64,000 nt of DNA from Bacteroidales bacterium (GTDB taxonomy: Bacteria > Bacteroidota > Bacteroidia > Bacteroidales > GCA-2748055). Location: contig JARGFM010000003.1 of the NCBI GenBank assembly GCA_029210725.1, positions 1-64,000 of the forward strand, read 5' to 3'. The notes below the pieces were generated by a model. The model made no database searches. It saw only the letters and a program-made list of their open reading frames with translations, and was not told the origin of the DNA. Below are positions 1 through 64,000 of this stretch, piece after piece (positions within the stretch are counted from its first letter, which is position 1; every line of letters starts with the position of its first letter). The translations under genes and the position numbers were made by a program.

Positions 1-315
1 AATTAGTATCCATATATGACATTTTATCATTAATTATGAAGATATTATTTATCCCTGAGTTCTTTATATACAGCCCCAACTAGGATAAAGTCCCGGTTTA
101 CCACCTTTACAAATACAAAGTTCCCTGTGATACCTGACGAGAATACCGGGAAACCTGCCGTAAACACAATGATACTTTCGCTGGCCAGCCTGCTGCAGAC
201 CTGAAAGAGATGATGTAGAACATCAAATGAAACGAAGCACTAAATAGCTCCTGAAGCCCATCTTGCATTGCATAACATTGTTCTTTCCAGGAAGCGGGAA
301 CGGGTGAGAGATTCA

Positions 316-375
316 GGGCTGAACCCAGGTCTGGATTCCAAGCAGAACCCAGGTCAGGATTCCGGGCAGAATCCC
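316..375. repeat. Imperfect 24-bp tandem repeat, 2.5 copies
   Basis: Units lie at 316-339, 340-363 and 364-375 (half unit). The first two differ at only a few positions around the core AACCCAGGTC-GGATTCC. The last unit can also fold as GGATTC/GAATCC. Because 24 is a multiple of three, the repeat produces a repetitive reading frame, but no protein function is apparent. Confidence 0.7.
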
Positions 376-477
376 GCTAAAAGCCGCCCGGGGTGTCCCG
401 ATGATGAAAACAGGAAACAGGGAGGAGGTCTTAGGTCTGACCGAATTCCGCTTATGGGCTTATCGAAGTTTGATAAT

Positions 478-514
478 TGACAGCATCAAATGAGTCGATC
501 ATTTAATGCTGTCA
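478..514. repeat. Long inverted repeat (hairpin)
   Basis: Arms TGACAGCAT (478-486) and ATGCTGTCA (506-514) pair perfectly. After a 2x2 internal mismatch, AATGA (489-493) pairs with TCATT (499-503) around a GTCGA loop. That gives 14 paired positions in 37 bases. There is no T-run on either side, so it is not a classical intrinsic terminator. It sits just beyond the 3' end of the AraC-type gene. Confidence 0.75.
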
Positions 515-520
515 TGCCCC

Positions 521-539
521 AAAAACCCTACAGGGGTTT
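521..539 (-). terminator. Intrinsic terminator overlapping the AraC/GyrI gene stop
   Basis: Read on the minus strand, AAACCC pairs with GGGTTT around a 5-base loop and is followed by further T residues. The stem includes the last codons and the TAG stop of the regulator gene. The stem is short, so efficiency is uncertain. Confidence 0.55.
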
Positions 540-1466
540 CACCGGCACACAAATATCCACGGTAAAGGTGGGTGGATTCTCATGGCTGTGTTCCTCGGGG
601 TAGTATTCATAGGGGTAGCCGTCGGAGGGCTGGTAGCCGCTGTCGGCCATCCAGAGGCAGACGGCATCCCAGGCTTCTCCGAACTGGTGGGGTTTGACCT
701 TGAAACTCCCGACCACGCACTTTCCCCCGGGCAGGTGCATCTTTCCGAATTCGCCTTCCGGCCTGGCATCCTCATCCACCGTGATGCAGGCACTTTGCCT
801 CAGTTTTTCAATGTCCACTACCTTGGGATCGTCGTGATAGACGGTTAGGGTCTTGGTTTCGGGGAAGCGGAGCAATCCCCTGGGGCCGGCCCATTTGAAT
901 AGTTTTTCGTAGGCTCCGCCTATCTGATCGAAGGGGCCCGTGTGCCTGCAATAGATCAGGTCCATGGCCGGCATTTCTTTGACTGCAATGTTTGTTTCCA
1001 TGTTAAAGTCGCGATTTAAATTTAAAAATTCATCGCTAAAATAGGAGGAGGAACGTAGTTCGTATTGATCATCCTTGCGATCCGCTTGACCATTCTTGCT
1101 TTCCTGTTTTTTCCAGTAGGTTCTGAATTCGCCGGTACTTTTCCCGTAATGTGATTTGAAGGCCCTGCAGAAGACAGCAGTGGAGTTAAATCCGCACAGT
1201 GCGCTTACCTCGGATACGGAACGCTGGTCATCAGAGATCAGCATGCTTCCGGCCCGCTGCAGACGGATCCGTTTTACATAGTTATTGATGGTTTCACCAG
1301 TAAGTACCCGGAAGATACGATGGAAATGAAAGGGGGAGAAGTGGGCCACCTGGGATAACTTTTCCAGGTTATGCTCCTCATCCAGGTGGGCATCGATGTA
1401 ATCGACCACCCGGTTGATGCGCAGATAATATTCTTGCCTGGACTGTTTCTGGATATTCATGGACAT
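528..1466 (-). CDS. AraC-family regulator with GyrI-like effector domain
   Basis: 312-residue transcription regulator. Residues about 15-115 form the double helix-turn-helix of the AraC/XylS family: the LEKLSQVAHFSPFHFHRIF stretch for the first HTH and a VSEVSALCGFNSTAVFCRAFK-like second HTH ending in the usual GKSTGEFR region. After a charged linker, residues about 155-310 look like a GyrI/AraE-binding domain (VKEMPAMDLIYCRHTGPF, GGAYEKLF), which in this family binds small molecules. This is the MarA/Rob/SbmC-like layout, typical of drug- or stress-responsive activators. The gene stands alone on the minus strand with its own terminator. The target genes cannot be inferred. ATG at 1466 is taken as start; a second ATG lies two codons downstream. 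Confidence 0.88.
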   Translation of the reverse strand: MSMNIQKQSRQEYYLRINRVVDYIDAHLDEEHNLEKLSQVAHFSPFHFHRIFRVLTGETINNYVKRIRLQRAGSMLISDDQRSVSEVSALCGFNSTAVFCRAFKSHYGKSTGEFRTYWKKQESKNGQADRKDDQYELRSSSYFSDEFLNLNRDFNMETNIAVKEMPAMDLIYCRHTGPFDQIGGAYEKLFKWAGPRGLLRFPETKTLTVYHDDPKVVDIEKLRQSACITVDEDARPEGEFGKMHLPGGKCVVGSFKVKPHQFGEAWDAVCLWMADSGYQPSDGYPYEYYPEEHSHENPPTFTVDICVPVKPL

Positions 1467-1560
1467 ACGAAGCTCTGGGTTTTATCTACCGATGATAATA
1501 TAATTCTACAAGCATGATTTGATCATTCTTGCGCAACTTACAAATCAAAATTAGCAAAAC

Positions 1561-1659
1561 TTTTTCCTGGAAAATGGAAAATACAATCCATCCCTGAAAC
1601 TGGCCTATGACATTGCCCGGGTATTCGGGATGAAGATAGAAGAGGTGTTTATGTTCTGA
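1561..1659 (+). pseudogene. C-terminal remnant of an XRE/Cro-CI (YozG-like) regulator
   Basis: An open frame from about 1561 to the TGA at 1657-1659 encodes [20 protein letters not shown] followed by [12 protein letters not shown]. This is the characteristic third-to-fifth-helix end of short HTH_3 regulators of the YozG type (E-N-G-K-x-x-P-S-L, then IEEVF). No start codon or first HTH helices are found upstream, where the sequence is AT-rich and out of frame. I read it as a truncated relic. It borders an antitoxin relic on the other strand. Confidence 0.7.
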
Positions 1660-1665
1660 AGTATT

Positions 1666-1920
1666 TTAAAGGTTTGCTTCTTTTAATTTCTCTGAAATGA
1701 ACACCTTGATGAGGCTTTGGCGTGAAACTCCAAGCCTGCGGACCACCTGATCCAGCTGCTGCAACATCCATACAGGGAAATCCACACTCACCCTTCGCTG
1801 TTCAAAGCCGGTCGAACAGCCTTCTCCAGGTCATAGTGAGCAGATACAGCTTCACCGGCATCAAATAGCGCATCAAACTCCGTTGCCGTGATATTTACTT
1901 TTATATTGTCTCTTGCTTTT
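1666..1920 (-). pseudogene. Frameshifted BrnA/CopG-type antitoxin remnant
   Basis: On the minus strand two frames join into one recognisable protein. The first (about 1920 to 1795) reads KARDNIKVNITATEFDALFD...YDLEKAVRPAL and runs into TGA. The second, one base shifted (about 1800 to the TAA at 1666-1668), reads RVSVDFPVWMLQQLDQVV...LGVSRQSLIKVFISEKLKE. This matches the ribbon-helix-helix antitoxins of the BrnA/CopG class: a D-A-G-E linker, then V-D-F-P-x-W-M and L-G-V-x-R-Q-S-x-I-K. The start appears lost against the stop of the Ldh-family gene, and no BrnT-like toxin is present. A sequencing indel could explain the frameshift but not the missing start. Confidence 0.75.
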
Positions 1921-3000
1921 CTACCCCTGGTAGTCAAATTCAATCCCCAGCTCATCGGCAATCTCCTTCATCTCCTTCTGTACGGGAACAATCACATGGA
2001 TCCCTTCTTTGCTGATGCGCTCTTCGTTCTCCCGTTCGGGATCGCCCGGGATCAGCACCCGTTCGTGACCCTTGGCCGGCTTGGCGACCCGGAAAGTCTC
2101 GATCCACTTATCCATCTGTTTTTTAAAGGCCCCGGGTGTCTGGAAGGCATCGATGCGCATGGCCCCGAAAAAGTGACCGGTACCTTCGCCCACCTTCTCC
2201 TCCTTCACCGGCAGGTAGGCCACCGAGGGGGGACAGAAAGGTCCGAAACTGGCCCCTGACAGTACCGCCGAGAAGATATCCACAATGGCACTCAGGCAAT
2301 AGCCCTTATGGCCTCCCTGTTCGCGTGTTCCGCCCAGAGTCAGCATGGATCCGCCCTCTTTCAGAATATCGGGATTGGTGGATGGAACGCCCTCTTTGTC
2401 CTGCACATAACCCAGGGGGACATTTTCACCCATTTTAGCTGCTACCGCCAGTTTGCCGCGGGCGATGGGGGTGGTGGAGAAATCGGCTACAAAAGGCGGA
2501 TGTACGCCTGCGGGCACGGCCACGGCAATGGGGTTGGTCCCCAGCATCTGAGACACCGACCAGGTGGGGGCCACCAGGGGATTGGCAATGGTCATGCAGA
2601 TCCCGATCATATCGTGTTTCAGGGCCATCATGGAGTAATAACCCGCGATTCCAAAGTGGTTGGAGCCCCGGGTGGATACCCATCCTGTACCGGCTGTCCT
2701 GGCTTTTTCAATGGCAATTTCCATGGATCTGGTGGCTGCGATCATGCCTATGGCCCCGTCGCCATCGACCACGGCGGTGCTGGGCGATTCGTGTACGATT
2801 TTAACATCGGGCCTTACATTGATACGCCTGGCCTGCCAGAGCTGAAAATAGTCCTTGATGCGGATCATGCCGTGACTGGAGTAGCCTCTCAGTTCGGCAG
2901 CGATAAACACATCGGTGGCCATTTTGGCATCTTCCGGGCTGCAGCCCATTTTTTCAAATACGTTCCGGGTAAATTGTTCGAGATATTCGGCGGTATACAT
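1921..3000 (-). CDS. Ldh-family (malate/L-lactate/ureidoglycolate-type) NAD(P)-dependent oxidoreductase
   Basis: 359 residues, the normal length of the Ldh_2 family (MDH/LDH/AllD/YlbC). This family has its own NAD(P) fold, unrelated to the Rossmann lactate dehydrogenases. Family landmarks are the GYSSHGMIRI segment near residue 35, the RGSNHFGIAGYY segment (around 110-125) carrying the conserved histidine, and GTNPIAVAVP near 155. Members oxidise 2-hydroxy acids such as malate, lactate, sulfolactate or ureidoglycolate; the substrate cannot be assigned here. It lies 40 bases downstream of an SDR gene on the same strand and is probably co-transcribed with it. The antitoxin remnant follows its stop directly. 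Confidence 0.9.
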   Translation of the reverse strand: MYTAEYLEQFTRNVFEKMGCSPEDAKMATDVFIAAELRGYSSHGMIRIKDYFQLWQARRINVRPDVKIVHESPSTAVVDGDGAIGMIAATRSMEIAIEKARTAGTGWVSTRGSNHFGIAGYYSMMALKHDMIGICMTIANPLVAPTWSVSQMLGTNPIAVAVPAGVHPPFVADFSTTPIARGKLAVAAKMGENVPLGYVQDKEGVPSTNPDILKEGGSMLTLGGTREQGGHKGYCLSAIVDIFSAVLSGASFGPFCPPSVAYLPVKEEKVGEGTGHFFGAMRIDAFQTPGAFKKQMDKWIETFRVAKPAKGHERVLIPGDPERENEERISKEGIHVIVPVQKEMKEIADELGIEFDYQG

Positions 3001-3040
3001 GGATGGTGGTTTTGGTTTTCGATGGTATGCTTGATAAGGA

Positions 3041-3808
3041 TTATTTCGGATTATTACGCTTGATTTTTCTGGACCTGGCCTGGGCAGCAGGCATAATGAT
3101 CAGGTCGTCGATATTCACATGAGGCGGACGGTTCACAACAAAAAGGACGGCCTCGGCAATATCTTCGGCGTAAAGCGGAGTAAATCCCTCATAGACTTTG
3201 TCGGCCTGCTCCCGGTCCCCTTTGAAGCGGACCAGGCTGAACTCGGTCTCCGCGGCACCTGGATTGATGGCGCTCACTTTAATTCCGAAGTTCACCAGGT
3301 CGATCCGCATGGCCTGTGTTAATCCGTCCACGGCAAATTTGGAAGCATTGTACACATTGCCCATCTCATAAGCCTCTTTCCCCGCTATGGAGCCTATATT
3401 TACGATATGCCCCTTCCCTCGCTGCACCATGCCCGGGCTTAAAAGCCGGGTCATGTAGAGCAAGCCTTTGATATTGGTGTCGATCATCTGTTCCCAGTCG
3501 TCCACGCTTCCCTCGTGGATCAGGCTCAGGCCGGCTGCAAGCCCCGCATTATTAACCAGCACATCCACCTTCTCCCATTTTCCGGTGAGTTTTTCACAGG
3601 CCTCCTGAACCGCTTTCAGATCCCTGATATCAAAGCTCAGAGAGAGAACGTCGGCTTCCGTCTTCGACCGGATAGCTTCTTCGGCAATCTCCAGTTTATC
3701 GGCACGGCGTCCGGTAATCACCACATCATAATTGTTTCTGGCAAGGATTTCAGCTGTGGCTCTTCCAAATCCGGCAGATGCCCCGCTTACGACAGCAATT
3801 GGTCTCAT
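3041..3808 (-). CDS. SDR-family NAD(P)-dependent oxidoreductase (YdfG-like)
   Basis: 255-residue classical short-chain dehydrogenase. The glycine-rich cofactor motif GASAGFG lies at residues 9-15, NNAG near 86, a catalytic serine in NIGSIAGKEAY near 138, and YNASK near 152 as the Tyr/Lys pair. Overall it resembles YdfG, the 3-hydroxy acid/serine dehydrogenase group of cytoplasmic enzymes, but the substrate is not certain. It is the promoter-proximal gene of a two-gene minus-strand unit with the Ldh-family gene, so both may act on related hydroxy acids. Its start faces purL, from which it is divergently transcribed across 76 bases. Confidence 0.88.
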   Translation of the reverse strand: MRPIAVVSGASAGFGRATAEILARNNYDVVITGRRADKLEIAEEAIRSKTEADVLSLSFDIRDLKAVQEACEKLTGKWEKVDVLVNNAGLAAGLSLIHEGSVDDWEQMIDTNIKGLLYMTRLLSPGMVQRGKGHIVNIGSIAGKEAYEMGNVYNASKFAVDGLTQAMRIDLVNFGIKVSAINPGAAETEFSLVRFKGDREQADKVYEGFTPLYAEDIAEAVLFVVNRPPHVNIDDLIIMPAAQARSRKIKRNNPK

Positions 3809-3834
3809 TGAACTCGCTTTCCAACAAAAGTAAA

Positions 3835-3842
3835 AATTATCT
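3835..3842 (-). promoter_or_regulatory. Putative -7 box for the SDR/Ldh unit
   Basis: Read on the minus strand this is TACTTTTG, fitting the Bacteroidota -7 consensus TAnnTTTG, 27 bases before the SDR start codon. No good TTTG -33 element is seen at the expected distance, so support is partial. Confidence 0.4.
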
Positions 3843-3857
3843 TCATGATCTATTCAC

Positions 3858-3865
3858 TATATTTG
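3858..3865 (+). promoter_or_regulatory. Putative -7 box of purL
   Basis: TATATTTG matches the Bacteroidota -7 consensus TAnnTTTG and ends 19 bases before the purL ATG, implying a short leader. The -33 region is weak. Confidence 0.5.
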
Positions 3866-3884
3866 TGCATTAATCGATACAAGA

Positions 3885-6101
3885 ATGGATCTGAACAGTC
3901 CCCAACTGAAAGAACGAGCTCTTTCTTATCTGACACAGGATGAATTGTATTCCATTGAATCCATGCTGGGCAGGGAGCCTACCCCCTTTGAACTGAATAT
4001 GTTCGCCACCATGTGGTCGGAACACATCTCCTACAAGAGTTCCGTCAAGTGGCTGGAGGAAATGCCTGTAAAGGGGGAGGACGTGTATGTCCCTGCCGGC
4101 GAAGAAAATGCCGGAGTCATTCATATCAACGATGAGCTGGCCTGTGTGGTGAAGATAGAATCGCACAACCATCCCATTGCGGTGGATCCCAGGCAGGGAG
4201 CTGTAGGTGTCGGAAATATAAACCGCGATCTGATCACTATGGGGGCCGAGCCTGTGGGACAGCTGAATATCCTGCGTTTCGGGAATCCCAAGGAGAAGAA
4301 TATCCGGGATATGGTCAATGCCGTGGTGAGCGCTTTGGGCAGCTATTCCAATAATTTCGGGGTGCCCGTGGTGGGAGGAGAGATTCTGTTTGACGAAAGC
4401 TACAGATTCAATCCTTTGATAAACCTCATGGGTGTGGGCATCGTCCGGAAGGACAAGCTGATCAGGGCTGCGTTCAAAGAAGCGGGTCAGTATGTGGTAT
4501 TGCTTGGGAAGAAGACTTCGGGACACGGGGTGCATGGCGCAGGATTTGCTTCCAAGGCGCTTAAGAATAAGGGACAGATGGTTCCATCCTCCCAGGTGGC
4601 CGATCCGGCCAGTGGAAAGATCCTGATGGATTGTATTCTTGAGCTCAATGAAGATGGACTGATCGACGGAATGCAGGATGTCGGGGCCGGGGGAGTGCTT
4701 TGTGCGGCTGCAGAAATGGCCTTCCGCGGGGGAAAAGGCGTTGAGATCAGGATTCATGAAATGCCGCTGGTCAGAGAGGATATTGATGCCCTGGAGGTTC
4801 TGTTGTCACAGACTCAGGAGCAGATGTTACTTGCAGCCGATCCGGGGAATTATGAAAAGATTGCCGACAGGGCCCGGAGGTGGGGGCTGGAGTGCTCGCA
4901 AATAGGAACGGTGGATGACCAGGTCACCATCCGGATCAAGGACGGTTCCACGCTGTGCGGCGATTTGCCGGTGAACCTGCTGGTCAGGGGCGGAGGCGCC
5001 CCGGTCTATATCAGGGATATGAAGGAGCGGGGCAAAACACCCCGGGTCATTTCCGCCGATGATGTCCCGGTTCCGGGTAATATGAAGGATATTGCCAGGC
5101 AAATGGTTTCTCTTCCAAATGTGGCCTCCCGAAGATGGATCTACGAACAGTTCGATACCATGGCCGGACTTTCCAATATGAGCAGTGAATATGCCTCCGA
5201 TGCCGGTATTGTGAAGATCAATAATTCTGAGCTGGCGCTGGCCATGAGTGTGGATGGTAATTCCAGGTACGGAAGGCTCGAACCAAGAAAGGGGGCTATG
5301 ATCGCTGTGGCAGAGGCCTCACGCAATATCATTTGTTCCGGTGGCCGGCCGTTGGCCCTGGCCGATTGTCTCAATTACGGAGACCCATCGGATCCCTATG
5401 TATACCGTGATTTTGCCGAGAGTGTTAAGGGGATCGGGGAAGTATGCAGGCGCATGGCCATCCCAGTGATTGCCGGGAATGTGAGCTTTCATAACCTGAC
5501 CCACAACGGGGAGGACCTGGCATCGGTGATTCCCACACCCGTGATTGGGATGGTGGGGATCCTGGATCGGCATGAAGCTGTGATGACCGTGAATTTCAGG
5601 AACAAGGGGGACATGATCTTCCTGGTGGGACGATCCGATAATGATATCTCCTCTTCGGAATATCTGTCCGTTTTCCACAACGTTCATGAATCGGCTGCCC
5701 CGGGCTTTGATCTGGAGTATGAAATGAAACTACAGGATGTGGTGGCAAGCCTGATTAGTCAGAAGCTGGTGAACTCGGCGCATGATGTCTCCCTCGGGGG
5801 CCTGTTTGTGGCACTCGTGGAGTGCGCCCTGCCGGGCGGACTGGGATTTGACGTGACCTCGCCTGCCGAGATCCGTGGCGATGCCTTCCTCTTTGGTGAA
5901 TCCCAGAGCCGCGTGGTGGTCAGTGTCTCCGCTGATCAGGAAACATCCTTTCTTGATTTTATGATGGAAGCCGGGATCCATTTCTCTGCCCTGGGCCATG
6001 TCACCAAGGAGGAACTCAGGGTGGATGATGTTTCCTATGGATTTATCTCCGATTATGCCCGGGATTTTGAAAATGCGCTGGAGCTTCTGTTTAACGATTA
6101 A
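3885..6101 (+). CDS. purL: Phosphoribosylformylglycinamidine synthase subunit PurL
   Basis: 738 residues, the length of the small PurL that works with separate PurS and PurQ subunits, not the 1,200-1,300-residue fused form. It catalyses ATP-dependent conversion of FGAR to FGAM in purine synthesis. Markers are the N-terminal TMWSEHISYKSS segment, the KIESHNHPIAVDP substrate/metal motif near residue 90, and two AIRS-like halves, with QDVGAGGVLCAAAEMA near 265 and the equivalent HDVSLGGLFVALVECA near 630 in the second. purS and purQ are not adjacent. It stands as a single gene with its own -7 box; the downstream porT has another. Confidence 0.96.
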   Translation: MDLNSPQLKERALSYLTQDELYSIESMLGREPTPFELNMFATMWSEHISYKSSVKWLEEMPVKGEDVYVPAGEENAGVIHINDELACVVKIESHNHPIAVDPRQGAVGVGNINRDLITMGAEPVGQLNILRFGNPKEKNIRDMVNAVVSALGSYSNNFGVPVVGGEILFDESYRFNPLINLMGVGIVRKDKLIRAAFKEAGQYVVLLGKKTSGHGVHGAGFASKALKNKGQMVPSSQVADPASGKILMDCILELNEDGLIDGMQDVGAGGVLCAAAEMAFRGGKGVEIRIHEMPLVREDIDALEVLLSQTQEQMLLAADPGNYEKIADRARRWGLECSQIGTVDDQVTIRIKDGSTLCGDLPVNLLVRGGGAPVYIRDMKERGKTPRVISADDVPVPGNMKDIARQMVSLPNVASRRWIYEQFDTMAGLSNMSSEYASDAGIVKINNSELALAMSVDGNSRYGRLEPRKGAMIAVAEASRNIICSGGRPLALADCLNYGDPSDPYVYRDFAESVKGIGEVCRRMAIPVIAGNVSFHNLTHNGEDLASVIPTPVIGMVGILDRHEAVMTVNFRNKGDMIFLVGRSDNDISSSEYLSVFHNVHESAAPGFDLEYEMKLQDVVASLISQKLVNSAHDVSLGGLFVALVECALPGGLGFDVTSPAEIRGDAFLFGESQSRVVVSVSADQETSFLDFMMEAGIHFSALGHVTKEELRVDDVSYGFISDYARDFENALELLFND

Positions 6102-6131
6102 AGATTCTGCCGAAAAAACTATACTAAAGGC

Positions 6132-6139
6132 TATCTTTG
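6132..6139 (+). promoter_or_regulatory. Putative -7 box of porT
   Basis: TATCTTTG matches TAnnTTTG, 16 bases before the porT ATG. The -33 region is poor. Confidence 0.45.
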
Positions 6140-6155
6140 TCCGTTTAATTCAATA

Positions 6156-6890
6156 ATGAGAAAATCCATTCTGCTCATAGCTCTGCTTCTGCTCTCACTG
6201 AGTATAAACGGACAGGATGAACGCCCCAGGAATCTGCCAGCATTTGATCTCAAGAGGATTCATTTCGGATTCACGGTAGGGGTGAACACCATGGATATCG
6301 GAATCGCCAGGAACTATATGGCTGAAGATTTTCTGTATGCGGATCTGAGCCAGCTTCTTCCCGGATTCCAGGTGAGTATTGTATCGGATCTTCGAATGAA
6401 TAAAAACTGGAACCTTCGCTTTCTCCCGGGTATCAGTTTCGGATCAAGGGAGATCGTTTTTTACGAATATAGCAATGGAATGGTCGGGGAGGAGGCCGAG
6501 ATCCCCAGAGTGGCCAATCCGGTGCCCCTGGGGCCCGCTTTTCTCGATTTCCCCCTGCATCTCAAATACCGTTCAGACCGGGATGCAAATTACAGGCCCT
6601 ACCTGCTGGGAGGACTGAATTTCAGGTACGATATGTCGGCCAAGAAGCCCGGAGTTTATGATGCTGATTCAGAAGAGTATATGAAATTCAGGAGGGGCGA
6701 TCTCTACCTGGAGTTCGGGTTTGGGGTGGATACCTATCTGCGCTACTTTAAATTCGCCCCGGAGATCAAATTGGCTGTTGGCCTGATGAATATGATCGAT
6801 CCTGAGGGACGAACAGGGCATCCCGAGTTTGCCGGATCCATCGAAAGCGTCCGTTCCTACATCCTTATGCTGAATTTTCATTTCGAGTAA
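6156..6890 (+). CDS. porT: PorT-family type IX secretion / outer-membrane beta-barrel protein
   Basis: 244 residues with a signal peptide at about 1-19 (MRKSILLIALLLLSLSINGQ). The mature part alternates in the manner of a small 8-strand beta-barrel. FDLKRIHFGFTVGVNTMD near residue 30, FLPGISFGSREIVF near 90 and the terminal aromatic strand LMLNFHFE fit the PorT/SprT family. PorT is needed for the type IX secretion system in Bacteroidota and lies in the outer membrane. The family was named from gliding and gingipain-secretion mutants; function here is by homology. The gene ends 6 bases from the convergent methyltransferase gene. Confidence 0.82.
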   Translation: MRKSILLIALLLLSLSINGQDERPRNLPAFDLKRIHFGFTVGVNTMDIGIARNYMAEDFLYADLSQLLPGFQVSIVSDLRMNKNWNLRFLPGISFGSREIVFYEYSNGMVGEEAEIPRVANPVPLGPAFLDFPLHLKYRSDRDANYRPYLLGGLNFRYDMSAKKPGVYDADSEEYMKFRRGDLYLEFGFGVDTYLRYFKFAPEIKLAVGLMNMIDPEGRTGHPEFAGSIESVRSYILMLNFHFE

Positions 6891-6896
6891 GAGTCG

Positions 6897-7673
6897 TCAG
6901 CCTCTTCTTAACTCTGAACAGACCACCGCAACAGACGATGCCACATTCAGTGACTCCGGTCCTGAACCCGCGGAAGCATAGGATGGAATGGAAATCCGGT
7001 GCTGTATGTATGGACTCAGGGCCCCGGACAATCCGCGGGATTCGTTTCCAAAAAGGATCAGCGGATCGGGTTCCAGTCTGGTCCGGTAGATATTTTCTCC
7101 TTCCAGATAAGTCCCATAGACTCTTTTGCTCCGCAGCTTTGGATTAGCCAGAAGGGGCTCCAGTTCCAGGTAGTGCACCTGCACCCGGGTCACAGCCCCC
7201 ATGGTAGATTGAATGACCTTTGGATTATACAGGTCTGTGGAATCAGGAGTACAAATAATATGATCTATACCAAACCAGTCGGCTGTCCGTATTATAGTCC
7301 CCAGGTTTCCCGGATCGCGAATCGACTCCAGGGCCAGTACGGGCCCGTTAAGCAGTACTTCGGCACTGAAACGGCTTTCAGGAATGGATACCAGGGCAAT
7401 TACTGCCTGCGGAGTCACCAGGTTGCTTACTTTTTTGATCTCTTCAAAGCTGGCAATGGAAAACGGGTTTTTCAGAGATGGAAGCAGACCGGCTTTGTTT
7501 TCGATCCATTCCGGCGTAGCCATTATTTCCTGGATCCGGAAGCGGTTTCCGGAACCGGCTGTTGCCAGTTCCAGAATCATTTTTTCACCCTCTATCAGAA
7601 AAAGACGGTGCTGGTCCCTGTACTTCTTTTGCCGCAGGGAACGAATCAGTTTTGCTTTTGAGGAGGAGATCAT
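6897..7673 (-). CDS. SpoU/TrmH-family RNA 2'-O-methyltransferase
   Basis: 258 residues. The N-terminal 80 or so form the substrate-binding subdomain found in the RlmB/TsnR type (FLIEGEKMILELA). The rest is the SPOUT trefoil-knot methyltransferase: motif 1 at RDPGNLGTIIRTADWFGID near 117-135, motif 2 LILFGNESRGLS near 205-216, and motif 3 with SIPSYA and PESLNVASSVAVVC near the C-terminus. These motifs bind S-adenosylmethionine and catalyse ribose methylation of rRNA or tRNA; the modified site cannot be deduced. It is divergent from tamL (80 bases apart) and convergent with porT. Confidence 0.9.
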   Translation of the reverse strand: MISSSKAKLIRSLRQKKYRDQHRLFLIEGEKMILELATAGSGNRFRIQEIMATPEWIENKAGLLPSLKNPFSIASFEEIKKVSNLVTPQAVIALVSIPESRFSAEVLLNGPVLALESIRDPGNLGTIIRTADWFGIDHIICTPDSTDLYNPKVIQSTMGAVTRVQVHYLELEPLLANPKLRSKRVYGTYLEGENIYRTRLEPDPLILFGNESRGLSGALSPYIQHRISIPSYASAGSGPESLNVASSVAVVCSELRRG

Positions 7674-7753
7674 TTGTTTACTCGTTCATGCAAAGATGAA
7701 AAAAATATTTGGGTGCAGTAAAATTTGTATTTTAGCCACTTTAACAAACCACA

Positions 7754-10057
7754 TTGCGGAGAACGATCCCATATATCACCCTTGTTATCCTTTCTATACT
7801 TCTCTTTTCCTGCAGAGCGACAAAGTATGTGCCTGAGGATAAGTATCTGCTGCATAGTTATAAGATCCAGTCAGAAGAAGGTGATTTTGACAAGAAGGAA
7901 CTCGACGACTTTATCAAGCAAAAGCCCAATAAGCGGATCATATTCTGGAGGTTCTACCTGTCCCTCTATAATCTCTCCTCTCCCGGCAATGACAATGGAT
8001 TTAATAACTGGTTAAGGCGGATCGGTGAACCTCCGGTTGTATATGATAAAGATCTGAAGTCGAAATCTTCGGAGCAGCTGAACCTGTATATGAGGAACAA
8101 GGGATTTTACGGAGCTGAAATTACCGATACCACCCTGTTTAAGAAAAGAGGGGCCAGGGTGATCTACCAGGTAACACCCAGTGAGCCATACAGGATCAGG
8201 AATATCAACTATTTCTTCGAAGATGCGAACCTTTCCCGGATGGTCCTTGCCGACACTACCAGCAATAAGTTCAGGGCCGGGGAACTGTTTGATGTGGAAG
8301 CGCTGCAGGAAGAGCGGGTGAGGATCGAGACCATTTTGCGCGATAGCGGGTATTACGGATTTACCCGCGATTATATTTATTATGAAGTAGATAGCGCCCT
8401 GAACACCTGCCAGGTGGATATCACCCTGGGGATCAGGAATTTTTCCCGTATTGACGAGCGGGGGCGGACGGTGCTTACGGACCATCCGGTTTACACCATC
8501 CGCAGGGTGCATATGATGACCGATTTTAATGCCATGACCTATAACCGGGATGGGGACACCCTACAGAAGGATACCCTGGTTTACGACAGTATCTATTTGG
8601 TTTATTCCGGGAAACCAAATATCCGTCCCGCCATGGTAACCCAGAAAAACTACATTATCCCCGGTACCCTGTATGATGCCTCTGATGTAAACCGGACTTA
8701 CCGGAACCTTTCTTCGCTGAGCGCATTCAGAATGGTTGATATTCGTTTCAGTGAAGTGGATTCAGATAAGCCTCAGCTCGATTGTGATGTGCTGGTTGCT
8801 CCGGCCACCAGACAGTCATATTCGGCAAAACTGGAGGGTACAAACTCAGCAGGTAATATTGGCGCAGCAGCCAATTTAAGCTATACCCACCGGAACCTTT
8901 TTGGAGCTTCGGAGCAATTTGACCTTAGTTTTATGGGCGCCATTGAGAATCTCCGGCCAGTCGGAGATGAGGTGGATACCTCTTATACAGGACTGAATAT
9001 CATGCAGGAATTTGGTGTGGAGGCCCGGTTGAGGATTCCAAAATTTCTTCTGCCAGTGAAAACCGACCAGTTTATCCGGAAGTACAATCCCCAGACGAAT
9101 ATTCGCCTCTCTTACAATTATCAGAAACGTCCCGATTACATCAGGACGCTGGCCAATGCTTCTTTTGGATACAACTGGAGGGGAAATGAAAAGTTGATAC
9201 ACAGGGTCTATCCAATTGAAGCCAGTCTTATTTTAACACCCTATAAATCTGATTGGTTCCAAAATTGGCTGGAGGGGAAATACCTCTTTTACAGCTATGA
9301 GCCCCATCTGATTATCGATAGCCGGTACTCCATGGTCTGGTCCAATCAGAAGTTGTTGAAGAATCAGAGTTTCCAGGATATCCGACTGAATCTGGAGACG
9401 GCCGGGAACCTTTTATACGCAGGTTTCAGAAGCCTGGCCGACGATCCCGTAAATCAAAATTACCAGGTACTTGGAGTGGATTTCGCCCAGTACCTGAAGG
9501 CGGATATTGACTTCAGAAGCTATATGTTTCTTTATGAAGATATTAGTTTGATACTGAGGGGATTTATGGGGGTAGGGTACGCATATGGAAATTCCAGTGC
9601 CATGCCCTTTGAAAAGCAATACTTCTCCGGAGGCGCTAACAGCATCCGGGCATGGCAGGTGAAGAACCTGGGCCCGGGTTCCTACAACGATCAGGAGAAG
9701 TCGGCCTACCCCAACCAGACCGGTGATGTGAAGCTGGAGGCCAATATGGAGTACCGCTTCAAGTTGTTCTGGAAGCTGGAGGCTGCGTTATTTATGGATG
9801 TGGGTAATATCTGGTCGCTCTCTGCGGAAGATGACCGCGTGGGAGCCGGGTTTGAATTCAACCGCTTCTATAAGGAACTTGCCGTGGGGACCGGTGTGGG
9901 TACACGGGCGGTATTCAGTTTCCTGGTATTCAGATTCGACCTGGGGATTCCGCTGCGCAGCCCCTACGCCATGGAGGGTTCCAACTGGTTGCCCGGAAAT
10001 TCGGGAATTGCCGGAAGAGATCTCACCTTTAATATTGCCATTGGTTATCCATTCTGA
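7754..10057 (+). CDS. tamL: TamL-type Omp85 lipoprotein (BamA/TamA family)
   Basis: 767 residues. The start is a TTG at 7754; the resulting signal peptide ends in the lipobox LLFSC with Cys20, typical of TamL, the lipidated Bacteroidota counterpart of TamA. Residues about 30-370 hold POTRA-like repeats (for example SEPYRIRNINYFF near 140) and about 400-767 a 16-strand Omp85 barrel. That barrel includes the GGANSIRAWQVKNLGPGSY stretch near 630, equivalent to the conserved lid-loop motif of Omp85 proteins, and ends in an aromatic strand (FNIAIGYPF). The role is assembly or transport of outer-membrane material. No tamB gene is adjacent. No ATG precedes the lipobox in a sensible position, supporting TTG. 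Confidence 0.86.
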   Translation: MRRTIPYITLVILSILLFSCRATKYVPEDKYLLHSYKIQSEEGDFDKKELDDFIKQKPNKRIIFWRFYLSLYNLSSPGNDNGFNNWLRRIGEPPVVYDKDLKSKSSEQLNLYMRNKGFYGAEITDTTLFKKRGARVIYQVTPSEPYRIRNINYFFEDANLSRMVLADTTSNKFRAGELFDVEALQEERVRIETILRDSGYYGFTRDYIYYEVDSALNTCQVDITLGIRNFSRIDERGRTVLTDHPVYTIRRVHMMTDFNAMTYNRDGDTLQKDTLVYDSIYLVYSGKPNIRPAMVTQKNYIIPGTLYDASDVNRTYRNLSSLSAFRMVDIRFSEVDSDKPQLDCDVLVAPATRQSYSAKLEGTNSAGNIGAAANLSYTHRNLFGASEQFDLSFMGAIENLRPVGDEVDTSYTGLNIMQEFGVEARLRIPKFLLPVKTDQFIRKYNPQTNIRLSYNYQKRPDYIRTLANASFGYNWRGNEKLIHRVYPIEASLILTPYKSDWFQNWLEGKYLFYSYEPHLIIDSRYSMVWSNQKLLKNQSFQDIRLNLETAGNLLYAGFRSLADDPVNQNYQVLGVDFAQYLKADIDFRSYMFLYEDISLILRGFMGVGYAYGNSSAMPFEKQYFSGGANSIRAWQVKNLGPGSYNDQEKSAYPNQTGDVKLEANMEYRFKLFWKLEAALFMDVGNIWSLSAEDDRVGAGFEFNRFYKELAVGTGVGTRAVFSFLVFRFDLGIPLRSPYAMEGSNWLPGNSGIAGRDLTFNIAIGYPF

Positions 10058-10061
10058 TTCG

Positions 10062-10092
10062 GTTGATATTACCAATATTTGTTCTAAATTTG
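10062..10092 (+). promoter_or_regulatory. Promoter of the aldolase gene
   Basis: A -33-like GTTG (10062-10065) and -7 TAAATTTG (10085-10092) are separated by 19 bases, the usual Bacteroidota spacing. The start codon is 40 bases downstream of the -7 box. Confidence 0.6.
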
Positions 10093-10132
10093 TCGCTCAA
10101 TTTTAAACCCAATCTTTATAATTAATCCGATC

Positions 10133-11212
10133 ATGTCCAACAAGATTTTTGATGTAGTAAAGCCCGGAGTCGTAACGGGAGATGACGTTCAGAAGGTATT
10201 TGAAATTGCCAAAAAGAACGAATATGCCATTCCTGCCGTCAATGTGGTGGGAACCAACTCTGTAAATGCGGTGATTGAAGCAGCCCGTGAAGTGAATTCT
10301 CCTGTAATCGTGCAGTTCTCCAATGGAGGTGCTGTTTTCTTTGCAGGCAAGGGGCTTTCCAATGAAGATCAGAAAGCTGCCATTATTGGTGCAGTGAGCG
10401 GTGCCAAGCACGTTCATGCTATGGCCGAAGCTTACGGAGTTCCGGTCATTCTTCACACCGACCATGCTGCGAAGAAGCTTCTTCCCTGGATTGACGGCCT
10501 TCTGGATGCCGGTGAAAGGCATTTTGAAAAGTACGGAAAACCCCTGTTCAGCTCTCATATGCTGGACCTCTCTGAGGAGCCGCTGGAAGAGAATATTGCC
10601 ACCTGCGTTCAGTATTTGAAGCGCATGAGCAAGATCGGAATGACCCTGGAGATTGAGCTGGGCTGCACCGGCGGTGAAGAGGATGGTGTGGATAATACCG
10701 GAATGGACAACTCGCTGCTCTACACGCAGCCGGAGGATGTAGCCTACGCTTATGAAGAGCTTTCCAAGGTGAGCGCCAGTTTCACCATTGCGGCTTCTTT
10801 TGGAAATGTGCATGGGGTATATAAGCCGGGAAATGTCCAGCTGACTCCCAGGATTTTGGATAATTCGCAGAAATTTGTTGAGCAGAAGTACGGACTGGAC
10901 AAAAAGCCACTGGACTTTGTATTTCATGGTGGATCCGGCTCCTCCAAGGAGGAAATCCGCGAGGCTATTAGCTACGGGGTGATCAAAATGAACATCGATA
11001 CCGATACCCAGTGGGCTGCCTGGGATGGCATTCGCAGGTTTGAAGCTGCAAAACACGATTATCTGCAGGGACAGATCGGCAACCCCGAAGGGGAGGATAA
11101 ACCCAACAAGAAATACTACGATCCGAGGGTTTGGCTCCGCGAAGGTGAAAAGTCCATGATCGAGCGCCTGAAGGTAGCCTTTGATGACCTGAACTGCATC
11201 GACAGACTTTAA
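10133..11212 (+). CDS. fbaA: Class II fructose-bisphosphate aldolase
   Basis: 359 residues, the length of the class IIA zinc aldolases (E. coli FbaA type). It cleaves fructose-1,6-bisphosphate to dihydroxyacetone phosphate and glyceraldehyde 3-phosphate in glycolysis and runs in reverse in gluconeogenesis. Visible landmarks are AIPAVNVVGTNS near 30, the zinc/substrate motif VILHTDHAAKKLLPW near 103-117, LEIELGCTGGEEDGVDN near 175, the second metal histidine in FGNVHGVYKPG near 225, and HGGSGSS near 265. A recognisable promoter precedes it. The symporter gene 11 bases downstream may be read through from it. Confidence 0.97.
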   Translation: MSNKIFDVVKPGVVTGDDVQKVFEIAKKNEYAIPAVNVVGTNSVNAVIEAAREVNSPVIVQFSNGGAVFFAGKGLSNEDQKAAIIGAVSGAKHVHAMAEAYGVPVILHTDHAAKKLLPWIDGLLDAGERHFEKYGKPLFSSHMLDLSEEPLEENIATCVQYLKRMSKIGMTLEIELGCTGGEEDGVDNTGMDNSLLYTQPEDVAYAYEELSKVSASFTIAASFGNVHGVYKPGNVQLTPRILDNSQKFVEQKYGLDKKPLDFVFHGGSGSSKEEIREAISYGVIKMNIDTDTQWAAWDGIRRFEAAKHDYLQGQIGNPEGEDKPNKKYYDPRVWLREGEKSMIERLKVAFDDLNCIDRL

Positions 11213-11223
11213 CAGCGTACAGG

Positions 11224-12612
11224 ATGTTGCCGGGCGGAGGAGTCAGAGACAGTTTTGGCAGTAAGTTCGGGGTCATTGCGGCAGCAGCCGGATCGGCCAT
11301 CGGACTTGGGAATATCTGGAGGTTTCCTTATGTGGTGGGACAGAACGGGGGCGGAGCATTCCTGCTCATTTACCTCTTCTTTATTGCCGCTATCGGGATC
11401 CCGGTGATGATGTCGGAATTTGTGATCGGACGCAATGCCCAGCTCAACCCTGTAGGCGCATTTAAAAAAATAACTCCCGGCAAAAAATGGCATCTCATTG
11501 GTTTGCTGGGAGTTGTTACTGCTTTTATTATTCTTGCCTTTTATACGGTGGTGGCTGGCTGGACCCTGGAATACCTGGTGCAATCGGTAAAATGGATGCT
11601 TCTGTCGGATAAGATCGGCTTCGGTGAAATGAACAATGAAGCGGTCCGGAGTTTTTTCCGAGAGCACTATGAATCTTTTGTAAGCGGGATCTGGAGACCG
11701 GTTATCTGGTTTGTGGTGATGTTATTTTTTACCGGGTACATTGTGATTTCAGGGGTAAAGAACGGAATCGAAAAGTATGCCAAGATTCTGATGCCCATAC
11801 TGCTGGTACTCCTGCTGGTGCTGGTAGTCCGCTCTGTGACACTGGATGGAGCCAGGGAGGGTCTGGTGTTCCTGTTCAAACCCGATTTCTCAACCATCAG
11901 GCATGCTCCTCTGAAGATCATCATTGAGGCACTCGGGCAAGCCTTCTTTTCTCTCTCCATCGGGATGGGAACCCTGATTACCTACGGATCCTATATTCAA
12001 AAAAGGGAGAATCTGGCCAGCACTGCCGTAAGCGTGGCTTTTGCCGACACTTTTATTGCGGTGGTTGCAGGGCTTGCGATTTTCCCGGCGGTATTTGCCT
12101 TCGGGATCAATCCTGGTGAAGGTCCGGAGCTGGTTTACATTACTCTCCCGGTGATTTTCCAGAGTATGTCGGGCGGACTTATCTGGGCTTTTATGTTCTT
12201 CCTGCTGCTCTGTTTTGCGGCCATTACATCCACCATATCCGTCCTGGAAGTAATCGTGGCCTATTTTTCCGAGCAGTTGAATATGACCCGGAAGAGAGCT
12301 GCCGTACTGGCTATGATCTCTGTAGGTTTTCTGGGCATCCTGTGTTCGGTATCTCCAAAGGTATTCGGAGTATTTAACGGGTCGCCCGATCTGCTGCTTC
12401 CCCTGGGAGGATTTTTTATTGTGGTATTTATCGGATGGTTCCTGGCAAAGGGTACTGTCAAAGGAGAGCTTTCCAGTGACGGGAAATACAGGACCGGATA
12501 CTATGGACTGTTTTTGTTCCTGGTTAGGTTTGTGGCTCCTCTGGCCATTGCGCTCCTGTTTGCACTGGGAGTGTACAGTAAGCTGATCACTATTTTCCCT
12601 TCTTTAGGATGA
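11224..12612 (+). CDS. Neurotransmitter:sodium symporter (NSS/SNF) family transporter
   Basis: 462 residues with about 11-12 membrane segments, in the LeuT/MhsT class of Na+-coupled amino-acid transporters. The TM1 signature is clear: SKFGVIAAAAGSAIGLGNIW then RFPYVVGQNGGGAF, with the unwound helix that holds sodium and substrate. A second unwound region is at FFSLSIGMGTLITYGSY near 240 (TM6), followed by TSTISVLEVIVAY near 335 (TM8) for the second sodium site. Bacterial members import tryptophan, tyrosine, leucine or alanine; the substrate here is unknown. It starts 11 bases after fbaA and precedes the ComEA-like gene by 30 bases that contain a hairpin. Confidence 0.92.
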   Translation: MLPGGGVRDSFGSKFGVIAAAAGSAIGLGNIWRFPYVVGQNGGGAFLLIYLFFIAAIGIPVMMSEFVIGRNAQLNPVGAFKKITPGKKWHLIGLLGVVTAFIILAFYTVVAGWTLEYLVQSVKWMLLSDKIGFGEMNNEAVRSFFREHYESFVSGIWRPVIWFVVMLFFTGYIVISGVKNGIEKYAKILMPILLVLLLVLVVRSVTLDGAREGLVFLFKPDFSTIRHAPLKIIIEALGQAFFSLSIGMGTLITYGSYIQKRENLASTAVSVAFADTFIAVVAGLAIFPAVFAFGINPGEGPELVYITLPVIFQSMSGGLIWAFMFFLLLCFAAITSTISVLEVIVAYFSEQLNMTRKRAAVLAMISVGFLGILCSVSPKVFGVFNGSPDLLLPLGGFFIVVFIGWFLAKGTVKGELSSDGKYRTGYYGLFLFLVRFVAPLAIALLFALGVYSKLITIFPSLG

Positions 12613-12614
12613 TT

Positions 12615-12631
12615 TGTGGCCCCTGGCCACA
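12615..12631. repeat. Short perfect hairpin between symporter and HhH gene
   Basis: TGTGGCC and GGCCACA pair perfectly around a CCT loop directly after the symporter stop. There is no T-run, so it is more likely an mRNA 3'-end stabiliser or processing site than a terminator. Confidence 0.5.
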
Positions 12632-12642
12632 TCAAGCCTTAA

Positions 12643-13314
12643 ATGTCTGATCGTATAAAGAGAGAGTTCTACCTGCTACCCCGTGGGGAGCAGCGGGCTT
12701 TGATTTTGCTTTCCATGTTGCTGATCGTCTCTCTGCTTTTCAGGATCACTGTTGGGCTTCTTCCCCAACAGAGACCTGAAGGTCTGGAGGAGTTTGAAAG
12801 GGAGGCCAAAAGGATGATAGCTGCCTTTGCCCGGGCCGATAGCCTGCAAAAGGACAGGAATGACCGGGCCAGGCGGTACCCTCAGACTATTAATCAGACT
12901 AAAGTGGAAGCATATCAACCTGTAGATATCAACCGGGCCGATTCTGTACAGCTGCTCCCTCTTCCCGGCATCGGACCTGTTTTCGCAGGGCGAATCATTA
13001 AATACCGTGAGCTCTTAGGTGGGTTTATTTCATTTGATCAGCTTGGGGAGGTATACGGGATTTCCGTTGAGACCGTCCAGAGAATCAGGAATCAAGTGTA
13101 TATCGATAGCACGGTCATCCGCAAGATTCATCTCGACAGTGCCAGCTTCAGGGAGCTTCTGAGGCATCCTTACCTGGAGTATGAGGATGTGAAGTCTCTG
13201 GTGGAATACCGCGATTTCAAAGGAGATATCCGTTCCGCAAACGAACTCAGAATAAATCGGATTTTGCTCGATTCCACCCTGCAAAGGATGGAAGAATATT
13301 TTGATTACAGGTAA
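12643..13314 (+). CDS. Membrane-anchored helix-hairpin-helix (ComEA-like) protein
   Basis: 223 residues. A single membrane anchor at about 22-42 (LILLSMLLIVSLLFRITVGL) is followed by a charged linker and ComEA-type helix-hairpin-helix repeats. The first is INRADSVQLLPLPGIGPVFA at about 97-116. The second is VYGISVETVQRIRNQVYID near 145. A degenerate third, DSASFRELLRHPYLEYEDVK, is near 170. HhH pairs of this kind bind DNA non-specifically. In competent bacteria ComEA is a surface DNA receptor, but many Bacteroidota carry this protein without known competence, so DNA uptake is only one possibility. It is probably in the same transcript as the symporter. Confidence 0.8.
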   Translation: MSDRIKREFYLLPRGEQRALILLSMLLIVSLLFRITVGLLPQQRPEGLEEFEREAKRMIAAFARADSLQKDRNDRARRYPQTINQTKVEAYQPVDINRADSVQLLPLPGIGPVFAGRIIKYRELLGGFISFDQLGEVYGISVETVQRIRNQVYIDSTVIRKIHLDSASFRELLRHPYLEYEDVKSLVEYRDFKGDIRSANELRINRILLDSTLQRMEEYFDYR

Positions 13315-13528
13315 ATATTTGTTTGCCTGGTTATCTTCATATGATACATTTGAAGTGCTATGTGCTTACCGGGGATTCTTCATGCTTTGATGCCAATTCT
13401 GTTTTACTATTGCCTCGCAGTTCTTTTTTACATATATTTATCAGGAGAACGAATACTTTGTCAAAATTTCTGGATTATTATATAGTTTATACTGTTGTCA
13501 TTTTCAATCGCTGAAAAATTTAGCGGGT

Positions 13529-13563
13529 TTTGTTGAATATTAGGATATGAATATCTAACTTTG
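13529..13563 (+). promoter_or_regulatory. Promoter of rpsU
   Basis: A -7 box TAACTTTG lies at 13556-13563, with TTTG/GTTG at 13529-13535 as the -33 element (spacing 20-23). The rpsU ATG is 27 bases further on. The remaining 200 bases back to the HhH gene are AT-rich and show no gene. Confidence 0.6.
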
Positions 13564-13589
13564 CGGCTCGAAATTTAAAACAGATTGAA

Positions 13590-13781
13590 ATGATCGTAAT
13601 TCCCATTAAAGAGGGTGAGAATATTGAAAGGGCTTTAAAAAAATTTAAACGAAAGTTTGAAAAGACGGGTGTGGTAAAGGAACTGAGGAGCCGTCAGGCA
13701 TTCACAAAACCTTCCGTTACCAAGCGTCAGCAGAAGCTTAAAGCTATTTATATTCAGCAATTACAGCAGCAGGAAGATTAA
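13590..13781 (+). CDS. rpsU: Small ribosomal subunit protein bS21
   Basis: 63 residues, basic, beginning IVIPIKEGENIERALKKFKR, the conserved bS21 N-terminus, and ending in a lysine/glutamine-rich helix. bS21 sits on the 30S platform near the anti-Shine-Dalgarno end of 16S rRNA. In Bacteroidia it helps occlude that sequence (established for this class). The region just upstream of this ATG has no purine-rich Shine-Dalgarno, unlike hpf two genes downstream. It is the first gene of a unit with the recombinase (26 bases) and hpf. Confidence 0.95.
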   Translation: MIVIPIKEGENIERALKKFKRKFEKTGVVKELRSRQAFTKPSVTKRQQKLKAIYIQQLQQQED

Positions 13782-13807
13782 TTCCAGGGGTTTTGGCTGG
13801 CTTTTAA

Positions 13808-14698
13808 ATGCTGTCCATGACCAGGATTGACGATTTTTTAAGATACCTGCAGGCCGAGAAGAGGTATGCCGAGCATACCATCAAAGCTTATAAAAACGAC
13901 TTGTACCAATTCCATGCTTTCTGTCAGGATTCTGACCAAGAAGGTGTGGATTTGCATTTCAGGACCATTCGTTCCTGGGTCGTCCGTTTAATGGACTCCG
14001 GATACAGTTCACGCACGGTCCACCGGAAACTAACCACACTTAGTACCTTCTGTAAATACCTGATTAAGGAGGGCCGGCTCGACTCCAATCCTATGGACCG
14101 TGTGTTGAAGCCCAGGCTGAGCAAGCGGGTTCCCGTCTTTGTGGAGGATGGAAAGATGGATTTTCTTCTGGATGAATATGATTTTGGAGAGGATTTTAAG
14201 GGAATCAGGAACCGCCTGGTCCTGGATCTGCTTTATCAGACCGGTATGCGCCGAAGTGAACTAATTGGACTCAAAATTGGTTCTATAAACAGGGAGGGTC
14301 AGAGTGTGAAGGTGTCAGGGAAAAGAGGAAAGGAGAGGATCATTCCGATGAACAGGGAACTGGTGGCAGCGATTGACCGGTATGTGATCATCCGCCATGA
14401 AGTAGTGGGGCAAAAAGCAACAGACTGTTTGATCGTCACGGAGAAGGGGGGCGCTGCTTACGATAAAATGATCTACAGGATTGTGAACAGTTATCTTTCG
14501 ATGGTTACCACACTGGATAAAAAGAGCCCGCATGTACTGAGGCACACCTTTGCCACTCATATGTTGAACAGAGGAGCCGACCTGAATGCCATCAAGGAGC
14601 TGCTGGGGCACGCTAACCTGAGTGCAACCCAGGTCTATACTCATAATACATACAAGAAGCTTAAGTCTATTTATAACCAGGCCCACCCAAGGGCCTAA
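13808..14698 (+). CDS. Tyrosine recombinase XerC/XerD-type
   Basis: 296 residues, the usual Xer length. The N-terminal SAM-like core-binding domain (FLRYLQAEKRYAEHTIKAY, about 7-90) precedes the catalytic domain. Active-site residues are visible in order: Arg in TGMRRSELIGL near 147, Lys near 172 in SGKRGKERIIPM, His-x-x-Arg in PHVLRHTFATHML near 240, His in LLGHANLSATQVY near 263 and the nucleophile Tyr in VYTHNTYKKL. Xer proteins resolve chromosome dimers at dif; mobile-element integrases share the fold. Its housekeeping position between rpsU and hpf, and the lack of flanking repeats, favour the Xer role. No dif site was recognised in the window. Confidence 0.9.
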   Translation: MLSMTRIDDFLRYLQAEKRYAEHTIKAYKNDLYQFHAFCQDSDQEGVDLHFRTIRSWVVRLMDSGYSSRTVHRKLTTLSTFCKYLIKEGRLDSNPMDRVLKPRLSKRVPVFVEDGKMDFLLDEYDFGEDFKGIRNRLVLDLLYQTGMRRSELIGLKIGSINREGQSVKVSGKRGKERIIPMNRELVAAIDRYVIIRHEVVGQKATDCLIVTEKGGAAYDKMIYRIVNSYLSMVTTLDKKSPHVLRHTFATHMLNRGADLNAIKELLGHANLSATQVYTHNTYKKLKSIYNQAHPRA

Positions 14699-14701
14699 AA
14701 G

Positions 14702-14709
14702 AAGGAGGT
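14702..14709 (+). promoter_or_regulatory. Perfect Shine-Dalgarno sequence before hpf
   Basis: AAGGAGGT lies 4 bases before the hpf ATG (14714) and is fully complementary to the bacterial anti-Shine-Dalgarno core. No other gene start in this window has a comparable element, including rpsU, tuf, the ribosomal proteins and rpoB/C. It fixes the hpf start. Confidence 0.85.
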
Positions 14710-14713
14710 ACCT

Positions 14714-15016
14714 ATGGATATTAAGATGCATTCAATTCGATTCGACGCAGATGAGAAACTGTTGAGTTTCATTGACACCAAGGTAAAGAAGTTGCCTACT
14801 GTTTATGATGACATCATGGGGGCAGAGGTATTCCTCAGGCTCGATAAGGATACGTCCGAAAGGGAGAATAAATTGGTTGAGATCAAACTGGATGTTAAGG
14901 GTCAGTCGGTATTTGCAAAGAAACAGTGCAAAACTTTTGAAGAGGCCACCGACCTCTCCATCGAAGCTTTAAGAAAGCAGCTTGTAAAACGAAAGGGGAA
15001 AATCAGGAAGAAATAG
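14714..15016 (+). CDS. hpf: Ribosome hibernation-promoting factor (HPF/YfiA family)
   Basis: 100 residues, the short HPF/RaiA form without the C-terminal dimerisation domain of long HPF. It shows the family pattern: MDIKMHSIRFDADEKLLSFI at the start, then VFLRLDKDTSERENKLVEIK and a basic C-terminus (KQLVKRKGKIRKK) that binds rRNA in the decoding and tRNA sites of idle ribosomes. It follows the recombinase by 15 bases, and a strong terminator follows it. Its exceptional Shine-Dalgarno suggests translation that responds to anti-Shine-Dalgarno exposure; this is inference. Confidence 0.92.
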   Translation: MDIKMHSIRFDADEKLLSFIDTKVKKLPTVYDDIMGAEVFLRLDKDTSERENKLVEIKLDVKGQSVFAKKQCKTFEEATDLSIEALRKQLVKRKGKIRKK

Positions 15017-15032
15017 GACATATAAACCTGTT

Positions 15033-15059
15033 AAAAAAGCTGCTCCGGCAGCTTTTTTT
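15033..15059 (+). terminator. Intrinsic terminator after hpf
   Basis: AAAAAAGCTGC pairs with GCAGCTTTTTTT around a TCCG loop, giving an 11-bp stem continuous with a T-run. It ends the rpsU-xer-hpf unit and separates it from the tRNA-tuf promoter. Confidence 0.9.
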
Positions 15060-15086
15060 ATGCCCGGGAAAAAAGAGAGTTTTTTT

Positions 15087-15118
15087 TTTGTGATCTAATT
15101 AAAATATTCATACATTTG
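15087..15118 (+). promoter_or_regulatory. Promoter of the tRNA-tuf unit
   Basis: TTTG (15087-15090, at the end of a T-run) and TACATTTG (15111-15118) are separated by 20 bases. This is an excellent match to the Bacteroidota -33/-7 consensus. The first tRNA begins 43 bases downstream of the -7 box. Confidence 0.8.
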
Positions 15119-15161
15119 CGAACCGATTTTGGAGGGTGTTTTTCATTGAAGTTCTTTGATT

Positions 15162-15235
15162 GCCGATGTAGCTCAGTTGGTCAGAGCAGCTGATTTGTAA
15201 TCAGCAGGTCGGGGGTTCGAATCCCTCCATCGGCT
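15162..15235 (+). tRNA. tRNA-Thr (anticodon TGT)
   Basis: 74 bases. Acceptor GCCGATG pairs with CATCGGC, discriminator T. The anticodon loop TTTGTAA sits between GCTGA and TCAGC, giving TGT, which reads ACA. The T-loop is TTCGAAT. No CCA is encoded. It is the first of four tRNAs before tuf. Confidence 0.95.
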
Positions 15236-15272
15236 CTGATCACAAATAGAGTACATTAACATATTGAAAACA

Positions 15273-15355
15273 GGGGAGATACCAAAGTGGCCAACTGGGG
15301 TAGACTGTAAATCTACTGTCGTACGACTTCGGAGGTTCGAATCCTTCTCTCCCCA
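15273..15355 (+). tRNA. tRNA-Tyr (anticodon GTA)
   Basis: 83 bases with a long variable arm, as expected for bacterial tRNA-Tyr. Acceptor GGGGAGA pairs with TCTCCCC, discriminator A. The anticodon loop CTGTAAA gives GTA. No encoded CCA. Confidence 0.95.
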
Positions 15356-15389
15356 CGTAAAAAATTGTTTTACTTGAAGGAGTAAGCAC

Positions 15390-15462
15390 GCGGGAATAGC
15401 TCAGTTGGTAGAGCACAACCCTTCCAAGGTTGGGGTCGCGAGTTCGAGCCTCGTTTCCCGCT
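15390..15462 (+). tRNA. tRNA-Gly (anticodon TCC)
   Basis: 73 bases. Acceptor GCGGGAA pairs with TTCCCGC. The anticodon loop CTTCCAA gives TCC, which reads GGA. The T-loop is TTCGAGC. No encoded CCA. Confidence 0.95.
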
Positions 15463-15476
15463 CAAACCTTGAGTAA

Positions 15477-15548
15477 GCCGATGTAGCTCAGGGGTAGAGC
15501 GCTTCCTTGGTAAGGAAGAGGTCCCGGGTTCAATTCCCGGCATTGGCT
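15477..15548 (+). tRNA. tRNA-Thr (anticodon GGT)
   Basis: 72 bases. Acceptor GCCGATG pairs with CATTGGC with one G-T wobble. The anticodon loop TTGGTAA gives GGT, which reads ACC and ACU. It complements the TGT isoacceptor at the start of the cluster. The tuf ATG follows 54 bases later. Confidence 0.95.
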
Positions 15549-15602
15549 CTGAAAAATAGAAATGTAATAAAATAAACAAGTAGCAAATTAATTAAACAAG
15601 TT

Positions 15603-16790
15603 ATGGCTAAGGAAAAATTTGATAGGTCCAAACCGCACGTCAATATTGGTACCATTGGTCACGTTGACCACGGAAAAACCACATTGACCGCTGCAATAAC
15701 AATGGTTCTTGCAAAAAAGGGACTCTCTGAAATCAGGGATTTTGACTCCATTGACAACGCACCGGAAGAAAAAGAGCGTGGTATTACCATTAATACCGCT
15801 CACGTTGAGTATCAGACAGCGAACAGGCACTATGCGCACGTTGACTGTCCGGGTCACGCTGACTATGTAAAGAATATGGTAACTGGTGCTGCCCAAATGG
15901 ACGGTGCGATTATCGTTGTTGCCGGAACTGACGGTCCTATGCCACAAACCAGGGAGCACATCCTCCTGGCCCGCCAGGTAAACGTACCCAAGATCGTAGT
16001 CTTCCTGAATAAGGTGGATATGGTGGATGACGAGGAACTCCTCGAGCTGGTTGAAATGGAAGTTCGTGAATTGCTCGACTTCTACGAATTCGACGGAGAA
16101 AATGCTCCCGTGATCCACGGTTCCGCTCTTGGTGCACTGAATGGTGAAGAGAAGTGGGAAGACAAGGTTATGGAGCTGATGGATGCAGTGGATTCTTATA
16201 TCCCCATTCCTCCCCGTGACATTGAGAAGCCTTTCCTGATGCCGGTTGAAGATGTATTTTCAATCACCGGACGTGGTACTGTTGCTACTGGTAGAATCGA
16301 AACCGGTGTGGTAAACACAGGTGATGAGATGAACCTGATTGGTCTGGGTGCCGAAGGACGCAAGACGGTTGTAACGGGTGTGGAGATGTTCCGCAAGATC
16401 CTGGACAGAGGTGAAGCCGGTGATAATGTTGGTCTGTTGCTTCGTGGAGTGGACAAGAAGGAGATCAAGAGGGGTATGGTTATTGCCAAACCCGGATCGA
16501 TCACTCCTCACACCGAGTTTACCGCCCAGGTATATGTCCTGAAGAAAGAGGAAGGTGGACGCCATACTCCCTTCCATAACAACTACCGTCCCCAGTTTTA
16601 CCTGAGGACCTTGGACGTAACCGGTGAGATCAAGCTTCCTGAAGGAACTGAGATGGTTATGCCCGGAGATGACGTGGAGATCACAGTAAAGTTGATCTAT
16701 CCTGTGGCTATCAACGTAGGTCTGCGTTTTGCTATCCGTGAAGGCGGACGTACTGTGGGTGCCGGACAGGTGATTAAAATCGACGAATAG
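15603..16790 (+). CDS. tuf: Elongation factor Tu
   Basis: 395 residues, full-length EF-Tu, the GTPase that delivers aminoacyl-tRNA to the ribosome. GTPase motifs are G1 GHVDHGKT near 19-26, the switch I region [12 protein letters not shown] near 59-70, G3 DCPGHADY near 81, and G4 NKVD near 136. Domains II and III follow, including [13 protein letters not shown] near 223 and the C-terminal [10 protein letters not shown]. It is transcribed behind four tRNAs in the tRNA-tufB arrangement known from many bacteria, and is followed by tRNA-Trp and secE. Confidence 0.98.
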
Positions 16791-16811
16791 TATTTGACCA
16801 TGATACTAAAT

Positions 16812-16847
16812 GGAGAGCACGGGTCAATTTACAGACCCGGCTTCTCT
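16812..16847 (+). other. Hairpin between tuf and tRNA-Trp
   Basis: CGGGTC (16820-16825) pairs with GACCCG (16834-16839) around an 8-base loop. Outer bases allow GAG/CTC-type extension with mismatches. There is no T-run. It is likely a transcript processing or attenuation structure in the tuf-trnW-secE transcript. Confidence 0.4.
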
Positions 16848-16866
16848 GTTTAAATGCGTTAGGTAC

Positions 16867-16939
16867 ACGGGTGTAGCTCAGTTGGTAGAGCACTGGTCTC
16901 CAAAACCAGGTGTCGGGCGTTCGAGTCGCTCCTCCCGTG
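16867..16939 (+). tRNA. tRNA-Trp (anticodon CCA)
   Basis: 73 bases. The anticodon loop CTCCAAA between CTGGT and ACCAG gives CCA; discriminator G73 is as in other bacterial tRNA-Trp. The acceptor ACGGGTG against CTCCCGT leaves a T-T mismatch at positions 6-67. The T-stem has one G-T pair. Its place between tuf and secE is a conserved Bacteroidota arrangement. Confidence 0.93.
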
Positions 16940-16954
16940 CAAATATTGATCAGA

Positions 16955-17146
16955 ATGAAGAGAATAATAAATTATCTGAAGGAATCTTATAACGAGCTGG
17001 TACACAAAGTGACCTGGCCTACCGTTAAAGAGCTGCAGAACAGCGCTTTGGTAGTTATGGTCGCCTCTCTCATCTTTGCCTTGATTGTCTTCGCAATGGA
17101 TATCTCTTTTCAAAAGATCCTTGAGGGCATCTATAAATTAGTGTAA
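16955..17146 (+). CDS. secE: Preprotein translocase subunit SecE
   Basis: 63 residues from ATG 16955. Upstream codons in the same frame lie inside tRNA-Trp and are excluded. It has the short single-membrane-span form of SecE: the amphipathic helix IINYLKESYNELVHKVTWPT with the conserved TWP, then one transmembrane helix (ALVVMVASLIFALIVFAMDI, about 31-50). SecE clamps the SecY channel in the inner membrane. It is 3 bases upstream of nusG in the standard secE-nusG-rplK order. Confidence 0.96.
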   Translation: MKRIINYLKESYNELVHKVTWPTVKELQNSALVVMVASLIFALIVFAMDISFQKILEGIYKLV

Positions 17147-17149
17147 TCC

Positions 17150-17701
17150 ATGAGTAATCTGGAAAAGAAGTGGTATGTTCTCAGAGCCATCGGAGGTAAA
17201 GAGAAGAAGGCCAAAGAATATATCGAAAGTGAAATCAACAGGTTAAACCTGCAGGACTATATTGCACAGGTGCTGATCCCTACCGAGAAGGTTTACCAGA
17301 TTCGAAATGGTAAAAAAATCAGCAAGGAACGCAACTATTTTCCTGGTTATGTGTTAATTGAAGCAACACTGACCGGCGAGGTTCCCCATATTCTGAGGAA
17401 TATTCCCAACATCATTGGATTTCTGGGCTCCGAGGGGGACCAGATGCCCACTCCTCTCAGGCCCTCTGAAGTGAACAGGATCCTGGGTAAGGTGGATGAA
17501 CTGTCGGCCAGTGATGAAGAGATTACAGTACCTTTCTTCGTAGGCGAATCGGTGAAGGTCATCGACGGGCCATTCAACAGTTTCACCGGCATTATTGAAG
17601 AGGTGAACGATGAGAAGAAGAAGCTCAAGGTGATGGTGAAGATCTTTGGTCGTAAGACCCCGCTTGAGCTGAGCTTTATGCAGGTGGAAAAAGATGGATA
17701 A
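17150..17701 (+). CDS. nusG: Transcription termination/antitermination factor NusG
   Basis: 183 residues, normal NusG length. The NGN domain (about 3-115) starts with [19 protein letters not shown] and contains the [15 protein letters not shown]-type core. The KOW domain follows ([20 protein letters not shown], about 128-147) with LSFMQVEK at the end. NusG binds RNA polymerase and links it to ribosomes and Rho. It starts 3 bases after secE; the following 104 bases to rplK carry no gene and could hold the leader of the ribosomal protein transcript. Confidence 0.97.
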
Positions 17702-17805
17702 TAATAAAAATATTACAATCTCCGGACAATGATATGCCCATGAATGCTTCCTGTATGGTTGTCAGCGGATGTTGTAAGCGGTAAGTATATAAACAGTTAA
17801 ATAAA

Positions 17806-18249
17806 ATGGCAAAAGAAGTAGAAGGCTTAATCAAGTTGCAAATAAGGGGTGGAGCAGCTAATCCCTCCCCTCCCGTGGGACCCGCACTGGGTGCCAAGGG
17901 CGTCAACATTATGGAGTTCTGCAAGCAATTTAATGGCAGAACCCAGGAGCAGGCCGGGAAACTGTTGCCAGTGATCATTACCGTCTATTCCGATAAATCT
18001 TTTGAATTTATTGTAAAGACACCCCCTGTGGCAGTTCAACTGCTGGAAAAGGCTAAACTTAAGAAAGGTTCGGCCGAATCAAACAGGGTGAAGGTAGCCA
18101 GCGTCACCTGGGATCAGGTGCGTGAGATTGCTGAAGCAAAGATGCCCGACCTCAATGCGTTTACTGTGGAGTCTGCTATGAAAATGGTTGCTGGTACCGC
18201 AAGGAGTATGGGAATTACCATTAAAGGTGTATTTCCGTCTAACAATTAA
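17806..18249 (+). CDS. rplK: Large ribosomal subunit protein uL11
   Basis: 147 residues, full length. The N-terminal domain holds the proline-rich [20 protein letters not shown]-like stretch ([19 protein letters not shown]) near 10-28 and [12 protein letters not shown] near 31. The C-terminal rRNA-binding domain runs from about 70, with [12 protein letters not shown] near the end. uL11 forms the GTPase-associated centre with 23S rRNA and is required for stringent-response activation of RelA. rplA follows after 13 bases. Confidence 0.98.
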
Positions 18250-18262
18250 TTCCTTATAAAAA

Positions 18263-18958
18263 ATGAGTAAACTGACTAAAAACAGGAAGTTAGCTTTAGA
18301 GAAGTTAGACAAGGACAAGCAATATACTATCCGTGAGGCTGCAGGACTTGTGAAGGAGATGACCGCTACCAAATTTGATGCATCGGTGGATATCGATGTT
18401 CGTCTGGGAGTGGATCCGAGAAAAGCCAACCAGATGGTGCGTGGCGTTGTTACCCTTCCCCACGGGACTGGTAAAGATGTCAAAGTGCTGGTACTCTGTA
18501 CTCCGGAGAAAGAGGATGAGGCAAAAGAAGCCGGAGCCGATTATGTTGGGCTGGATGACTATATCGAGAAGATCGAAAAGGGTTGGACCGATATGGATGT
18601 GATCATCACCATGCCCCCCGTCATGGCTAAAATAGGGAAACTCGGTCGAGTACTGGGTCCCAGGGGACTGATGCCTAATCCTAAAAGCGGTACTGTTACC
18701 ATGGAAATCGGAAAAGCTGTCATGGATGTGAAGATGGGGAAGATCGATTTCAAAGTAGACAAATATGGTATCGTACATACCTCTATTGGTAAAGTATCCT
18801 TTACTGCAGAGAAAGTTGCTGAAAATGCCCGTGAGTTTATCAACACGATCATTAAGCTGAAACCAACTGCAGCAAAGGGAACCTATATCAAAAGTATCTA
18901 TCTCTCCAGTACCATGAGTCCCGGGGTAAAGATAGATCCTAAAGCTATCGAAGAATAA
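18263..18958 (+). CDS. rplA: Large ribosomal subunit protein uL1
   Basis: 231 residues, the usual size. Characteristic stretches are [20 protein letters not shown] near 37, [18 protein letters not shown] near 128-145 (the highly conserved uL1 signature) and [17 protein letters not shown] near the end. uL1 forms the mobile stalk at the tRNA exit side and, in many bacteria, represses translation of its own rplK-rplA mRNA. I did not try to prove a mimic site here. Confidence 0.98.
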
Positions 18959-18982
18959 TAATCGCTAAAGTGTCTCAAGACA

Positions 18983-19504
18983 ATGAGAAGAGAAGAAAAG
19001 GAAGTAATCATTGACAACCTGGCACAGCGGCTGGACGATTCAAAACATTTTTATCTGACAGATATATCCTCGCTTAATGCTGAGGAGACTTCCAGGTTGA
19101 GAAGGAAGTGTTTTGAAAGAGAGATCAGCCTCATGGTTGTTAAGAATACATTGCTTCGCAAAGCTATGGAGAAGTCCGAAGGCGATTTTAATGATCTGTA
19201 CGATGTATTGAAAGATTCCACCTCCATCATGTTCTGTGAGACAGGGAATATCCCTGCCAAACTGATCAAGGAGTTCAGAAAAACTATGGAGAAGCCTTTA
19301 TTGAAGGCTGCCTTCGTCGAGGAATCCATATATATCGGAGATGATCAGCTGGATGCTCTCTCCAATATCAAATCGAAAGAGGAGTTACTGGGCGATCTGC
19401 TTATGCTCTTACGGTCACCTGCTTCAAACCTGGTGTCTGCACTTGCATCTGGCGGCTCAAAACTGGCCGGAGCTCTTAAAACTTTATCAGAAAAAGAAAA
19501 CTAA
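18983..19504 (+). CDS. rplJ: Large ribosomal subunit protein uL10
   Basis: 173 residues. It opens with the uL10 pattern ([38 protein letters not shown]), has [11 protein letters not shown] near 52, and ends in the helical tail that carries bL12 dimers ([20 protein letters not shown]). It anchors the L7/L12 stalk. rplL follows after 20 bases, the normal rplJL pairing. Confidence 0.97.
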
Positions 19505-19524
19505 TACATTTAAAATTAATAAAA

Positions 19525-19902
19525 ATGGCTGACGTTAAAAAAATTGCTGATCAGTTGGTCGAACTGACCGTTAAAGAAGTAAATGAATTGCTCGATGTGC
19601 TTAAAGAAGAGCATGGTATCGAGCCTGCTGCTGCTGCAGTTGCTTTTGCAGGTCCTGCCGCTGGCAGTGAAGGAGCTGCTGTAGAAGAAAAGTCTGAATT
19701 TGATGTGATCCTGAAGGCTCCGGGTGGAGCCAAGCTGCAGATTGTGAAGCTTGTAAAGGAACTCACCGGACTTGGACTGAAAGAAGCCAAAGCTGTAGTT
19801 GATTCTGCGCCTGCACCAGTGAAAGAGGGTGTAAGCAAGGATGAGGCCGAATCTCTCAAAACCCAATTAGAAGAAGCTGGAGCAGAAGTTGAGCTTAAAT
19901 AA
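19525..19902 (+). CDS. rplL: Large ribosomal subunit protein bL12 (L7/L12)
   Basis: 125 residues: N-terminal dimerisation helices (to about 35), an Ala/Gly-rich hinge ([19 protein letters not shown]), and the C-terminal factor-binding domain beginning [20 protein letters not shown] with [15 protein letters not shown] near 89. It recruits translation GTPases. The gene is followed by a hairpin with a T-run that probably makes rpoB expression partial, as is common between rplL and rpoB. Confidence 0.98.
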
Positions 19903-19928
19903 TAGGGCAATCGCATTATCCACTTACA

Positions 19929-19966
19929 GGTTTAGATCCTTGCTCTGCGGGGGTCTAAGCCTTTTT
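19929..19966 (+). terminator. Attenuator/terminator between rplL and rpoB
   Basis: GGTTTAGATCC (19929-19939) pairs with GGGTCTAAGCC (19951-19961) with two G-T wobbles, giving 11 pairs, followed by TTTTT. No strong promoter consensus appears in the 48 bases to rpoB, so partial read-through from rplL is the likely supply of rpoBC transcript. Confidence 0.75.
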
Positions 19967-20014
19967 GCAGTTTTATAATTCTACACTTAATCCTCGGATT
20001 TAAACGCGATTTCA

Positions 20015-23000
20015 ATGCCAAATAAAAATCAAGAACGAATAAGTTTTGCTTCCATAAAGAATCAGCTGGAATATCCTGATTTTCTGGAAGTTCAATTGAA
20101 GTCATTTCATGATTTCTTTCAGATGGAAACCACCCCTGAAAACCGGACCGACGAAGGTTTGTACCAGGTTTTCCAGGAGAATTTCCCGATTACTGATACC
20201 CGGAACAATTTTGTGCTGGAGTTTCTCGACTATACCATCGATCCGCCCCGTTACTCCATTGATGAGTGCATCGAGCGCGGACTGACCTTCAGTGTTCCGC
20301 TGAAAGCCAAGCTGAAACTCTATTGTACAGATCCCGAGCATGAGGATTTTGACACGGTGATCCAGGATGTTTACCTGGGTACTGTTCCTTACATGACCGA
20401 GAGGGGCGTCTTCATTATCAATGGGGCCGAACGGGTGGTTGTCAGTCAGCTGCACCGTTCACCCGGAGTATTTTTCGGACAGAGTGTCCACGCCAACGGA
20501 ACCAAGCTCTATTCTGCACGGATCATTCCGTTCAAGGGATCATGGATCGAGTTTGCTACAGACATCAATAACGTGATGTACGCTTACATCGATCGTAAAA
20601 AGAAATTACCTGTCACCACCCTGCTCCGGGCCATCGGCTATGAAAGCGATAAAGATGTGCTGGAGATATTTGGCCTTGCCGATGAGGTAAAGGTGTCCAA
20701 AACCGGATTGAAGAAGCTGGTGGGCCGGAAACTGGCTGCCCGTGTTCTGAAGAGCTGGATTGAGGATTTCGTGGATGAGGACACCGGCGAGGTGGTGTCC
20801 ATCGAAAGAAACGAGGTGATCATTGACAGGGAGACTGTTCTGGAGAATGAGCATATCGATGAGATTATCGATTCAGGGGCCAAGACCATCCTTCTGCACA
20901 AGGATGTGCCCAATATCAATGACTTTGCTATTATATACAATACCCTGCAGAAGGACCCGTGTAATTCTGAGAAGGAAGCGGTGATGCATATCTACCGTCA
21001 GCTGCGGAACGCAGAACCGCCGGATGAACCTACTGCCAGGGATGTGATTGATAAACTGTTCTTCTCCGACAAGCGTTATGACCTGGGTGAAGTGGGCCGT
21101 TACAGGCTCAATAAAAAACTGGGACTTGACACCGATGTGGAGCACAGGGTGCTGACACGTGAAGACATTATCCAGATTATCAAATACCTCATCGAGCTGA
21201 TCAACTCCAAGACCGATGTGGACGATATTGACCACCTGAGTAACCGGAGGGTACGTACCGTTGGAGAACAGCTCATGAACCAGTTCAGTGTGGGTCTTGC
21301 CAGGATGGCCCGTACCATTCGTGAACGTATGAATGTACGTGATAACGAGGTGTTTACACCTACCGACCTGATCAATTCGAAGACGCTCTCTTCCGTGATT
21401 AATTCCTTCTTTGGAACCAACCAGCTGAGCCAGTTTATGGACCAGACCAATCCACTGGCTGAGATGACCCACAAGCGCCGTATGTCGGCTCTCGGGCCTG
21501 GTGGCCTGAGTCGTGAGCGCGCCGGTTTTGAGGTTCGTGACGTTCACTATACACACTACGGAAGGCTCTGCCCCATTGAGACCCCCGAAGGTCCCAATAT
21601 CGGTCTGATCTCCTCCCTCTGTGTATTTGCGCGAATCAGTGATCTGGGTTTCATTGAAACCCCTTACAGGCAGACTGAAAAAGGAAAGGTGGAGCTGGCA
21701 AACAAAGGAATCGTTTACCTGAGTGCTGAAGAGGAAGAAGATAAGCTGATTGCCCAGGCCAATGCACCCCTGAATGAGGATGGCACTTTTGTGAATCCCA
21801 GGGTGAAGGCCCGCTATGAAGCGGATTATCCACTGGCAGAGAAAAACGATGTAGTGTTAATGGATGTAGCTCCCAACCAGATCGCTTCCATAGCTGCTTC
21901 TTTGATTCCCTTCCTGGAGCACGATGATGCTAACCGGGCCCTGATGGGATCCAACATGATGCGTCAGGCAGTTCCCCTGATTTATCCCGAAGCGCCCATC
22001 GTGGGAACAGGCATTGAGATGAATGTGGTTCGTGATTCCAGGTTGCAGGTGCGGGCAGAGGAAGACGGAGTGGTGGAATTTGTGGATGCCAATGAAATTG
22101 TGGTGCGCTATAAGCGCAGCGAAGAGGCGCGTTTTGTGAGGTTTGATGATGATGTGAAGCGCTATAAACTCCCGAAATTCAGGAAAACCAACCAGAATAC
22201 CTGTGTGAGCCTGAATCCCATTGTGAGAAAGGGCCAGATATTGAAGAAGGGGGATATTCTGACGCAGGGATATGCGACCCAGCAGGGAGAACTTGCTCTT
22301 GGAAGGAACCTGATGGTGGCCTTTATGCCCTGGAAAGGATATAACTTTGAGGATGCTATCGTGGTATCGGAGCGTCTGGTCCGGGAAGATGTATTTACAT
22401 CGATCCATGTGGATGAATACCTCCTGGAGGTTCGGGATACCAAGCGCGGACTGGAGGAGCTGACCTCAGATATTCCAAACGTGAGTGAAGAGGCTACCAA
22501 GAATCTGGACGAGAACGGCCTGATCCGTATCGGAGCAGAGGTAATTCCCGGGGACATTCTGATCGGTAAGATCACCCCCAAAGGAGAATCTGATCCTTCA
22601 CCGGAGGAGAAACTGCTCAGGGCCATCTTTGGAGATAAGGCCGGCGATGTTAAGGATGCTTCGCTGAAAGCAGGGCCCTCTCTTTACGGGGTAGTGATTG
22701 ACAAGAAATTGTTCTCCCGTACCATGAAGGAGCGCAAGTCCCGTCCGGCTACCAAGCAGATCCTTGAGAAGATAGATGATACTTACCACAAGGATATTGC
22801 AGAAATCAGGAACCAGTTAATTGATAAACTGTTCGAACTGGTGAACGGAAAAACTTCACAGGGTGTGAAGGACTTCCTGAATGTGGATGTGATTCCCAAA
22901 GGGACTAAGTTTACCCAGAAGCAACTGCAGGAACTTGATTTCCCCAACCTGAATCCCCTGAAATGGACCACGGATAAGCATAAGAATGACCTGATCAGGG

Positions 23001-23824
23001 ACCTGCTCCATAACTATATTATCAAGTTCAAGGAGATCGACGGCCTTTACAAGCGGAAGAAGCATAGCATTACCAGCGGGGATGAACTGCCCACCGGTAT
23101 TATTCAGCTTGCAAAAGTGTATGTGGCGAAGAAGCGGAAGCTCACCGTGGGGGATAAGATGGCCGGTCGGCACGGTAACAAGGGTATTGTAGCCAAGATT
23201 GTGCGTTCGGAGGATATGCCCTTCCTGGCAGATGGAACTCCCGTGGATATCGTATTGAATCCGCTGGGTGTGCCCTCCAGGATGAACCTGGGCCAGATCT
23301 ACGAAACGGTGCTTGGATGGGCCGGATTGAAACTGGACAAAAAGTTCGCAACTCCTATTTTTGACGGGGCCAGTATCGATCAGATCAACGAACTGACCGA
23401 TGAGGCCGGTGTTCCCAGATATGGAAAGACCTTCCTTTATGACGGAGGTACCGGTGAACGCTTCGACCAGCCGGCTACGGTAGGTGTGATCTACATGCTG
23501 AAACTGGGACACATGGTGGAAGATAAGATGCACGCCAGGAGTATAGGACCCTACTCGCTGATTACCCAGCAGCCCCTGGGCGGAAAGGCCCAGTTTGGTG
23601 GACAGCGTTTTGGTGAGATGGAGGTCTGGGCCCTGGAGGCATTTGGTGCCGCCAATATACTGCAGGAGATCCTGACGGTCAAATCGGACGATGTCATCGG
23701 CAGGGCCAAAGCCTACGAGGCTATTGTGAAAGGCGAGCCGATGCCCATGCCCGGTATCCCGGAGTCACTGAACGTGCTCTTGCATGAACTGCGCGGACTG
23801 GGGCTTAGTGTGAACCTGGTGTAA
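20015..23824 (+). CDS. rpoB: RNA polymerase subunit beta
   Basis: 1,269 residues, full length for Bacteroidota. Conserved blocks include the rifampicin-region sequence [19 protein letters not shown] near 468-486 followed by [20 protein letters not shown], the [14 protein letters not shown]-type element ([18 protein letters not shown]) near 525, [15 protein letters not shown] near 775, [15 protein letters not shown] near 1050, and the C-terminal [19 protein letters not shown] near 1195. The rifampicin-binding residues look wild type by eye. rpoC follows after 63 bases. Confidence 0.99.
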
Positions 23825-23887
23825 TCTGCTTTTACGGGCCGTAGCCCGGTCAGAATTAGTTTTAGAAACGTATTAATACAACATTAT

Positions 23888-26800
23888 ATGTCATTCAGGA
23901 AAGACACCAAAGTAAAAAGCAGCAATTTCAATAAGATTTCCATTGGATTGGCATCTCCCGAGGAGATCCTGGAGAGATCCAGCGGGGAAGTCCTCAAGCC
24001 TGAGACCATCAACTACCGGACCTATAAGCCGGAAAGGGATGGCTTGTTCTGCGAACGGATTTTTGGTCCGGTAAAAGACTACGAGTGTCATTGTGGTAAA
24101 TATAAGCGGATCCGTTATAAGGGGATCGTATGCGACCGTTGCGGGGTGGAGGTAACCGAGAAAAAGGTGCGCCGTGAGCGAATGGGTCACATTTCACTGG
24201 TAGTACCGGTGGCTCATATCTGGTATTTCCGTTCCCTTCCAAACAAGATCGGCTACCTGCTGGGACTTCCTACTAAGAAGCTGGATTCCATCATTTATTA
24301 TGAACGCTACGTGGTGATTAATCCGGGGATCAAGATGGCCGACGGAGTCAACTACCTCGACTTCCTGACCGAAGATGAGTACCTGGATATCCTGGCCAGT
24401 CTGCCCAAGGAGAACCAGGTGCTGGAGGATGACCATCCGGATAAATTCATTGCCGGCATGGGTGCCGAAGGTCTGCACCAGTTGCTGGGACGGCTGAACC
24501 TGGATGAACTGTCTTACTCCCTGAGGCACAAAGCCAGTACTGAAACTTCCCAGCAGAGGAAGAATGAAGCGCTTAAGAGGCTGCAGGTGGTGGAGGCCTT
24601 CCGTGCCTCCAAGGGGGTGAATCGTCCGGAATGGATGATCGTCAAGGTGGTTCCTGTCATACCGCCGGAATTGAGGCCCCTGGTTCCGCTCGACGGGGGC
24701 CGATTTGCCACCTCCGATCTGAACGATCTTTATCGCAGGGTGATCATCCGCAACAACCGTTTAAAGCGTCTGATCGAGATTAAGGCTCCTGAAGTGATTC
24801 TCCGTAATGAGAAAAGGATGCTGCAGGAAGCCGTGGACTCTCTGTTCGATAATTCGAGGAAAGCCAATGCAGTGAAGACCGATGCCAACAGACCGCTTAA
24901 ATCTCTTTCCGACAGTCTGAAAGGAAAGCAGGGACGTTTTCGTCAGAACCTGCTTGGAAAGCGGGTCGACTACTCGGCCCGTTCGGTGATTGTGGTTGGA
25001 CCTGAGTTGCAACTGCACGAATGCGGACTGCCTAAAGATATGGCTGCAGAACTCTATAAGCCATTTATCATCCGCAAGCTGATTGAGCGCGGGATTGTGA
25101 AGACGGTGAAGTCGGCCAAGAAGATTGTGGACCGCAAGGATCCTGTGGTATGGGATATCCTGGAGAATGTATTAAAAGGACACCCGGTACTGTTGAACCG
25201 GGCACCAACGCTTCACAGGCTGGGTATCCAGGCCTTCCAGCCAAAACTGATCGAAGGGAAGGCCATTCAGCTGCACCCTCTGGTGTGTACAGCCTTTAAC
25301 GCTGACTTTGACGGGGACCAGATGGCGGTGCATCTTCCGCTTGGAAATGCTGCTGTTCTGGAGGCACAGATCCTGATGCTTGCTTCTCACAATATCCTGA
25401 ACCCTGCCAACGGAGCCCCCATTGCGGTTCCTTCGCAGGACATGGTACTGGGACTCTATTACATTACAAAAGCAAAACGGTCGACCGAAGAAGAGCCGGT
25501 TAAGGGCGAGAATATGATCTTCTATTCGGCTGAAGAGGTGATCATTGCCTACAATGAGAAACGTGCCGACCTGCACGCGGTTATTAAGGTAAGGATCCCT
25601 AAACCGGGGTCTGAGAATGGACAGACCGAACTGATCGAGACTACAGTGGGACGTGTCCTTTTTAATGAGTTTGTTCCCCGGGAGATCGGATTTATCAATG
25701 AACTCCTGACCAAGAAATCACTTCGTGATATCATCGGACGTGTTCTGAAGATCACCGGTACCGCCAAAACCGCCAAGTTCCTGGATAATATCAAGAACCT
25801 GGGTTACGGTATGGCCTTTAAAGGGGGACTCTCCTTTAATCTGGATGATGTGATCATTCCCGCCGAGAAAGAGACCTTCGTGAAAGATGGATACGCACAG
25901 GTGGATGAGGTGGTGGCCAGTTACAACATGGGTGTGATTACCAACAACGAACGATACAACCAGATCATCGACGTGTGGACCCACACCAATGCCCGTCTGA
26001 CCCAGTTACTGATGAATCAGCTGAGTTCGGATAAGCAGGGATTCAACCCGGTTTATATGATGCTGGACTCGGGTGCAAGGGGATCCAAGGAGCAGATTCG
26101 CCAGCTTTCCGGTATGCGTGGTCTGATGGCCAAGCCCCAGAAAAGCGGTTCGACCGGTTCCGAGATTATTGAAAACCCGATTCTCTCCAACTTCAAGGAG
26201 GGGCTTTCGGTTCTGGAGTACTTCATCTCCACTCACGGTGCCCGTAAGGGTCTTGCCGATACGGCCCTCAAGACCGCCGATGCCGGTTATCTGACCCGTC
26301 GCCTGGTGGATGTAAGCCAGGATGTCATAATCCAGGAACCCGATTGCGGAACCTTGCGCGGACTGGTAGCTTCCGCGATTAAGAAAAATGAGGAAGTTGT
26401 GGAAACCCTGTACGAGAGGATCCTGGGACGGACCACCGTACATGATGTATACCATCCCCTTACGGGTGAACTCGTAATTGCTTCCGGAGAAGAGATTACC
26501 GAAGAGATTGCAAGCGTTATCGAAGAGTCGCCCATCGAACAGGTGGAGATTCGTTCCGTACTGACCTGCGAATCCAAGAAAGGGGTATGCGCCAAATGTT
26601 ACGGTCGAAACCTGGCTATCGGTAAGATGGTACAGATGGGTGAAGCCACCGGTGTGATCGCTGCACAGTCCATTGGAGAGCCCGGTACACAGCTTACCCT
26701 CCGGACCTTCCACGTTGGGGGTACCGCTTCCAACATCACCTCGGAATCCAACGTGATTTCCAAGTATGATGGCATCGTGGAGATTGAAGAACTGCGTACG

Positions 26801-28210
26801 GTAAGCTCCAAGAATCCGGAGACCGGAAACAAGATGGAAATCGTGATCGGTCGACTGGCGGAACTTCGCGTACTGGATAAAAACACCAGAATTGCATTAA
26901 CCACACATACCATTCCTTACGGATCCAAGCTTTATACAAAGGATGGAGCCGAAGTGAAGAAGGGAGACCTGATGTGTGAATGGGATCCATATAATGCGTT
27001 GATTATCAGTGAAGCTGCCGGTAAGGTAAGCTTTGATAATGTCATTGAGGGAATCACCTTCAGGGATGAATCGGATGAGCAGACCGGTTTCAAGGAGAAG
27101 GTGATCGTCGAGAGCCGCGACCGCACCAAGAACCCGCTGATCAGAATTCTTGACAGCAAAGGGGAACTGGTGAAGAACTACAACCTTCCGGTTGGAGCGC
27201 ATATTGCGGTAAACGAAGGAGATAAAGTGGCCGCCGGTGAGGTTCTGGTGAAGATACCGAGAGCGGTTGGGAAATCCGGGGATATCACCGGTGGACTGCC
27301 ACGGGTGACCGAGCTCTTTGAAGCCAGGAATCCTTCCAATCCTGCTGTGGTTTCGGAGATCGACGGGGAGGTCGAATTTGGTAAGATCAAACGTGGTAAC
27401 CGTGAGATTGTCATTACCTCCAAGGCCGGAGAAGTGAAGAAATACCTGGTTCCGCTGTCCAAACAGATCCTGGTACAGGAGAATGATTACGTCAGGGCCG
27501 GGATTCCGCTATCTGACGGAGCCATTACGCCAGCCGATATCCTGGCCATTAAAGGGCCTACCAAGGTCCAGGAGTATATCGTGAACGAAGTTCAGGAGGT
27601 ATACCGGATGCAGGGGGTGAAGATCAATGATAAACACTTTGAGATCATTGTCCGTCAGATGATGCGTAAAGTAGAGATCGTGGATCCGGGCGATACCAAA
27701 TTCCTGGAAAAGCAGGTGGTGGACAAGCATGATTTCATGGATGAGAACGACTGGATCTACGGCAAGAAAGTAGTTGTGGAAGCCGGGGACTCTCAGGAAT
27801 ACATTCCCGGCATGATTATTACTGCCCGGAAATTGAGGGACGATAACTCTGTGTTAAAGCGGAAAGACCTGAAACTGATCGAAGCCAGGGATGCGGTTCC
27901 TGCCACCTCATCGCAGGTACTCCAGGGGATCACAAAAGCTGCCCTGCAGACCAATAGTTTCATCTCCGCTGCCTCCTTCCAGGAGACTACCAAGGTGCTG
28001 AACGAAGCTGCCATTTTTGGAAAAGTGGATATCCTCGACGGACTGAAGGAGAATGTGATTGTAGGTCACCAGATCCCGGCTGGAACCGGATCCAGGATCT
28101 ATAACAACCTGGTGGTAGGTTCCAAGGAAGAGTATGAACGACTCACATCCGGTATCGTTGAGAGCGAAAACCCTGAAGAGACAAAAGTGAAAGAATCTGT
28201 GAAGCAGTAA
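23888..28210 (+). CDS. rpoC: RNA polymerase subunit beta prime
   Basis: 1,440 residues, full length. The N-terminal zinc ribbon (CHCGKYK ... [12 protein letters not shown]) is near 66-90. The catalytic magnesium loop [15 protein letters not shown] lies near 470 with three aspartates. The second zinc site ([17 protein letters not shown]) is near 893-910 and is followed by the trigger-loop/bridge region [19 protein letters not shown] near 930. The C-terminus carries the [15 protein letters not shown] motif near 1137. DUF3467 follows 11 bases later and is almost surely co-transcribed. Confidence 0.99.
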
Positions 28211-28221
28211 GTACATATCAG

Positions 28222-28539
28222 ATGGAAGATAAAGCCAAAAAGAACCAGATCAACATTGAGTTGAAGGAGGATGTTGCCCAGGGCACTTACTCCAACCTGG
28301 CCATCATTACCCATTCTGCGTCCGAGTTTGTTCTGGACTTTGTGAGGGTGATGCCGGGGGTACCCAAGGCCGAGGTGAAGTCCAGGGTGATCCTGACCCC
28401 GGAACATGCCAAACGACTGCTCAAGGCCCTTCAGGACAATGTGGAGAAGTATGAGAAGGCCCATGGGAAGGTGAAGAACATCGAACCGGGCGGTCCCATT
28501 ATGCCGATGAATTTCGGGGGGCCGACCGGGCAGGCCTGA
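28222..28539 (+). CDS. DUF3467 family protein
   Basis: 105 residues, soluble. The family core is visible: INIELKEDVAQGTYSNLAII, HSASEFVLDFVRVMPGVPKA, then SRVILTPEHAKRLLKALQDN. The C-terminus is glycine/proline-rich. The function is not known. In Bacteroidota the gene is characteristically found directly behind rpoC, which suggests a role tied to RNA polymerase, but that is inference from position. A terminator follows 29 bases after its stop and ends the long transcription/translation operon. Confidence 0.9.
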   Translation: MEDKAKKNQINIELKEDVAQGTYSNLAIITHSASEFVLDFVRVMPGVPKAEVKSRVILTPEHAKRLLKALQDNVEKYEKAHGKVKNIEPGGPIMPMNFGGPTGQA

Positions 28540-28568
28540 TTTATCTGAATTAGCTATTGATTTCCAGA

Positions 28569-28596
28569 AGGCTGTTCCGGGAGGGATGGCCTTTTT
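28569..28596 (+). terminator. Intrinsic terminator ending the rpoBC-DUF3467 transcript
   Basis: AGGCTGTTCC (28569-28578) pairs with GGGATGGCCT (28583-28592) around a GGGA loop, using several G-T wobbles, followed by TTTTT. It lies back to back with the terminator of the minus-strand OsmC gene. Confidence 0.8.
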
Positions 28597-28600
28597 GTAT

Positions 28601-28630
28601 AAAAAAGCCACCTGGCTGAGGCACAGGTGG
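28601..28630 (-). terminator. Intrinsic terminator of the OsmC gene
   Basis: Read on the minus strand, CCACCTG pairs with CAGGTGG around a 9-base loop and is followed by GCTTTTTT. It lies 33 bases after the OsmC stop. Confidence 0.8.
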
Positions 28631-28662
28631 TCTTGATTATTCGGGTTTGAACAGGAAGCTGC

Positions 28663-29097
28663 TTATTCCTTGATGCGGATCTCGGAGGTGATTTCCATAA
28701 CCTTTCGGTAAACGACACTTACACCGCAGTACTTTTCCTCAGAAAGCCTGACTGCCTTTTCGATCTTATCCATGGGAAGATTATCTCCCTCTATCTCATA
28801 AATCACATGCATTTTATGGAAGTGCTTGGGGTGCTCATCTGTTAAATCACCTTCCACGATCACATTCAGGCTTTTCAGTTCCACCCTCATTTTTGCCAGG
28901 ATGGATATCACATCCATAGCGGTGCACCCCCCCAGAGCTGCCAGCATCAGTGGTTTGGGGCGCGGACCTTTGTCCTGCCCGCCTACTTCCACTTTGGCAT
29001 CAATCATTACTTTGTGTCCGTTGATCTCCGATTCAAAGGACATATTCTCGAGCCACTTTGTGCTAACAACTTCTTTTTCTTTCACTGCCATGTTCAA
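28663..29097 (-). CDS. OsmC/Ohr-family protein
   Basis: 144 residues, one domain of the OsmC/Ohr hydroperoxide-reductase superfamily. Visible elements are FESEINGHKVMIDAKVEVGG near 25, KPLMLAALGGCTAMDVISIL near 48 with the first conserved cysteine, and the second conserved cysteine in EEKYCGVSVVYRK near 120-130. In Ohr/OsmC these two cysteines reduce organic peroxides. It stands next to the thioredoxin/thioredoxin reductase pair on the same strand, 62 bases downstream of trxB, which fits a thiol/peroxide role. It has its own terminator. Confidence 0.9.
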   Translation of the reverse strand: MNMAVKEKEVVSTKWLENMSFESEINGHKVMIDAKVEVGGQDKGPRPKPLMLAALGGCTAMDVISILAKMRVELKSLNVIVEGDLTDEHPKHFHKMHVIYEIEGDNLPMDKIEKAVRLSEEKYCGVSVVYRKVMEITSEIRIKE

Positions 29098-29159
29098 TCT
29101 GTTTTTAAAATATTACCCTACCCGCTAATATAGGGTAAATTTGGGGTATATAAAGCTCT

Positions 29160-30116
29160 TTATATCTTCAGCTCCGAGAGAATTTCTTTCGATGACCTGA
29201 GATACTCCGCTGCACTTAGCGAAGCGATGGTTCCGTCGGCCACGGCCGTGGTGACCTGCCTGTATTTTTTCTGGATGCAATCGCCTGCGGCGAATACTCC
29301 GGGCAAACCGGTCTTCATTTCCTGTTCCACCAGGATCTCTTTTCGATCGTTCAGCGGGATGATCCCTTCCAGGTCGCTGGTATTGGGTATGTATCCGGCA
29401 AAAATAAAGACCCCGTCAATATTCATGGTGGAGGTTTTCCCCGTGGGCAGATGTTCCATACTTATCTCCTGCAGGACCCCGTTCCCCGAGAAGGAACGCA
29501 GTTCCGACTCCATCATGAATTCGATCTTAGGATTCGATTCAGCCTGTTCAACAGCATGCCTAAAAGCCTGGAAATGATCAAACTGATGCACGATGGTTAC
29601 TTTTTTGGCAAAAGTGGTAAGCGCAACAGCCTCTTCCAGCGCCGAGTTGCCTCCGCCAACGACGATCACTTCTTTTCCGGTGAAAAATTCTCCATCACAG
29701 GTGGCACAGTAGGAGATGCCGCTCCCCTTGAATTCCTCTTCACCGGGCAGGTGCAGGGGCCTTGGTCTGCCTCCGGGGGTCAGGATCACGCTTCGGGAAC
29801 GGAATTCCGTGCCGTTTTCCAGGACCAGGCGTTTGATATCGCCTTCCAGATCGTAGCTATGGATTTTCAGGTTGGATTTGATCTTGCATCCAAACTCTTT
29901 GGCCTGCTTCTTCATGGTAGAGGCGAGCAGGTAACCATTGGTTTTTTCAACCCCCGGGTAGTTGGCAATCTCATCAGTGAGCACCATCTGTCCGCCAATC
30001 GCGCCCTCGTTCAGGATCAGGGTGGAGAGACGGGCCCGTGAACTGTAAATGCCGGCGGTGAGGCCTGCAGCCCCACCACCGACTATAATCACATCAAAAA
30101 TCTCTTCCTCTCTCAT
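29160..30116 (-). CDS. trxB: Thioredoxin reductase (FAD/NADPH)
   Basis: 318 residues, low-molecular-weight bacterial TrxB. FAD motif GGGAAGLTAGIY near 13-24, NADPH motif VVGGGNSALEEAVAL near 152-166, redox cysteines C137 and C140 in YCATCDGEF, and the C-terminal FAD signature GVFAAGDCI near 280. It reduces thioredoxin with NADPH. Its start codon is 2 bases after the stop of an atypical thioredoxin gene, so the two are transcribed and probably translated together, which makes that protein its likely partner. Confidence 0.95.
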   Translation of the reverse strand: MREEEIFDVIIVGGGAAGLTAGIYSSRARLSTLILNEGAIGGQMVLTDEIANYPGVEKTNGYLLASTMKKQAKEFGCKIKSNLKIHSYDLEGDIKRLVLENGTEFRSRSVILTPGGRPRPLHLPGEEEFKGSGISYCATCDGEFFTGKEVIVVGGGNSALEEAVALTTFAKKVTIVHQFDHFQAFRHAVEQAESNPKIEFMMESELRSFSGNGVLQEISMEHLPTGKTSTMNIDGVFIFAGYIPNTSDLEGIIPLNDRKEILVEQEMKTGLPGVFAAGDCIQKKYRQVTTAVADGTIASLSAAEYLRSSKEILSELKI

Positions 30117-30118
30117 GC

Positions 30119-30487
30119 TTAAGCTTTTTCCACCGTTGAGGTGCTGAATTGTTCATCCAGGATGGCAGTCACCTGCTGCATGTTCTGGATGCTGCTGGTT
30201 GCTTTTGCTACTTTTCCGTTTTTATAATACATGGTAAAGGGAAGACCCATAAATCCGCGGCAGGCCTCGTCATTACGGATGATGCCTGCTTCGGGAGAAT
30301 CGAAGGCCATCACGGCGAACTTCACATCGCTACGCTCCTCCTCAAGTTCCTCCATCACATCATATACGGGGATACACATGGGACCCATGCGGCCGCAGCA
30401 AACCATCACATTCTCGTTCTCAGCTATCATCTTTTCCAGTTCTGCTGCAGTCTCTATCTCGTGTAAATTGGTGTGTAACATTTTCAT
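30119..30487 (-). CDS. Atypical thioredoxin-fold protein lacking the CGPC motif
   Basis: 122 residues with a thioredoxin-fold outline: an N-terminal helix, the active-site turn near 30-40, and the cis-proline strand GLPFTMYYKNGKV near 83-95, matching V-P-T-F-x-x-F-K-N-G-K of thioredoxins. The active-site turn reads VCCGRMGPMCIPVY. By direct alignment both catalytic cysteines of WCGPC are methionines (M34-G-P-M37), while cysteines occur just outside at 30, 31 and 38. It directly precedes trxB. It could use a rearranged pair such as C31/C38, or be a non-redox or metal-binding relative. The start ATG at 30487 is one codon before a second in-frame ATG. Confidence 0.8.
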   Translation of the reverse strand: MKMLHTNLHEIETAAELEKMIAENENVMVCCGRMGPMCIPVYDVMEELEEERSDVKFAVMAFDSPEAGIIRNDEACRGFMGLPFTMYYKNGKVAKATSSIQNMQQVTAILDEQFSTSTVEKA

Positions 30488-30583
30488 TTTTCCTGTTTTT
30501 TTTGATTAATTATTTATGTCGTTTCGACGGTGCAAAGATCCTGTTTTTGCCCGGAAGTCTCAGCATATTGGATACGGGGATTT

Positions 30584-30601
30584 GATAGCTTTTTTGCTAT
30601 T
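30584..30601. promoter_or_regulatory. Candidate operator between trx-trxB and the Crp-family gene
   Basis: ATAGC (30585-30589) and GCTAT (30596-30600) form a perfect inverted repeat separated by six T. It lies in the 166-base divergent spacer, just upstream of the -7 box of the Crp-family gene. This is the right size for a dimeric CRP-type operator, although the sequence is not the FNR or CRP consensus. Confidence 0.35.
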
Positions 30602-30611
30602 ATTTTTCAAC

Positions 30612-30619
30612 TATCTTTG
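30612..30619 (+). promoter_or_regulatory. Putative -7 box of the Crp/Fnr-family gene
   Basis: TATCTTTG fits TAnnTTTG, 34 bases before the ATG. TTTG copies upstream are at non-ideal spacing. Confidence 0.45.
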
Positions 30620-30653
30620 GATTGTTTTTTGAGAAAGGGGCAGAAACAGACAG

Positions 30654-31349
30654 ATGGCAGATCAGAATCATCACCGGAATGGTGGTAAACGGAAGAATGA
30701 ACCGGACTGTTTTCAGCTGATTTCCAGGGAAGATCTGGAGTCTCTCAGCGAAAACCGGACACAGATCACCTATCTGAAAGGGGAAACTGTATTTAAACAG
30801 GGGGCCTTTGCCCCGCATGTACTCTTTATCCAATCGGGATTAATCAGGGTCTACCTCCAGACCGGCCGGAACAGGGTACAGAACCTGTGGATCTCAAAAA
30901 GCGGTGACTTTCTGGCATTTTCCTCTCTGTTTGGAGAACGGACCTATACCTACTCGGCAGTAGCAATGAAAGACGCTGAATTGCTGATGATAGATAAAGA
31001 GAGCCTGAGGAAGCTCCTGCAAACCAATCCCGAATTCGGTTTTCGGATCACCTCCAAAAACTACCATTCGGAGAAACACCTGATGGAGCTGGTGGCAAGC
31101 CTTTCCTATAAACAGATGCGTGGAAAGCTGGCCACTGCGCTGCTCTACCTCAACTCGGAAAACTTCCTGGGGGAAGAGGTTTTTACTTACCTTTCAAGGC
31201 AGGATATTGCCGATTTTGCTTCTATTTCGGTGGAGAGTGTGATTAAGTTTCTGAAGGAGTTTGAAAAGGAGGGAATCCTGGTCCTCGAGAATAAGAACAT
31301 TCTCATCAGCGATCCGGAACGGCTGGGAGTAATCAGTGCTACCGCTTAG
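30654..31349 (+). CDS. Crp/Fnr-family transcription regulator
   Basis: 231 residues. The cyclic-nucleotide-binding-type beta-roll spans about 20-135 (LKGETVFKQGAFAPHVLFIQ, then SGLIRVYLQTGRNR). The C-terminal winged helix (about 165-230) has TYLSRQDIADFASISVESVI as the HTH and recognition helix. There is no N-terminal four-cysteine cluster of FNR, so it is not an oxygen-sensing Fe-S type. It is transcribed divergently from the thioredoxin/thioredoxin-reductase genes and so is a candidate regulator of them. The effector is unknown. Confidence 0.9.
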   Translation: MADQNHHRNGGKRKNEPDCFQLISREDLESLSENRTQITYLKGETVFKQGAFAPHVLFIQSGLIRVYLQTGRNRVQNLWISKSGDFLAFSSLFGERTYTYSAVAMKDAELLMIDKESLRKLLQTNPEFGFRITSKNYHSEKHLMELVASLSYKQMRGKLATALLYLNSENFLGEEVFTYLSRQDIADFASISVESVIKFLKEFEKEGILVLENKNILISDPERLGVISATA

Positions 31350-31417
31350 CAGGATCGTGGCCTTTTTGTATTGATTTTAGATAACCTTGTTTCTATGTGC
31401 CGTTTTTAGAATTCTTT

Positions 31418-31425
31418 TATATTTG
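31418..31425 (+). promoter_or_regulatory. Putative -7 box of the etf operon
   Basis: TATATTTG matches TAnnTTTG, 23 bases before the etfB ATG. The -33 element is weak (TATG at spacing 20). Confidence 0.5.
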
Positions 31426-31448
31426 TCAGGACTTAAAATCAGATTCAT

Positions 31449-32198
31449 ATGCGTATTCTCGTTTGTATAAGTAATGTACCGGATACCACCACCAAGGTGA
31501 AGTTTTCGACCGATCTCACCAGCTTTGATGACAGCGGGGTTCAGTGGATTATCAATCCCTGGGATGAACTGGCACTGACCAGGGCCATGGAGCTGAAGGA
31601 AGATGCCTCCAATCCGGTATCCGGAGTAAGTGTGGTAAGCGTTGGGTCCGCCCTGGTGGAACCCACCCTTCGAAAAACGCTGGCCATTGGAGCCGACGAC
31701 GCCATCCGCGTAGATGCAAATTCTTCTGATGCACATTATGTGGCAGCTCAACTGGCAGCAGTTGCGGCCAATGGCGATTATGGCGCGATCCTTTGCGGAA
31801 TCGAGTCCAGCGACTATAACGGCTCGGCCGTCGGAGGAATGATCTCGGAGATCCTGGGTATTCCTTCAGTTTCGGCCGTATCCGGACTGAAATTTGCAGG
31901 CGATAAGGTAGTCCTTTCCCGGGATATCGATGGAGGCAAAGAGGAGGTAAGTGTTCCTGCCCCCTTTGTGGCTGTTGTTCAGAAGGGCATTGCCAGGGAA
32001 CCACGGATCGCTGCCATGCGCGGGATCATGATGGCCAGGAAAAAGCCTTTACAGGTGGTCCCTGCAGTGGAGGCAGAAACATTTACTGCTTATAAGTCTT
32101 TTGCCATGCCGGAACCGAAAGCCCCCTGCAGGATGGTGGATGCGGATAATGTGAAAGAACTGGTCCATCTTCTTCAGAATGAGGCTAAAGTTCTTTGA
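31449..32198 (+). CDS. etfB: Electron transfer flavoprotein beta subunit
   Basis: 249 residues. The N-terminus MRILVCISNVPDTTTKVKF is typical of FixA/EtfB, followed by WIINPWDELALTRAMELKE near 37-55 and the ETF beta signature region ESSDYNGSAVGGMISEILGI near 119-138. With EtfA it forms the FAD-containing carrier that takes electrons from acyl-CoA dehydrogenase. It is first of a four-gene unit etfB-etfA-membrane Fe-S oxidoreductase-acyl-CoA dehydrogenase. Whether the AMP site is replaced by a second FAD, as in bifurcating ETFs, cannot be settled by eye. Confidence 0.95.
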   Translation: MRILVCISNVPDTTTKVKFSTDLTSFDDSGVQWIINPWDELALTRAMELKEDASNPVSGVSVVSVGSALVEPTLRKTLAIGADDAIRVDANSSDAHYVAAQLAAVAANGDYGAILCGIESSDYNGSAVGGMISEILGIPSVSAVSGLKFAGDKVVLSRDIDGGKEEVSVPAPFVAVVQKGIAREPRIAAMRGIMMARKKPLQVVPAVEAETFTAYKSFAMPEPKAPCRMVDADNVKELVHLLQNEAKVL

Positions 32199-32237
32199 TC
32201 CTTTATATTAACTTATTAACGCACTAAGCTAAATTAT

Positions 32238-33206
32238 ATGTCAGTATTAGTTTATACAGAAAACTGGGATGGAAAATTCAAGAAACTCTCTTATGAATTG
32301 GTATCCTATGCGAAAACTGTGGCCGCTTTGGCTGGGGGCGATGTAACTGCTCTCTCCATCGGATCCGTGGACCAGGATGAACTGTCGACCCTGGGCAACT
32401 ATGGGGCCTCCCTGGTATTGAGTGCGGATGCAGCTCCATCCGGACTCGATAACCAGGTCTACACCTCCATCATTGCTGCTGCCATGGAGAAGTGCGGAGC
32501 CAGGATACTGGTGCTTGCGCATAACAATACGGGCAAGGCTCTTGCGCCCCGTCTCTCTGTGAAGCTGAAGGCCGGACTGGCTGCAGCGGTGATTGCGGTA
32601 CCTGAGTCTGCCGGTCCCCTGGTAGTGAATAAAAAAGTATACAGCGGGAAAGCCTTTGCCAAGGTTGAGATCCTTACGGATAAGGCGATCCTGACCCTGT
32701 CTCAGAATTCTTTTGAGATTTGTGAAACAGGTGGGACTGCCACCGTGGAAGCCTTTGATCCGGATGTGGATGTGGCTGCCGCTGCTACTTCCATCCAGGA
32801 TGTACAGAAGCAGGAAGGGAAACTGTTGCTGAGCGATGCCGATGTGGTTATTTCAGGTGGCCGGGGGATGAAATCACCGGATAACTGGGCGCCCATTGAA
32901 GAACTGGCCACCCTGCTGGAAGGAGCCACTGCCTGCTCCCGTCCGGTCTCGGACGAGGGGTGGAGACCACATTCAGAGCATACCGGGCAGACCGGGAAAA
33001 TCATTGCCCCTAACCTCTACATGGCTTTTGGGATCTCCGGTGCCATTCAACATCTGGCTGGAGTCAGTTCTTCCAAATGCATTGTGGCGGTGAACACTGA
33101 CAAGGATGCCCCGATATTCGAGGCAGCCGATTACGGGATTGTCGGTGATGCCCTTAAAGTGCTTCCCGAACTGATCAGTGAGATCCGGGCTGCCAGGGCT
33201 CAGTAG
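32238..33206 (+). CDS. etfA: Electron transfer flavoprotein alpha subunit
   Basis: 322 residues, normal EtfA length. The N-terminal domain to about 190 is followed by the FAD-binding domain with VVISGGRGMKSPDNW near 200, SRPVSDEGWRPHSEHTGQTG near 233-252, and the ETF alpha signature LYMAFGISGAIQHLAGV near 258-275 followed by DKDAPIFEAADYGIVGD. It carries the redox-active FAD of the ETF dimer. It lies 39 bases behind etfB and 19 bases ahead of the membrane Fe-S protein. Confidence 0.96.
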   Translation: MSVLVYTENWDGKFKKLSYELVSYAKTVAALAGGDVTALSIGSVDQDELSTLGNYGASLVLSADAAPSGLDNQVYTSIIAAAMEKCGARILVLAHNNTGKALAPRLSVKLKAGLAAAVIAVPESAGPLVVNKKVYSGKAFAKVEILTDKAILTLSQNSFEICETGGTATVEAFDPDVDVAAAATSIQDVQKQEGKLLLSDADVVISGGRGMKSPDNWAPIEELATLLEGATACSRPVSDEGWRPHSEHTGQTGKIIAPNLYMAFGISGAIQHLAGVSSSKCIVAVNTDKDAPIFEAADYGIVGDALKVLPELISEIRAARAQ

Positions 33207-33225
33207 TTTACTTAATCCCTCTTCT

Positions 33226-35313
33226 ATGGACAAACAGCTTATCTTCCTGCTTGTACTGGTACTTACGCTGCTGGTTTTTGCTTTTACACTGCGCAGATAC
33301 ATCGCTTATTTCAGGCATACCCGGAAGGGCTTTCCGGTTAAGCAGCTCGGACGAAGGTTCGGGGTGATGATGGAGGTGGCCGTCGGCCAGACCAAAATTT
33401 TCCGCCGTCCGCTAATGGGTCTCTTGCATGCTCTGGTATTCTGGGGCTTCCTGGTCATCCTGATCGGGAGCATCGAGATGCTTATTGACGGCCTTGCCGG
33501 AACCGAACGGGTACTCTCCTTCCTGGGAGGCTTTTATAATTTTATCATGGCCTCTGGCGATATTTTTGCCCTGATCATTGCCCTGGCCATCCTGGTTTTT
33601 CTTTTCCGGCGCGTTTTTCTGCATGTGAAGCGATTCTCGGGAATTGAAATGAAGCATATCTCGCACCTGGATGCCAATGTGGCTCTGACCATGATCCTGC
33701 TACTGATGGTATCCCTGCTGGGTATGAATACCTTCTATATCCAGTCGGCCACCCATGCAGGTCACGAGGTGGCAGGATTATTTCCGGTAAGTAAGGTGCT
33801 GGCAGGATGGATCGACGCCGGGGATCAGAACGAATTCTGGCACCAGTTGAACTGGTGGGCCCATATCGGACTGATCTTTGTGTTTGCCAACTACCTTCCC
33901 TATTCCAAGCATTTTCACGTTTTTATGTCTGTTCCCAATGTTTTTCTGAGCAGGCTGGAACCCCTTGGAAAAGTGGATACCATGGAAAGCATTACCAGGG
34001 AGGTGAAGATCATGATGGATCCCGGCCAGGCCTTTGCTTCCCCCCCGGAGGGTGCCGAAGCTGAGGAAGAGGTTCCGGAGCGTTTCGGGATTCTGGATGT
34101 GGAGGACGTAAGCTGGAAAAATTACTTTGATTCCCTGGCCTGCACCGAATGCGGCCGGTGTACAGCGGTTTGTCCGGCCAATATCACCGGGAAAATGCTG
34201 TCGCCGCGGAAGATCATCATGGATGTCAGGGCCCGGATGAAAGAGAAAGGTCCGGGTCTGATCAGGAAGGGGAAAGAGTACTCTGACAACCGCACCCTGC
34301 TCAGGGATTATATTTCGGAAGAGGAACTCTGGGCCTGTACCTTGTGTAATGCCTGTGCCCAGGAGTGTCCCATTAATATCAATCATCCGTCCATCATTCT
34401 TGGAATGCGGCGTTACCTGGTTATGGAGGAGTCGGCCGCACCTGGCGAATTGAATGCCATCTTCTCCAATATTGAGAATAACGGTGCCCCCTGGCAGTTC
34501 TCCCCGGAGGATCGTGTGTTATGGGCCGAAGGAAAAGTGGAGGTGCCGCTGATGGCCGATTTGATGGCCAGGGGTGAACAGCCTGAATACCTGCTTTGGG
34601 TGGGCAGTGCCGGTGCCTTTGACGACCGTTACAAGCAGGTGAGTGTGGCCTTTGCCAGGATTCTGAACCACCTGGGAATCTCCTATGCCACTCTGGGGGC
34701 GGAAGAGTCCTCCAGTGGAGATGTGGCCCGACGGGCAGGGAATGAAATGCTTTTCCAGATGCAGGCTTTGATGAACATGGAGATCCTGAACGGATACGAG
34801 GTGAAGAAAATCATCACCTGCGATCCACATGCCTACAATACCCTGAAGAATGAGTATCCGGAACTGGGAGGGGAATATGAAGTTTTTCATCATTCCCAGT
34901 TCTTGCGTGACCTGATGAAGGATGGAAAATTATCTCTGAACGGAGGCTCGCTGGCCGGAAAGACGATAACCTATCACGACCCCTGTTATCTGGGGCGTGC
35001 CAACGGGGAGTACAGGGCTCCGCGTGAGCTGCTGGAGGCTCTGGGAACAACCGTGGAAATGAAGCGGAACAAGAGTTTTGCACTCTGCTGTGGTGCCGGT
35101 GGCGGACAGATGTTCAAGGAGGCTGAAAAAGGGCAGAAGGAAGTATTCATGGAGCGGACCGAAGATGCACTGGAGACCGGTGCCAATATCATCGCCACGG
35201 CTTGCCCTTATTGTATGGTGATGATGACCGACGGACTGAAGTATAAGAACAAAGAGGAAGAGATCAGTAATTATGACATTGCTGAGCTGGTAGCCCGGAA
35301 TCTTGGATTATAA
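33226..35313 (+). CDS. Membrane Fe-S oxidoreductase, probable ETF:menaquinone oxidoreductase
   Basis: 695 residues from ATG 33226; earlier codons overlap etfA and lack homology. The N-terminal third has about five or six membrane helices resembling the NarI/DsrM-type haem b subunit (for example GLLHALVFWGFLVILIGSIE). Next come two [4Fe-4S] motifs, CTECGRCTAVCP near 306 and CTLCNACAQECP near 376, then a CCG region. The second CCG unit is intact (HDPCYLGR, CCGAGGG); the first has lost its leading cysteine (WVGSAGAFDDR). Proteins of this layout next to etfBA are thought to pass electrons from ETF to menaquinone in anaerobes such as Syntrophomonas and Geobacter. That assignment is by homology and context. 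Confidence 0.85.
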   Translation: MDKQLIFLLVLVLTLLVFAFTLRRYIAYFRHTRKGFPVKQLGRRFGVMMEVAVGQTKIFRRPLMGLLHALVFWGFLVILIGSIEMLIDGLAGTERVLSFLGGFYNFIMASGDIFALIIALAILVFLFRRVFLHVKRFSGIEMKHISHLDANVALTMILLLMVSLLGMNTFYIQSATHAGHEVAGLFPVSKVLAGWIDAGDQNEFWHQLNWWAHIGLIFVFANYLPYSKHFHVFMSVPNVFLSRLEPLGKVDTMESITREVKIMMDPGQAFASPPEGAEAEEEVPERFGILDVEDVSWKNYFDSLACTECGRCTAVCPANITGKMLSPRKIIMDVRARMKEKGPGLIRKGKEYSDNRTLLRDYISEEELWACTLCNACAQECPININHPSIILGMRRYLVMEESAAPGELNAIFSNIENNGAPWQFSPEDRVLWAEGKVEVPLMADLMARGEQPEYLLWVGSAGAFDDRYKQVSVAFARILNHLGISYATLGAEESSSGDVARRAGNEMLFQMQALMNMEILNGYEVKKIITCDPHAYNTLKNEYPELGGEYEVFHHSQFLRDLMKDGKLSLNGGSLAGKTITYHDPCYLGRANGEYRAPRELLEALGTTVEMKRNKSFALCCGAGGGQMFKEAEKGQKEVFMERTEDALETGANIIATACPYCMVMMTDGLKYKNKEEEISNYDIAELVARNLGL

Positions 35314-35334
35314 TAACTATTAAGCAAATAACTA

Positions 35335-37119
35335 ATGGAAGAGAAAAGACTAATTACCGGCGGTGAATTTTTGGTGAAAGAGACCAGTCCAGCCGATGTG
35401 TTTATTCCTGAAGAGCTCGACGAAGAGCAGCGAATGATCGGGGAGTCCTGCAAGGATTTTTTGAACGCAGAGGTATTTCCAGTGGCGGATCGCATTGACG
35501 CCCAGGAGGAAGGTCTTATGAGGAGTCTGATCGAGAAGAGCGGTGAATTGGGATTGCTTGGCATTGCCATTCCCGAGGAGTATGAAGGATTCGGGCAGAA
35601 TTTTATTACCACCATGTATGCCAGCGAGGTTATGGGAGCCGGTTATTCCTATGCCGTGGCTTATTCCTGTCACACGGGGATCGGGACCCTGCCCATTCTG
35701 TATTATGGCAATGAGGAGCAGCGTGCCCGTTACATTCCGCAGCTGGCCACAGGAGAAAAGGTGGGGGCGTACTGCCTGACCGAGCCGGGGGCCGGATCGG
35801 ATGCCAACTCCGGAACCACCAAGGCAATTCTGTCAGAAGACGGGACGCATTACATTCTGAACGGGGCCAAGATGTGGATTACCAACGCCGGGTTCGCGGA
35901 TGTATTTACTGTATTTGCCAAAATTGATAACGATCGGGTACTGAGTGCCTTTATCCTGGAACGCAATTTTGAAGGGATCACCTTTAATCCCGAGGAAAAG
36001 AAGATGGGGATCAAGGGATCATCGACCCGGCAGATCTTTTTTAATGATGTGAAGGTGCCGGTAGAGAATCTGCTGGGTAAACGTGGTGAGGGCTTCCGGA
36101 TTGCCCTGAACATCCTGCATATGGGACGGATCAAGCTGGGGGCCAATGTAATTGGCTCCGCCAAGATGGCTGTAGACCAGTCGGTGGGATATGCCAACGA
36201 ACGAAAGCAGTTTAACAGCCTGATCTCTCAGTTTGGAGCCATTAAGCATAAACTGGCCGAACAGGTGATCCGCACCTTTGCCACGGAGAGTTCGGTGTAC
36301 CGTGCCAGCCAAGCCCTGGATGATGCCATCGAATATTATGTGGCCCATGGGGACGACAAGGGGCGCAGTACCATGGAGGCCTTTAACCATTTCGCCGTGG
36401 AAGCAGCAGCCATGAAAGTCTTCGGATCCGAATCGCTGGACTATATCGTGGATGAGGGGGTACAGATCCACGGAGGCATGGGTTTCTCTGCAGAGATGAT
36501 GATCGACAAGGGATACCGCGACTCCAGGATCAACCGGATCTTTGAGGGAACCAATGAAATCAACCGCCTCCTCCTGGTGGACAACATTCTGAAGAAAGGC
36601 GCCAAAAAGGTGCTTCCTGTTTTCGAATTGGGAGAGCAGGCCTTGCAGGAGGTGAAGGGACTCAAAGGGGCTCCCGCGCCGGCCGGGTCTTATTTTGAGG
36701 AGAAGGATCACTATGTGGCCAATTTCAAGAAAGTGGTGCTGATGCTGCTTAAATCGGCTTCAGATGCTTTTGGCCGCCAGCTTGTACATGAGCAGGAAGT
36801 GCTCAGCAATATCTCAGACTGTATTATCCAGACCTATGCAGCGGAATCGGTGGTGCTTCGCCTGAAGAAGATGGAATCCCTGAAGGGGGAGGGTGAAATG
36901 GCACTTTACCGGGATATGGCTGACGTATTTGTTTACGACGTTGCTGCCCGCATCATGAAATATGCCAGGGACTCGGCCAACTCTTTTGCAGAGGGTGAAG
37001 CAGCTGAGCTTCTGGAGAAAGGGATATCCTGCTTTACCAAGGTGGCAGCTGTGAATGTAAAGGAAGCGCGCAGAAGGATTGCCGACCGTTTGATAGAAGA
37101 GAACCATTACTGTTTCTAA
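35335..37119 (+). CDS. Acyl-CoA dehydrogenase with C-terminal extension
   Basis: 594 residues, about 200 longer than short/medium-chain enzymes and closer to the VLCAD/ACAD9 layout. The dehydrogenase core (about 25-420) has the FAD motif YCLTEPGAGSDANSG near 142 and WITNAGFADVFTVFAK near 180. The C-terminal signature QIHGGMGFSAEMMIDKGYRD near 379 is followed by RINRIFEGTNEINR, whose glutamate is the expected catalytic base. The extension from about 440 is helical. It oxidises acyl-CoA to enoyl-CoA and passes electrons to the ETF encoded just upstream (21 bases after the Fe-S gene). Chain length is unknown. Confidence 0.94.
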   Translation: MEEKRLITGGEFLVKETSPADVFIPEELDEEQRMIGESCKDFLNAEVFPVADRIDAQEEGLMRSLIEKSGELGLLGIAIPEEYEGFGQNFITTMYASEVMGAGYSYAVAYSCHTGIGTLPILYYGNEEQRARYIPQLATGEKVGAYCLTEPGAGSDANSGTTKAILSEDGTHYILNGAKMWITNAGFADVFTVFAKIDNDRVLSAFILERNFEGITFNPEEKKMGIKGSSTRQIFFNDVKVPVENLLGKRGEGFRIALNILHMGRIKLGANVIGSAKMAVDQSVGYANERKQFNSLISQFGAIKHKLAEQVIRTFATESSVYRASQALDDAIEYYVAHGDDKGRSTMEAFNHFAVEAAAMKVFGSESLDYIVDEGVQIHGGMGFSAEMMIDKGYRDSRINRIFEGTNEINRLLLVDNILKKGAKKVLPVFELGEQALQEVKGLKGAPAPAGSYFEEKDHYVANFKKVVLMLLKSASDAFGRQLVHEQEVLSNISDCIIQTYAAESVVLRLKKMESLKGEGEMALYRDMADVFVYDVAARIMKYARDSANSFAEGEAAELLEKGISCFTKVAAVNVKEARRRIADRLIEENHYCF

Positions 37120-37159
37120 TTTCTGAATCATCGAATCGCCCGATTCTTATAATATTGTT

Positions 37160-37951
37160 ATGATGGGTGCCGGGAATGTGTCAACACACATTTCCCGGCA
37201 TTTTCATTCTGCAGGGCACCGGATAAGCTGTATCTACTCCAGAACGGAGGAGTCTGCCAGGCGGCTGGCGGGCGAACTGGGCGTGCCCGGCACTTCGGAG
37301 ATGGAAGAGGTACCCCGGGAGGCCGATTTTTACATTCTGGCTGTATCTGATCGTGCGGTCGCCGGCTTATGCAGAAAATTCGGGCATACCAGGGGGATCT
37401 GGCTTCATACGGCAGGGTCGCTTCCCATGAATCTTTTTCAGGGCATCTTTGAGCAATACGGGGTGCTCTACCCTCTGCAGACACTCAGCCGGTCCCGCTC
37501 CCTGGAACCTGCCCGGATTCCCTGCCTGGTGGAGGGCTCCTCGCCTGAGGTAAGTGAAAAAGTAAAAAAACTGGCGTCGTCCGTTTATCAGAGTGTGGAA
37601 GAGGTGGATTCGCCAAAGCGCCTGGTGATTCACGCCGCGGCTGTATTTGCCAATAACTTCACGAATCACATGGTTCATATTGCCCGGCAGTTAATCAGGG
37701 CCCAGAAGCTCGATCCCGGACTGCTGGATCCCCTGGTGAAGGAGACCTTTGAGAAGATCATAGCATTGGGTGCCCTTGAGGCGCAGACGGGACCAGCGGT
37801 GCGGGGTGACCGGGAAACCATGAATAAACATATAGAATTGCTGAAGGACCTTCCTGAATGGCAGAAATTGTATACTTTTATGAGCCGGGAAATAGGGAGG
37901 TCCCGGGATCAGGAAGACTCTGATTTTTTTTACTTGCATGACAAATTTTAA
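37160..37951 (+). CDS. Rossmann-like / DUF2520 protein
   Basis: 263 residues in the F420-dependent-oxidoreductase-like Rossmann fold plus DUF2520. The nucleotide motif MGAGNVSTHISRHF is at residues 2-15, an ADFYILAVSDRAVAGLC strand near 55-71, and the helical DUF2520 domain (about 130-255) with LVIHAAAVFANNFTNHMVHI near 155. Structure suggests an NADP-dependent reductase, but no reaction is established. The ATG leaves only one residue before the glycine motif. In-frame codons upstream (SYNIV) look like the missing first strand, and only ATC/ATT could start them. It overlaps the next gene by 14 bases. Confidence 0.8.
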   Translation: MMGAGNVSTHISRHFHSAGHRISCIYSRTEESARRLAGELGVPGTSEMEEVPREADFYILAVSDRAVAGLCRKFGHTRGIWLHTAGSLPMNLFQGIFEQYGVLYPLQTLSRSRSLEPARIPCLVEGSSPEVSEKVKKLASSVYQSVEEVDSPKRLVIHAAAVFANNFTNHMVHIARQLIRAQKLDPGLLDPLVKETFEKIIALGALEAQTGPAVRGDRETMNKHIELLKDLPEWQKLYTFMSREIGRSRDQEDSDFFYLHDKF

Positions 37952-38459
37952 AGAAGGATTACAGGCGGTAAAGGCTTTCGTATTTGATGTGGACGGTGTT
38001 TTGAGCCGTCCGGAAGTTTACCTGCATCCCACCGGGGAGATTATGCGTTCCATGAACACCAAAGATGGGTATGCCCTGCAGTATGCGGTCAAACGCGGCT
38101 ATCCGGTTGCGATTATTACCGGAGGGAATACCGAGTCGGTAGCCCTGCGTTTTAAGGGCCTCGGGATCACGGATATTTTTCTGGCCTCCTCCTGCAAATT
38201 GGACGATTTCAAGGATTTCCTGTTCAAATATGATCTGGAGCCGGAAGAAATCCTTTACATGGGCGATGACCTGCCCGATCTGGAGGTGATGAAGATAGTC
38301 GGAGTCCCTTGTTGTCCCGCCGATGCCGTGGAAGAGGTGAAATCGGTGTCGCATTATATCTCTCCTTTTAAAGGGGGTAAAGGGTGCGTCCGGGATGTGA
38401 TGGAGCAGGTACTCCGGCTCCATGGCTGCTGGAACAACGGAGAACCATTTAGCTGGTAA
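37938..38459 (+). CDS. HAD-superfamily phosphatase, KdsC-like
   Basis: 173 residues, the size of capless C0-type HAD phosphatases such as KdsC. Motif I FVFDVDGVLSRPEVYL near 15-30 carries both catalytic aspartates, motif II is AIITGGNTES near 55, and motif IV is GDDLPDLEVM near 110-119. KdsC removes phosphate from KDO-8-phosphate in lipid A core synthesis. Several close paralogues act on other sugar acids, so the substrate is only probable. The start overlaps the DUF2520 gene by 14 bases, indicating translational coupling. Confidence 0.85.
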   Translation: MTNFKEGLQAVKAFVFDVDGVLSRPEVYLHPTGEIMRSMNTKDGYALQYAVKRGYPVAIITGGNTESVALRFKGLGITDIFLASSCKLDDFKDFLFKYDLEPEEILYMGDDLPDLEVMKIVGVPCCPADAVEEVKSVSHYISPFKGGKGCVRDVMEQVLRLHGCWNNGEPFSW

Positions 38460-38470
38460 CTGAAAAAATA

Positions 38471-39451
38471 ATGGTAGGAAAGCTCCGCTCCATATTCAGC
38501 CTGGTCAGGTTCTCAAACCTGCTCATCATCGCATTCACTCAGTATTCCATGCGCTATCTCCTGATGAAACCACTGCTTCCATCGGATTCCTTTGAACTCC
38601 AGTTCGGGGATTTTCAGTTTGCGCTTCTGGTCTTTTCCACTATGCTGATTGCTGCCGCCGGATATATTATCAATGACTACTTTGATACCAGGGCCGATCT
38701 GATCAACAAGCCGGCCCGGGTGGTGGTCGGAGTAAGCATCAGCCGGAAAGTGGCCATGATCCTTCATATGATATTGAATATTCTTGGAGTCGGGATTGGT
38801 GTTTACCTGGCATTTTATGTGGGGCTCCCCTCTCTGTCCCTGGTCTTTGTTCTGTCAACAGGTTTACTCTGGTTTTATTCCACCAATTATAAAAAGCAGT
38901 TTCTGGTGGGCAATCTGGCGGTCGCTTTTCTGACCGCTCTGGTTCCCCTGATGGTGGTGCTGTTCGAGATTCCCCTTCTGAACAGGGAGTATGGCGAAAT
39001 CATGATCCGTTACGATGCCGATTTTAATTACCTCTTTGCCTGGGTGAGTGCCTTCAGTTTTTTCGCCTTTGCGACCACCCTGATCAGAGAGATCATCAAA
39101 GATGCAGAGGACCTGGAGGGGGATCATGCCTACGGGATGAAGACCGTCCCCATCAGGCTCGGGACTTTCTGGACCAGGGTGGTCCTGGTGGTTTTGATAA
39201 CAATAACGCTGGGTGCCTTGATTTATCTGCTGTTCAGCTATATATTTTTCTCGGTCGATCCGGCCGATTATATCTCCCTGGCTTATTTTGCCCTGTTCCT
39301 GCTGCTGCCTCTGATTCTTCTGGCCATCCAGGTGATCACAGCCCGGGATAAGAGGGCTTACCATCGTGCCAGTACCCTGATCAAGCTGGTGATGCTGTTC
39401 GGGATACTTTATTCGGTGGTGGTATTTTACCTGGTTAGTTTCAAGTATTAG
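38471..39451 (+). CDS. UbiA-family prenyltransferase (GGGP-synthase-like)
   Basis: 326 residues with about nine membrane helices. The two aspartate-rich UbiA motifs are clear: NDYFDTRADLINKPARVVVG near 75-94 and DAEDLEGDHAYGMKTVPIRL near 214-233. They bind the prenyl diphosphate through magnesium in the membrane. In Bacteroidota this cluster member is often annotated as geranylgeranylglycerol-phosphate geranylgeranyltransferase, but menaquinone or haem prenylation would use the same fold; MenA normally looks different. The product is not established. It is tightly placed between the KdsC-like gene (11 bases) and the Maf gene (3 bases). Confidence 0.87.
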   Translation: MVGKLRSIFSLVRFSNLLIIAFTQYSMRYLLMKPLLPSDSFELQFGDFQFALLVFSTMLIAAAGYIINDYFDTRADLINKPARVVVGVSISRKVAMILHMILNILGVGIGVYLAFYVGLPSLSLVFVLSTGLLWFYSTNYKKQFLVGNLAVAFLTALVPLMVVLFEIPLLNREYGEIMIRYDADFNYLFAWVSAFSFFAFATTLIREIIKDAEDLEGDHAYGMKTVPIRLGTFWTRVVLVVLITITLGALIYLLFSYIFFSVDPADYISLAYFALFLLLPLILLAIQVITARDKRAYHRASTLIKLVMLFGILYSVVVFYLVSFKY

Positions 39452-39454
39452 CGC

Positions 39455-40045
39455 TTGTTGGATCCATGGAGCTCATATGAAATTTTACTGGCCTCCCGGT
39501 CGCCCAGGAGATCGGCCCTGATGAAGGGGCTGGGTATCCCTTTCAGGGTGGTTAAAACGGAACATGCCGACGAGAAGTATCCGGCAGATCTTTCCGGGGG
39601 GGAAATTGCCCGCTATCTGGCAGAGCATAAATCGGAGTCTTATACGGGGACTCTGGAACTCCATCAGGTATTGCTTACGGCCGATACCATTGTATGGCAC
39701 AGGGACAGGGAGCTGGGAAAACCCATTAACCGGAAGGAGGCCATGGAGATGTTAAGGCAGCTTTCCGGAGATACCCATCAGGTATTTACCGGAGTTTGTC
39801 TCCGGTCGGTCCGGGCGAGCACCTCCTTTTTTGCGGTAAGCGATGTGACATTCTCCAGGCTCGACAGTCAGGAAATCGGGCACTATGTGGACCAATTCCG
39901 GCCTTTTGATAAAGCAGGCGCGTATGGCATACAGGAGTGGATCGGACTCATTGCAGTGGAGAAGATCGTGGGGAGCTATTTTAATGTTATGGGCCTTCCC
40001 GTGCAGAGAGTCTATAGCGAGTTAAAGAGATTTATAGGTAAGTAA
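39455..40045 (+). CDS. maf: Maf-like nucleotide pyrophosphatase
   Basis: 196 residues, normal Maf length. Family motifs are LLASRSPRRSALMKGLGIPF near 11-30, TADTIVWHRDRELGKP near 71-86, and FDKAGAYGIQEWIG near 150-163. Maf/YhdE proteins hydrolyse dTTP, UTP or modified nucleotides. The start is not ATG: a TTG at 39455 (or the next TTG at 39458) lies just after the prenyltransferase stop, and the nearby ATG is out of frame. The TTG start is consistent with translational coupling in this dense cluster. Confidence 0.9.
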   Translation: MLDPWSSYEILLASRSPRRSALMKGLGIPFRVVKTEHADEKYPADLSGGEIARYLAEHKSESYTGTLELHQVLLTADTIVWHRDRELGKPINRKEAMEMLRQLSGDTHQVFTGVCLRSVRASTSFFAVSDVTFSRLDSQEIGHYVDQFRPFDKAGAYGIQEWIGLIAVEKIVGSYFNVMGLPVQRVYSELKRFIGK

Positions 40046-40064
40046 TGCATATTAAACTGAAAAG

Positions 40065-42230
40065 ATGAAGAGTACACTTAAACAATCAGGGAACAGAATT
40101 AATGTGTTGATGGTGGCCGTTTTAATGGCCTCCGGCATCCTGAACATCCGGGCCGATGAAGGCATGTGGATTCCTATGCTGCTGGAAAAATACAGCATAG
40201 GCGAGATGCAGGAGGCCGGTTTAAGGCTTAGTGCCGAAGATATTTACAGCATCAATCAGGATTGTCTGAAGGATGCCCTGGTGATCTTTGGTGGAGGATG
40301 CACCGGAGAGATGATTTCGGCCGATGGCCTCCTGCTTACCAACCACCACTGCGGATATGGAGCCATCCAGAGACACAGCTCCGTGGAGAACGACTACCTG
40401 ACCAATGGATTCTGGGCCAGAAGCAGGGAGGAAGAGCTTCCCAACGAGGGCTTGCGTGTGACCTATCTCCGCCATATGAAAGATGTTACCCTGGACATGG
40501 AGGAGGGGATGAACGGGGAGATGGACCCGGAAGAGGCCAGGCGGCAGACCGAACTTAATATGGGAAAACTAATCCAGGAGGCCACTGAAGGAAGCCATTA
40601 CAGCGCCATTGTGAGGCCCTTTTACTATGGCAATGCCTATTATATGTTTGTTTACGAGACCTTTCATGATGTACGGCTGGTAGGTGCACCTCCCGAGGCC
40701 ATTGGTAATTTCGGTGCCGACCAGGATAACTGGATGTGGCCGCGGCATACGGGTGATTTCTCCATCTTCCGGGTATATGCCGATCAGGAGAATATGCCTG
40801 CCGGCTATGATCCGTCCAATCGACCCTATAAGCCCAGGAAACATCTGGAGATTGCAGCAGGTGGGGTAGAGGAGGGCGACTTTACCATGGTGATGGGATA
40901 TCCGGGCTCTACCACCCAATACCTCTATTCGGCCGAGGTACGGTCCATGCTGGAGACCTCACTGCCCATGAAGATCGGACTTCGCACGACCAGGCTGGAG
41001 ATCATGGATCGCTATATGCGGGCCGATGACGTGGTGCGGATTCAGTATGCCAGTAAATACAGGGGGGTAAGTAATGCCTGGAAGAAGTGGCAGGGGATTA
41101 TCCTTGGTCTGACCAGGAACCAGGCTGTGGAGCTTAAGCTGGAGGAAGAGGAGCAATTCCGGGCCTGGGTGGAAGACAGCGGGGAGCGCACTCTGAAATA
41201 CGAGGATGTTCTGGATGAGTTTGCCCGCCTGTATAAGGAGATAGGGCCTTACGAGATGGCCGTGGAAATGATGAATGAATCGGTCAATACCATTGAGCTT
41301 TTCAGACAGTCTTCCCGCATTCAGCAGATGATGCTCCAGGGGGCTCCCAGGGAACGGATCGAAAGGCAGATGGAAGGCTTCTACAAGAATTTTTACCGGC
41401 CCCTGGACCAGGAGATTTGTGCCGCTATGCTGGAGGCCTATTTCACTCAGATGCCTGCAGCGTTTGCACCCGCATGCGGAGAGGAGATCCAGGTCAAGTA
41501 TAAAGGCGACTACCAGGCTTATGCAGAGGCACTGTACAACAAAAGTGTCTTTAACCGGCCTGAGAAGTTCGGGAAACTGCTGGATACATATGAGAAAGAT
41601 GCAGAAAAGGGGATCAAAGCCTTTCAGAAAGATCCCGTCGTGGCAACGAATACCCAGTTTTCAGATCTGCTGATGCAGGAGGCTGGTCCTGTCTATGGCA
41701 AGATTCGGGAGTTAATGGACAGAAACTATAAGATCTATATGGCCGCCCTGCTCGAAAAAGAGAAGGACCGCAGGCTCTATCCCGATGCCAACTTCACCAT
41801 GCGCTTCACTTACGGGAAGGTGGATGGCTATCAGCCCGGGGATGGGGTGGAGTACGGGTATTATACCACCCTTTCGGGTGTTATGGATAAGTCGACAGAG
41901 GGTTTTGTGGACTATGTGGTCCCGGAAAAACTCAGAGAGCTTTATGAAGCCAGGGATTACGGGAAGTATGGAGTGAATGGCACCATGCCGGTCTGTTTTG
42001 TAGCCTCCAACCATACCTCCGGGGGGAATTCAGGGAGCCCGGTGATGGATGCCGATGGCCGTCTGATCGGGATCAATTTTGACCGCAACTGGGAGGGCAC
42101 CATGAGTGATGTGCATTACGATCCATCCCTGTGCCGAAATATCTCTGTGGATATCCGCTATGTGCTGTTCATCATCGATAAGTTTGCAGGTGCGGGTTAT
42201 CTGCTAAATGAAATGGAAATTGTCTGGTAG
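40065..42230 (+). CDS. S46-family dipeptidyl-peptidase (DPP7/DPP11 type)
   Basis: 721 residues with a signal peptide to about residue 30. It is a chymotrypsin-fold serine exopeptidase of family S46, which frees dipeptides from oligopeptide N-termini in the periplasm of Bacteroidota. Likely triad: His near 95 in LLTNHHCGYGAIQ, Asp near 230 in WPRHTGDFSIF, and Ser near 658 in GGNSGSPVMDADG. The specificity loop reads INFDRNWEGTMSD. DPP11-type enzymes are known for an Arg in this region and DPP7 for a small residue. I could not assign the subtype reliably. It follows maf by 19 bases and belongs to the same run of genes. Confidence 0.93.
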   Translation: MKSTLKQSGNRINVLMVAVLMASGILNIRADEGMWIPMLLEKYSIGEMQEAGLRLSAEDIYSINQDCLKDALVIFGGGCTGEMISADGLLLTNHHCGYGAIQRHSSVENDYLTNGFWARSREEELPNEGLRVTYLRHMKDVTLDMEEGMNGEMDPEEARRQTELNMGKLIQEATEGSHYSAIVRPFYYGNAYYMFVYETFHDVRLVGAPPEAIGNFGADQDNWMWPRHTGDFSIFRVYADQENMPAGYDPSNRPYKPRKHLEIAAGGVEEGDFTMVMGYPGSTTQYLYSAEVRSMLETSLPMKIGLRTTRLEIMDRYMRADDVVRIQYASKYRGVSNAWKKWQGIILGLTRNQAVELKLEEEEQFRAWVEDSGERTLKYEDVLDEFARLYKEIGPYEMAVEMMNESVNTIELFRQSSRIQQMMLQGAPRERIERQMEGFYKNFYRPLDQEICAAMLEAYFTQMPAAFAPACGEEIQVKYKGDYQAYAEALYNKSVFNRPEKFGKLLDTYEKDAEKGIKAFQKDPVVATNTQFSDLLMQEAGPVYGKIRELMDRNYKIYMAALLEKEKDRRLYPDANFTMRFTYGKVDGYQPGDGVEYGYYTTLSGVMDKSTEGFVDYVVPEKLRELYEARDYGKYGVNGTMPVCFVASNHTSGGNSGSPVMDADGRLIGINFDRNWEGTMSDVHYDPSLCRNISVDIRYVLFIIDKFAGAGYLLNEMEIVW

Positions 42231-42247
42231 CACCTGTAACGGGCGGA

Positions 42248-43156
42248 ATGGGAAGCGATAACAGAAAAGGAACTCTTTATGCTTTGCTCACGGCATCGCT
42301 GTGGGGCTTTATGGCGATCATCCTCAAGGTGATCACCTATGAGCTGCCTCCGGTGACTGTCGTCTGGTTCCGCTTTGCCATTGCTTTTCTGATCCTGTCA
42401 TCCTGGACCCTTATCTTCAGGCGAAGGGACTTCAGGATCTTTCTGCGCCCCCCCTTATTGCTGATTCTTGCGGCTTTCTTTCTGGCCGGGAATTACACAG
42501 GTTTTATCACCGGGATCAAGTATGTGTCCCCGTCGACTTCCCAGGTGTTTATTCAGATTGCCCCGGTCAGCTTTGCCCTGTCGGGGATTCTGATCTTCCG
42601 GGAGCATGTGAACTGGAGGCACATTGTGGGATTTGTGCTGGTTCTTTCCGGGATCGGACTCTTCTATTCGGAACAGTTGAAAGAGCTGGCATCTGGGGGA
42701 GAGCATTTTACCAGAGGAATGTTGCTGGTGCTGGGTGGGGGGCTCTCCTGGGCAGCTTTTGCCACGGCCCAGAAGTCCCTGTTAAAACGGATCGGGCCCA
42801 ACCAGCTGAACCTGTTTATATACGGGGCCTGCATGCTGGTCCTTGCCCCGCTGGTTAAGTTTTCCTTTCTGGGAGGCATGCCGGCAGCCAACTGGTATAT
42901 CCTGATCTATCTGGGACTGAACACCGTCCTGGCCTATGGCTCCCTGGCCCTGGCCATCAAACTTACCGAGGCCACCCGGGTCAGTGTAATCATTACCCTG
43001 AACCCCATCATTACCTTTGTAACCATGGCCATTCTGACCCGCCTGGAAGTCTCATGGATAGAACCCGAATCCTTCTCCCTGATCAGCTTTGCCGGTGCTC
43101 TGTCGGTGCTGGGCGGTGCCATTCTGGTGATTTATGCAGGTTGGAAAAAGAGATAA
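42248..43156 (+). CDS. EamA/DMT-family transporter
   Basis: 302 residues with ten membrane helices in two EamA repeats (about 8-140 and 155-295). The first begins GTLYALLTASLWGFMAIILK and the second contains GGLSWAAFATAQKSLLKRIG near 162. This is the drug/metabolite superfamily layout, usually exporters of amino acids or metabolites. The substrate is unknown. It starts 17 bases after the S46 peptidase, so export or uptake linked to peptide catabolism is possible but unproven. Confidence 0.9.
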   Translation: MGSDNRKGTLYALLTASLWGFMAIILKVITYELPPVTVVWFRFAIAFLILSSWTLIFRRRDFRIFLRPPLLLILAAFFLAGNYTGFITGIKYVSPSTSQVFIQIAPVSFALSGILIFREHVNWRHIVGFVLVLSGIGLFYSEQLKELASGGEHFTRGMLLVLGGGLSWAAFATAQKSLLKRIGPNQLNLFIYGACMLVLAPLVKFSFLGGMPAANWYILIYLGLNTVLAYGSLALAIKLTEATRVSVIITLNPIITFVTMAILTRLEVSWIEPESFSLISFAGALSVLGGAILVIYAGWKKR

Positions 43157-43309
43157 AAACAACCGGGGCTAGCGGGCCGGAAGCTTCTGGCAGGGTAGTA
43201 TCCCCCTACGGATCATCGGAGCTATTTATCAGGCCCGGGCGTTTTCTTTCACAGGTGTAACGCTCTGAGATTGCAGAGTGCAACATCGGAATATTCTTAT
43301 GGGATTAAT

Positions 43310-44296
43310 TCATTCCGGAGGGGCATATTCATAAGGCAGCCAGTCAGCGATCCGTTCCAGGGACATGTTTCCGTACCAGATCAGGGCTTCCGGTTCGAAA
43401 TAGCCATCTTTGGTGAAATTAACCCGGGGTCGCAGGAAGGAAACAGTTGTCAGGTAATAATCGTAGGCAATTTCGAGATCCCGGGGGTAAGAAAAATATT
43501 TCTTTCCAGGCTTTTCTTCCATCACAAAATTTTCATATTCCAGGGGATATATGCCATTGACCTCCAGAACCCTGAAACCTTCGTTTTTCAGTTTGTTTTG
43601 CCATAAGGCATTAAAAAAGTGCTTGGAAGAACCCAAATATGTCTTTTTTCGTCTTTCTTCAAACTCCTGTCTGCGGCCGGAGTTAGTTGCTAAATCCTGG
43701 TTAAAGGAGATGTTCCCCAGAAATCTGATGGTATTACTGGATTTCACGTATTCAAATTTATCCAGATAGTAAGTGATCCGGTAGCCCAGAGAATTATTCA
43801 GAATAATAAGGGGTTCACGTGCAAATGCTTTAATAGTATCCTGACTTGAATGATAGTTAAATGTTACAGCCTCTTCATTGAGAATGAAGCAGGCCTTTGC
43901 ATTTTTTGAGCTCCCCAGGAACTCCTTCTTAAATTTTTTCAGATACATTTTTCTCTTCCTGACCAGAGAGGGGGACTCGATCGATATTTCGGGGATCTCG
44001 TACTTTACTTTGATTAGATTTACCTGAATAAACTCCTCTGTTTTCAAGGTGCTCAGAAAGGTGGTGTGGTAAGAAACCGCACTGATATACAAAGGTCTTC
44101 CGGGATATTTGGTCACCTCTATCTCAAATTCTCCATGTTCATCGCTGGTAGTACCATGGAAGGTCCCGTTTATATAGACAGAGGCATAGTCGATGGGTTC
44201 TCCGGACTCCTTGTCGACCACCCGACCGCGGATCACCTGGCCAAATCCAATGCCTGTGTAAAAACCCAGGAAGAGGAGAAGTAAGTGCTTTTTCAT
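43310..44296 (-). CDS. Carboxypeptidase-D-like regulatory domain protein
   Basis: 328 residues from the ATG at 44296, chosen because it begins a clear signal peptide (MKKHLLLLFLGFYTGIGFGQ). Residues about 20-105 form a CarboxypepD_reg-like beta-sandwich (VIRGRVVDKESGEPIDYASV, TTSDEHGEFEIEV), the plug-like domain also found at the N-terminus of SusC proteins. The remaining 220 residues are an uncharacterised region common to Bacteroidota envelope proteins (LVRKRKMYLKKFKKEFLG, YEFVKSSNTIRFLG-like segments). Probably periplasmic or outer-membrane associated. Function unknown. No partner gene is adjacent. Confidence 0.85.
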   Translation of the reverse strand: MKKHLLLLFLGFYTGIGFGQVIRGRVVDKESGEPIDYASVYINGTFHGTTSDEHGEFEIEVTKYPGRPLYISAVSYHTTFLSTLKTEEFIQVNLIKVKYEIPEISIESPSLVRKRKMYLKKFKKEFLGSSKNAKACFILNEEAVTFNYHSSQDTIKAFAREPLIILNNSLGYRITYYLDKFEYVKSSNTIRFLGNISFNQDLATNSGRRQEFEERRKKTYLGSSKHFFNALWQNKLKNEGFRVLEVNGIYPLEYENFVMEEKPGKKYFSYPRDLEIAYDYYLTTVSFLRPRVNFTKDGYFEPEALIWYGNMSLERIADWLPYEYAPPE

Positions 44297-44329
44297 AGGT
44301 GGAGCAGGATCTGGTATTGCCGGAACCAC

Positions 44330-44572
44330 GCTAATTTAGGAAAGATAATGCGAATATGCGCGTAGAAACAGGGAATTACTCTTTTGGGAGTGTCATGGCG
44401 AAGCAAAGGAATGCCAAGCAATTGTATTATACCTCAAATGGAAGTTGAATATATGTTCTGTGGATTGGCAGAAGATCTTCGATAGATAGTGCTTTCGACA
44501 CATAAAACATTGATTAATCAAAGACTCAGAATAAGGTTAATGCTTTTAGGGGTAAAAAACTAAATTTGCCTC
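44330..44572. other. Non-coding spacer before the ImmA remnant
   Basis: 243 bases without a recognisable gene on either strand. Only the -7-like TAAATTTG at its 3' end (44561-44568) stands out. Confidence 0.5.
44561..44568 (+). promoter_or_regulatory. Putative -7 box before the ImmA remnant
   Basis: TAAATTTG matches TAnnTTTG, only 4 bases before the ATG of the remnant. That would imply a nearly leaderless transcript. No -33 element is seen. Confidence 0.35.
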
Positions 44573-45397
44573 ATGGCAGATTACGCGCATATAACACCAA
44601 TTGTACTGAAATGGGCTCGAGAGTCCGCGCGAATTAGTATTGAATCTGCTGCCTCGAAGGTTTCTGTATCACCTGAGAGATACAAGGATTTGCTATTTCG
44701 AACGATTATGCACCATTTATTTTCATTAACTCAAAAGATTGGGGCGCAGCACAGTTATTCACTTTAGTACACGAGTTAGCCCATATCTGGATTGCTCAAT
44801 CAGGAATCTCAAATGATATTGAATTACGCGAGCGCATTTCCCGTAGCTCTGCTGCGGGGTAAGCGAGCACATTTAAAATAAACAATTAATCGATGATTCC
44901 TCGCAGCTTGCTGCGAGGAGAATCAATCTATCAAGAACCTTATAGGCGAAAATCATCCGGTTGAAGCGTTTTGCATTGAAGTTGCTGCAAACGCACTGAT
45001 TCCGTTAAAATACATTTCGGAACTTAGAAAACATATAACTACACCTGAGATAGTATATCAATACTCACGCAAGTTGGGAATAAGCTCGTATGCATTTATA
45101 ATCAGGGCATTGAAGTTGAATCTTATTACGATTAATGAGTACACATCATTTAAAGCACAAGCAGAAGCAGGCTTTCAAGAATACCTGATAAAAGAGAAAG
45201 AAAAAAAGGCAAAGCAGAAGGAAAAAGATGGAGGGCCGAGCCCGTATTTACTGAGGTTGAATAAAAATGGCAGACTATTTACTCAAATTGTACTTGATGC
45301 TTATAAGGGTGGATTTGTTGAACCAAATATTGCAAGCTACCTACTTAATACGCCAACCAACAAATTTCCTAAACTGGAAGCTCAACTTTACAAATGA
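44573..45397 (+). pseudogene. Disrupted XRE-ImmA/IrrE-family metallopeptidase gene
   Basis: Three out-of-frame pieces reconstruct one protein. Piece 1 (from 44573) has the N-terminus ITPIVLKWARESARISIESA then ASKVSVSPERYKDL, the start of the HTH-ImmA fusion; the rest of the HTH and linker is missing. Piece 2 (about 44703-44840), in another frame, reads NDYAPFIFINSKDWGAAQLF then TLVHELAHIWIAQSG and holds the HExxH zinc motif. Piece 3 (about 44932-45397) reads NHPVEAFCIEVAANALIP and runs to the C-terminus. A palindromic insert (44840-44924) separates pieces 2 and 3. Such proteins pair with DUF4411, whose remnant follows with an overlapping start. The deletion and the insert together make it non-functional. 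Confidence 0.85.
44840..44924. repeat. REP-like palindromic element inserted in the ImmA gene
   Basis: It contains two palindromes: CCCGTAGC/GCTGCGGG (44840-44858, loop TCT, one mismatch) and GATTCCTCGCAGC...GCTGCGAGGAGAATC (44895-44924, nearly perfect). They are joined by an AT-rich linker with TAA stops. Both palindromes share the CGCAGC/GCTGCG core. This resembles the paired REP/BIME-type elements mobilised by IS200/IS605-like TnpA-REP transposases in Bacteroidota. No other clear copy was noticed in the window. Confidence 0.65.
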
Positions 45398-45634
45398 TCT
45401 TTTCTGAAAAGAGATTCTGCCTTGATACAAATGTTCTAATACAGCCCTGGCAAAAGTACTATTCCCCAATACTCTGCCCTGACTATTGGGAAATACTCAA
45501 TCAGCAAGGTTACAGCCATGAATTCTAATCGAATAAAGATACCCAACGTTTGTGACAATATGGGGGTGCCATGGATGAACGATTTTCAATTAGTAAAAGA
45601 ATTGAATATTAGGTTTTCATGTGTTATAAAATGA
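45394..45634 (+). pseudogene. Internally deleted DUF4411 (PIN-like) gene
   Basis: The ATG at 45394 overlaps the ImmA stop (ATGA-type junction). The first piece, to the TAA at 45526-45528, reads EKRFCLDTNVLIQPWQKYYS followed by PILCPDYWEILNQQGY. This is the DUF4411 N-terminus with the PIN-type acidic C-L-D-T-N-V motif. A second piece, one frame over (45527-45634), reads IKIPNVCDNMGVPWMNDFQL then VKELNIRF, resembling the family C-terminus. The central two thirds (the other PIN acidic residues) are gone. DUF4411 proteins are predicted ribonuclease toxins paired with ImmA-type partners; here both partners are dead. Confidence 0.75.
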
Positions 45635-45761
45635 AAATCAATAGTCAACGCAAGTTTCCAATTTTGCCAAACGATATACGATATTTATAAAGCCTGACCG
45701 TAGAATCACTAAAGCCGACCGTGTTGCAAGACCGATAGTTTTGTCAGGTTGAAAGACTCAT

Positions 45762-45977
45762 TCACTCCTCTCTCTTCTTCTTTTTAAACAGCCTGGAGGT
45801 GAACAGCATAAAGGCTCCGAAGGCCAGCATCACCCCTCCGGAGAGGAGATTAATATTGTAGCCGAGCGAGGGTTCGTACATTTCAGTGTCGCCCGAGGTG
45901 ACCAGGCCCAGGATGAGTAAAATCAGTCCCAGAATACTGAACATTAGTCCGATAGGTATTTTTATATCAAGTCCCAT
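45762..45977 (-). CDS. Small two-span membrane protein beside the SSS symporter
   Basis: 71 residues from the ATG at 45977; an upstream in-frame ATG would overlap the symporter stop. Two hydrophobic helices, about 7-28 (IPIGLMFSILGLILLILGLV) and 43-60 (LLSGGVMLAFGAFMLFTSRL), are joined by a short polar loop, with a lysine-rich cytoplasmic tail (FKKKKREE). I do not recognise a named family. It lies 19 bases downstream of the sodium symporter gene on the same strand, so it is likely co-expressed and may be an accessory subunit of that transporter. Confidence 0.7.
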   Translation of the reverse strand: MGLDIKIPIGLMFSILGLILLILGLVTSGDTEMYEPSLGYNINLLSGGVMLAFGAFMLFTSRLFKKKKREE

Positions 45978-45996
45978 TGTATATCGTTTTTCTAGT

Positions 45997-47712
45997 TTAC
46001 CAGACAATAATGGAAAGGATGATGAAGATCACGCCCACGACGACGGCCAGTACTTCAGGCTTTTGGTACCAGTGTTTTGAGTCGTCCTGTACCCTGGGGG
46101 TCAGTGAGTAGACCAGGCCTTTGAGTTCATCGTCGGTTTTCAGCTTTTTGGTCAGCAGGGTGATCACAAGCGTGAGCAGCAGTGCTGCGGAGAAGGCGTA
46201 GACCGCCGTCCAGTAGTTCTGCGCCATCTCACTGCCGTAGGTATGAACCCATCCGAAATATCCGCCTTTGACACCTGCTGCGGCACCTGCCGGAAGGGTT
46301 AATCCGTGGTGGATGGCCGCTGCAATGGTTCCGCCGATCAGACCCCAGAAAGCAGCATGTCCCGTGGTGCGTTTCCAGAACATACCCAGCAGGAAGGCTG
46401 CAAAGAGCGGGGCATTGACAAAGGCGAAGATCAGCTGAAGGAAATCCATCACATTATTGAAGGATCTGGCCACATAAGCCGTAATGATACTGACCAGTAC
46501 CCCTACAACAGTGGTCCATTTCCCCACTTTCAGGTAGTGTGTATCACTCTTCCCGGGCTGGATATAGCTCTGGTAGATATCATAGGTAAATACCGTATTA
46601 AAAGCCGACACGTTTCCGGCCATACCCGACATAAAGGAGGCCATCAGGGCGGTTATTCCAAGTCCCAGCACCCCCATGGGCATATATCTCATCAGCAGCA
46701 CCGGGATTACTTTGTCGAAATCCTGTACCGAGGTACCCGCTTTCAAAGGGATTTCCAGCTCTCCCATATTGGACAGCGCCAGGGCGATCATTCCCGGGAC
46801 CACCACCAGCAGGGGCAGGAACATCTTGGGCAGGGCGCCGATAAGGGGAGTCTTGCGTGCGGCCGACATGGATCCTGCGGCCATCCCGCGCTGGACCACC
46901 AGGAAGTTGGTGCACCAGTAGCCGAAGCTCAGCACGAATCCGAGGCCAAAGAATACTCCGAACCAGTTAACACCCATTGGATTGTCTGTACTCCCGGTAT
47001 ACTTCCAGGAATGCAACATATCGGCGGGCAAATTGGCCTGAATGCCCTCCCATCCTCCGATTTCCTTCAAACCCACAAAGACCAGCGGGGCAAAGCCGAT
47101 AACGATCAGGAAGAACTGCAACACCTCGTTGTAGATCGCCGAGGTCAGTCCGCCCAGAACCATATATACCAGTACGATAAACGCCGAAATAAGGAGATAG
47201 ACATCAAATTCCCCGATCTGGAAGCCCAGGAAATTCCAGTCGATCTGCAGGGGCATAACTACCTGTGCCAGCAGTGCCAGGGCATACATGGATATACCGG
47301 ACGAGAAGACAGTCATAATGGCAAAAGCAAAGGCATTGAAGCCCCTGGTTTTCTCATCGAAACGGAGCTTCAGGTATTCCGGCACCGAGCGGGCCTTGGA
47401 TCCGTAATAGAAGGGCATCATAAAAATGGCCAGGAAGATCATGGCCGGAATCGCACCGATCAGGAAATGATGGATAATTATCATGCCGTATTTGGCGCCG
47501 GAGGCTGCCATGCCGATCATTTCGAGGGCTCCCAGATTGGCCGAAATAAAGGCCAGCCCGGTGACCCATGCCGGAAGCGACCGGCCCGCTTCCAGGAAGG
47601 CCTTTGAATCTTTCATGTAGCGTTTCAGAGCCCAGCCTATTCCCAGTACAAAGATGAAATAGATCAGGATAATGGTCCAGTCGATCGTACCCAGCGAAAA
47701 TGTTGTTTGCAT
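45997..47712 (-). CDS. Sodium:solute symporter (SSS/SGLT family)
   Basis: 571 residues with about 14 membrane segments, in the SGLT-type branch of the SSS family. It opens with TIDWTIILIYFIFVLGIGWA and has the conserved sodium-site region SANLGALEMIGMAASGAKYG near 53 and ALMASFMSGMAGNVSAFNTVF near 360. The C-terminal part includes GMFWKRTTGHAAFWG near 448. Substrates of this branch are sugars, inositol or related compounds. It is divergent from the arabinose-locus symporter, sharing a 154-base spacer with a candidate AraR operator, which makes a pentose or other plant-sugar substrate plausible. Confidence 0.92.
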   Translation of the reverse strand: MQTTFSLGTIDWTIILIYFIFVLGIGWALKRYMKDSKAFLEAGRSLPAWVTGLAFISANLGALEMIGMAASGAKYGMIIIHHFLIGAIPAMIFLAIFMMPFYYGSKARSVPEYLKLRFDEKTRGFNAFAFAIMTVFSSGISMYALALLAQVVMPLQIDWNFLGFQIGEFDVYLLISAFIVLVYMVLGGLTSAIYNEVLQFFLIVIGFAPLVFVGLKEIGGWEGIQANLPADMLHSWKYTGSTDNPMGVNWFGVFFGLGFVLSFGYWCTNFLVVQRGMAAGSMSAARKTPLIGALPKMFLPLLVVVPGMIALALSNMGELEIPLKAGTSVQDFDKVIPVLLMRYMPMGVLGLGITALMASFMSGMAGNVSAFNTVFTYDIYQSYIQPGKSDTHYLKVGKWTTVVGVLVSIITAYVARSFNNVMDFLQLIFAFVNAPLFAAFLLGMFWKRTTGHAAFWGLIGGTIAAAIHHGLTLPAGAAAGVKGGYFGWVHTYGSEMAQNYWTAVYAFSAALLLTLVITLLTKKLKTDDELKGLVYSLTPRVQDDSKHWYQKPEVLAVVVGVIFIILSIIVW

Positions 47713-47812
47713 TTGAGGCGGATTAGTTAGCTTTCAATTATAAGCAAAAAACAGAAACAAAGAATTCAGGATTCATTCTAAATTATTCTATTTCCTTGAA
47801 TTTTCCTGATGC

Positions 47813-47861
47813 AAGTGTTAGATTCACACTTAAAAGTATAAAAATTTTTAAACATACACTT
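47813..47861. promoter_or_regulatory. Candidate AraR operator(s) between the divergent symporters
   Basis: AAGTGT (47813-47818) and ACACTT (47826-47831) form a perfect inverted repeat with a 7-base spacer. A further ACACTT at 47856-47861 lies exactly 30 bases (three helical turns) downstream, just before the araT-type start codon, with an AAGTAT partial partner at 47834-47839. The spacer serves two divergent sugar transporter genes and the downstream ara genes. The assignment to the NUDIX-type regulator is inference. Confidence 0.5.
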
Positions 47862-47866
47862 TTACC

Positions 47867-49564
47867 ATGGCCCAACTTGACTGGATTATTCTCGGACTCT
47901 TCTGCCTGGCGCTGATAGGAGTCATTTTATGGGTACTCAGACAAAAAGACAAGGACACTTCCGATTACTTCCTGGCAGGGCGGGATGCCACCTGGATCGC
48001 CATCGGCGCCTCCATCTTTGCTTCCAACATTGGTTCCGAGCATCTGGTGGGACTGGCAGGCACCGGGGCCACCAGCGGGATGGCCTTTGCGCACTGGGAG
48101 ATGCATGGCTGGATGATCCTGATCCTGGGATGGCTCTTTGTCCCCTTTTACGCCCGGAGCGGCGTCTTTACCATGCCCGAGTTCCTGGAACGCCGCTACA
48201 ATTCCAGGTCCCGGTCTTTCCTTTCCATTATCTCGCTGGTAAGTTATGTGCTGACCAAAGTGGCGGTTACGGTTTATGCCGGCGGGGTGGTTTTCAAGGA
48301 TGTATTTAATATTGAGTATGTGACTATGTTCAATCAGCAGGTTGATTTTTTCTGGGTCAGTGCGATTGGACTGGTGGTATTAACCGGCCTTTATACGGTG
48401 TTTGGCGGAATGAAGGCGGTGTTGTACACCTCGGTGCTTCAGACCCCCATCCTGCTGACCGGGTCCGTGGCCATTGTTGTCATTGGCTTAACTCAGCTGG
48501 GGGGATGGGGCAACCTGATGGAGATCATCCGGGCTACGGATGTAACTTATCTGAACGATGCCGGAGAGGTGATCTACCAATCCGGCACTGACAGCATGGC
48601 CAATCTGATGCGCTCTCCCAAAGATCCGGAGTATCCATGGACCGGGGTAATCCTCGGTTCGGCCATTATCGGGTTCTGGTACTGGTGCACCGACCAGTTT
48701 ATCGTGCAGAGGGTGCTTTCGGGCCGTGACCAGAAGCAGAGCCGCCGGGGAACCATCTTTGGCGCTTATCTGAAACTGACCCCCGTGTTCCTTTTCCTTA
48801 TTCCGGGAATGATCGCTTTTGCACTGAAGCAGCAGGGTGCCCTGGATTTTGCCACCAACGATGCGGCCTTCTCCACACTGGTAAAAGAGCTCTTGCCCAA
48901 AGGGTTCACAGGAATCGTTGTGGGTGGGATCCTGGCTGCCCTGATGAGCTCCCTGGCCTCCCTGTTTAACTCTTCATCGATGCTTTTCACGGTGGATTTT
49001 TATAAAAAGATTAAACCGGAGGCCAGCGAAAAACACTACGTGATGGTCGGCCGGCTGGCTACCGTGGTGATTGTTGTCCTGGGAATTCTCTGGATCCCGG
49101 TAATGAAAGGCATCGGAAAGGTCCTCTACGAATACCTGCAGGACGTACAGTCGCTGCTGGCTCCCGGCATTGCCGCGGTCTTTCTGCTGGGGGTTCTTTC
49201 CAAAAGAACCACCCCTGCGGCCGGTTTTGCCGGATTGGTGGTGGGCTTTGTGCTGGGGATGCTGCGCCTGGGCCTGAGCATCTATTTTGGTGATACGGTC
49301 TCAGACGGATTTATCTATGAACTGATCGTGGCACCCAACTGGCTGCATTATGAGATTTTCCTCTTTGCCCTGGTCATTCTGCTGATGATCCTGATCAGCT
49401 TCTTTACCGAACCCAAAGATCCTTCTACGATAACTGGTCTCTATTTTGGATCGGCCACCCCGGAGCAGCGCGCCATCACCAGGGCCAGCTGGACCAGGTG
49501 GGATGTGATCAATTCGGCGATTATCATCTCCATTATAATTGCTTTCTATATTTATTTTTGGTAA
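47867..49564 (+). CDS. Sodium:sugar symporter, probable L-arabinose transporter
   Basis: 565 residues with about 14 membrane helices, of the SGLT/vSGLT type. Markers are DYFLAGRDATWIAIGASIFA then SNIGSEHLVGLAGTGATSG near 35-60 (first sodium and sugar region), RNARS-like RRYNSRSRSFLSI near 105, and GGILAALMSSLASLFNSSSM near 353-372 with the conserved serines of the sodium site. It is the first gene of the run symporter-regulator-araA-araD-araB, so L-arabinose is the most likely substrate. Substrate identity is from context only. Confidence 0.9.
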   Translation: MAQLDWIILGLFCLALIGVILWVLRQKDKDTSDYFLAGRDATWIAIGASIFASNIGSEHLVGLAGTGATSGMAFAHWEMHGWMILILGWLFVPFYARSGVFTMPEFLERRYNSRSRSFLSIISLVSYVLTKVAVTVYAGGVVFKDVFNIEYVTMFNQQVDFFWVSAIGLVVLTGLYTVFGGMKAVLYTSVLQTPILLTGSVAIVVIGLTQLGGWGNLMEIIRATDVTYLNDAGEVIYQSGTDSMANLMRSPKDPEYPWTGVILGSAIIGFWYWCTDQFIVQRVLSGRDQKQSRRGTIFGAYLKLTPVFLFLIPGMIAFALKQQGALDFATNDAAFSTLVKELLPKGFTGIVVGGILAALMSSLASLFNSSSMLFTVDFYKKIKPEASEKHYVMVGRLATVVIVVLGILWIPVMKGIGKVLYEYLQDVQSLLAPGIAAVFLLGVLSKRTTPAAGFAGLVVGFVLGMLRLGLSIYFGDTVSDGFIYELIVAPNWLHYEIFLFALVILLMILISFFTEPKDPSTITGLYFGSATPEQRAITRASWTRWDVINSAIIISIIIAFYIYFW

Positions 49565-49579
49565 AGAGAGTATCAATTG

Positions 49580-50278
49580 ATGAGCCCGGGAAAACAATAT
49601 TATAGCGAGCATCCCACCTTTCATGTGGCGGTGGACAGTATCATTTTTGGTTTTGACCAGGGTGAGCTGAAACTATTGATTCATAGGAGACAATTTGAAC
49701 CGGCCATGGGAGAGTGGTCGCTGTTCGGCGGCTTTGTGCAGGAGGGAGAAAGCCTGGACAGGGCGGCCGGCCGCATACTCTACGAACTGACCGGTCTGCG
49801 GGATATTTATATGGAGGAGCTACAGGCATACGGCGAAGTGGACAGGGATCCGGCCGGCCGGGTGATCTCGGTAGCCTATTATGCCCTGATCCCCGCCAGG
49901 GAGTATACGGAGGCTGGTAACAGCAATTCCGGGGCCACCTGGGTGAGTTTGAAGAATCTGCCTCCATTGATCATGGACCATAAGCTGATGGTGGAAAAGG
50001 GGCTCCGGCGGCTGAAGCGAAGGGCCACCTCGCAGCCCATTGGATTTGAACTGCTGCCCGGCGAATTCACCATGCCCCAGCTTCAGGCCCTCTATGAGGC
50101 GATCTATCAGACCGGACTGGATAAGCGTAACTTCCGGAAAAAGATTCTGGCCATGGATGTGCTTATCAAACTGGACCAGAAGGACAAAAGCAGTTCCAGG
50201 AAGGGGGCCTTTCTCTACCGCTTTGATCAGAATAAATACCAGAAACTGGTGGAGGGAGGATATAATTTCACTATCTGA
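49580..50278 (+). CDS. araR: NUDIX-fold transcription regulator, probable AraR
   Basis: 232 residues from ATG 49580. The N-terminal NUDIX domain (about 10-145) has LKLLIHRRQFEPAMGEWSLF then GGFVQEGESLDRAAGRILYE. The NUDIX box is degenerate: the REUxEE core reads RILYEL, so hydrolase activity is unlikely. The C-terminal winged helix (about 155-232) has FTMPQLQALYEAIYQTGLDK then RNFRKKILAMDVL. This is the NrtR-like architecture used by the Bacteroides thetaiotaomicron arabinose regulator AraR (established). Its place between the symporter and araA supports the same role. It begins 15 bases after the symporter stop. Confidence 0.85.
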   Translation: MSPGKQYYSEHPTFHVAVDSIIFGFDQGELKLLIHRRQFEPAMGEWSLFGGFVQEGESLDRAAGRILYELTGLRDIYMEELQAYGEVDRDPAGRVISVAYYALIPAREYTEAGNSNSGATWVSLKNLPPLIMDHKLMVEKGLRRLKRRATSQPIGFELLPGEFTMPQLQALYEAIYQTGLDKRNFRKKILAMDVLIKLDQKDKSSSRKGAFLYRFDQNKYQKLVEGGYNFTI

Positions 50279-50332
50279 GATCCGGGAGACGGGTCAACAG
50301 CTAATTCGGAAAACAGCTAAAATTTGTACGAC

Positions 50333-51841
50333 ATGGTAAAGGATTTAAACACACTGGAGGCCTGGTTTGTAACAGGAAGTCAGCATCTCTACGGCGAGGA
50401 AACCCTGAAACAGGTGGATCGTGACTCCAGGGAGATTGCATCGGCGCTGGACCGCAGTCCTGAGATCCCGGTAAGAATCGTATTTAAACCTGTTCTCACC
50501 ACGGTGGAGTCCATCCTGGCTCTTTGCAGGGAGGCCAGTCACACGGAAAACTGCATCGGTCTGCTTACCTGGATGCATACCTTTTCTCCGGCCAGGATGT
50601 GGATCGGGGGACTGAAAGCTTTGTCGAAACCCTTTATGCACCTGCATACCCAGTATAACAGGGATATTCCCTGGGACTCCATGGACATGGATTTTATGAA
50701 CCTGAACCAGAGCGCCCACGGAGGCAGGGAGTTTGGATTTATAGGCTCCCGGCTGCGAATCGATCGCAAAGTGGTGGTGGGCCACTGGTCGACCCGGGAG
50801 GTGCAGCGAAAAACCGGGGTCTGGCTCAGAGCGGCTGCTGCATGGTTTGACTGGCAGGGAGGCAAAGTAGCCCGTTTCGGTGATAATATGCGGGAGGTGG
50901 CTGTGACCGAAGGGAACAAGGTATCGGCCCAGATCCAGTTTGGCTACAGTGTCGCCGGCTATGGAGTGGGCGACCTGGCCGACAGGGTGAAAAAGGTCAG
51001 TGATAAAGAAATAAGCGATCTGCTTCTTGTTTATGAAGAGGAGTATCTAATTCCCGGCGAGGCGGCTGAAGGGGGAGGCCTGAGGGATGCCCTGAAAGAG
51101 GCTGCCCGCATAGAATTGGGCATGCGAAACTTCCTGGAGGATGGCGGATTTTCGGCTTTTACGACCACTTTTGAAGATCTGCACGGACTGTCGCAGTTGC
51201 CCGGACTGGCGGTTCAGCGCCTGATGACCGATGGCTACGGATTTGGAGCCGAAGGCGACTGGAAGACCGCGGCCCTGGTAAGGGCCATGAAAGTGATGGC
51301 TCTCGGCCTGCCGGGAGGAACTTCCTTTATGGAAGATTATACCTATCACCTGCACCCGGATGGGATGAAGGTCCTGGGAGCCCATATGCTGGAAGTCTGT
51401 CCCTCCATCTCCAAAGGGAAGGCAGCTCTGGAGGTTCATCCCCTGGGAATCGGGGGAAAGGCCGATCCCGCCCGCCTGGTCTTTGACGTGGCCTCGGGAC
51501 CCGGTGTGAATGCTTCCCTGATGGATATGGGGAACCGGTTCAGGATGCTGGTGAATCCCTGTGAGGTGGTACCGGCCGATGCTCCTCTGCCCAGGCTGCC
51601 GGTGGCCAGGGTGGTCTGGCAACCGGCTCCCAGTCTGGAGGTGGCTGCCGGCGCCTGGATCCTGGCAGGCGGGGCGCACCATACCGGATTCAGCATGGCT
51701 GTGACAGCGGAGCACCTGGAAGACTTTTCAGAGATGGCCGGGATCGAGTATCTGCTTATTGACCAGGATACAAAAATCTCATCCTTCAAAAAGGAACTCC
51801 GATGGAACGAGCTCTATTATCACCTGGCAAAAGGAATATAA
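50333..51841 (+). CDS. araA: L-arabinose isomerase
   Basis: 502 residues from ATG 50333, normal length for AraA (about 500). It converts L-arabinose to L-ribulose in the cytoplasm, using manganese. The N-terminus [18 protein letters not shown] is diagnostic. [20 protein letters not shown] near 80, [20 protein letters not shown] near 103, and the metal-ligand region [20 protein letters not shown] near 278 are present, with [14 protein letters not shown] near 330. It lies 54 bases after the regulator gene and overlaps nothing; araD starts 1 base after its stop. Confidence 0.97.
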
Positions 51842-51842
51842 T

Positions 51843-52541
51843 ATGTTAGAGAAACTGAAACAACAGGTGCTGGAGGCCAACCTGGCACTGGTCGCTCACC
51901 GCCTGGTGGTGTTTACCTGGGGAAATGCCAGCGGGCGCGATCCCGGTACCGGAAATGTGGTGATTAAGCCATCGGGCCTTCCCTACGATCAGATGAAGGC
52001 CGAACAAATGGTGGTCCTGGCTCCGGACGGCAAACAGCTGGAGGGAGAAATGAAACCTTCCTCGGATGCGCCGACTCACCTGGAGCTATACCGGGAGTTC
52101 CCGGGTATCGGAGGGGTGGTACATACCCATTCCCCGTGGGCAAGCTCCTGGGCTCAGGCGGGGAAGCCGATCCCGGTATACGGCACCACTCATGCCGACT
52201 GTTTTTACGGGCCTGTTCCCTGCACCCGTGCGCTGCGGCGGGAGGAGGTGGAAAGCGATTATGAACGCAATACCGGCAGGGTCATCGTGGAGGCCTTTCA
52301 GCAACTGGATCGGATCAGTATGCCCGGAGTGCTGGTACACGGCCACGGCCCTTTTACCTGGGGTTCAGATGCCATGAAGGCCGCTGAGCATGCAGCGATC
52401 CTGGAGGAGGTGGCCAAAATGGCCTTCCGCACGGAGCTGCTGGGAAATCAGAGACCCCTGGAACAGTATCTCCTCGATAAGCACTACCAAAGGAAGCACG
52501 GAAAGGGGGCCTACTACGGCCAGGATAATAAAAAACCTTAA
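51843..52541 (+). CDS. araD: L-ribulose-5-phosphate 4-epimerase
   Basis: 232 residues from ATG 51843; codons upstream in frame belong to araA and are not part of the protein. It is a class II aldolase-fold epimerase. GNASGRDPGTGNVVIKPSG near 32-50 binds phosphate. The zinc histidines are in VVHTHSPWASSWAQ near 94 and in the GVLVHGHGPFTWG segment near 165; YGTTHADCFYGPVPC lies between. It yields D-xylulose-5-phosphate for the pentose phosphate pathway. araB begins 12 bases downstream. Confidence 0.97.
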   Translation: MLEKLKQQVLEANLALVAHRLVVFTWGNASGRDPGTGNVVIKPSGLPYDQMKAEQMVVLAPDGKQLEGEMKPSSDAPTHLELYREFPGIGGVVHTHSPWASSWAQAGKPIPVYGTTHADCFYGPVPCTRALRREEVESDYERNTGRVIVEAFQQLDRISMPGVLVHGHGPFTWGSDAMKAAEHAAILEEVAKMAFRTELLGNQRPLEQYLLDKHYQRKHGKGAYYGQDNKKP

Positions 52542-52553
52542 ATATCTGATCTG

Positions 52554-54239
52554 ATGAGTTATACCATAGGAGTCGACTACGGAACCGATTCGGTCCGGGC
52601 CCTGGTTGTGGATACACAGACCGGCAGAGAGATGGGGACCCATGTGTTTGAATATCCACGCTGGAAGAAGGGCTTGTTTTGCGATCCCGCCACCAACCGC
52701 TTTCGTCAGCATCCCCTCGATTACCTGGAGGGACTGGAGCTAAGCATTGTGGGGGCCCTGGAGCAGTGTGAGCCCGGAGTGGCAGAAAAGGTAGTGGGTA
52801 TCTCCGTGGATACCACCGGTTCGACCCCGGTGGCCGTCGACAGGAATGGAACCCCCCTGGCCTTGCTTCCGGGATTTGAGGAGAATCCCAATGCCATGTT
52901 CATACTCTGGAAGGATCATACGGCCCTGGCAGAGGCCGGGGAGATCAATCACCTGGCACGATCATGGGGCGGGACAGATTATACGAAATTTGAAGGGGGC
53001 GTCTATAGTTCGGAATGGTTCTGGGCCAAGATTCTTCATGTGCTTCGTGAAGACCGGGCCGTTCGCAGTCAGGCCTTTTCCTGGGTGGAGCACTGCGACT
53101 GGATCCCGGCACTGCTGGCAGGCCTTACCGATCCTTTGAAGCTGAAGCGAAGCAGGTGTGCAGCCGGACACAAAGCCATGTGGCATGAAGCTTTTGGAGG
53201 ACTTCCTTCCGAGGACTTTCTGGTGCAACTGGATCCCTTGCTCGGGGGATTGAAGGAGCGGCTTTTCGAGGAGACTTATAGTTGTGAAGTGAAGGTGGGT
53301 ACCCTGAGTGAGGAGTGGGCCGGTAGATTGGGACTGCCTGCCACCGTGGCCGTGGGAGCAGGAGCCTTTGATGCGCACCTGGGGGCCCTGGGGGCAGAGA
53401 TAGGCCCTTACCAGCTGAGCAAGGTGATGGGTACTTCCACCTGTGATATGATCATTGCTCCTGCCGGAGAGCTGGGGGACCGGCCTGTGGAAGGGATTTG
53501 CGGACAGGTGGATGGCTCCATTGTACCCGGTATGGTGGGCCTGGAAGCCGGACAGTCGGCCTTTGGCGATATTTATGCCTGGTTCAGGGAGCTGTTGATG
53601 TGGCCCCTGGAGAATATGGTGATGGAGATGGACGGACTGGACGAAGCCCTGAAACAGAAGATCCGAAAGCTTACCTCCGATCAGATGATTGCACGTTTAA
53701 GTGAGGCTGCTTCAAAGATTCGCCCCGGCGATACGTCTCTGTTGGCCCTGGACTGGATGAACGGACGAAGAACACCCGATGCCAATCAAAATCTGAAAGG
53801 GGCCATTATGGGCCTGACCCTGGGCAGCGAAGCCCCGGCCATATTCAGGGCACTGGTGGAGGCCACGGCTTTCGGTGCCCGGATGATTGTGGACCGGTTT
53901 ACAGAGGAGGGAGTTCGCATCGACGGGGTCATTGCCCTGGGGGGTGTGGCCAGGAAATCACCGCTGGTGATGCAGATTGTGGCTGATGTACTGAATATAC
54001 CCATCAAGGTGGCCCGCTCGGAACAGGCCGTGGCCCTGGGATCGGCCATGGCTGCTTCGGTGGCTGCGGGTGTACATGCCTCCGTTCCCGAGGCACAGAA
54101 GGCCATGGGGGGAGGATTTGAAATGGAGTATCACCCCGATACGGACAGGGTCCGCCTTTATGATGCCCTGTATGAGCAGTATAAGAGATTTGGAAGGTTT
54201 GTGGAGCGGGAGACCGGCAGGGAGGATTCAAACAAATAG
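52554..54239 (+). CDS. araB: Ribulokinase
   Basis: 561 residues, the AraB length within the FGGY carbohydrate kinase family. It phosphorylates L-ribulose with ATP. Motifs: YTIGVDYGTDSVRALVVDTQ at the N-terminus (phosphate-1), VVGISVDTTGSTPVAVDRNG near 80 (with the substrate-binding region), AGAFDAHLGALGAE near 270 (with the base aspartate), MGTSTCDMII near 294, and the C-terminal ATP site GVIALGGVARKSPLVMQIVA near 457. It is last of the ara run; the next gene starts 37 bases later. Confidence 0.97.
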   Translation: MSYTIGVDYGTDSVRALVVDTQTGREMGTHVFEYPRWKKGLFCDPATNRFRQHPLDYLEGLELSIVGALEQCEPGVAEKVVGISVDTTGSTPVAVDRNGTPLALLPGFEENPNAMFILWKDHTALAEAGEINHLARSWGGTDYTKFEGGVYSSEWFWAKILHVLREDRAVRSQAFSWVEHCDWIPALLAGLTDPLKLKRSRCAAGHKAMWHEAFGGLPSEDFLVQLDPLLGGLKERLFEETYSCEVKVGTLSEEWAGRLGLPATVAVGAGAFDAHLGALGAEIGPYQLSKVMGTSTCDMIIAPAGELGDRPVEGICGQVDGSIVPGMVGLEAGQSAFGDIYAWFRELLMWPLENMVMEMDGLDEALKQKIRKLTSDQMIARLSEAASKIRPGDTSLLALDWMNGRRTPDANQNLKGAIMGLTLGSEAPAIFRALVEATAFGARMIVDRFTEEGVRIDGVIALGGVARKSPLVMQIVADVLNIPIKVARSEQAVALGSAMAASVAAGVHASVPEAQKAMGGGFEMEYHPDTDRVRLYDALYEQYKRFGRFVERETGREDSNK

Positions 54240-54276
54240 TTTGCTATATTTGTTTCAAAGGAAAGAAAGGACCCGG

Positions 54277-54897
54277 ATGCGAATACTATTTTTCATAAGT
54301 GCATTTATTTTTTCCTGTTCCGCTTTGCTGGCACAGTCGGCCGAAGAGGACAGGCTGCGGATCAGGCAGGAGACGGAGAGCGTGGTGCTGGAAGAGAGCG
54401 GTGAAGAGTCTGCAGAGGGGGAGAAGCAGAAGTTCGGGCACTGGGATTTTTCGGTGGGAAGCACTTACGCCTATATGAAGGGTTATGGTTCCGGGATGAT
54501 GCTTTATACCGCCCCAGGCTACACCCTGTCTCTGAATCAGCGCTGGTCGCTTCATGGCGGACTGATCGCCTCCCACTATCAGGGGATTAATTACAGCCAG
54601 CCGGGGGAAGCCCTGCTGCCCGGTACCTTCAACAGTCTCGCCGTTTTTGCGGAAGCTTCCTACCGGATGAGTGAGCGCCTCTTGCTTCATGGCGCCGGCA
54701 TTAAGCAGCTGGTTCGGGCCCCGCTAACCCCCTTCGCCCCTTATCCCATGGAATATTTATCCCTGGGAGCTACCTACAAAATTGGAAATAATCTGACCAT
54801 AGGGGCATCCGTTCATATGAGAAATACGAACCCTTATCAGGGCTTCAGAACAAGTCCTTTCGGAAGTCCATTCTATCCTTCACCTTTTGGCTGGTAA
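54277..54897 (+). CDS. Exported protein of unknown function, small beta-barrel-like
   Basis: 206 residues from ATG 54277, chosen for the signal peptide MRILFFISAFIFSCSALLAQ. A charged stretch follows (to about 50). Then alternating aromatic/hydrophobic strands appear, such as WDFSVGSTYAYMKGYGSGMM, YTLSLNQRWSLHGGLIASHY and EYLSLGATYKIGNNLTIGAS, in the style of an outer-membrane barrel. The C-terminus is proline/glycine/phenylalanine-rich and does not end in a typical barrel strand. No family recognised. A -7-like TATATTTG lies at 54245-54252, so it may have its own promoter. It is 2 bases upstream of the PrsW-like gene. Confidence 0.75.
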   Translation: MRILFFISAFIFSCSALLAQSAEEDRLRIRQETESVVLEESGEESAEGEKQKFGHWDFSVGSTYAYMKGYGSGMMLYTAPGYTLSLNQRWSLHGGLIASHYQGINYSQPGEALLPGTFNSLAVFAEASYRMSERLLLHGAGIKQLVRAPLTPFAPYPMEYLSLGATYKIGNNLTIGASVHMRNTNPYQGFRTSPFGSPFYPSPFGW

Positions 54898-54899
54898 TC

Positions 54900-55580
54900 A
54901 TGGCTGTGCTGCTGGCCTCCCTGGCTCCTGTCTTCATCATACTGTTCTATATCTACTTCCGGGATAAATATGATAAGGAACCTTTCGGCCTGCTTCTGAA
55001 AGCTCTGTTAATGGGGGTGGTCATTGTGGTTCCTGTGATTTTTATGGAGCGTTTTCTGATGATCTTTTCCCCTCAGACGGGACAAGTGGAAAATGCGGCA
55101 TATCAGGCCTTTGTCGTGGCCGGCTTTACCGAGGAGTTGTTCAAGTTCCTGGGCCTCTGCCTGCTGGTGTGGAAGAGTTCCAGCTTCAACGAGCAGTTCG
55201 ACGGGATTGTCTATGCGGTTTTTGTATCCCTGGGTTTTGCCGGGGTGGAGAATGTGCTGTATGTGAGCGATGGCGGAATGGAGACAGCCCTTATCAGAGC
55301 CATTACAGCAGTTCCGGCACATGCAATTTTTGGAGTGACCATGGGCTATTACCTGGGAATTGCTCATATGTATAAAGAGCTGAGGAGCAGATACCTGGCC
55401 AGGGCCCTGCTGGTCCCCGTCGTTTTGCACGGGATTTACGATTTTATACTGATGGTGGAAGTCGGCTGGCTGCTTTTGTTTTTTATCCCTTACGTTTTTA
55501 TGCTCTACTTCATGGCAGCCAGGAAGATGAAGCGCCTCTCCGACTCCTCGATCTTCCGGCCCATGGAAGGGGATGAGTAG
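54900..55580 (+). CDS. PrsW-family intramembrane metalloprotease
   Basis: 226 residues with about seven or eight membrane helices. The PrsW signatures are present: an EExxK-type motif in FTEELFKFLGLCLLVW near 78-93, GFAGVENVLYVSDGG near 114, AHAIFGVTMGYYLG near 140 and VVLHGIYDFILM near 172. The glutamates and histidines fit the CAAX-protease/PrsW metal site. In Bacillus PrsW cleaves anti-sigma factor RsiW; here neither an anti-sigma factor nor a sigma factor is adjacent, so the target is unknown. It starts 2 bases after the exported-protein gene. Confidence 0.88.
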   Translation: MAVLLASLAPVFIILFYIYFRDKYDKEPFGLLLKALLMGVVIVVPVIFMERFLMIFSPQTGQVENAAYQAFVVAGFTEELFKFLGLCLLVWKSSSFNEQFDGIVYAVFVSLGFAGVENVLYVSDGGMETALIRAITAVPAHAIFGVTMGYYLGIAHMYKELRSRYLARALLVPVVLHGIYDFILMVEVGWLLLFFIPYVFMLYFMAARKMKRLSDSSIFRPMEGDE

Positions 55581-55666
55581 GATCAGTATTCCTTCTGTTT
55601 TGCATCAGGATTTGTGAGGGTTCACCCTATTTTTTAGTATATTCGGTAAAACCCTAATTCCATACC

Positions 55667-56716
55667 ATGTACGATTCAATCATACCAACAGCGGATACCA
55701 TACCGGTTCACTGGCTATGGTTTCAGGTCTTGCTTATTCTTACCTTCTTTGTCCATATGATCCTGATGAATTTTCTTCTGGGAGGGAGCCTGCTTACTGT
55801 ATGGGATTTGCTTACCGGGAAATTGGAGAAGAGGACTCCGGGAAGCATCCCCACCCTGGTGGCGTTGACCGTTAATTTCGGTGTGCCGCCCTTGCTCTTT
55901 GTCCAGGTTCTTTACGGGCATTTCTTTTACTCCAGTTCGGTCATGCTGGCGGTTCCCTGGATCCTGGTGATTCCCATACTGATACTGGCTTACTACGGGG
56001 CGTATCTGTTCGTTAGAAAAGTCGATAAAGCCCCTGTTTTATCCAGGGGGGCGCTGATTTTCACCTCCATTTCCCTGCTCTATATTGCTTTTATCCTTGT
56101 AAACAACAACACACTGGCCATGGTGCCCGACCGGTGGGGCATCTATTTTAAGGATCCGGGTGGATGGAACCTTAACCTGGGTGAACCCACCCTCTGGTCC
56201 AGGTACCTGCACTTCCTGTTGGCGGCACTGGCCATAGGAGCCCTGGGCCGGGCCATCCTTTACCGTTACTCCAAAATCGATAAGAAGGAGCAGGAGGGCC
56301 AGATCAGGCGAAATCTGAAACTGTTTGGATGGATCACTGTGATCCAGTTCGCCATTGGAAGCTGGTTCTGGCTGGCCATGCCCGAGGCGGTCTGGAAGAC
56401 CTTTATGGGGGGGAGTTTTTTCGCAACCTTTATGATGGTAAGCGGCTGGTTGCTGGCTCTGCTGATTCTGCACAGTGCATTTACCGGAAGGCTGACAGCG
56501 GCCATGATTCTGGGCGGACTGGAAGTACTGGTGATGGTTATTATCAGGGACCTGGCCCGTGCAGCCTATTTAAAGGAAAATTTCCATCCCTCGCAACTGG
56601 AGAACGTACATGAATTGTCCCCCTTGATTGTTTTCCTTCTGGTATTTGTGCTTGGCCTCCTGGCCCTATCCTATATGATCCGTCTTATGTTCACCTCTAA
56701 AACGTCCAAATCATGA
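55667..56716 (+). CDS. Cytochrome bd (CydA)-like membrane subunit without c-type haem
   Basis: 349 residues with about eight or nine membrane helices. No CXXCH is present. By hand alignment it resembles the first helices of CydA. His30 in LILTFFVHMILMNFLLGG is placed like CydA His19 (haem b595/d side). His182 in LWSRYLHFLLAALAIGALG is placed like His186 (haem b558). Asn-rich FILVNNNTLAMVPDRW near 142 matches the ILVANGWMQNP loop. The CydA glutamates Glu99/Glu107 have no equivalent. Its stop overlaps the next gene by ATGA, and that gene encodes a related protein, so the two likely form a heterodimer in the inner membrane. Confidence 0.7.
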   Translation: MYDSIIPTADTIPVHWLWFQVLLILTFFVHMILMNFLLGGSLLTVWDLLTGKLEKRTPGSIPTLVALTVNFGVPPLLFVQVLYGHFFYSSSVMLAVPWILVIPILILAYYGAYLFVRKVDKAPVLSRGALIFTSISLLYIAFILVNNNTLAMVPDRWGIYFKDPGGWNLNLGEPTLWSRYLHFLLAALAIGALGRAILYRYSKIDKKEQEGQIRRNLKLFGWITVIQFAIGSWFWLAMPEAVWKTFMGGSFFATFMMVSGWLLALLILHSAFTGRLTAAMILGGLEVLVMVIIRDLARAAYLKENFHPSQLENVHELSPLIVFLLVFVLGLLALSYMIRLMFTSKTSKS

Positions 56717-59364
56717 ACTATCCGGTCTGGTATCTTCCCCAGTTGGGAGGAGGATTGCTAATTGCAATCATCGCGATACTGCATGTTGTTATTGCGCACC
56801 TGGCCGTGGGAGGGGGCCTCTTTCTCGTGCTCACCGAACGAAAGGCAGTTAAGACAAAAAACAGTGCATTGCTTGAATATGTAAGAAAACATACCTGGTT
56901 CTTCCTGCTGCTGACCATGGTTTTTGGAGGGATGAGCGGTGTGGGTATCTGGTTTATTATATCCCTGGTGAATCCGGCAGCCACTTCGAGCCTTATTCAC
57001 ACCTTTGTGTTCGGATGGGCCATTGAATGGGTCTTTTTTATCGGGGAGATCGTGGCCCTGCTGATCTATCATTACCGCTTCGGTAAAATGGATTCAAAAT
57101 CACATATGATCCTGGGCTGGCTTTATTTCATCTTTGCCTGGTTAAGCCTCGTTGTCATTAACGGGATCCTGGGATTTATGCTGACTCCCGGAAAATGGAT
57201 CGAAACCGGATCCTTCTGGCACGGCTTTTTTAATCCCAGTTATCTGCCCTCGCTCTTATTCAGGACCTCCATATCCCTGATTTTCGCAGGGGTCTTCGGA
57301 CTGGTCACCGGGGCCCGGCTGAAGAACAAAGAAATGCGGCGGACCGTTTTTCGCCTCTGCGCCCGTTGGATGTATATTCCCTTGCTGGTCCTGGTGCTTA
57401 CAGGAATTTATTATACCCGGGTAATCCCTGCCGAATCCTTTGAAAACCTCTTTCATTTTAACCGGGAAAGCACCCCTTTTATCACCCTGATCATTGTAAG
57501 CTCCATCCTGCTTTTTGGATTGGGCCTCTTTACCCTGGTTAATTCTTCACAGGCCACTCAGAAGGCCGGGGCCCTGGTCCTGGTGGTAATCTGTTTTGGC
57601 TGGATGTCAGGATTCGAATATATGCGTGAGATCGCCCGGAAACCTTTTGTGCTTTATGGTCATATGTACTCCACCGGGATTACCCTGTCACAGATGGATT
57701 CCGTAAATAGCGAGGGTTTCCTTAAACTGGCGAAATGGACCGGGGTAAAGGAGCTTAACGAAGAAAATTTGCTGGAGGCGGGTGCAGAGATTTTCAGGCT
57801 GCAATGTATGGCCTGTCACACCCTGGATGGATACAATGGCATATTGAATAAGTCGGATCGCCTGACCGAGCGCGGACTGGAAGCCCTGCTGACGGGTATG
57901 GGCAAGGTAAATTCCTATATGCCACCTTTTGCCGGAACCGGGCCGGAGAAGAAAGCCCTGGCAGCCTATATTTACAGGGAGCTTCAGGGGAAGACCACCC
58001 AGAAAGAGGTGGCCAGTGAAGCGCCGGACCTGCCCCTGGAGATTCTGCCTTTCGATCCCGATACCAGCGACTATGTTTTGCTGGTCTGGAACGACCTGGG
58101 GATGCACTGCATTTCCGATAATGAAAAGTATTTCTCCTTCCTTCCGCCTGCCAATACGCTGAATGCACAGCTTTTCAAAAGGGGGCCTCTCCCGGAGCTC
58201 GTTAAAACGGGTGTGACGATAGAATATGCGGTCGAGGAAGGCTATGAGCATCCGGAATATCACTCCATGTTCTGGGAATACGATGAGGCGATTTTCGGAA
58301 CGGATCTTCCCGAGGGAACAGGCCTGATGGGCAAGGGCGTAAACGGGACCATGGAGCTGCAGGGCGCTGTTTATGCCGCACAGCTGATCCCTGTATTACC
58401 CTACAGGGATGACAAGACCTATAATCCCTATCCGCTCTTTACCATCAGGGCCTTTAGTGAATCCACCGGTGAGATGCTGGCCTATACCAAAGTTGTGGCC
58501 CCCACTTCCAACGAGATGGGCTGCCGGAACTGTCATGAAGGACTCTGGGCCTGGAACGAGGTCTCGGGAATGGCCGATCTGACAGCCATCAATATTCTGG
58601 AGGTTCATGACCGTTATAACGGGACCACCCTGCTGGCTGATGCTGAACAGGGCAAACCCAGGCTTTGCCAGTCGTGCCATGCCGATCCGGCAGTGATGGC
58701 TCCCGGCAGGCCGGGGGTACTGAACTTCTCCACGGCCATGCACGGTTTCCATGCGAACTACCTGTCGGGGATGGACCAGGAGGCCTGTAACCTGTGTCAC
58801 CCGAGTCATCCTGAGGGCAACACCAATTGTTTCCGGGGCAGGCACAGTGATGTGGGAGTCACCTGTACCATATGTCACGGGACCCTGGAGGATCATGCCC
58901 TGAGCCTGCTGGCCGCTCAGCCTGATATGGAGGCTTCAGAACGGCTGGCAAGGCAACTGGAGCCGGTGTTTGTTAGGTCCCGGGAGGAGATCAAACCCAG
59001 GATGCCCTGGGTGATGGAACCCGATTGCCGTTCGTGCCATACCAATTTTAATATTTTCGGGGATGGTTTTGATGGAACGGCATTTAATCGCTGGGTTCCC
59101 GCTTTTGAAGCTCTTTACCGCAACCGGACCGATAATCACGGGGTGATGTGCTCGGCCTGTCACGGATCGACCCATGCCGTATACGGGGCCTACAACAAAT
59201 ACGGATTACACCGTGATAACCAGCAGCCGCTGCAATACCAGGGCCTGGCCGGCACCATTGGCACCCATGGACAGTGTATGGTTTGCCATACCGTGGAGAT
59301 GGAATTTAATGGTCATCACCGGAATATGGTGAACAGAGAACTGCCTGCGATGTTAGTAGAGTAA
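56713..59364 (+). CDS. CydA-like membrane protein fused to an eight-haem cytochrome c region
   Basis: 883 residues. The first 320 or so are about eight membrane helices resembling CydA: His24 in AIIAILHVVIAHLAVGGGLF aligns with CydA His19, and Glu105/Glu112 in WAIEWVFFIGEIVA with Glu99/Glu107. The His186 equivalent is Arg184 (SLLFRTSIS). A monohaem cytochrome c domain follows (CMACH near 365), then a domain with VWNDLGMHC near 457, known from multihaem cytochromes. Seven further CXXCH motifs lie near 604, 652, 692, 718, 772, 813 and 855. The c-type region should face the periplasm. It probably takes electrons from quinol to a periplasmic or extracellular acceptor, or from cytochrome c to oxygen; direction is not known. 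Confidence 0.8.
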   Translation: MNYPVWYLPQLGGGLLIAIIAILHVVIAHLAVGGGLFLVLTERKAVKTKNSALLEYVRKHTWFFLLLTMVFGGMSGVGIWFIISLVNPAATSSLIHTFVFGWAIEWVFFIGEIVALLIYHYRFGKMDSKSHMILGWLYFIFAWLSLVVINGILGFMLTPGKWIETGSFWHGFFNPSYLPSLLFRTSISLIFAGVFGLVTGARLKNKEMRRTVFRLCARWMYIPLLVLVLTGIYYTRVIPAESFENLFHFNRESTPFITLIIVSSILLFGLGLFTLVNSSQATQKAGALVLVVICFGWMSGFEYMREIARKPFVLYGHMYSTGITLSQMDSVNSEGFLKLAKWTGVKELNEENLLEAGAEIFRLQCMACHTLDGYNGILNKSDRLTERGLEALLTGMGKVNSYMPPFAGTGPEKKALAAYIYRELQGKTTQKEVASEAPDLPLEILPFDPDTSDYVLLVWNDLGMHCISDNEKYFSFLPPANTLNAQLFKRGPLPELVKTGVTIEYAVEEGYEHPEYHSMFWEYDEAIFGTDLPEGTGLMGKGVNGTMELQGAVYAAQLIPVLPYRDDKTYNPYPLFTIRAFSESTGEMLAYTKVVAPTSNEMGCRNCHEGLWAWNEVSGMADLTAINILEVHDRYNGTTLLADAEQGKPRLCQSCHADPAVMAPGRPGVLNFSTAMHGFHANYLSGMDQEACNLCHPSHPEGNTNCFRGRHSDVGVTCTICHGTLEDHALSLLAAQPDMEASERLARQLEPVFVRSREEIKPRMPWVMEPDCRSCHTNFNIFGDGFDGTAFNRWVPAFEALYRNRTDNHGVMCSACHGSTHAVYGAYNKYGLHRDNQQPLQYQGLAGTIGTHGQCMVCHTVEMEFNGHHRNMVNRELPAMLVE

Positions 59365-59368
59365 GGAA

Positions 59369-60346
59369 ATGAAGAATAAGATCCGATACGGAATTTCGTG
59401 CAGTATAATCCTGGGTGGAATACTCTTCTCTGGCTGCCGGGCAAAAGAGGAGGTTTTTCCCGTAGGGGAATTCCTTCCTGAAAGCGACCGCTTCTGGGAA
59501 GTGGTGCCCCGGGGGGCCGTGGTGGAGCGCATTGGAATTAACTTTGAATTTACAGAAGGACCTGCCTGGCACCCCGGCGGATTCCTGGTATTCTCGGATA
59601 TTCCCGGAAACACCATCTATCAGTGGACCGGCAAAAAGTTCCTGGTCTACCGGGACTCGTCCAATCAGGCCAATGGCCTGCTTTTTATGACCGGGGGTGA
59701 CCTGCTGGCCTGTGAGCACGGGTCGAGGAGCATCACCCGTTACTCACCCTCCGGAAAGTTAAGCACCCTGGTGGATTCTTACCAGGGTAAGAGACTGAAC
59801 AGCCCCAATGATCTTTGCCGTTCATTATCCGGATCCATCTATTTCACCGATCCGCCCTGGGGGCTGGCCGGGCTGAACGATGATCCGGAGAAGGAGATCG
59901 GCTTTAACGGGGTCTACCGGTGGAAGAATGGGGCCATGACCCTGATCGACAGCACGCTCTCATGGCCCAATGGCATTGCCCTTTCGCCCGGTGAAAACTA
60001 TCTCTATGTGGCGAATATGGAGATCCTCCGGGAGCATGGAGAGGAGCATTACGATGTGTTCTGGATGCGATACACGCTGAATGAAAATGGGGATGCGGCC
60101 GACAGGAAGATCTTTTTCAGGGCTACCGATACCACCCTTCCGGGCGGACCGGACGGGATGACCGTGGATAGTGAGGGAAATCTCTTTGTTTCCGGTCCGG
60201 GCGGGATCCTGGTCCTGGATAGTTCAGGGACCCATCTGGGAACCCTATCCCTGCCGGTCCCGGCCACCAACCTGTGCTTTGGGCCCAGGGAGAAAGAGCT
60301 TTTTATTACGGCCAGGTCCACCGTATACCGGGTAAAGATGGAGTAA
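59369..60346 (+). CDS. SMP-30/gluconolactonase-like lipoprotein
   Basis: 325 residues. The signal peptide ends in the lipobox FSGC (Cys22), so it is predicted to be a lipoprotein. The rest is a six-bladed beta-propeller of the SMP-30/gluconolaconase/LRE family: FEFTEGPAWHPGGFLVFSDI near 51-70 with the metal glutamate, NSPNDLCRSLSGSIYFTDPP near 148-167, SWPNGIALSPGENYLYVANM near 198-217 and GGPDGMTVDSEGNLFVSGPG near 258-277. Members hydrolyse sugar lactones with a divalent metal. It begins 4 bases after the haem-rich cytochrome gene and 3 bases before zwf. Confidence 0.9.
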   Translation: MKNKIRYGISCSIILGGILFSGCRAKEEVFPVGEFLPESDRFWEVVPRGAVVERIGINFEFTEGPAWHPGGFLVFSDIPGNTIYQWTGKKFLVYRDSSNQANGLLFMTGGDLLACEHGSRSITRYSPSGKLSTLVDSYQGKRLNSPNDLCRSLSGSIYFTDPPWGLAGLNDDPEKEIGFNGVYRWKNGAMTLIDSTLSWPNGIALSPGENYLYVANMEILREHGEEHYDVFWMRYTLNENGDAADRKIFFRATDTTLPGGPDGMTVDSEGNLFVSGPGGILVLDSSGTHLGTLSLPVPATNLCFGPREKELFITARSTVYRVKME

Positions 60347-60349
60347 GAG

Positions 60350-61849
60350 ATGTACCGGCCTTCCAATCATATCATGGTCATATTCGGGGCTTCTGGCGAT
60401 CTCACCAGGAGGAAACTGATTCCGGCCCTGGGGGAGCTTCAGAAGCTCGGACTTCTGCCTTTGAGCTTTGCTGTGCTGGGGGTGGGGAGAAGTAAATTTA
60501 ATGATAAGAGCTTCCGGGAAATGATGTCCAATCACCTGGATGAGGCAGAGGGGATGATCCCGCTGCTTCATTATCATTCCATGGATTCCGAGTCGGAAGA
60601 GGATTTCACCGGCCTTGCAAAAAGACTGGAGCAGATGAGCGCGGAGCGAAACATGGAGCCCAGCTATCTGTTTTACCTGGCGACGCCTCCCTCGCTCTAT
60701 GAGACCATACCCCGGCAGCTTTCCCTGGCCGGACTTACCAGGGAAAAAAAGGGGCAGTTCAGGAGGATAATTGTGGAGAAACCATTCGGAATGGACTATG
60801 AGTCGGCGGTCAGACTGAACAGGAAATTGCTTTCACACCTGAAGGAGCATCAGATCTACCGGATCGACCATTACCTGGGCAAGGAGACCGTGCAAAATGT
60901 GCTGGTAAGCCGTTTTTCGAATGGAATTTTTGAACCTCTCTGGAACCGCAACTATATTCACCATGTGGAGATAACTTCTGCGGAAAGCCTGGGGGTCGGA
61001 ACCCGGGGAGGGTATTACGACCAGTCGGGAGCCCTGAGAGATATGCTTCAGAACCATCTGCTTCAGCTGGTGGGACTGGTGGCCATGGAGCCACCCACGA
61101 TAATCAGTCCGGATGCAATCAGGAACGAAGTGCTGAAGGTTTTTCAATCCTTCCGGCCCCTCACCGCTGATGCCATGGCAGAGCAGGTGATCAGGGGGCA
61201 GTATCTGGCTTCTCATGTGAGAGGAGAAGCCATGAAGGGCTACAGGTCCGAGGAGGAAGTGCCGGAAGAGAGCCGGACAGAAAGCTTTGTGGCCATGAAG
61301 TTGTACATCGATAACTGGCGCTGGGGCGGTGTGCCCTTCTATATCCGAACGGGCAAGAGGCTTCCCACCAAGGTAACGGAAATCGTGGTCCATTTCAAAC
61401 CATCGCCCCACCGGCTCTTTGCAGATCATGAGGGGGTGACTGCCGATGGAAACCAGCTGGTGATCAGGATTCAGCCCGACGAAGGGATCCTGCTGAAATT
61501 CGGGATGAAAGTACAGGGGGCCGGCTTCAAGGTGCAGGATGCCAATCTGGATTTTCATTATAAGAATCTGAGCGACAGCAGGATCCCTGAGGCATATCAG
61601 CGTTTGCTGCTGGATTGTATGCAGGGCGACAGCACCCTGTATACCCGTGGTGATGCCGTGGAGGCAGCCTGGCGTTTTTTGGATCCGGTTCTGGCTGCCT
61701 GGAAGGACGACAAAAGCATTCCCCTTTATGGCTATCCCTGCGGAACCTGGGGACCGGAGGAGGCCGACGGGATGTTTAAGGAAGAGGGATACACCTGGCG
61801 TTATCCCTGTAAAAACCTGGCCGAAGACGGCCAATATTGTCAATTATAA
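60350..61849 (+). CDS. zwf: Glucose-6-phosphate 1-dehydrogenase
   Basis: 499 residues, full length. The NADP motif is at the N-terminus (MVIFGASGDLTRRKLIPAL, about 8-26). The active-site signature YRIDHYLGKETVQN is near 170-183, with the catalytic histidine pair DH and a second His in NYIHHVEI near 203. EKPFGMDYESA near 144 and YIRTGKRLPTKV near 330 are also typical. It oxidises glucose-6-phosphate to the lactone, making NADPH. pgl starts within its stop codon (TAATG), so the two are translationally coupled. Confidence 0.97.
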   Translation: MYRPSNHIMVIFGASGDLTRRKLIPALGELQKLGLLPLSFAVLGVGRSKFNDKSFREMMSNHLDEAEGMIPLLHYHSMDSESEEDFTGLAKRLEQMSAERNMEPSYLFYLATPPSLYETIPRQLSLAGLTREKKGQFRRIIVEKPFGMDYESAVRLNRKLLSHLKEHQIYRIDHYLGKETVQNVLVSRFSNGIFEPLWNRNYIHHVEITSAESLGVGTRGGYYDQSGALRDMLQNHLLQLVGLVAMEPPTIISPDAIRNEVLKVFQSFRPLTADAMAEQVIRGQYLASHVRGEAMKGYRSEEEVPEESRTESFVAMKLYIDNWRWGGVPFYIRTGKRLPTKVTEIVVHFKPSPHRLFADHEGVTADGNQLVIRIQPDEGILLKFGMKVQGAGFKVQDANLDFHYKNLSDSRIPEAYQRLLLDCMQGDSTLYTRGDAVEAAWRFLDPVLAAWKDDKSIPLYGYPCGTWGPEEADGMFKEEGYTWRYPCKNLAEDGQYCQL

Positions 61850-62577
61850 TGGAAAGAAAGAGTAACTACATCTACCCCGATCAGGATACCCTGATAGCTG
61901 CCTTTGTTTGCGAATTCTTACGCTACATCGAGGAGGAAACAGAGGAGGGAAAGCATTTGCATATTGCCCTTTCGGGCGGTTCAACACCGCTGGCCATTTT
62001 CAAACAGCTGGCGGAACAAAGCAAGCAGGAAGACTGGTCGCATGTGAGCCTGTACTGGGGGGATGAGCGTTGTGTCCCTCCGGATCATCCGGAAAGCAAT
62101 TATGGCCGGGCCCGGGAGGCCCTGCTGGAAGCACTGGACCTGGATCAGGACCGGATTCACCGGATCCGGGGTGAGGAGCCACCCCCGGCAGAGGCTGAAC
62201 GCTACGGACAGGAGCTGCTTAAGTTCCTGCCGAACGAAAACGGATTCCCGGTATTTGACTGGATCTGGCTGGGGCTGGGAATGGATGGACATACCGCTTC
62301 CATCTTTCCCCAGCAGATTGAGTTATGGACGGCCGGATCGCCCTGCATCGTTTCCAGTCACCCCGAAACGGACCAGCCCAGGATCTCCCTGACGGGGGGG
62401 GTGATCAATGTAGCCAGGCGCGTATCTTTTATTGCTTCCGGGAGTGAGAAAGCATCCGTAATCAGGGATATTTTCCGGAAAGAGGGCCGCTATGCGGAGT
62501 ACCCGGCCTTTTACGTCAATCCTCCTGGAGGCGACCTGGAATGGTTTCTGGATCAGGAGGCCTCCAGGCTTTTGTAA
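61849..62577 (+). CDS. pgl: 6-phosphogluconolactonase
   Basis: 242 residues from the ATG that overlaps the zwf stop by one base. DevB/NagB-fold type. Motifs: IALSGGSTPLAIFKQLAEQS near 43-62, LYWGDERCVPPDHPESNYGR near 71-90 and LGLGMDGHTASIFP near 141-154. It hydrolyses 6-phosphogluconolactone, the product of Zwf. The next enzyme of the oxidative branch, 6-phosphogluconate dehydrogenase, is not in this window. kynU follows 2 bases later. Confidence 0.95.
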   Translation: MERKSNYIYPDQDTLIAAFVCEFLRYIEEETEEGKHLHIALSGGSTPLAIFKQLAEQSKQEDWSHVSLYWGDERCVPPDHPESNYGRAREALLEALDLDQDRIHRIRGEEPPPAEAERYGQELLKFLPNENGFPVFDWIWLGLGMDGHTASIFPQQIELWTAGSPCIVSSHPETDQPRISLTGGVINVARRVSFIASGSEKASVIRDIFRKEGRYAEYPAFYVNPPGGDLEWFLDQEASRLL

Positions 62578-62579
62578 TC

Positions 62580-63860
62580 ATGGACCATCTGTTTACTATT
62601 GAATATGCCAGGCAACTGGACAGGGAGGATCCGCTGGCCCGCTTCAGGCAGGAGTTTGTGATCGGGGATCCCTCGGTCGTCTATCTCGATGGAAATTCCC
62701 TCGGCCGCCTGCCTGAGCTAACGGTGGAGTATATGGATAAGGCCATCAGGGAGCAGTGGGGAGAGCGGCTTATCAGAAGCTGGAACGAGGGATGGTATAA
62801 TCAGCCGGTCCGCCTGGGTAAAAAGTTGGCACAGCTCATCGGCGCTCACCCCGATGAGGTGATAATCTCGGACTCCACCTCGGTCAATCTCTATAAACTG
62901 GCCTACGGCGCATTAAAAGCCAGGGAAGGGAAAACGGAAATTATCTCCGACGATATGAACTTTCCCTCCGACCTTTATATTCTGCAGGGTCTGGTCAGGC
63001 AGTTTGGCGACCGGCATACCCTGAGGCTGCTGAAGTCGCCGGACGGGGTCCTTTCCGATATGACCGAGCTGGTGCGCCTGGTCAGCCATAGTACAGCCTT
63101 GGTGAGCCTTTCGCATGTGGCCTATAAGAGCGCCTATATGTATGATATGGAACGTGTGACCGAACTTGTCCATATGCATGGGGCCCTGGTCCTCTGGGAT
63201 CTGAGTCATTCGGTGGGAGCGGTTCCCTTGAACCTGAACAGGGCCGCAGCCGATCTGGCCGTGGGATGCACCTATAAGTATTTAAACGGGGGTCCTGGTT
63301 CCCCGGCCTTTCTCTATGTGAAAAGGGAGCTGCAGGAGCAACTGGAGAACCCCATTCAGGGCTGGTTCGGGGAACAAAATCCCTTTGATTTTCATCTCTA
63401 CTACCGGAAGTCCGTGGGGATCAGAAAGTTCCTGGCCGGAACTCCGCCTGTGATCTCCATTTCAGGCCTGGAGCCTGCCCTGGATATGATTCTGGAAGCC
63501 GGCATTTTCCACATCCGGCAAAAGAGTATGGCGCAGAGTGAATACCTGCTCACCCTGGCAAAAAAGTGCTTGCTGGGTGAAGGGCTGCGAATGGGATCGC
63601 CCGAACTCAGTGAAAAGAGAGGCTCACATGTCTCACTGAAACATGCCGAGGCTTATCGCATCTGCAAAGCACTGGCAGATCCGGAGCTTGGAGACGGGGT
63701 GGTGATTCCGGATTTCCGGGAACCAAACAATATTAGACTGGGAATCAGTCCGTTATACAATTCGTACGAGGATATATTCCGGGCCATTACGCAAATGAAA
63801 GAGATCATCACCGGCAAATTGTATGAAAACTACCCCCTGAGCAGGGACCAGGTGACCTGA
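62580..63860 (+). CDS. kynU: Kynureninase
   Basis: 426 residues from ATG 62580, which lies just after the pgl stop. It is a fold-type I PLP enzyme splitting kynurenine or 3-hydroxykynurenine to (3-hydroxy)anthranilate and alanine. Indicators are VYLDGNSLGRLPELTVEYM near 33-51, SWNEGWYNQPVRLGKKL near 66, SDSTSVNLYKLAYGALKA near 96, LVLWDLSHSVGAVPL near 201-215 and the PLP lysine in AVGCTYKYLNGGPGSPAFLY near 225-244. The C-terminal domain ends with NNIRLGISPLYNSYEDIF. Other tryptophan-degradation genes are absent, so its grouping with zwf-pgl is unusual. Confidence 0.93.
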   Translation: MDHLFTIEYARQLDREDPLARFRQEFVIGDPSVVYLDGNSLGRLPELTVEYMDKAIREQWGERLIRSWNEGWYNQPVRLGKKLAQLIGAHPDEVIISDSTSVNLYKLAYGALKAREGKTEIISDDMNFPSDLYILQGLVRQFGDRHTLRLLKSPDGVLSDMTELVRLVSHSTALVSLSHVAYKSAYMYDMERVTELVHMHGALVLWDLSHSVGAVPLNLNRAAADLAVGCTYKYLNGGPGSPAFLYVKRELQEQLENPIQGWFGEQNPFDFHLYYRKSVGIRKFLAGTPPVISISGLEPALDMILEAGIFHIRQKSMAQSEYLLTLAKKCLLGEGLRMGSPELSEKRGSHVSLKHAEAYRICKALADPELGDGVVIPDFREPNNIRLGISPLYNSYEDIFRAITQMKEIITGKLYENYPLSRDQVT

Positions 63861-63866
63861 GTTCTG

Positions 63867-63898
63867 TTCAGATGGTGGCCGGGATTCAGATGGTGGCC
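63867..63898. repeat. 18-bp-period direct duplication
   Basis: TTCAGATGGTGGCC occurs at 63867-63880 and again at 63885-63898. The second copy covers the last codons and stop of the minus-strand partial gene; the first copy repeats that end, stop included, just beyond it. Confidence 0.8.
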
Positions 63899-64000
63899 AG
63901 GATCTTTTTCAGGTTCAGCACGCTTTGCTCGGCAAAGTTCATCGCTTCTTCAGGGAAGTCACTTTCAATGACCAGGTGATCGATGCCGGTATCGTCCAGG
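63886..64000 (-). CDS. Unidentified minus-strand gene, 3' end only
   Basis: A 37-codon C-terminal fragment running off the window edge. It reads LDDTGIDHLVIESDFPEEAM then NFAEQSVLNLKKILATI and stops at the TGA on 63886-63888. The composition is that of a soluble protein ending in a helix. The strand-turn-helix pattern could belong to several alpha/beta families, including the effector domain of DeoR-type regulators, but nothing diagnostic is visible. It is convergent with kynU, 25 bases apart. Confidence 0.55.
   Translation of the reverse strand, partial: LDDTGIDHLVIESDFPEEAMNFAEQSVLNLKKILATI

Follow-up and report, generated by a model that had tools for sequence, protein, structure and literature searches.

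At positions 55667 to 59364 of the window, by which we mean the whole stretch of 64,000 nucleotides analysed (Bacteroidales bacterium, contig JARGFM010000003.1), two genes encode membrane proteins that resemble CydA of cytochrome bd, and one of them is extended by eight haem c motifs. The locus raises the question of what reaction such a pair carries out, and in which direction its electrons flow. The first gene, P1 (55667..56716, + strand, as are all features below), encodes a CydA′ paralogue of 349 aa with nine predicted transmembrane (TM) helices, assigned from its ORF, model, fold and homology to P2. The second, P2 (56713..59364), encodes 883 aa that comprise a CydA-like membrane domain, a mono-haem c domain, a beta domain and a heptahaem module (ORF, Pfam and model). 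An earlier note on this sequence had described the two genes as overlapping, and the ORF list indeed gives reading frames that share 4 nt. The note had also suggested a survey of genomes for co-occurrence of the two genes. The best 78 loci of a scan of genome contigs were used; of the loci considered, L042–L046 and L049 are the same contigs as six of L013–L021, and L138 and L023 are from the same organism as L062. Among the matches listed, 35/37 loci have P1 immediately 5′ of P2, the remaining two contigs beginning within P2, and P1–P2 is a conserved two-gene module found under about ten phylum-level labels. One host of the pair, Draconibacterium orientale (L048), is in culture. A larger operon was rejected, as the broadest other neighbour cluster, a PsiE-type small membrane protein (Pfam assignment from L054), covers only 6/37 loci; the further clusters are three genus-level genes and one loosely similar group, each in 4 loci.

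Both chains had been called CydA-like, and the structural models bear this out. The AlphaFold model of P2 (mean pLDDT 87.2) matches CydA chains at Z 28.1–30.0; against 7ose_A, residues 7–321 of the model superimpose on residues 2–461 of the chain (Z 30.0, rmsd 3.0 over 309 residues), which delimits a membrane domain of residues 1–321 (56713..57675) with eight TM helices and the CydA fold. The P1 model (mean pLDDT 90.2) has nine long helices and matches CydA chains at Z 23.9–26.1. For the two models, NrfD/PsrC/ActC-F folds are listed at Z 14.3–17.6 compared with 23.9–30.0 for CydA. The profile search that the note had proposed places P2 in Pfam family PF01654, Cyt_bd_oxida_I (E 3.5e-8, 32.9 bits, cut-off 26.2), and profile–profile comparison (hhalign) aligns the P2 family with 11 canonical CydAs (E 4.6e-12, probability 97.6%), the control of 12 CydBs giving E 0.0041 and 8.3%. 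For P1, comparison with Pfam and NCBIfam gave no match at E values up to 1, and a search against PDB sequences returned nothing informative. The P1 family aligns weakly with the canonical CydAs (E 1.5e-4, probability only 51%; 0.8% for the C-terminal segment of P1) and strongly with the P2 family (E 6.3e-11, 97.1%), and these profiles support the view that P1 and P2 are paralogues of each other. That P1 might be a CydB was rejected: the CydB control reached E 0.007 and 5.5%, and PF02322 is not matched, although the Foldseek rows for P1 mix CydA and CydB chains beneath a first row of 9r2g_D.

Which chain could hold an oxygen-reducing site? His19, Glu99, Glu107 and Glu445 (E. coli numbering) are what we take to be the ligands of the two active-site haems of CydA, and His186 and Met393 are presumably the ligand pair of its haem b558. 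In P2, H24 (56782..56784), E105 (57025..57027) and E112 (57046..57048) occupy the His19, Glu99 and Glu107 columns, each in 44/44 rows, and pair with H21, E101 and E108 of 5doq, respectively; in the CydA profile alignment the His186 column holds R184 (57262..57264), an arginine in 44/44 rows, and the third-haem ligand is absent. These four assignments agree with those of the earlier note, which had overlooked E306 (57628..57630), in the motif REIARKP at the Glu445 column. E306 and R309 pair with E378 and R381 of Geobacillus CydA (5doq) within a second, low-scoring segment of the alignment (8.1 bits, i-E 5.1), and the C-terminal segment of P2 alone gives the same E306 pairing against canonical CydA (E 2.9e-5, probability 74%); support for its equivalence to Glu445 is thus weak in the first comparison and moderate in the second.

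The conservation of these residues is close to complete. In alignment A4, H24, E105, E112 and E306 are invariant in 44/44 P2-like rows, whose haem counts run from one to eight (rows that count one organism twice, L023/L062, and never included L073–L075). The same two-haem set is kept in all 13 haem-c-bearing rows of another alignment, seven repeating A4 genes and six new. The single exception where haem c is present is one E105D among 38 further rows, which hold three genes twice (L160/L170, L161/L169 and L162/L168) and include three rows without the leading columns and two, L185 and L187, that are cut or split. As judged from these alignments, P2 appears to keep every ligand of the two-haem oxygen site and to lack only the third-haem histidine. 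By contrast with the note's picture of ligands split between the chains, the oxygen-site set lies wholly on P2; a true division of ligand loss between P1 and P2 was rejected because E306 completes the P2 set, which makes the loss less symmetrical than described. The part of that picture that stood is the retention of H182 by P1.

The eight CXXCH motifs of P2 begin at residues 365, 604, 652, 692, 718, 772, 813 and 855, exactly where the note had placed them, and all eight are present in 34/34 complete octahaem rows of A4, so their occurrence by chance was rejected. The first lies in a class I mono-haem cytochrome c domain (residues 349–424, 57757..57984; PF13442, with a NirS c-domain fold at Z about 6). 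A beta domain follows (residues about 452–600, 58066..58512), which begins WNDLGMHC, shows strands in the model and is without a Pfam match; inside the full-length model it gave no clear fold match, the best listed Z being 4.9. The remaining seven motifs (604–855) lie in a heptahaem c module (residues 600–865, 58510..59307; PF14522/PF14537), which resembles stand-alone multihaem cytochromes. These stand-alone relatives were tried as a clue to function and rejected, no other cluster occurring in more than 5 of 40 loci. The K/R counts of alternate loops place the c haems on the periplasmic side.

The reading we prefer, and consider rather probable, is that P1–P2 is a cytochrome-c-fed, two-paralogue oxygen reductase of the bd type, a heterodimer with a fused octahaem chain. 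We infer the pairing of the chains, the occupancy of the haem sites, the direction of electron flow and O2 as the substrate. P1 and P2 would form a heterodimer of CydA paralogues within the cytochrome bd superfamily, in which P2 would hold a b595/d-like two-haem site at H24, E105, E112 and E306. The eight-haem chain probably feeds electrons from outside the membrane to this site: they would pass from a donor to the heptahaem module, then to the mono-haem c domain, the two-haem site and finally O2, the covalent periplasmic haems replacing the quinol-oxidising haem b558 as the point of entry. P1, the CydA′ partner, may supply a scaffold and a proton path, and possibly haems of its own at H30 and H182.

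Relatives with fewer haems suggest donors for this reading and also bear on a competing one. The octahaem forms are one clade (support 97/86) in a tree that has long branches beside the outgroup and was built without the tri-haem forms and the close congeners L042, L043 and L045. Among the other relatives, the number of haems c is one, or three to four; in the tri-haem group, L200–L203 were read and the others judged by frame length and repeated c-domain matches. In 11/17 distant P1-like genomes, Rieske and cytochrome b genes adjoin P1 (L026, whose contig breaks off at P1, is counted among the 11), and a P2-like gene comes next in 8/8 of those that were viewed over a longer stretch. Rieske and cytochrome b genes also occur in some of the mono-haem operons. 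On this reading, some mono-haem relatives would receive electrons from the Rieske/cytochrome b complex of their own operon, and the octahaem form from periplasmic multihaem cytochromes. One genus (L148–L150) has genes for a COX1/CoxB haem-copper oxidase in the same operon (identified by Pfam in L148 and by blastp in L149 and L150). Its P2-like chain is without CXXCH, reads FQERERTG/N in the eight key columns and has lost H24, E105, E306 and R309; haem c and the two-haem ligands disappeared together, in one event, in an operon that supplies another oxidase. Were P1 and P2 a non-catalytic electron-transfer hub, with a structural role as haem carriers in bc-type or periplasmic cytochrome complexes, the Rieske and cytochrome b genes of the relatives would be expected, and so would the survival, next to a haem-copper oxidase, of a P2-like chain that has lost its ligands and haem c. 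We nevertheless find this very improbable, as the ligands are kept wherever haem c occurs, that one E105D apart.

P1 itself poses a difficulty for the oxygen reductase reading. As the note had it, P1 keeps H30 and H182 and has no equivalents of Glu99 or Glu107; of the two-haem ligands it retains that of His19 only. H30 (55754..55756, His19 column) is present in 57/57 P1-like rows and 32/32 further rows. H182 (56210..56212, the His186/haem b558 column) is present in 37/39 near rows, the two exceptions having K and belonging to one organism, in 32/32 further rows and in 2/18 distant P1 rows. Because near P1 rows keep H182, a haem at this position that complements the loss in P2 is possible; entry of all electrons through the c haems would leave H182 without a ready explanation. 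This histidine would be at home in an enzyme working outward, in which P1, with haems at H182 and H30, oxidises menaquinol and the P2 octahaem chain passes the electrons to periplasmic or extracellular acceptors, as in CbcL/CbcBA. The distribution of H182 fits such a flow: the near rows that keep it are all of octahaem type except the mono-haem L024, it occurs in 28/28 further octahaem-linked rows, and it occurs in 0/11 distant P1s with a Rieske/cytochrome b operon; the likeness of the heptahaem part to stand-alone multihaem cytochromes suits it too. However, those 11 genomes represent few lineages, and distant P1s that have no Rieske gene (L025, L027, L032 and L101) likewise lack H182. Moreover, no Met is conserved at 90% in TM7 of near P1 rows for a b558-like haem, TM6 and TM7 are separated by 13 residues in the P1 model and by 15 in that of P2, leaving neither with an insertion of Q-loop length, and the complete ligand set of P2 would be purposeless. 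Outward flow is, in our estimate, unlikely.

The host genomes bear on whether O2 is the substrate. The genome from which the window comes encodes a cytochrome c assembly protein (PF01578); a different contig of it carries consecutive Rieske, cytochrome b and multihaem c genes, whose products could act as the donor to P2. Other oxidases are present in the majority of the 33 octahaem hosts tested (27 with CydB and 23 with COX1-family genes, PF00115 also covering NO reductases), so P1–P2 is not needed as a sole oxidase, and several octahaem hosts are labelled as sulphate-reducer-type lineages, which counts against an O2 reductase. The two-haem site might instead reduce NO, H2O2, nitrite or sulphur species, with O2 reduction secondary; the other oxidases of many hosts would agree with this, and canonical bd has been reported, in the excerpt available, as a quinol peroxidase (PMC4899803). 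Against it stand a ligand set that is that of O2-reducing CydA and the ligand loss in the operon with a haem-copper oxidase, which fits O2, and we regard such a substrate as improbable. A broader proposal, which we put forward tentatively and with more doubt than confidence, is that P1–P2 represents a kind of terminal oxidase not described before: a bd-type reductase whose periplasmic octahaem wire draws on periplasmic or extracellular multihaem networks and not on quinol. Such enzymes would have spread horizontally among anaerobic and microaerophilic lineages and be frequent in one family labelled Desulfobulbaceae/Desulfocapsa, and a relative might be the oxygen reductase still sought in cable bacteria. 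If the oxygen reductase reading is right, some bd-type enzymes are connected straight to chains of multihaem cytochromes, bacteria that trade electrons with their environment could pass them to oxygen and bypass the quinone pool, and there would be a defined candidate class, open to test, for the oxygen step in organisms such as cable bacteria, which, in the part of PMC10030654 consulted, are reported to have only CydA homologues. Our literature searches, which excluded Murali 2021 and Kjeldsen 2019, named no paper on an octahaem CydA fusion.

Compared with known systems, P1–P2 shares with canonical cytochrome bd (CydAB, the qOR group) the fold and the two-haem ligands of P2. It differs in that P2 is without the b558 histidine, neither chain has the Q-loop-length insertion, the partner of P2 is CydA-like and not CydB, and the c haems are fused to P2; identity with canonical CydAB was rejected on the absence of the b558 histidine, the Q-loop and CydB. 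CbcL of Geobacter couples a membrane b-type module to multihaem c. In the same genus, CbcB of CbcBA is listed under cytochrome b561 (PF01292) in the section consulted of PMC7726332, which also covers CbcA. The joining of a membrane b-type module to multihaem c is common to these systems and to P1–P2; in contrast to them, P1 and P2 are CydA-like, and neither matches PF01292 up to E 1.

The closest parallels lie elsewhere in the bd superfamily. OR-N and OR-C are reportedly families of the classification of Murali, Gennis and Hemp 2021, and the OR-C group, we assume, carries c-type haem. That bd variants with two CydA chains are known, as the note had stated, agrees with published work: in OR-N/CydAA′ of Nitrospira/Nitrospinota, two CydA paralogues are proposed to associate, with cytochrome c and not quinol as the likely donor (excerpts of PMC10839748 and PMC12342949). 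P1–P2 likewise consists of two CydA paralogues encoded together; by description, not sequence, it differs in its fused multihaem module, of which the excerpts make no mention. A passage of PMC13189123 sets OR-C, together with OR-N, apart from the qOR group, which binds quinol. For cable bacteria, a CydA homologue, Rieske and cytochrome b are proposed to transfer electrons to O2 (PMC11247825 and PMC10030654, in part), and these are, by description, the same three components as in the P1–Rieske–cytochrome b–P2 operons of the relatives. Taken together, these descriptions liken P1–P2 to OR-C and OR-N, and the octahaem form may already sit within OR-C.

The earlier note had proposed that two overlapping genes encode paired CydA-like membrane chains, and the pair proved to be real and strongly conserved, the main points of the note being confirmed. 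The first gene, P1 (window positions 55667–56716, + strand), is an ORF of 349 aa that overlaps the second by four bases. The second, P2 (56713–59364, + strand), is an ORF of 883 aa comprising a membrane domain (residues 1–321), a class I cytochrome c domain (residues 349–424), a beta domain (residues about 452–600), and a heptahaem region (residues 600–865), and its CXXCH motifs start at residues 365, 604, 652, 692, 718, 772, 813, and 855. Directly upstream of the pair lies a gene for a PrsW-type intramembrane protease (54900–55580), a neighbour at the genus level only; 5 bp past P2 is an SMP-30/gluconolactonase-like gene (59369–60346), whose position is kept in four genus-level loci only. The host genome (3.81 Mb, with the window on contig 3) additionally codes for ordinary CydA and CydB.

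P1 had no Pfam or NCBIfam match up to an E value of 1. In profile comparisons, the P2 family (44 rows) matched 11 canonical CydAs at E 4.6e-12 (97.6%) and the P1 family (57 rows) matched them at E 1.5e-4 (only 51%), with the two families matching each other at E 6.3e-11 (97.1%); a control of 12 CydBs gave 5.5% for P1 and 8.3% for P2. The predicted structures of P1 (pLDDT 90.2, pTM 0.87; nine long helices) and P2 (pLDDT 87.2, pTM 0.83; eight long helices ahead of the c domain) scored Z 23.9–26.1 and 28.1–30.0, respectively, against CydA chains in the second structure comparison (VIA), and NrfD-type proteins scored below CydA for both (Z 14.3–17.6). The top structural match of P2 was 7ose_A (rmsd 3.0 over 309 residues, model residues 7–321 on chain residues 2–461). 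Foldseek likewise placed CydA chains at the top for P2 (E 1.9e-6); for P1, it ranked 9r2g_D first (E 8.8e-4), with CydA and CydB chains intermixed beneath. The N-terminus and the c haems would lie on the periplasmic side, with which the loop charges agree.

We then compared the haem ligands of the two chains. On Geobacillus CydA (5doq, residue numbers counted off the printed alignment), the P2 profile paired H24, E105, and E112 with H21, E101, and E108, and E306 and R309 with E378 and R381, the latter two within a second, weakly scoring stretch (8.1 bits, i-E 5.1); when the C-terminal segment of P2 was compared by profile on its own, E306 paired in the same way (E 2.9e-5, 74%). Residues 24, 105, 112, 184, 302, 305, 306, and 309 read HEERERER in 44/44 rows of the P2 alignment and in 34 of 38 further rows, which come mostly from one family and include three genes twice; one further row reads HDERERER (E105D), and three lack the leading columns and agree in the remaining ones. 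The CydA counterparts of H24, E105, E112, and E306 are ligands of the two active-site haems, and, given E306, P2 alone would hold the whole ligand set of the two-haem site. Thus, the ligands aligned by hand in the earlier note stood, and its complementary split between the chains did not, since E306 adds to the set of P2. In P1, H30 was found in 57/57 rows and 32/32 further rows, and H182 in 37/39 near rows (the other two, both from one organism, have K), 2/18 distant rows, and 32/32 further rows. At the Glu99/Glu107 columns, P1 lacks Glu altogether, and at the Glu445 column, it shows no conserved Glu.

P1 occurs in 10 of 61 genomes, its own included: 8/18 of the genus, 1/10 others in the family, and 1/33 others in the order. 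P2 adjoins P1 in all nine loci fetched from this set. In a phylum sample, a P1-like protein was present in 21 of 395 genomes, again counting its own. Among the best 78 loci kept from a scan of genome contigs, 37 were of the octahaem type (two of them starting at P2 residues 167 and 321), 40 matched chiefly over the beta/heptahaem part, and the last (L101) combined the CydA part with a mono-haem c. P1 lies directly 5′ of P2 in 35 of the 37 octahaem loci listed, and the contigs of the remaining two start within P2. These loci are labelled Bacteroidota, Desulfobacterota, Calditrichota, KSB1, Ignavibacteria, CSSED10-310, Gemmatimonadales, Spirochaetes, 'deltaproteobacterium' (tree label Myxococcota), and 'proteobacterium'; in a Glassbacteria locus, only the part past residue 321 is visible. 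The cultured hosts among them are Draconibacterium orientale and Desulfosarcina widdelii. In the complete genome of the latter (L074, 7000–10686), P2 is in two frames and may be broken or mis-sequenced; similar splits occur at L187 and at L016, where P2 is divided into two ORFs. The full-length octahaem form was found in 7/8 Desulfobulbaceae/Desulfocapsa-labelled genomes (broken up over two contigs in one of them) but in 0/4 other genomes searched alongside. In the family of one of these genomes, 56/93 genomes matched the P2 alignment; judged from the rows, about 27 have the octahaem form, about 23 a tri-haem form, three stand-alone cytochromes only, and three (G557, G562, and G582) are unclear or single.

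The membrane pair is common to three haem-c architectures: mono-haem, three to four tandem c domains, and octahaem. Sixteen larger regions comprised 10 mono-haem, two octahaem, three without haem c, and one cut at P1. When a tree was built from the membrane part, the 34 octahaem rows grouped in a single clade (97/86; 98% of 200 bootstraps), with mono-haem rows next to it. Relatives of the heptahaem part with 7–11 CXXCH also exist on their own, which suggests that the octahaem form arose once, when an already existing cytochrome became joined to a mono-haem CydA-like protein. One family of stand-alone cytochromes, which combine a WNDLGMHC beta domain with seven or more haems (L079–L119 except L101), is spread over many phyla and has no conserved neighbours. 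Gene order is P1-P2 in octahaem loci, P2-P1 in L139, L140, L142, L146, L147, L101, and L200–L203, and P1-Rieske-cytochrome b-P2 in eight other loci. Several loci carry variants: three or four tandem mono-haem c domains on the CydA-like chain, followed by P1 (L200–L203); a 449-aa P1-like protein to which Pfam assigns a cytochrome c domain at the C-terminus (L146, 6091–7440); a tandem pair of mono-haem P2-like copies ahead of P1 (L139, 7283–9881); and a second CydA-like P2 N-terminus close to the main copy, cut by the locus end (L063, 17887–18625). A PsiE-type small membrane protein lies 5′ of P1 in six of the 37 octahaem loci listed (L054, 6424–6909, the source of the Pfam identity, and five others).

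Rieske and cytochrome b genes, identified by Pfam for two pairs and by blastp for the rest, adjoin P1 in 11 of 17 distant P1-like genomes, and P2 comes after them in 8/8 genomes with larger stretches. In the 37 octahaem loci listed, blastp of flanks of up to 8 kb, many shorter, found no ORF matching the two Rieske/cytochrome b pairs. H182 is missing in 11/11 Rieske-linked P1, in four P1 without Rieske, and in L026, whose contig stops at P1; it is found in octahaem, four tri-haem, L139, and the deepest mono-haem (L146/L147) lineages. H182 could belong to a b558-position haem that becomes dispensable where a bc complex is present, a reading with few lineages in support. In three genomes of one genus (L148–L150), the Rieske operon comes after COX1 and CoxB genes and a separate cytochrome c (COX1 by Pfam in L148 and by blastp in L149 and L150), and the P2-like chain has lost CXXCH, its key columns reading FQERERTG/N. 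Because CXXCH and ligands were lost jointly, in one event, haem c and the two-haem ligands may serve one reaction replaceable by a haem-copper oxidase, which suggests O2 reduction. The ligand-less P2-like gene in these operons (L148, 1170–10193; L149; L150), which also include P1-like, Rieske, and cytochrome b genes, may be a 'retired' bd-type chain retained beside another oxidase. CydB is present in 27 of 33 octahaem hosts examined and COX1-family genes in 23, so the octahaem module is mostly accessory. On contig 10 of the window's own genome (L155, 858–7162), Rieske, cytochrome b, and eight-CXXCH protein genes stand consecutively, with an eight-CXXCH TPR protein on the strand opposite to this row. 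The row may encode a bc-type complex with a multihaem c, a possible electron source for P2.

Taken together, the sequences point to a route in which, most likely, a periplasmic multihaem donor would pass electrons to the heptahaem module of P2, from there to the c1 haem in its mono-haem c domain, and then through the two-haem site of P2 to O2, with P1 most likely acting as its CydA′ partner. The primary classification of the bd superfamily is reportedly that of Murali, Gennis and Hemp in 2021, which may include an octahaem CydA fusion; no paper describing one was found in the literature searched. For their oxygen step, cable bacteria reportedly have no more than CydA homologues, together with Rieske and cytochrome b, and CydBSA or Cox is present in some (PMC11247825, PMC10030654); bd-like proteins are mentioned in terminal oxidase complexes of Manganitrophaceae (PMC9040806). 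The groups qOR, OR-C, and OR-N have been named (PMC13189123), and OR-N/CydAA′ has been described as bd-like reductases with two paralogues that probably use cytochrome c (PMC10839748, PMC12342949). P1/P2 likewise combine two CydA paralogues with a proposed cytochrome c-type donor, and would represent a variant within the known two-paralogue bd-type reductases, with a specific, proposed mechanism, rather than a separate kind.
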